A stretch of 12,866 nucleotides of DNA from Candidatus Zixiibacteriota bacterium (GTDB lineage Bacteria; SM23-81): positions 1 through 12,866 of the forward strand of contig DAOVRJ010000043.1 in assembly GCA_030628225.1 (NCBI GenBank). Reading direction: 5' to 3'. Under the pieces are notes generated by a model. The model had not been told where the DNA came from. It did not search any database and saw nothing but the letters and a program-made list of their open reading frames with translations. The translations under genes were made by a program, and so were the position numbers. This document shows positions 1-12,866 of the stretch, piece by piece. Each line of letters starts with the position of its first letter. Within the stretch, counting starts at the first letter, position 1.

Positions 1-50
1 AAACCATAACCTTTGTTTTCATTGAACCACTTCACTTTTCCTCTGGCCAT
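1..50 (-). CDS. Cold-shock protein (CspA family), 5' fragment
   Basis: Only the first 16 complete codons are present; the gene runs off the left edge. They read MARGKVKWFNENKGYGF (last residue from a partial codon), the classic opening of a CspA-family single OB-fold protein, ending at the start of the RNP-1 motif (KGYGF). Family members are about 65-70 residues long and bind single-stranded RNA or DNA, acting as RNA chaperones or antitermination factors. A purine-rich ribosome binding site (GAAGGAGGG, 62-70) lies about 11 bases before the ATG. The gene has its own well-formed promoter and a leader hairpin, so it is probably not part of the pilus operon. Family assignment is firm despite the truncation. 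Whether it is cold-induced or constitutive cannot be judged. Confidence 0.93.
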   Translation of the reverse strand, partial: MARGKVKWFNENKGYG

Positions 51-81
51 GCCTTTTACTACCCTCCTTCATCGAAACGAC

Positions 82-99
82 GAGAGCACTATTGCTCTC
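82..99 (-). promoter_or_regulatory. Hairpin at the 5' end of the cold-shock mRNA leader
   Basis: A perfect 7-bp inverted repeat (gagagca / tgctctc) with a 4-base loop lies at 82-99, at or within a base or two of the predicted transcription start. As RNA it would be a 5'-terminal stem-loop, a kind of structure known to protect mRNA from 5'-end decay. As DNA it could be an operator overlapping +1. The sequence does not decide between these. Confidence 0.5.
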
Positions 100-105
100 A
101 TCTCA

Positions 106-134
106 AATATACTATTCAGCCGATCTTTTGTCAA
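106..134 (-). promoter_or_regulatory. Sigma-70-type promoter of the cold-shock gene
   Basis: On the minus strand a perfect -35 box TTGACA (129-134) is followed after exactly 17 bases by TATATT (106-111), which matches the -10 consensus at 5 of 6 positions. The predicted start is near position 99, giving a leader of about 49 bases before the csp ATG. This is the best sigma-70-like promoter in the window. Confidence 0.8.
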
Positions 135-144
135 GATTTTATTA

Positions 145-173
145 AAAAATGTTGCTTTCATCAATGTAGCACG
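145..173 (-). terminator. Possible weak terminator after the PorV-like gene
   Basis: Downstream of the PorV-like stop codon, minus-strand RNA can form a short stem (GUGCU with AGCAAC, one bulged A, loop of about 11 bases) followed by ATTTTTTAAT. It sits between the end of the pilus operon and the csp promoter, where a terminator would be expected. The stem is only about 5 bp, so the call is tentative. Confidence 0.25.
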
Positions 174-187
174 AGAAGTCCGCCAGA

Positions 188-1153
188 TTAAAATTCCACA
201 TGGGCGGAGAGACGGTGGCTGTTATCCAGCTCGTCGTGGCCCAAAAAAGCGTAATCCACACCCCCTATACCCAGGCAAATGCTGGCCCCCGCGGAGAACT
301 GCTCCGGCTGAATCCCCATTCGCAGGGCAACTCGCTGCCGGTACCAGTATTCCAAACCGGCCCGGGGGTCGAAACTCACGCTGCCCACCGAGGCCCAAGC
401 GGCGTAGTCCCGGCCCTCGAACATTGTGTCCACGTCCAGGGCCAGGTTTATTTCTCCCCGAATAGACCGCAGAGCCAATCGATATACCGTGCCTAATTTC
501 AGCATAGGAAGGATATATTCCCTGTATCCCGAGTTCCAGGCCAATGGCGTTGTGGTCACATCGGCCAGCTTGGCCCCCAGCACCCAGCTGGGTTTTATGC
601 GCCACAGGGCTCCGGCATCCACCCCTAAACCCAGGGCATGATCATCCCCTACGGCCTTTCTGATGAACTTGCCGCTGCCGCCAAAACTCCAATTTCTCCC
701 TCGTTTGCAGGCGTAGGAGAAAAACAGGGCATATTCAGCGTCGCTGACCTCTTTCAAAACCCGGGGTCGTTGCGTCTGAGGATCCCACTCAGTGTATGGG
801 ATATCATCCACCCCCAGACGCATCAGGCCAATCCCCACAGCGCGGTGGGCGGTCCCCAGGGGCAGAGCAAAACCCAAATAATCCTGGCGCACCAGCCCCC
901 CAAAGCTCTCGGCATGCATGAACAGAATCTGGCGCCGGGCCGTATTGGCCAGACCGGCCGGATTCCAGTAGATGGCACTGGCACCATCGCTTATGGCCAC
1001 ATATGCCCCACCCATACCCATGGGGCGGGCTCCAACACCCAGGCTGAGGAACTCTCCGGCGTATTTAGAGACTGCCCACGAGTTACTCCCGGCCACCAGC
1101 AACAGGCCCACAAACAAAAAAAGGCCCCGGCATATTTTTCTCAATGACTGCAC
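188..1153 (-). CDS. PorV/UPF0164-type outer-membrane beta-barrel protein
   Basis: A 321-residue protein if started at the GTG at 1153, which gives a clean signal peptide (MQSLRKICRG followed by a Leu/Val-rich core and a cut near SWA, residue 27). Directly after it comes the hallmark of the PorV/PorQ/UPF0164 group: GEFLSLGVGARPMGMGGAY, then SDGASAIYWNPAGLA. The rest alternates short amphipathic strands as in FadL-like 14-stranded barrels, and the chain ends in phenylalanine (HVEF), a typical outer-membrane assembly signal. In Bacteroidetes PorV serves type IX secretion, but relatives are widespread in phyla without that system and mostly have no known role. The gene starts 49 bases after pilQ with no terminator between, so it is probably the last gene of the pilus operon. 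No ATG or clear ribosome binding site precedes the signal peptide. A TTG at 1234 would overlap pilQ and spoil the signal peptide. Family firm, start uncertain, function unknown. Confidence 0.8.
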   Translation of the reverse strand: MQSLRKICRGLFLFVGLLLVAGSNSWAVSKYAGEFLSLGVGARPMGMGGAYVAISDGASAIYWNPAGLANTARRQILFMHAESFGGLVRQDYLGFALPLGTAHRAVGIGLMRLGVDDIPYTEWDPQTQRPRVLKEVSDAEYALFFSYACKRGRNWSFGGSGKFIRKAVGDDHALGLGVDAGALWRIKPSWVLGAKLADVTTTPLAWNSGYREYILPMLKLGTVYRLALRSIRGEINLALDVDTMFEGRDYAAWASVGSVSFDPRAGLEYWYRQRVALRMGIQPEQFSAGASICLGIGGVDYAFLGHDELDNSHRLSAHVEF

Positions 1154-1202
1154 AATGCTAAAATACCGGTGCCTGTGATCACAAGTCAAGCTTTTTTTAG
1201 GG

Positions 1203-2444
1203 TCAATCTTCGAGAACTTTTGGAGTAATCTCAATAATGAGGTCGGTCTTCTTTTTGTTCTTCACGGTATGCTGAAATAGTTTGCCTAATAATGGCAGAT
1301 CCCCCAGCAGAGGTACTTTGCTGATCTGCGTGGTCTCTTCCTCGCTCAGCAGACCGGCGATTATGATGGTCTCCCCATCTTTTACCCTCACCGTGGTTGT
1401 GGCCGTGCGCGTCTTCACCCAGGGGATCTCATTATTGGGGCCTACCCATCCGACGATGGTACTGACCTCAGGCTCCACTCTGGTGGTAATATAACCGTCG
1501 TCGTTCACATGAGGGGTGATCCTGAGCTTGATCCCCACCTCCTCCCTTTCCACCTGGAGCTCCTCAGTTAAACCCCCGTAACCGGTGATCACGTAAGGGA
1601 CGATGTCTCCAATGTGAATGGTGGCCTCTCTGTTATTCAGGGTGGCCAGTTTGGTATCGGCCAGGATTTCTGCACTCCCTTCGTTGATCAGCAAATCCAG
1701 GGTGATTTGGAAAACCTCAAGTTGACGGCTCAAGGTAGATTTGGTAATATCCCTTATCTCAAAGGGCATGTTTTCAGGAAGAGCGTTGGGAGCAGAAGGC
1801 TCCGGGATGCCCTCGGTTACGACGGTCGTGATGGAATTGAGTTTATCCCAGTCGATGCCCATCCTGGCAAGGGCATCCACTTGAACTTCAATCAATTTGG
1901 CCCGCAGCATCACCTGCACTGGGGGTTTATCGATCTCCTTGATGATCTTCGAGATCTCTCTTCTCGCTTTAGGATTGGCCCTGATCACCAGTTGATTCCC
2001 TCCTATATCCACCTGGATATGCGGGGATAAATCCTGCAACATCTCCTGGACCTCAACGGCGTCGGCATAATCTAACTTGATCACATACGGAGATAGGCTG
2101 GCATCTTCTCCCAAGACCTCGCCAGTCTCAACCAAAATTGAGCTGCCCACTCTAGCGTACCCCAGACCGGCGGCCTTGACCACAAGAGCGATGGCCTCCT
2201 CCACGGGAACATTTTTAATCCGAATGGAGATCCTTCTTTCCTCCACGCTGTGGCCGGTGATTATATTCAACCCGCTCTTTTCAGTCAGGGTCTGCAACAC
2301 AGAGGTGAGAGAAGCGTCATGAGCCTCCAGGGTCACCAGATTATCAATCCCTCCTCCTGCTGTAGCTACCGACGTGACCATTAAAATGGCCGTGAACAGA
2401 CCGAGGACCAGCTTTGTGAAAAACCTAATATGTCTCGTGATCAT
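1203..2444 (-). CDS. pilQ: Type IV pilus secretin PilQ, compact form
   Basis: Outer-membrane channel through which the pilus leaves the cell. From the ATG at 2444 it has 413 residues: a Sec signal peptide (about 1-29, Lys/Arg head then a hydrophobic core ending near VATA), an STN domain (about 35-105), an N1/KH-like secretin domain (about 120-175, ending EIDKPPVQVMLRAKLIEV) and the secretin core (about 180-410) with the signature VPLLGDLPLLGKLF at 377-390. Proteobacterial PilQ is usually around 700 residues with peptidoglycan-binding AMIN domains before STN. None is present here, and there is no lipobox. This start gives a proper signal peptide behind AAAGGGG; an upstream start at 2516 would add 24 residues and overlap pilP. 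The position right after pilP supports PilQ over a type II secretion GspD. Some other protein would have to anchor it to peptidoglycan. Confidence 0.92.
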   Translation of the reverse strand: MITRHIRFFTKLVLGLFTAILMVTSVATAGGGIDNLVTLEAHDASLTSVLQTLTEKSGLNIITGHSVEERRISIRIKNVPVEEAIALVVKAAGLGYARVGSSILVETGEVLGEDASLSPYVIKLDYADAVEVQEMLQDLSPHIQVDIGGNQLVIRANPKARREISKIIKEIDKPPVQVMLRAKLIEVQVDALARMGIDWDKLNSITTVVTEGIPEPSAPNALPENMPFEIRDITKSTLSRQLEVFQITLDLLINEGSAEILADTKLATLNNREATIHIGDIVPYVITGYGGLTEELQVEREEVGIKLRITPHVNDDGYITTRVEPEVSTIVGWVGPNNEIPWVKTRTATTTVRVKDGETIIIAGLLSEEETTQISKVPLLGDLPLLGKLFQHTVKNKKKTDLIIEITPKVLED

Positions 2445-2482
2445 CTCGATGACCCCTTTAAAAGAATTCCTGATAAAATCTC

Positions 2483-2971
2483 TTACCGTAAGGTTACCAC
2501 TTCCCCATTGACCCACAGATGAACGCCCCGTTCATCAATCAGTACCACCTTACTCCCCTCGATTACATCTCCCTCTTTGACTACATATGATTTCTGGCCA
2601 ATCTCCACAATGGCTGTCGGTTCCTCATCCAGGACCAATCCAGTCAGTCTCGGTTTCTGCTTTGCAGAAGATTTGGGCGACAATTGCTTTACCTGCCGCT
2701 GAGATTTCTGTTTGGGCTGAACTGACGGTTTGCTCGGCAACAACGGATTTCTTAATCCAACGCCTTCATATGCAGAATCAGCCATATGCGTAAAAATCTC
2801 CTCCAAATCAAGGAGAATGGATTCCCGGTACAGCTTCCTTTCATTCGTCTCTAAATAGACCTTCCCCCTACCCACATCTCCCGTCGTGGTCAAAGTCCTC
2901 GCTCCACTGTATAGCATGATGACCAACAGCCCGAAGATGGCCACCGCTCTCTTGTTGACCTTCATTCCCAT
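2483..2971 (-). CDS. pilP: PilP-like pilus assembly protein, membrane-anchored
   Basis: A 162-residue protein in the pilP position. It has an N-terminal membrane anchor (about 8-22), a charged helical stretch (about 38-70), a Pro/Lys/Gln-rich linker (about 77-106) and a small beta domain at 107-162 (starting PRLTGLVL, ending GEVVTLR) of the PilP/GspC homology-region type. In characterised systems PilP joins the PilN-PilO dimer to the N domains of PilQ. Unlike canonical PilP lipoproteins it contains no cysteine at all, so it cannot be lipidated. The layout is closer to GspC of type II secretion. It overlaps the end of pilO by 10 bases, and the ATG at 2971 has AAGGA about 9 bases upstream; an ATG two codons later is also possible. 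Family call rests on the C-terminal domain plus gene order. Confidence 0.8.
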   Translation of the reverse strand: MGMKVNKRAVAIFGLLVIMLYSGARTLTTTGDVGRGKVYLETNERKLYRESILLDLEEIFTHMADSAYEGVGLRNPLLPSKPSVQPKQKSQRQVKQLSPKSSAKQKPRLTGLVLDEEPTAIVEIGQKSYVVKEGDVIEGSKVVLIDERGVHLWVNGEVVTLR

Positions 2972-3489
2972 ATATCCGGATCCTTCTTAATAAAATAAAT
3001 ATCCACTGCAAGCGTGGCCAGCGTCTCCTCCTGGACCGTGAAGATCTGAAATTTCTTGATGTGGATGAGATCTCGTGACCTTTCTATGGCTTCCAAGAGC
3101 AGTCTTAACTGATGATACTCACAGCGAAGCTCCATCTTAAAAGGGTAAACCACGCAGAGATCTTCCCCCCAACCCGACCCCGGCTCAATCGACAACAACT
3201 CTATGCCCATTTCGTTCGATAGAGCCATCAGCTCTCCAAGAGACTGGGAAACCCAATTCTCTACAGCGGAGCCGGCGCTATTATCGATTGAGTTCTCCTC
3301 AATCAAATCCTTGATCTTCTGGAGCCGGTCGGCTGGAATCTGGCTCCCCAGGATCTGATCTTGAGACTCAGCAATAGCCTGATCCAATCGATCCAGTTTC
3401 CTGGACCAGGGCCGGTAGAAAGCCCAGTCTTCCGCGGCAAAAATGAGGAAAAGAAAAGCTATTACTATCCAGAAAAGTCGTTTTCCCAT
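2962..3489 (-). CDS. pilO: PilO-like pilus alignment protein
   Basis: About 175 residues from the ATG at 3489. A single membrane segment near the N-terminus (about 4-19) is followed by a coiled-coil stretch (about 25-60, rich in Leu, Gln, Lys, Glu) and a ferredoxin-like periplasmic domain (about 85-170, including YPFKMELRCEYHQL and ending VDIYFIKKDPDIWE), the standard PilO layout. PilO pairs with PilN and, with PilP, bridges the inner-membrane motor to the secretin. I prefer 3489 because AAAAGGA precedes it by about 12 bases and the anchor then sits at the extreme N-terminus. An ATG at 3522, overlapping pilN by 16 bases, adds 11 residues but has no visible ribosome binding site. Primary sequence is poorly conserved in this family, so order and topology carry the call. 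Confidence 0.82.
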   Translation of the reverse strand: MGKRLFWIVIAFLFLIFAAEDWAFYRPWSRKLDRLDQAIAESQDQILGSQIPADRLQKIKDLIEENSIDNSAGSAVENWVSQSLGELMALSNEMGIELLSIEPGSGWGEDLCVVYPFKMELRCEYHQLRLLLEAIERSRDLIHIKKFQIFTVQEETLATLAVDIYFIKKDPDIWE

Positions 3490-3506
3490 GAGTCTATCTG
3501 ATCCTT

Positions 3507-4088
3507 TTAGTGAATGGAACATATGAACTTAAAATTCAGCTCATCATTCCCCGAAGATCTCGACCGCTTCGAGGAGAGGAGTTCGATGCTTTCAAAATCC
3601 TCGGAGAAACTTTCATCATCTCTGAGAACATTCAAAAATGCTAAAATCCCACCCAGTTCATCCTGCTCTTCCCTGAAGTACATCGACCCGCCCACCTGGA
3701 GCACCTCTTTCTGAATTCCCTCTATGGATATATCCACCAGGGATATTTCGGTCAACCACATCTGTGGCGGCAGCAGGGAACTCATGGCTCTCAGCTTCGC
3801 ACCCCACCTTGGCCCACCACCTTTAAGGCGTGACACCAGGGCCACTTTCTCTGCGCAGATGTTGGCCATCTCCGGTTCGTAGCCGGCCAGCATCTCCCCG
3901 ATCTCTTTCAGCCCCTCTTCTTTGGCGCTCACATTCTGTTGTAGAAGAAACAGATGAAGGGTGAAGATTCCGGTGAGTGTGGCGAGAACTGCCACGCATA
4001 TTATCTGGACAAAGAGGGTCTGCATTCGCTTTTTATGAGCCCTGTGTCTTTGCTCCAGAATCTGGCGATGAACGTTGATCTCAAACAC
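3507..4088 (-). CDS. pilN: PilN-like pilus assembly protein
   Basis: A 193-residue bitopic protein: a short cytoplasmic tail, one membrane helix (about 24-49), a coiled-coil stretch (about 52-90) and a periplasmic alpha/beta domain with MWLTEISLVDISIEG (about 108-123) and a following AFLNVLRDD helix. This is typical of PilN, whose tail docks into a groove of PilM and whose periplasmic part dimerises with PilO. The usual PilM-binding tail motif INLLP is only partly kept (INVHRQILEQRH, residues 4-15). Translation starts at a GTG that overlaps the pilM stop by 8 bases, with GGGGAGA in front, implying translational coupling. Product call relies on topology, the periplasmic domain and the position between pilM and pilO. 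Confidence 0.85.
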   Translation of the reverse strand: MFEINVHRQILEQRHRAHKKRMQTLFVQIICVAVLATLTGIFTLHLFLLQQNVSAKEEGLKEIGEMLAGYEPEMANICAEKVALVSRLKGGGPRWGAKLRAMSSLLPPQMWLTEISLVDISIEGIQKEVLQVGGSMYFREEQDELGGILAFLNVLRDDESFSEDFESIELLSSKRSRSSGNDELNFKFICSIH

Positions 4089-5118
4089 TTATTCTCCCCA
4101 CTTTCCTAAGGGCCAGACCAACTGCCAGCGTTAACTGCGGGGCCACGGTTGAAAGCGCCTCTTGATTTCCATTAACCTGAATTCCCTTCAGGGGGTTGAG
4201 TTCCTCCACAGACACTTCTAATTTAGAATGAAGATGCCCCACGAGATTCACCAGACGGGAGCCACCCCCTGCCAGATACAGCTTGTGGAATCCTCCCTCA
4301 CCCACTCGATTCTCGTAATATGTGAGCGAACGGCGAATTCCGAAGACCAGCTGATTCAGAGGATCCTTGAGGATATCCGAAAGCTGGCTGGGATCGCCTT
4401 CCCGCTTGATCCTCTCCGCCTCGTCATAGGTAACATCCAATTGTTTCTGAATTTCAGCGGTCATCTGATGGCCGGAGGTGGAAATTTCTCGCGTAAAAAA
4501 TGGCCCGCCCGGACAGAATATATTCAAAACGGTGTTCCTGGCTCCCAGGTCCAGCACCACCACAACCCTGTTCTTCATCAAATCCTGTGAAGCCTGCAGA
4601 GCATTCATCACCGCCAGCGGGCTCAGGTCGATAACCGGCGGATCGATCCCAATTTTGCCAAGCAGCTCAAGATGCTCCGCCAAATGGGCCCTGGTCACAG
4701 CCGCCAGCAGAACGGTCATGCTCCCGGACGCCTTGTCCCTGCTGAGCACCTGGTAGTCCAAAATCGCCTCCTCGAGCCCAAAAGGAAGGTGCTTGTTGAC
4801 CTCCCACTTGATGGAGGATGCCAGCTCTTCATCCGTCAGCAGAGGAAATTCCACCTGCTTGATGGCCGTCCCGGAACCACTCACCGAGGTGACCACCTCA
4901 TTCTCCCGGCCAGGTTTAAGACCGGCCTGGTGGAAAACTTCCTTGGTGGCCTCGATAATCCTCTCCTGATCGACCCCGTCGGGAACAAAGTACTCCTTCT
5001 CCTCACTGGAGAGAAGCTGGTAACCCTTTTCGCCATGTGATAAGTGCACCAGTTTCACACTGTATGATCCGATATCCAATCCCACAACGGACTTGGTTCG
5101 GTGCGTGAGCATTTTCAT
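4081..5118 (-). CDS. pilM: Type IV pilus assembly actin-like protein PilM
   Basis: A 345-residue cytoplasmic actin/FtsA-fold ATPase-like protein that rings the base of the pilus machine and binds PilN. The three nucleotide-binding segments are visible: phosphate 1 (GLDIGSYSVKLVHL, from about residue 13), phosphate 2 (LDLGARNTVLNIF, about 189-201) and the adenosine motif (LAGGGSRL, about 282-289). The SIKWEVNKHLPF segment (about 102-113) is also typical of PilM. The ATG at 5118 overlaps the stop of the PilX-like gene by ATGA and has GGAGG seven bases upstream, so the two are translationally coupled. A longer reading to 5250 would lie inside the upstream gene in another frame. A second ATG two codons later is possible. 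Assignment is firm. Confidence 0.95.
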   Translation of the reverse strand: MKMLTHRTKSVVGLDIGSYSVKLVHLSHGEKGYQLLSSEEKEYFVPDGVDQERIIEATKEVFHQAGLKPGRENEVVTSVSGSGTAIKQVEFPLLTDEELASSIKWEVNKHLPFGLEEAILDYQVLSRDKASGSMTVLLAAVTRAHLAEHLELLGKIGIDPPVIDLSPLAVMNALQASQDLMKNRVVVVLDLGARNTVLNIFCPGGPFFTREISTSGHQMTAEIQKQLDVTYDEAERIKREGDPSQLSDILKDPLNQLVFGIRRSLTYYENRVGEGGFHKLYLAGGGSRLVNLVGHLHSKLEVSVEELNPLKGIQVNGNQEALSTVAPQLTLAVGLALRKVGRISV

Positions 5119-6311
5119 CCCTCTCCCTCCGGAGCTAACTCTGCCCAGTTCTTTTGCTTCAGAGATAGGGGAATGCTCCCGGGGTCTGTCTGGAAAACTC
5201 CTATACCACCATTCATGAGCAGAGTCTCGATGCTTTGGTTGATCTCCCAACCCTGCTTAAGTGGCCATGCCTCAAAGGGATCATAGCCCCGCATGTCCAC
5301 ATTATTGGCCAGGACAAATCCGTTGAGCTGCCCCCCTCCACCTGTCCAACTGGTATAACCCTTGGTCCTAAACTCATTACCGGCAAAGATGACGGCATTG
5401 AGCTCATTGGTAAATCCGGCTCCTTTCATGGTCACATTATTCCGAGCGATAAGCACCAGCCGGTCGTCTCCATCGTTTTGTCCCGAGTTCACCGTGATGT
5501 TCCCGGTGGCGATGATGGTCACGTCCACCGATTTGTTCCACCACCTATCCACGTTCTGGTTAATAACCACATCTCCATTCACAAAGATAATCTGGTCATC
5601 TCCGACGGTATGCCAATTCATACCCTGTTTTCCAAAAAACTTGTCCGTGGTATACACTGTATCGGCCATGCTCTGAAAATGGTTCCGGAACGAGGGAAGC
5701 GTCTTGAAATAATCTGGCAAGGAAACATCGGACTGGCTGGCCTCATCGTACTTGTGTGGGTCTTCTCCGTTGACATGATGGCCGTATTTAAGCCCCCCCT
5801 CGATGTACACGTCGTTAAACCGGTCAAAGAAATCTCTCCAGCTCCCGTCGTTGGCGCTTCCGTGAAAGGTAGCGTGGTGAGCCGCACCCACAGCGTAATC
5901 GAGCCCCGGGGTGAACACAACCTGAAGCTCGCGCTCCCGCCCCTGCTCAATGCCCCGCGAGGTCACCCTCACATCGTGAGCAAAATCTATCAGATCATCA
6001 CCCTGACGAACGACCTGGCCGTTGGCGTCGATCTCCACCGCCTCGACATTCATGCTCACGCTATCGGCCATGGCCTTGGACTTGGACCAGGTGTTGTCCA
6101 ATACCCAACGGGCCCTCTCCACCCCAGACTCGGCATAACAGAATGCCTGGGCTGCCTCTCTGCGCCGCTCAAAAAGGCCCGCCTCATAGCCGCCCAGGGA
6201 GAAAAATGCCAGCCCGGAGATGATGAAAGCGGCTGAGAAAATAACGACGGCCACCAGGGCTGATCCGTTCTGTCCCTTTATGTTCGATTTTAAATGTGTC
6301 AGAAAACCCAT
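5115..6311 (-). CDS. PilX-like minor pilin with beta-helix passenger domain
   Basis: A 398-residue protein with an N-terminal segment resembling PilX N-terminal domains: GQNG/SALVAVVIFSAAF at about 13-28, continuing hydrophobic to residue 40, then the conserved helix with EAAQAFCYAESGVERARW (about 52-69). The usual Glu at mature position 5 is Ala, as in many PilX-type proteins. The C-terminal half has at least five successive beta-strand rungs with a related pattern at about 239-252, 263-275, 284-297, 304-318 and 329-342, for example DVTIIATGNITVN, LVLIARNNVTMKG and LNGFVLANNVDMRG. This resembles the parallel beta-helix passengers seen in large PilX-like proteins. It is far longer than classical PilX (about 170-200 residues). 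GGGGGAGA lies about 10 bases before the ATG. It probably sits at the pilus tip or primes assembly; this role is inferred. Start and stop link it tightly to its neighbours. Confidence 0.75.
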   Translation of the reverse strand: MGFLTHLKSNIKGQNGSALVAVVIFSAAFIISGLAFFSLGGYEAGLFERRREAAQAFCYAESGVERARWVLDNTWSKSKAMADSVSMNVEAVEIDANGQVVRQGDDLIDFAHDVRVTSRGIEQGRERELQVVFTPGLDYAVGAAHHATFHGSANDGSWRDFFDRFNDVYIEGGLKYGHHVNGEDPHKYDEASQSDVSLPDYFKTLPSFRNHFQSMADTVYTTDKFFGKQGMNWHTVGDDQIIFVNGDVVINQNVDRWWNKSVDVTIIATGNITVNSGQNDGDDRLVLIARNNVTMKGAGFTNELNAVIFAGNEFRTKGYTSWTGGGGQLNGFVLANNVDMRGYDPFEAWPLKQGWEINQSIETLLMNGGIGVFQTDPGSIPLSLKQKNWAELAPEGEG

Positions 6312-6335
6312 GATGGGTGCATCTCCCCCTGCCGC

Positions 6336-6788
6336 TTAATTTCTCAGGGAGGCGGCTGTGGAAAAGTACGCTTTTTCTTGTTGATCGGAATCGGTCAACA
6401 CCAGGGTGACAAACACCGTTCTGTTTGAAAGGGTAAACTGAAGGCTGTCTACCAGGCTGGAGATCACCTTTGCTCCAGAGTTGTCTCTGAGGGTATTATC
6501 GCCGGCCTGCCTATAGTACCCACCGATGGTGGCGCCGGAAGCATCCTTTATCACCAACTGCGTTGATGGATTTATCTGCACGCTGCTGCCCATGCGCACA
6601 GATGTGGCCATTTCCAAAAGGGCATAAGAACCATCCCTTTGAAGATTAAGCAAAGAGCCACCGCGATCCCACGAGTCGTCAACGAGCATATAAAAACTGG
6701 CCAGGGCGAAGAAAAGGACCGCCATCAGGGAGGTGGCCACCATTAATTCTATGAGGGTAAAACCCCTCGATCGTTTAGATGATTTCAT
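6336..6788 (-). CDS. PilW-like minor pilin (prepilin)
   Basis: About 150 residues with a textbook class III signal: basic leader MKSSKRSRG, cleavage before F, then FTLIELMVATSLMAVLFF with Glu at mature position 5. The rest is a small pilin-like globular domain (DDSWDRGGSLLNLQRDGSYALLEM, written here in part only as a landmark: SWDRGGSLLNLQRDG) resembling PilW/GspJ-type minor pilins. Such proteins are cut and N-methylated by the PilD peptidase and help to prime pilus assembly. I place the start at the ATG at 6788. A TTG at 6803, five codons upstream, has the better ribosome binding site (GAAGGA) and is a real alternative. It lies between the PilV-like and PilX-like genes and is shorter than proteobacterial PilW. 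Minor pilin is firm; the PilW label is approximate. Confidence 0.82.
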   Translation of the reverse strand: MKSSKRSRGFTLIELMVATSLMAVLFFALASFYMLVDDSWDRGGSLLNLQRDGSYALLEMATSVRMGSSVQINPSTQLVIKDASGATIGGYYRQAGDNTLRDNSGAKVISSLVDSLQFTLSNRTVFVTLVLTDSDQQEKAYFSTAASLRN

Positions 6789-6835
6789 ATCGATCTCTGG
6801 CAAAGCTTCCTTCTTCCCTTAAGGGCTTTCTGGCT

Positions 6836-7270
6836 TTAGGGATAAAAACGCCCGCCGAGAGAAACGGTGTCCTCATGGGCCTGCTCCCACAACCAGGTTA
6901 CCCTCACCATGACCGTCTTGTAGTCCTGATCAGAGGCGGAAATGCCATTGGCGGGATCATCCTGCCAGGTCACAGACCAATGTCGGCTGCCCACCAGGCC
7001 CTCGGATAACTGTACCCCTTCCGGACCATGATTGCCCACCACCAGGGCCGCGTCGGAGAGGCTCAATGCTCTCAGCTCCTCTATCTTCTGTTGCACCAAA
7101 GCCAGCCCATTTCTCCTCAACCCTCCCTCTTTAATATAGGCCCGGCCCAGGGAAAAGAACTCCACAAGAGCCACAGCAACGATGGCAAAAATCACCGCCG
7201 ACACCATGACCTCCACCAGACTGACCCCCCGCTGGGAGCGCAGCCGTTTTCTCCGACTCGACCAAGACAA
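6836..7270 (-). CDS. PilV-like minor pilin (prepilin)
   Basis: A 144-residue prepilin: a very basic leader of 15 residues ending QRG, then VSLVEVMVSAVIFAIVAVAL, with Glu at mature position 5. The conserved PilV/GspI feature of a helix continuing into GLALVQQKIEELRALS (about 56-71) is present, followed by a C-terminal beta domain (HWSVTW, VMVRVTWLW). PilV-type pilins belong to the initiation complex at the pilus tip. Translation probably starts at a TTG at 7270, six bases after a strong GGAGAGGTGA. No in-frame ATG lies before the signal sequence. It follows pilA after 80 bases that can form a hairpin. Minor pilin is firm; the subtype is by resemblance. Confidence 0.85.
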   Translation of the reverse strand: MSWSSRRKRLRSQRGVSLVEVMVSAVIFAIVAVALVEFFSLGRAYIKEGGLRRNGLALVQQKIEELRALSLSDAALVVGNHGPEGVQLSEGLVGSRHWSVTWQDDPANGISASDQDYKTVMVRVTWLWEQAHEDTVSLGGRFYP

Positions 7271-7305
7271 TAAATCTCACCTCTCCATCCGAACATTCAG
7301 AAGGC

Positions 7306-7343
7306 GGCAGGGCCTCAAACCCTCCTGGATCCAAGACCCTGCC
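7306..7343 (-). other. Hairpin between pilA and the PilV-like gene
   Basis: A perfect 7-bp inverted repeat (ggcaggg at 7306-7312, ccctgcc at 7337-7343) with a 24-base loop starts 8 bases after the pilA stop. No T-run follows it, so it is not a standard terminator. It could stabilise a processed pilA transcript or cause partial termination so that pilA is made in excess over the genes behind it. Confidence 0.4.
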
Positions 7344-7350
7344 CTTACCC

Positions 7351-7770
7351 TTAGATCCCTGACACTGTGATAACACCTTCTGCGGAAACGCTGGCGCAGG
7401 TCATGGTGATGTCCACGCCCTTCATGCCATCCACATCAAGACCAGTAGCCTTCAGAGAAAACGCACCCGTTCCTCCACCGCCGCTATCGATCTTGTAGGA
7501 GAAGTGCTTGGTGGCGGAAAAATCGGCGTAATAGCCGGCATCGCTGGCCAGCTTCGGCCATTTGTTATATCTCTGATGATAGGCCTTAGAAGCCGTCATG
7601 ACAGCGCCCAACCTCGCTATTCCCTCAGAGGTTCTGGCATTCTTGATGTAGTCGGTGTACAGCGGAATGGCCACAGCGGCCAACACACCCAAAATGATCA
7701 CCACAACCATAAGCTCGATCAAGGTGAAACCCCGATCGTCCGCCATGTAAGCGTTGAATCGTCTCAGCAT
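7351..7770 (-). CDS. pilA: Major type IV pilin PilA
   Basis: The pilus shaft subunit. The precursor has 139 residues: a 14-residue leader (MLRRFNAYMADDRG), cleavage before Phe, and the classic N-terminal helix FTLIELMVVVIILGVLAAVA followed by IPLYTDYIKNARTSE, with Glu5 and Pro22. The mature pilin would be about 125 residues. Its globular part includes a glycine run (DSGGGGTG) and a single cysteine (TMTCASV), so the C-terminal disulfide loop of Pseudomonas-type pilins is absent. I choose the ATG at 7770 because an almost ideal ribosome binding site (GGAGGTGA, 5-base spacing) precedes it. This strength and the first place among the pilins argue that this is the major subunit. It follows pilC after 64 bases with no obvious promoter, so it probably depends on the sigma-54 promoter before pilC. 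Confidence 0.92.
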   Translation of the reverse strand: MLRRFNAYMADDRGFTLIELMVVVIILGVLAAVAIPLYTDYIKNARTSEGIARLGAVMTASKAYHQRYNKWPKLASDAGYYADFSATKHFSYKIDSGGGGTGAFSLKATGLDVDGMKGVDITMTCASVSAEGVITVSGI

Positions 7771-7775
7771 CTTTG

Positions 7776-7783
7776 TCACCTCC
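7776..7783 (-). promoter_or_regulatory. Very strong ribosome binding site of pilA
   Basis: GGAGGTGA, fully complementary to the 16S rRNA tail, five bases before the ATG. It settles the pilA start and suggests high translation compared with the neighbouring genes. Confidence 0.8.
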
Positions 7784-7834
7784 CTCCATGAAAAATTAAG
7801 AAGAACAAATATGAAACCCAAGTATCACTGACCA

Positions 7835-9073
7835 TCACCTGAGGACCATCCCCAGTTTGAAAATGGGCAGGTACATGACCATAATGATGCCCCCAACCAC
7901 ACCTCCCAGGGCGATGATGACGGCCGGCTCGATGAGCGAAACGATGCCATCCACTGAGGCCTTGACCTGTTTCTCGTAGAAATCGGCCACGTGGGCGAGC
8001 ATCTGACCCATGGTGCCGGTTTCCTCTCCAGTGGATACCATCTGAATTAACAACTCCGGAAAGACTCCCGTCCCCTGCATGGCCTCGGTCAGGGTTTGGC
8101 CTTCCTCCACCCGCCGCTTGGTATCCACGATTCCCTGCTCATAGATCTTGTTATTGGCTGCCCGACGGACCACCGATAGTGCCTGGACAATGGGCATACC
8201 GCTGTGAGCCAGAACGCTCAGGGTGCGAGCCAACCTGCTCACCACCACCTTTTTGGCTATTTTGCCGATGATGGGAAGGCGAAGCTTCAGCTTGTCCCAG
8301 GCAAATCCACCCCTCTCGGTGCGAACCAATAACTTGACGCCCACGACGATCACGCCTATCAGCAGAAAAATGAACAGGATGTTCTGCCGGACGAGGGCAC
8401 TGAAGTTCATCACCATCTGGGTGGGCAGGGGAAGCTGCGCGTTAAAACCCTCGTAGATCTGAGCAAATTTGGGAATGACCTTTAAAATAAACACGACGAC
8501 AATGAGACCGATGAAGGAAAAGATAAACATGGGATAGCGGAGGGCCGATTTCACCCGCATGCGGATATCCCTCGTTGCCTCCATGTAATCGGCCAGTTGA
8601 TCCAAAATGACGTCCAATTGACCGCTCTCCTCTCCTGATTCAACCAGAGCGGTGAACAATTGATTAAAAACCCTGGGTTGCTTTCGCAGGGCCTCGGAAA
8701 AAGTGCTTCCCTGCTCCACATCCTCGGACACCTGCCTGAGAACTTCACCAAATTTCGGCTCTTGTTCGGATGCCAGGCCGCGCATGATCTTGATCAAAGG
8801 GAGACCAGCAGAGACCATGGTGGCCAACTGGCGCGTGAAGGAAACCAGAAGGTCACCCTTCACCTTTATTCCCCTTTTCCTCCACGGAAGGGCTTTTCCC
8901 GTAAAACCACTTCGCCGCTCCCCGGACCGTCCACTCACCGCGTCTGTGATCTGGATAACGAAAAGGCCATCCCGGTGCATTTCTTCTACCAGCTCTCCCT
9001 TTTCGGAAGCCGTTCGTTTCAAGTTGAGTTTTCGGCCTTCTTTATCCTTAACTGTGACAAGAAACTCTGCCAC
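7835..9073 (-). CDS. pilC: Type IV pilus inner-membrane platform protein PilC
   Basis: A 412-residue GspF/PilC-family polytopic protein that sits in the inner membrane, passes the motion of the PilB ATPase on, and extracts pilin from the membrane. Two T2SSF repeats are clear (about 78-201 and 280-402); each has the family helix pattern, for example FTRQLATMVSAGLPLIKIM and SRLARTLSVLAHSGMPIVQ. Membrane helices lie at about 181-200, 231-250 and 381-402, and the chain ends with the usual MYLPIFKLG. The GTG at 9073 gives the typical opening MAEFLVTVKDKEGRKL and has GGGGGA before it. A TTG at 9115 would add 14 atypical residues. A sigma-54 promoter lies about 90 bases upstream. It is separated from pilB by 244 bases and probably begins the pilC-pilA-minor pilin-pilMNOPQ operon. 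Confidence 0.95.
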   Translation of the reverse strand: MAEFLVTVKDKEGRKLNLKRTASEKGELVEEMHRDGLFVIQITDAVSGRSGERRSGFTGKALPWRKRGIKVKGDLLVSFTRQLATMVSAGLPLIKIMRGLASEQEPKFGEVLRQVSEDVEQGSTFSEALRKQPRVFNQLFTALVESGEESGQLDVILDQLADYMEATRDIRMRVKSALRYPMFIFSFIGLIVVVFILKVIPKFAQIYEGFNAQLPLPTQMVMNFSALVRQNILFIFLLIGVIVVGVKLLVRTERGGFAWDKLKLRLPIIGKIAKKVVVSRLARTLSVLAHSGMPIVQALSVVRRAANNKIYEQGIVDTKRRVEEGQTLTEAMQGTGVFPELLIQMVSTGEETGTMGQMLAHVADFYEKQVKASVDGIVSLIEPAVIIALGGVVGGIIMVMYLPIFKLGMVLR

Positions 9074-9163
9074 TTTTCCCCCAATAACTTCTCGCTCCTG
9101 CACCCTATTGCACAAGATGAAAACCAGACAGTAGTCCGTTAATTGTCTTAATTGCTAATCTGC

Positions 9164-9179
9164 GCAAAATATATGCCAA
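9164..9179 (-). promoter_or_regulatory. Sigma-54 (RpoN) promoter of the pilC-pilA operon
   Basis: Minus strand TTGGCATATATTTTGC. It has the invariant GG (9176-9177) and GC (9164-9165) separated by exactly 10 bases and matches the TGGCAC-N5-TTGC consensus except for one base. The start site would be near 9152, leaving a leader of about 79 bases before pilC. An almost identical element precedes pilB. Confidence 0.85.
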
Positions 9180-9246
9180 CCAAGTTAAATCTTATTTTCA
9201 AAGAAGATTATCTGCCGTTTTTTCATGCGTAATTACATAACATACT

Positions 9247-9260
9247 ATTTTCTTCAAGAA
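9247..9260 (-). promoter_or_regulatory. Putative enhancer-binding site upstream of the pilC promoter
   Basis: Minus strand TTCTTGAAGAAAAT, about -95 to -108 from the predicted start. The same motif (12 of 14 bases) occurs at precisely the same distance upstream of the pilB sigma-54 promoter. Here it is part of a perfect 13-base dyad (9249-9261, TTTCTT-G-AAGAAA). The distance is usual for a sigma-54 activator such as PilR. The identity of the activator is inferred. Confidence 0.6.
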
Positions 9261-9317
9261 AGGAAATTTCAGCGGCCTGGTCTTGAGGCTATTGTATCCC
9301 TTTCAGACGAGATTTTT

Positions 9318-11033
9318 CTATTCTGTTATGTAGGCACCCATAACCTCATTTACAGTGGTCAGACCCTGCTTGACTTTTTCCAATCCAACCGACTGTAGCG
9401 TTTTCAAATTCACTCGCTCCGCTTCCTTTCGAATTTCCTCTTCGCTGGCATTCTCGAAGATCAGCTTTCTCACCGATGGTTTCATCTCCAACATCTCAAA
9501 AAGTCCTGTTCGCCCGAGAAAGCCGGTATCCTTACAGTGCATACACCCTTTTCCCCGGTAGAAGTAGATCTTTTCCCCCTCTTTCCGCTGCCATCCCAGG
9601 CTGTCCAGAAGCTCTGCGGGCGGCTCGTATTGTTCCTTACAGTGGGGACATATTCTGCGCACGAGCCTCTGGGCCAGAACCAGGTTCACTGCTGAGCCCA
9701 CCAGGAAAGGGGCAACTCCCAGGTTGATCAATCTTGTAACAGTGCTCACGGCATCGTTGGCGTGCACCGTGGAAAACACCAGGTGCCCTGTCAAAGCGCA
9801 CTTGACAGCAATATCGGCCGTTTCCCCATCTCGAATTTCGCCGACCATGATGACATCCGGATCCTGACGTAAAATGGACCTTAGGGCAGAGGCGAAAGTT
9901 AAGCCAGCCTGAGGATTCGTATAGACTTGATTGATACCCTCTATTTTGTACTCCACGGGATCCTCAACGGTCACGATGTTCTTCTCCGGCGATTTGATAT
10001 CCATCAAAGCTCCGTAGAGAGTGGAGCTTTTTCCGCTTCCCGTGGGCCCGGAGACTAAAATCATTCCGTATGGCTCCCGGATCCATCGGCGGATAGTACT
10101 TAACATATCCTCATCAAACCCCAAATGGGAAATATCTCGCCCAAATGCCTCCTTATCAAAAAGCCTCATGACCACCTTTTCGCCAAATACCGTGGGAAGA
10201 GTAGACACCCTGACGTCAACATTTTTTTGGGCGAGTTTGATGGTTAACCGGCCATCCTGAGGCACCCGTCTGTCGGCAATATCCAGATCAGAGAGGATTT
10301 TGATGCGCGTTATCAGGGGCATGTGCAGCTTTTTGGGCGGGTTCATCACCTCGTGCAGAACACCATCGATACGGAAACGGACGCAGCTCTCCTTTTCCAA
10401 CGGCTCTATGTGTATGTCGGAAGCTCTATCCTTGATGGCCTCACTCAGGATCATGTTAACCAACTTGACCACAGGAGCCTCATCCCCCTGAGCCTTGAGC
10501 TTTTCTACATCTACCTCTTCCTCCTCCCCTTCCGGCAAATAATCGACGTCCCCCAAGAGCTCTTCCAGCCCCTTAAAGGTCTTTAGCTCCTTGTAATACC
10601 GCTCGATGGCCTCCTTGATCTCCATGGATTTACCGATGAACGGCTTAACGGCGCGCCCAGACATCTTTTCCAGGGTATCTAATATTTCCAGGTCGAAGGG
10701 ATCCGACATGACCACCGTCAACTCGTTTTCATCTTTGGAAGTAGCTATTAAAACATGCTCTCTGGCCAAGTTCTCCGGAATGGCGGCCACTGCATCTGGA
10801 TCAGCATGAGTGAAAACCTCCGAGCTGGCCAGGGGTATCCCCAGTTGCTCGGCCAAAATTCTGCTCAGGTCATCTTCGCTGACAAATCCCAATTTGACGA
10901 GAACTTCACCTAGGCGTTCTTTGCTCTCCTTCTGGACCCGGAGGGCCTCCGCAACCTGCTCTTTGCTGATCAATCCCTCGGCAGTGAGAATAGAACCCAG
11001 AAGCTTTCTGGCAATCCTGTAGGCCGGTGGCAT
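9318..11033 (-). CDS. pilB: Type IV pilus extension ATPase PilB
   Basis: A 571-residue hexameric AAA-like secretion ATPase that drives pilus polymerisation through PilC. N-terminal MshEN-type domain (about 12-75) holds two tandem copies of the LG-L-G-L-L-Q motif (LLGSILTAEGLISKEQ and RLGEVLVKLGFVSEDD). The motor domain has Walker A GPTGSGKSST (329-338), Asp box VTVEDPVEY (from about 355), Walker B PDVIMVGEIRDGE (about 392-404) and His box TGHLVFSTVHAND (about 416-427). A zinc-binding tetracysteine is present (C462, C465, C497, C500). These features and the length separate it from the shorter retraction ATPase PilT, which lacks the N-domain and zinc site. I start at the ATG at 11033, with AAAGGA about 7 bases upstream; a TTG 12 codons earlier is unlikely. 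It stands alone between its own sigma-54 promoter and the pilC promoter. Confidence 0.96.
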   Translation of the reverse strand: MPPAYRIARKLLGSILTAEGLISKEQVAEALRVQKESKERLGEVLVKLGFVSEDDLSRILAEQLGIPLASSEVFTHADPDAVAAIPENLAREHVLIATSKDENELTVVMSDPFDLEILDTLEKMSGRAVKPFIGKSMEIKEAIERYYKELKTFKGLEELLGDVDYLPEGEEEEVDVEKLKAQGDEAPVVKLVNMILSEAIKDRASDIHIEPLEKESCVRFRIDGVLHEVMNPPKKLHMPLITRIKILSDLDIADRRVPQDGRLTIKLAQKNVDVRVSTLPTVFGEKVVMRLFDKEAFGRDISHLGFDEDMLSTIRRWIREPYGMILVSGPTGSGKSSTLYGALMDIKSPEKNIVTVEDPVEYKIEGINQVYTNPQAGLTFASALRSILRQDPDVIMVGEIRDGETADIAVKCALTGHLVFSTVHANDAVSTVTRLINLGVAPFLVGSAVNLVLAQRLVRRICPHCKEQYEPPAELLDSLGWQRKEGEKIYFYRGKGCMHCKDTGFLGRTGLFEMLEMKPSVRKLIFENASEEEIRKEAERVNLKTLQSVGLEKVKQGLTTVNEVMGAYITE

Positions 11034-11098
11034 TGTATATTTCCTTTCAGAAATAGCATTCCTCACCAATGTACTTTTCTGGCCAATATTCTATTCAG

Positions 11099-11114
11099 GC
11101 AAAATGTATGCCGA
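11099..11114 (-). promoter_or_regulatory. Sigma-54 (RpoN) promoter of pilB
   Basis: Minus strand TCGGCATACATTTTGC, with GG (11111-11112) and GC (11099-11100) exactly 10 bases apart. It differs from the pilC promoter at two of 16 positions. The start site would be near 11087, giving a leader of about 54 bases before the pilB ATG. Confidence 0.85.
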
Positions 11115-11164
11115 CGCAGATCTCTTCTGCAAAAACCCCTGCATCACGATAACCCTTTTAGATG

Positions 11165-11177
11165 CACTATGATAGTG
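11165..11177. promoter_or_regulatory. 13-base palindrome upstream of the pilB promoter
   Basis: CACTAT-G-ATAGTG is a perfect dyad at about -78 to -90 from the predicted pilB start, between the shared upstream motif and the sigma-54 box. It could be a binding site for a regulator specific to pilB, since no copy is seen before pilC. Confidence 0.4.
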
Positions 11178-11181
11178 TAAC

Positions 11182-11195
11182 AGTTTTTTCAAGAA
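11182..11195 (-). promoter_or_regulatory. Putative enhancer-binding site upstream of the pilB promoter
   Basis: Minus strand TTCTTGAAAAAACT, about -95 to -108 from the predicted start, the same distance as the matching motif before pilC. It overlaps the T-rich tail of the terminator at 11190-11233, so terminator and control region share bases. Confidence 0.6.
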
Positions 11196-11233
11196 CAAAC
11201 CCCGGTCAGAAAATATCTTTCTCTGATCCGGGG
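11190..11233 (-). terminator. Strong rho-independent terminator upstream of pilB
   Basis: Minus-strand RNA forms a long hairpin: CCCCGG, a bulged A, then about 8 further pairs (TCAGAGAA with TTTTCTGA, one G-U), a 5-base loop and CCGGGG, followed by TTTGTTCTTG. It would insulate pilB from transcription coming from the prenyltransferase side. The T-run is interrupted, but the stem is very stable. Confidence 0.75.
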
Positions 11234-11422
11234 CTATCTGGCAAATTGCAAAAAAAACTGCAATCTTAAACGCTCAACATATCTGTGAATTCACCTTCAT
11301 AAAGAACCGTATTTGCCGACCCTCAAAAGGTGAACAGGACCAACAGGGATCTAAATTTGGCGATGAAATAGAAGGGCAGAAGGAAGGAGATTTGAAGCTC
11401 GTGTTGAGAATCGATTGGGGGG
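11234..11422. other. Non-coding stretch between two terminators
   Basis: No convincing gene on either strand. It contains an 8-bp inverted repeat, ttcacctt (11290-11297) and aaggtgaa (11327-11334), with a 29-base spacer, and a small stem ttgca/tgcaa around an A-run (11246-11263). Lying between two terminators on the same strand, it could carry a small RNA that ends at the 11190-11233 hairpin. I see only a weak -35/-10 candidate for it. Otherwise it is spacer. Confidence 0.3.
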
Positions 11423-11443
11423 AAAAAGTCTCCAGAAGGAGAC
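11423..11443 (-). terminator. Terminator just after the UbiA-family gene
   Basis: Minus strand GTCTCC-TTCT-GGAGAC followed directly by TTTTTCC: a perfect 6-bp stem with a 4-base loop and a T-run, 36 bases past the stop codon of the prenyltransferase gene. It is the natural end of that operon. Confidence 0.7.
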
Positions 11444-11479
11444 GTTGGATGGAGCAAAGGAGGGAAAAAGCATTACCCT

Positions 11480-12352
11480 CTAACGATAGAGAATCACCCA
11501 GACAATCACAAACCACATGAGAATATCCAGCATCAATGGCCTGTCCGTCAGCAGAACCCGGGTAGGGTTGCCTCCCTTTGCCTGCTGATGCACCAGATAC
11601 AAATACCGGAAGATACCGTAGAGAACGAAGGGTATGGTGAACCCCAGGTTGGCAGTACCGAACTTGCGGATGACTTCTGGCGAGAAAGTATACAGCGCAT
11701 AGGACATCAGAGTGGAGGCAGTGACCACTGCGATCATCTGATCCAGAAAATAAGTGCTATATTCTTCCAGAACTCGGCGGTGTCCTGACGAATCCTCGGC
11801 CAGCATCACCAGCTCTTGCCGTCTTTTGCTCAAGGCCAGGAAAAGGGCGATGAGAACAGTACAAATTATGAGCCACGACGATATATCAGCCTCGATGACC
11901 ACAGCCCCGGCCACTGCCCTGAGGACGAAGCCAGAGGCCACCAGCATCACGTCCAAGATAACCACGTGCTTGAGATAGGCGGAGTAAACTAAATTGATCA
12001 GGAAATATACCCCAGCTACCATGCCGAATTGAGGATGCAGCCTGAAAGAAAAACCAAGAGAGATGGCCACCAGCAGAAAGGCCAGGATAAGGGCCCCGGA
12101 CCGGCTCAGCTGTCCGGAAGCAAGGGGACGTTTGGATTTGACGGGGTGCTTTCGATCTTCCTGGAGGTCGAAGAGATCGTTGATCAGGTAAGTACCGCTG
12201 GTTAACAAACAAAACAGGACAAATGCCCAACAGACCTGTAGGCTTTTGGAAAGCAGCATCAGGTTCTGGGAAAAAACCAGGGCCGCGAACAGGAACAGGT
12301 TCTTGACCCACTGGATCGGCCGCAGAGAGCTCAGCACAGCTTTAAAAGACAT
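11480..12352 (-). CDS. UbiA-family prenyltransferase (polyprenyl-phosphate phosphoribosyltransferase-like)
   Basis: A 290-residue membrane protein with about eight or nine hydrophobic helices. The first Mg-binding motif of the UbiA superfamily is present as NDLFDLQED (N58, D59, D62, D66), followed by HPVKSKRPLASG. The second conserved segment reads YSAYLKHVVILDVM (123-136). LSKRRQE (174-180) and TRVLLTDRPLMLDI (264-277) match the subgroup that includes mycobacterial decaprenyl-phosphate phosphoribosyltransferase (Rv3806c/UbiA), which moves phosphoribose from PRPP to a lipid carrier. Outside actinobacteria the substrate is usually unknown, so the exact reaction is inferred. The ATG at 12352 has GGGGAGGA upstream and begins exactly at the family's typical start (MSFKAVLSSLRPIQWVKNLF). 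A longer reading to 12646 overlaps the upstream gene and is rejected. It lies 29 bases after the zinc-ribbon gene and is probably co-transcribed with it. No link to pilus function is seen. Confidence 0.87.
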   Translation of the reverse strand: MSFKAVLSSLRPIQWVKNLFLFAALVFSQNLMLLSKSLQVCWAFVLFCLLTSGTYLINDLFDLQEDRKHPVKSKRPLASGQLSRSGALILAFLLVAISLGFSFRLHPQFGMVAGVYFLINLVYSAYLKHVVILDVMLVASGFVLRAVAGAVVIEADISSWLIICTVLIALFLALSKRRQELVMLAEDSSGHRRVLEEYSTYFLDQMIAVVTASTLMSYALYTFSPEVIRKFGTANLGFTIPFVLYGIFRYLYLVHQQAKGGNPTRVLLTDRPLMLDILMWFVIVWVILYR

Positions 12353-12381
12353 GAACTCATCCTCCCCAGGATGATAGAAGG

Positions 12382-12696
12382 TCAGATATGATCCAGCATC
12401 TGGTGAAGAATCTCCTCGCTTTCCTCCCGGCGATTCTCGGGCACGAAGATAGTGGCCTGAGCACCCACGGCGCTGATCCCCCCAGACCCGAAAGCGGCAG
12501 ACAGCAGATCCGTCTTGATCACGCAGGGGATGCCTCGTTTCTCCAGGACCTCCTTGACCATCTCCGCGTACAGTTTGCCGGGCAGAGAGTGGATGGCCAC
12601 CATCTTGGGTGTGTGCACCGGGATTTCCCGATCGCAGTGGGGACATTTTCGAACGCCGGCGGGAAGCCGTTTATGACAGTGCGGGCAGAACTTCAT
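12382..12696 (-). CDS. Zinc-ribbon protein with DUF2007-like domain
   Basis: A 104-residue protein with two CPHC knuckles (C4/C7 and C18/C21), a small zinc ribbon, followed by a domain of about 70 residues (from MVAIHSLPGKLYAEMVKEVL to the C-terminus) with a beta-alpha-beta pattern, RGIPCVIKTD, and a final strand-helix VPENRREESEEILHQML. This resembles DUF2007, annotated as a putative signal-transducing protein of unknown role. No signal peptide or membrane helix is seen, so it is probably cytoplasmic. GGAGAAGG lies immediately before the ATG, close enough that the spacing is short, and the stop of the upstream reading frame is 8 bases away, which suggests an operon. Function cannot be given from sequence. 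Confidence 0.78.
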   Translation of the reverse strand: MKFCPHCHKRLPAGVRKCPHCDREIPVHTPKMVAIHSLPGKLYAEMVKEVLEKRGIPCVIKTDLLSAAFGSGGISAVGAQATIFVPENRREESEEILHQMLDHI

Positions 12697-12704
12697 CCTT
12701 CTCC

Positions 12705-12866
12705 CTATTTGGTAATTTGTTGCCTTGTGTGTGTGATTCTCCGTTTGCCGAACTCAATGGCCATCATCGCCTGCTGTCCAACTCCCGGAAGACCCAGATC
12801 GGCGGATAACAACACATCACTGCTCCTGGGCCGTTGTCTCCTGAGCTTCGATTCCCCTGACATATT
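12705..12866 (-). CDS. Unrecognised C-terminal protein fragment (3' end of a gene)
   Basis: An open frame enters from the right edge and ends at TAG (12705-12707) after 53 codons. It includes MSGESKLRRQRP, then SADLGLPGVGQQAMMAIEF, and ends RRITHTRQQITK. The stop lies 8 bases before the ATG of the zinc-ribbon gene, the spacing expected within an operon, and GGAGAAGG follows the stop directly. The frame is open right to the edge, so it may be the tail of a longer protein. It could also be a short gene starting at the ATG at 12863, but any ribosome binding site would lie outside the window. I do not recognise a family. Confidence 0.45.
   Translation of the reverse strand, partial: NMSGESKLRRQRPRSSDVLLSADLGLPGVGQQAMMAIEFGKRRITHTRQQITK

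Follow-up and report, generated by a model that had tools for sequence, protein, structure and literature searches.

Candidate activator sites at equal distance from two sigma-54 promoters in a pilus locus of a Candidatus Zixiibacteriota bacterium

We analyzed a 12,866-nucleotide stretch of DNA (the window) from a Candidatus Zixiibacteriota bacterium. It contains, on the minus strand, a pilB-type ATPase gene (9318-11033; Pfam T2SSE and MshEN) and a pilC-type platform gene (7835-9073; Pfam T2SSF) that leads a pilus operon. Four genomes of the phylum were compared, the window's own (G000) included, and one of them (G001) belongs to the same family and to another genus. G001 has an identical gene order and its ATPase is 78% identical to that of the window. 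Comparison with G001 places the ATPase start at ATG 11033 (the longest open reading frame opens at TTG 11069). The pilC-type gene, whose longest open reading frame opens at TTG 9115, probably starts at GTG 9073, as judged from its ribosome site and from the GTG being conserved in G001. The window ATPase narrowly misses the cut-offs of the curated NCBIfam models for PilB (634.6 bits, cut-off 675.65) and GspE (621.2 bits, cut-off 630.25), whereas the ATPase of a second pilus locus (G000 contig 11) clears the PilB model with 720.7 bits. The machine encoded in the window may be something other than a classical type IVa pilus. The window also encodes a 398-amino acid prepilin-like protein (5115-6311, minus strand) with a hydrophobic N-terminus (LVAVVIFSAAFIISGLAFFSL), for which we found no match in Pfam or NCBIfam. 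G001 has three tandem copies of this protein (L062 4546-8387, minus strand) and two tandem pilins as well.

Both genes are preceded by a sigma-54 promoter on the minus strand. The pilC promoter, GGCATATATTTTGC (9164-9177), has its -24 GG at 9177-9176 and its -12 GC at 9165-9164, and the pilB promoter, GGCATACATTTTGC, is located at 11099-11112. Each shows GG-N10-GC in a TGGCAY...TTGC-like context, and the transcription starts named in an earlier note on this DNA, 9152 and 11087, agree with the positions of these elements. In G001, the pilC promoter is conserved over 18 nt without a mismatch (GGTTGGCATATATTTTGC), and the pilB ortholog carries GGCATATTTTTTGC at the corresponding place. In the pil regions read from the two remaining genomes, a strict sigma-54 pattern returned no site, and a search of the genome contigs returned distant ATPases only. 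A site identical to GGCATATATTTTGC is found at L177 3456-3469; it directly precedes an exopolysaccharide-export-type operon and follows an NtrC-type regulator gene at a distance of about 0.5 kb.

Sigma-54 promoters need an activator protein to function. Upstream of the pilC promoter lies TTCTTGAAGAAAAT (9247-9260, minus strand), which from its sequence is a candidate site for an activator of the pilC operon, and a second copy, TTCTTGAAAAAACT (11182-11195, minus strand), is located upstream of the pilB promoter. We recovered both words, identical at 12 of 14 bases, at the coordinates and on the strand given in the earlier note; their consensus, TTCTTGAARAAAMT, has 14 bases, one letter fewer than the string printed there. 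Within the pilC word we find a palindromic core, TTCTT-G-AAGAA. The 5' base of the motif is 83 nt from the first G of the -24 GG at both promoters (9260 to 9177 and 11195 to 11112), in line with the equal distance that had been claimed. In each case 69 nt, not 76 nt, separate the motif from the GG. The sequences between motif and promoter are identical at just 23 of 69 positions (19 of 77 in the flanks further upstream). This spacer identity rules out a recent duplication of the two upstream regions, as the earlier note had argued.

When the two upstream regions were dinucleotide-shuffled, a match of at least 12 of 14 bases at zero offset arose in ∼5 × 10⁻⁴ of trials. Real intergenic pieces paired at random (203 pieces, from loci of both G000 and G001) gave a rate of 3.7 × 10⁻⁴, or of 1.9 × 10⁻⁴ when an exact 8-mer was required as well, all for a pair that had been picked post hoc, having been seen first. 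When any offset was allowed in the shuffles, p rose to ∼0.03, and most of the significance of the pair therefore stems from the equal spacing, which is what makes it noteworthy.

The pilC site is kept in one other genus. An exact 9-mer, TTTCTTGAA, is found upstream of pilC in G001, at 84 nt from the GG in the window and at 86 nt in G001, and besides the promoter it is the sole exact word of at least 7 nt conserved upstream of pilC between the two (p ∼ 0.0035 in shuffles for an exact occurrence within 2 bp of equal distance). It is plausible, on these grounds, that the pilC word represents an activator site. Footprinting in related genomes had been proposed as a check on the motif; in G001, the one relative that has these promoters, the pilC copy is conserved and the pilB copy is not, the corresponding interval containing no TTCTTGAA.

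At pilB, the upstream UbiA-family gene presumably ends at an intrinsic terminator with a strong hairpin (CCCCGGATCAGA...TCTGACCGGGG; 11200-11233, minus strand; RNA fold of the region -28 to -31 kcal/mol). The motif begins four bases past this hairpin, and the T-rich terminator tail (TTTGTTCTT) extends into it; the T-rich half of the motif may therefore be nothing but this tail. G001 has another, different terminator in the corresponding interval, which lacks the motif word. These observations, together with a conservation at pilC that is independent of pilB, fit a scenario that we regard as somewhat doubtful but a serious contender: the pilC word alone would be a real operator, and the pilB copy a chance resemblance made up of the T-rich terminator tail and a following A-run. 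The equal spacing would then be coincidental. Chance seldom produces such a match over 14 bases with no difference in offset (2-5 × 10⁻⁴), however, and a terminator tail has no need of the GAAnAAA half of the motif.

Upstream of the terminator lies the block TTTTTTGCAATTTGCCAGAT (11236-11255, minus strand), of which TTTTTTGCA and TTTGCCA are exact in G001. Promoter and ribosome site aside, nothing else upstream of pilB is conserved as well as this block. Repeats related to this block (TTTGCACTTTGCAATTTGAAA) are dispersed in G000, many of them close to contig ends. A palindrome resembling TTTGCAATTTGCCA is found far upstream of the second-locus pilin. We rejected the TTTGCAATTTGCCA block as a shared activator palindrome, its one-mismatch matches in the genome being mostly dispersed repeat and many of them near contig ends.

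A perfect 13-bp palindrome, CACTATGATAGTG (11165-11177), lies downstream of the pilB motif and upstream of the pilB promoter. We consider it improbable that the motif is a structural element ahead of both promoters, an A-tract bend or a nucleoid-protein site, with the activators binding elsewhere, for example at this palindrome. Such a role would suit the A/T-rich common part of the motif, the presence of a separate palindrome, and a shared word in which no consistent inverted repeat or dyad is common to the sites at the pil sigma-54 promoters. Yet the letters conserved at pilC include a specific CTTG core and thus go beyond a mere A-run, and the palindrome is seen neither at pilC nor in G001. 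The motif also contains TTGAA(A/G) and could be read as a sigma-70 -35 element. We find this hardly credible and have dropped it, as a sigma-70 scan identified no promoter overlapping either motif.

Genome-wide statistics were derived from pattern searches. When both genomes were searched for TTCTTGAA located 60-95 nt upstream of GG-N9-TGC, 20 matches were obtained, most within coding frames. Outside coding DNA, a good sigma-54 consensus accompanies the match only at window pilB and pilC, at G001 pilC, and at one site on G000 contig 205. The contig-205 promoter, a non-pilus one, has an ortholog in G001 that precedes a large secreted protein; both contain a CTTGAA core, at positions that do not align, which tells against a pilus-specific shared activator. 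Among 30 sigma-54-like sites compared, none beyond the pil and contig-205 types has the core at 30-115 nt. Orthologous sigma-54-like promoters (GGCATGRGTTTTGC) upstream of a large secreted protein are located at L176 5994-6007 and L222 5412-5425. They are followed by a conserved sigma-70-like TTGACA...TATATT, and some 2 kb upstream of them the same strand encodes an enhancer-binding-type regulator. When six pil sigma-54 promoters were searched de novo, TCTTGAAAA/TTCTTGAA came first, alone or tied, among the shared 8- and 10-mers, with a p of ∼0.01 that counts orthologues as independent. With the three promoters of the window genome only, p ranged from 0.02 to 0.6 depending on word length (0.02 for 9-mers, 0.09 for 10-mers).

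Both G000 and G001 contain rpoN, and they encode eight and eleven strong enhancer-binding proteins, respectively. One of these proteins per genome adjoins a histidine kinase and prepilin genes. The cluster of kinase, GAFTGA regulator, and prepilin is found on G000 contig 241 and on G001 contig 9, off the window contig, and both genomes thereby have the kinase and NtrC-type regulator next to a pilin that we took as the mark of a PilSR regulon. The regulator of this PilSR candidate is encoded in G000 at 1818-3182 of contig 241, on the minus strand. In G001, the cluster lies within the second type IV pilus locus, which has its own ATPase, pilT-like, and pilC-like genes; in G000 the genes of this locus are split between contigs 11 and 241. 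The promoter of the PilR-adjacent pilin is GGCCTATCTTTTGC in G000 and GGTGCGAATTTTGC in G001. In both genomes the second-locus pilin promoters share a conserved block, TTTTCAAGRCCTTATG, which matches the motif weakly: its CTTGAA core stands in the reverse orientation, at a distance of only 53-54 nt from the GG. The spacing rule is therefore not general.

C/G-TGTC is a hallmark of proteobacterial PilR sites. TGT-N11-AGA and GTCT are further hallmarks (PMC6058289). TGT-N11-AGA is absent from all six pil sigma-54 promoters, and neither it nor C/G-TGTC occurs in the upstream regions of window pilB and pilC. GTCT/AGAC is found solely in the distant flank of window pilC (>100 nt upstream of the GG) and in both second-locus pilin promoters. 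None of the known PilR hallmarks is present at the motif, and a site derived from the PilR or NifA consensus was discarded, having no match there. For PilR as the activator, which the earlier note had put forward, the presence of a PilSR pair in the genome speaks in favor; the missing hallmarks speak against it. PilR would still be the best candidate.

We favor an explanation that we hold to be evenly balanced between right and wrong, in which one sigma-54 enhancer-binding protein, most likely the PilSR-type regulator, would recognize both words as its operators (or operator half-sites) and switch both units together. Protein binding, by the same protein at both sites, its identity as PilR, and a functional pilB copy are the elements that we infer here. 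The protein would bind ∼95-108 bp upstream of both starts, loop to the sigma-54 polymerase at both GG-N10-GC promoters, and remodel it using ATP, so that the pilB-type ATPase gene and the pilC-led pilus operon would be turned on jointly. The likeliest activator would be the PilSR-type response regulator encoded beside the second type IV pilus locus. A shared activator site is consistent with the conserved pilC site, the two promoters, RpoN, the enhancer-binding proteins, and the top rank of the word, and is called into question by a pilB copy that is absent in the relative and overlaps a terminator. The pilC word is probably a genuine operator and the pilB word may be one; the chances that pilC and pilB have an activator in common appear about equal either way. 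With the pilB copy unconserved and the PilR hallmarks missing, the single regulon proposed in the earlier note draws mainly on the two window copies and the weak inverted match at the PilR-adjacent pilin; G001 pilB, which lacks the motif, argues against it. A wider reading, which we think unlikely, is that one PilR-type activator coordinates two separate type IV pilus-like machines in this lineage, the PilSR-adjacent pilus and the window system with its ATPase between PilB and GspE. The CTTGAA-core sites used would be tolerated in either orientation and would be unlike proteobacterial PilR sites.

PilS-PilR and sigma-54 control pilA in Pseudomonas aeruginosa, Geobacter sulfurreducens, and Myxococcus xanthus. 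The window resembles these systems in having sigma-54 promoters at pilus genes, putative activator sites ∼100 bp upstream, and, elsewhere in the genome, a PilSR-type pair beside a pilin. It differs in that its promoters serve an ATPase gene and a platform-led operon, in that the PilSR pair is at another locus, and in that its motif lacks the TGT-N11-AGA and CTGTC hallmarks. Geobacter PilR regulates the adjacent pilA (PMC2725144), and pilB of P. aeruginosa has been reported to be sigma-70 dependent (PMC6058289). In Desulfovibrio vulgaris, DVU2114 is a sigma-54 response regulator of pilins and of a pilus assembly operon (PMC3333781). This parallels the one sigma-54 activator upstream of two separate pilus units that we propose for the window, although the DVU2114 targets reportedly resemble Tad-type pili most. 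RpoN2-PilRX of Xanthomonas oryzae targets pilA and pilC (PMC8657755). It is thus a case of sigma-54/PilR control of pilC in addition to the pilin gene, and differs from the window in phylum and in gene order. We know of no site sequence that RpoN2-PilRX and the window have in common. That one sigma-54 activator can serve several pilus operons is a principle already known, and as a case of sigma-54 control of pili the finding is ordinary in kind. If true, it would mean that an ATPase gene and a platform-pilin operon, and not the pilin gene alone, are co-controlled by sigma-54, and it would give an uncultured phylum an operator of pilus regulation that can be put to the test.
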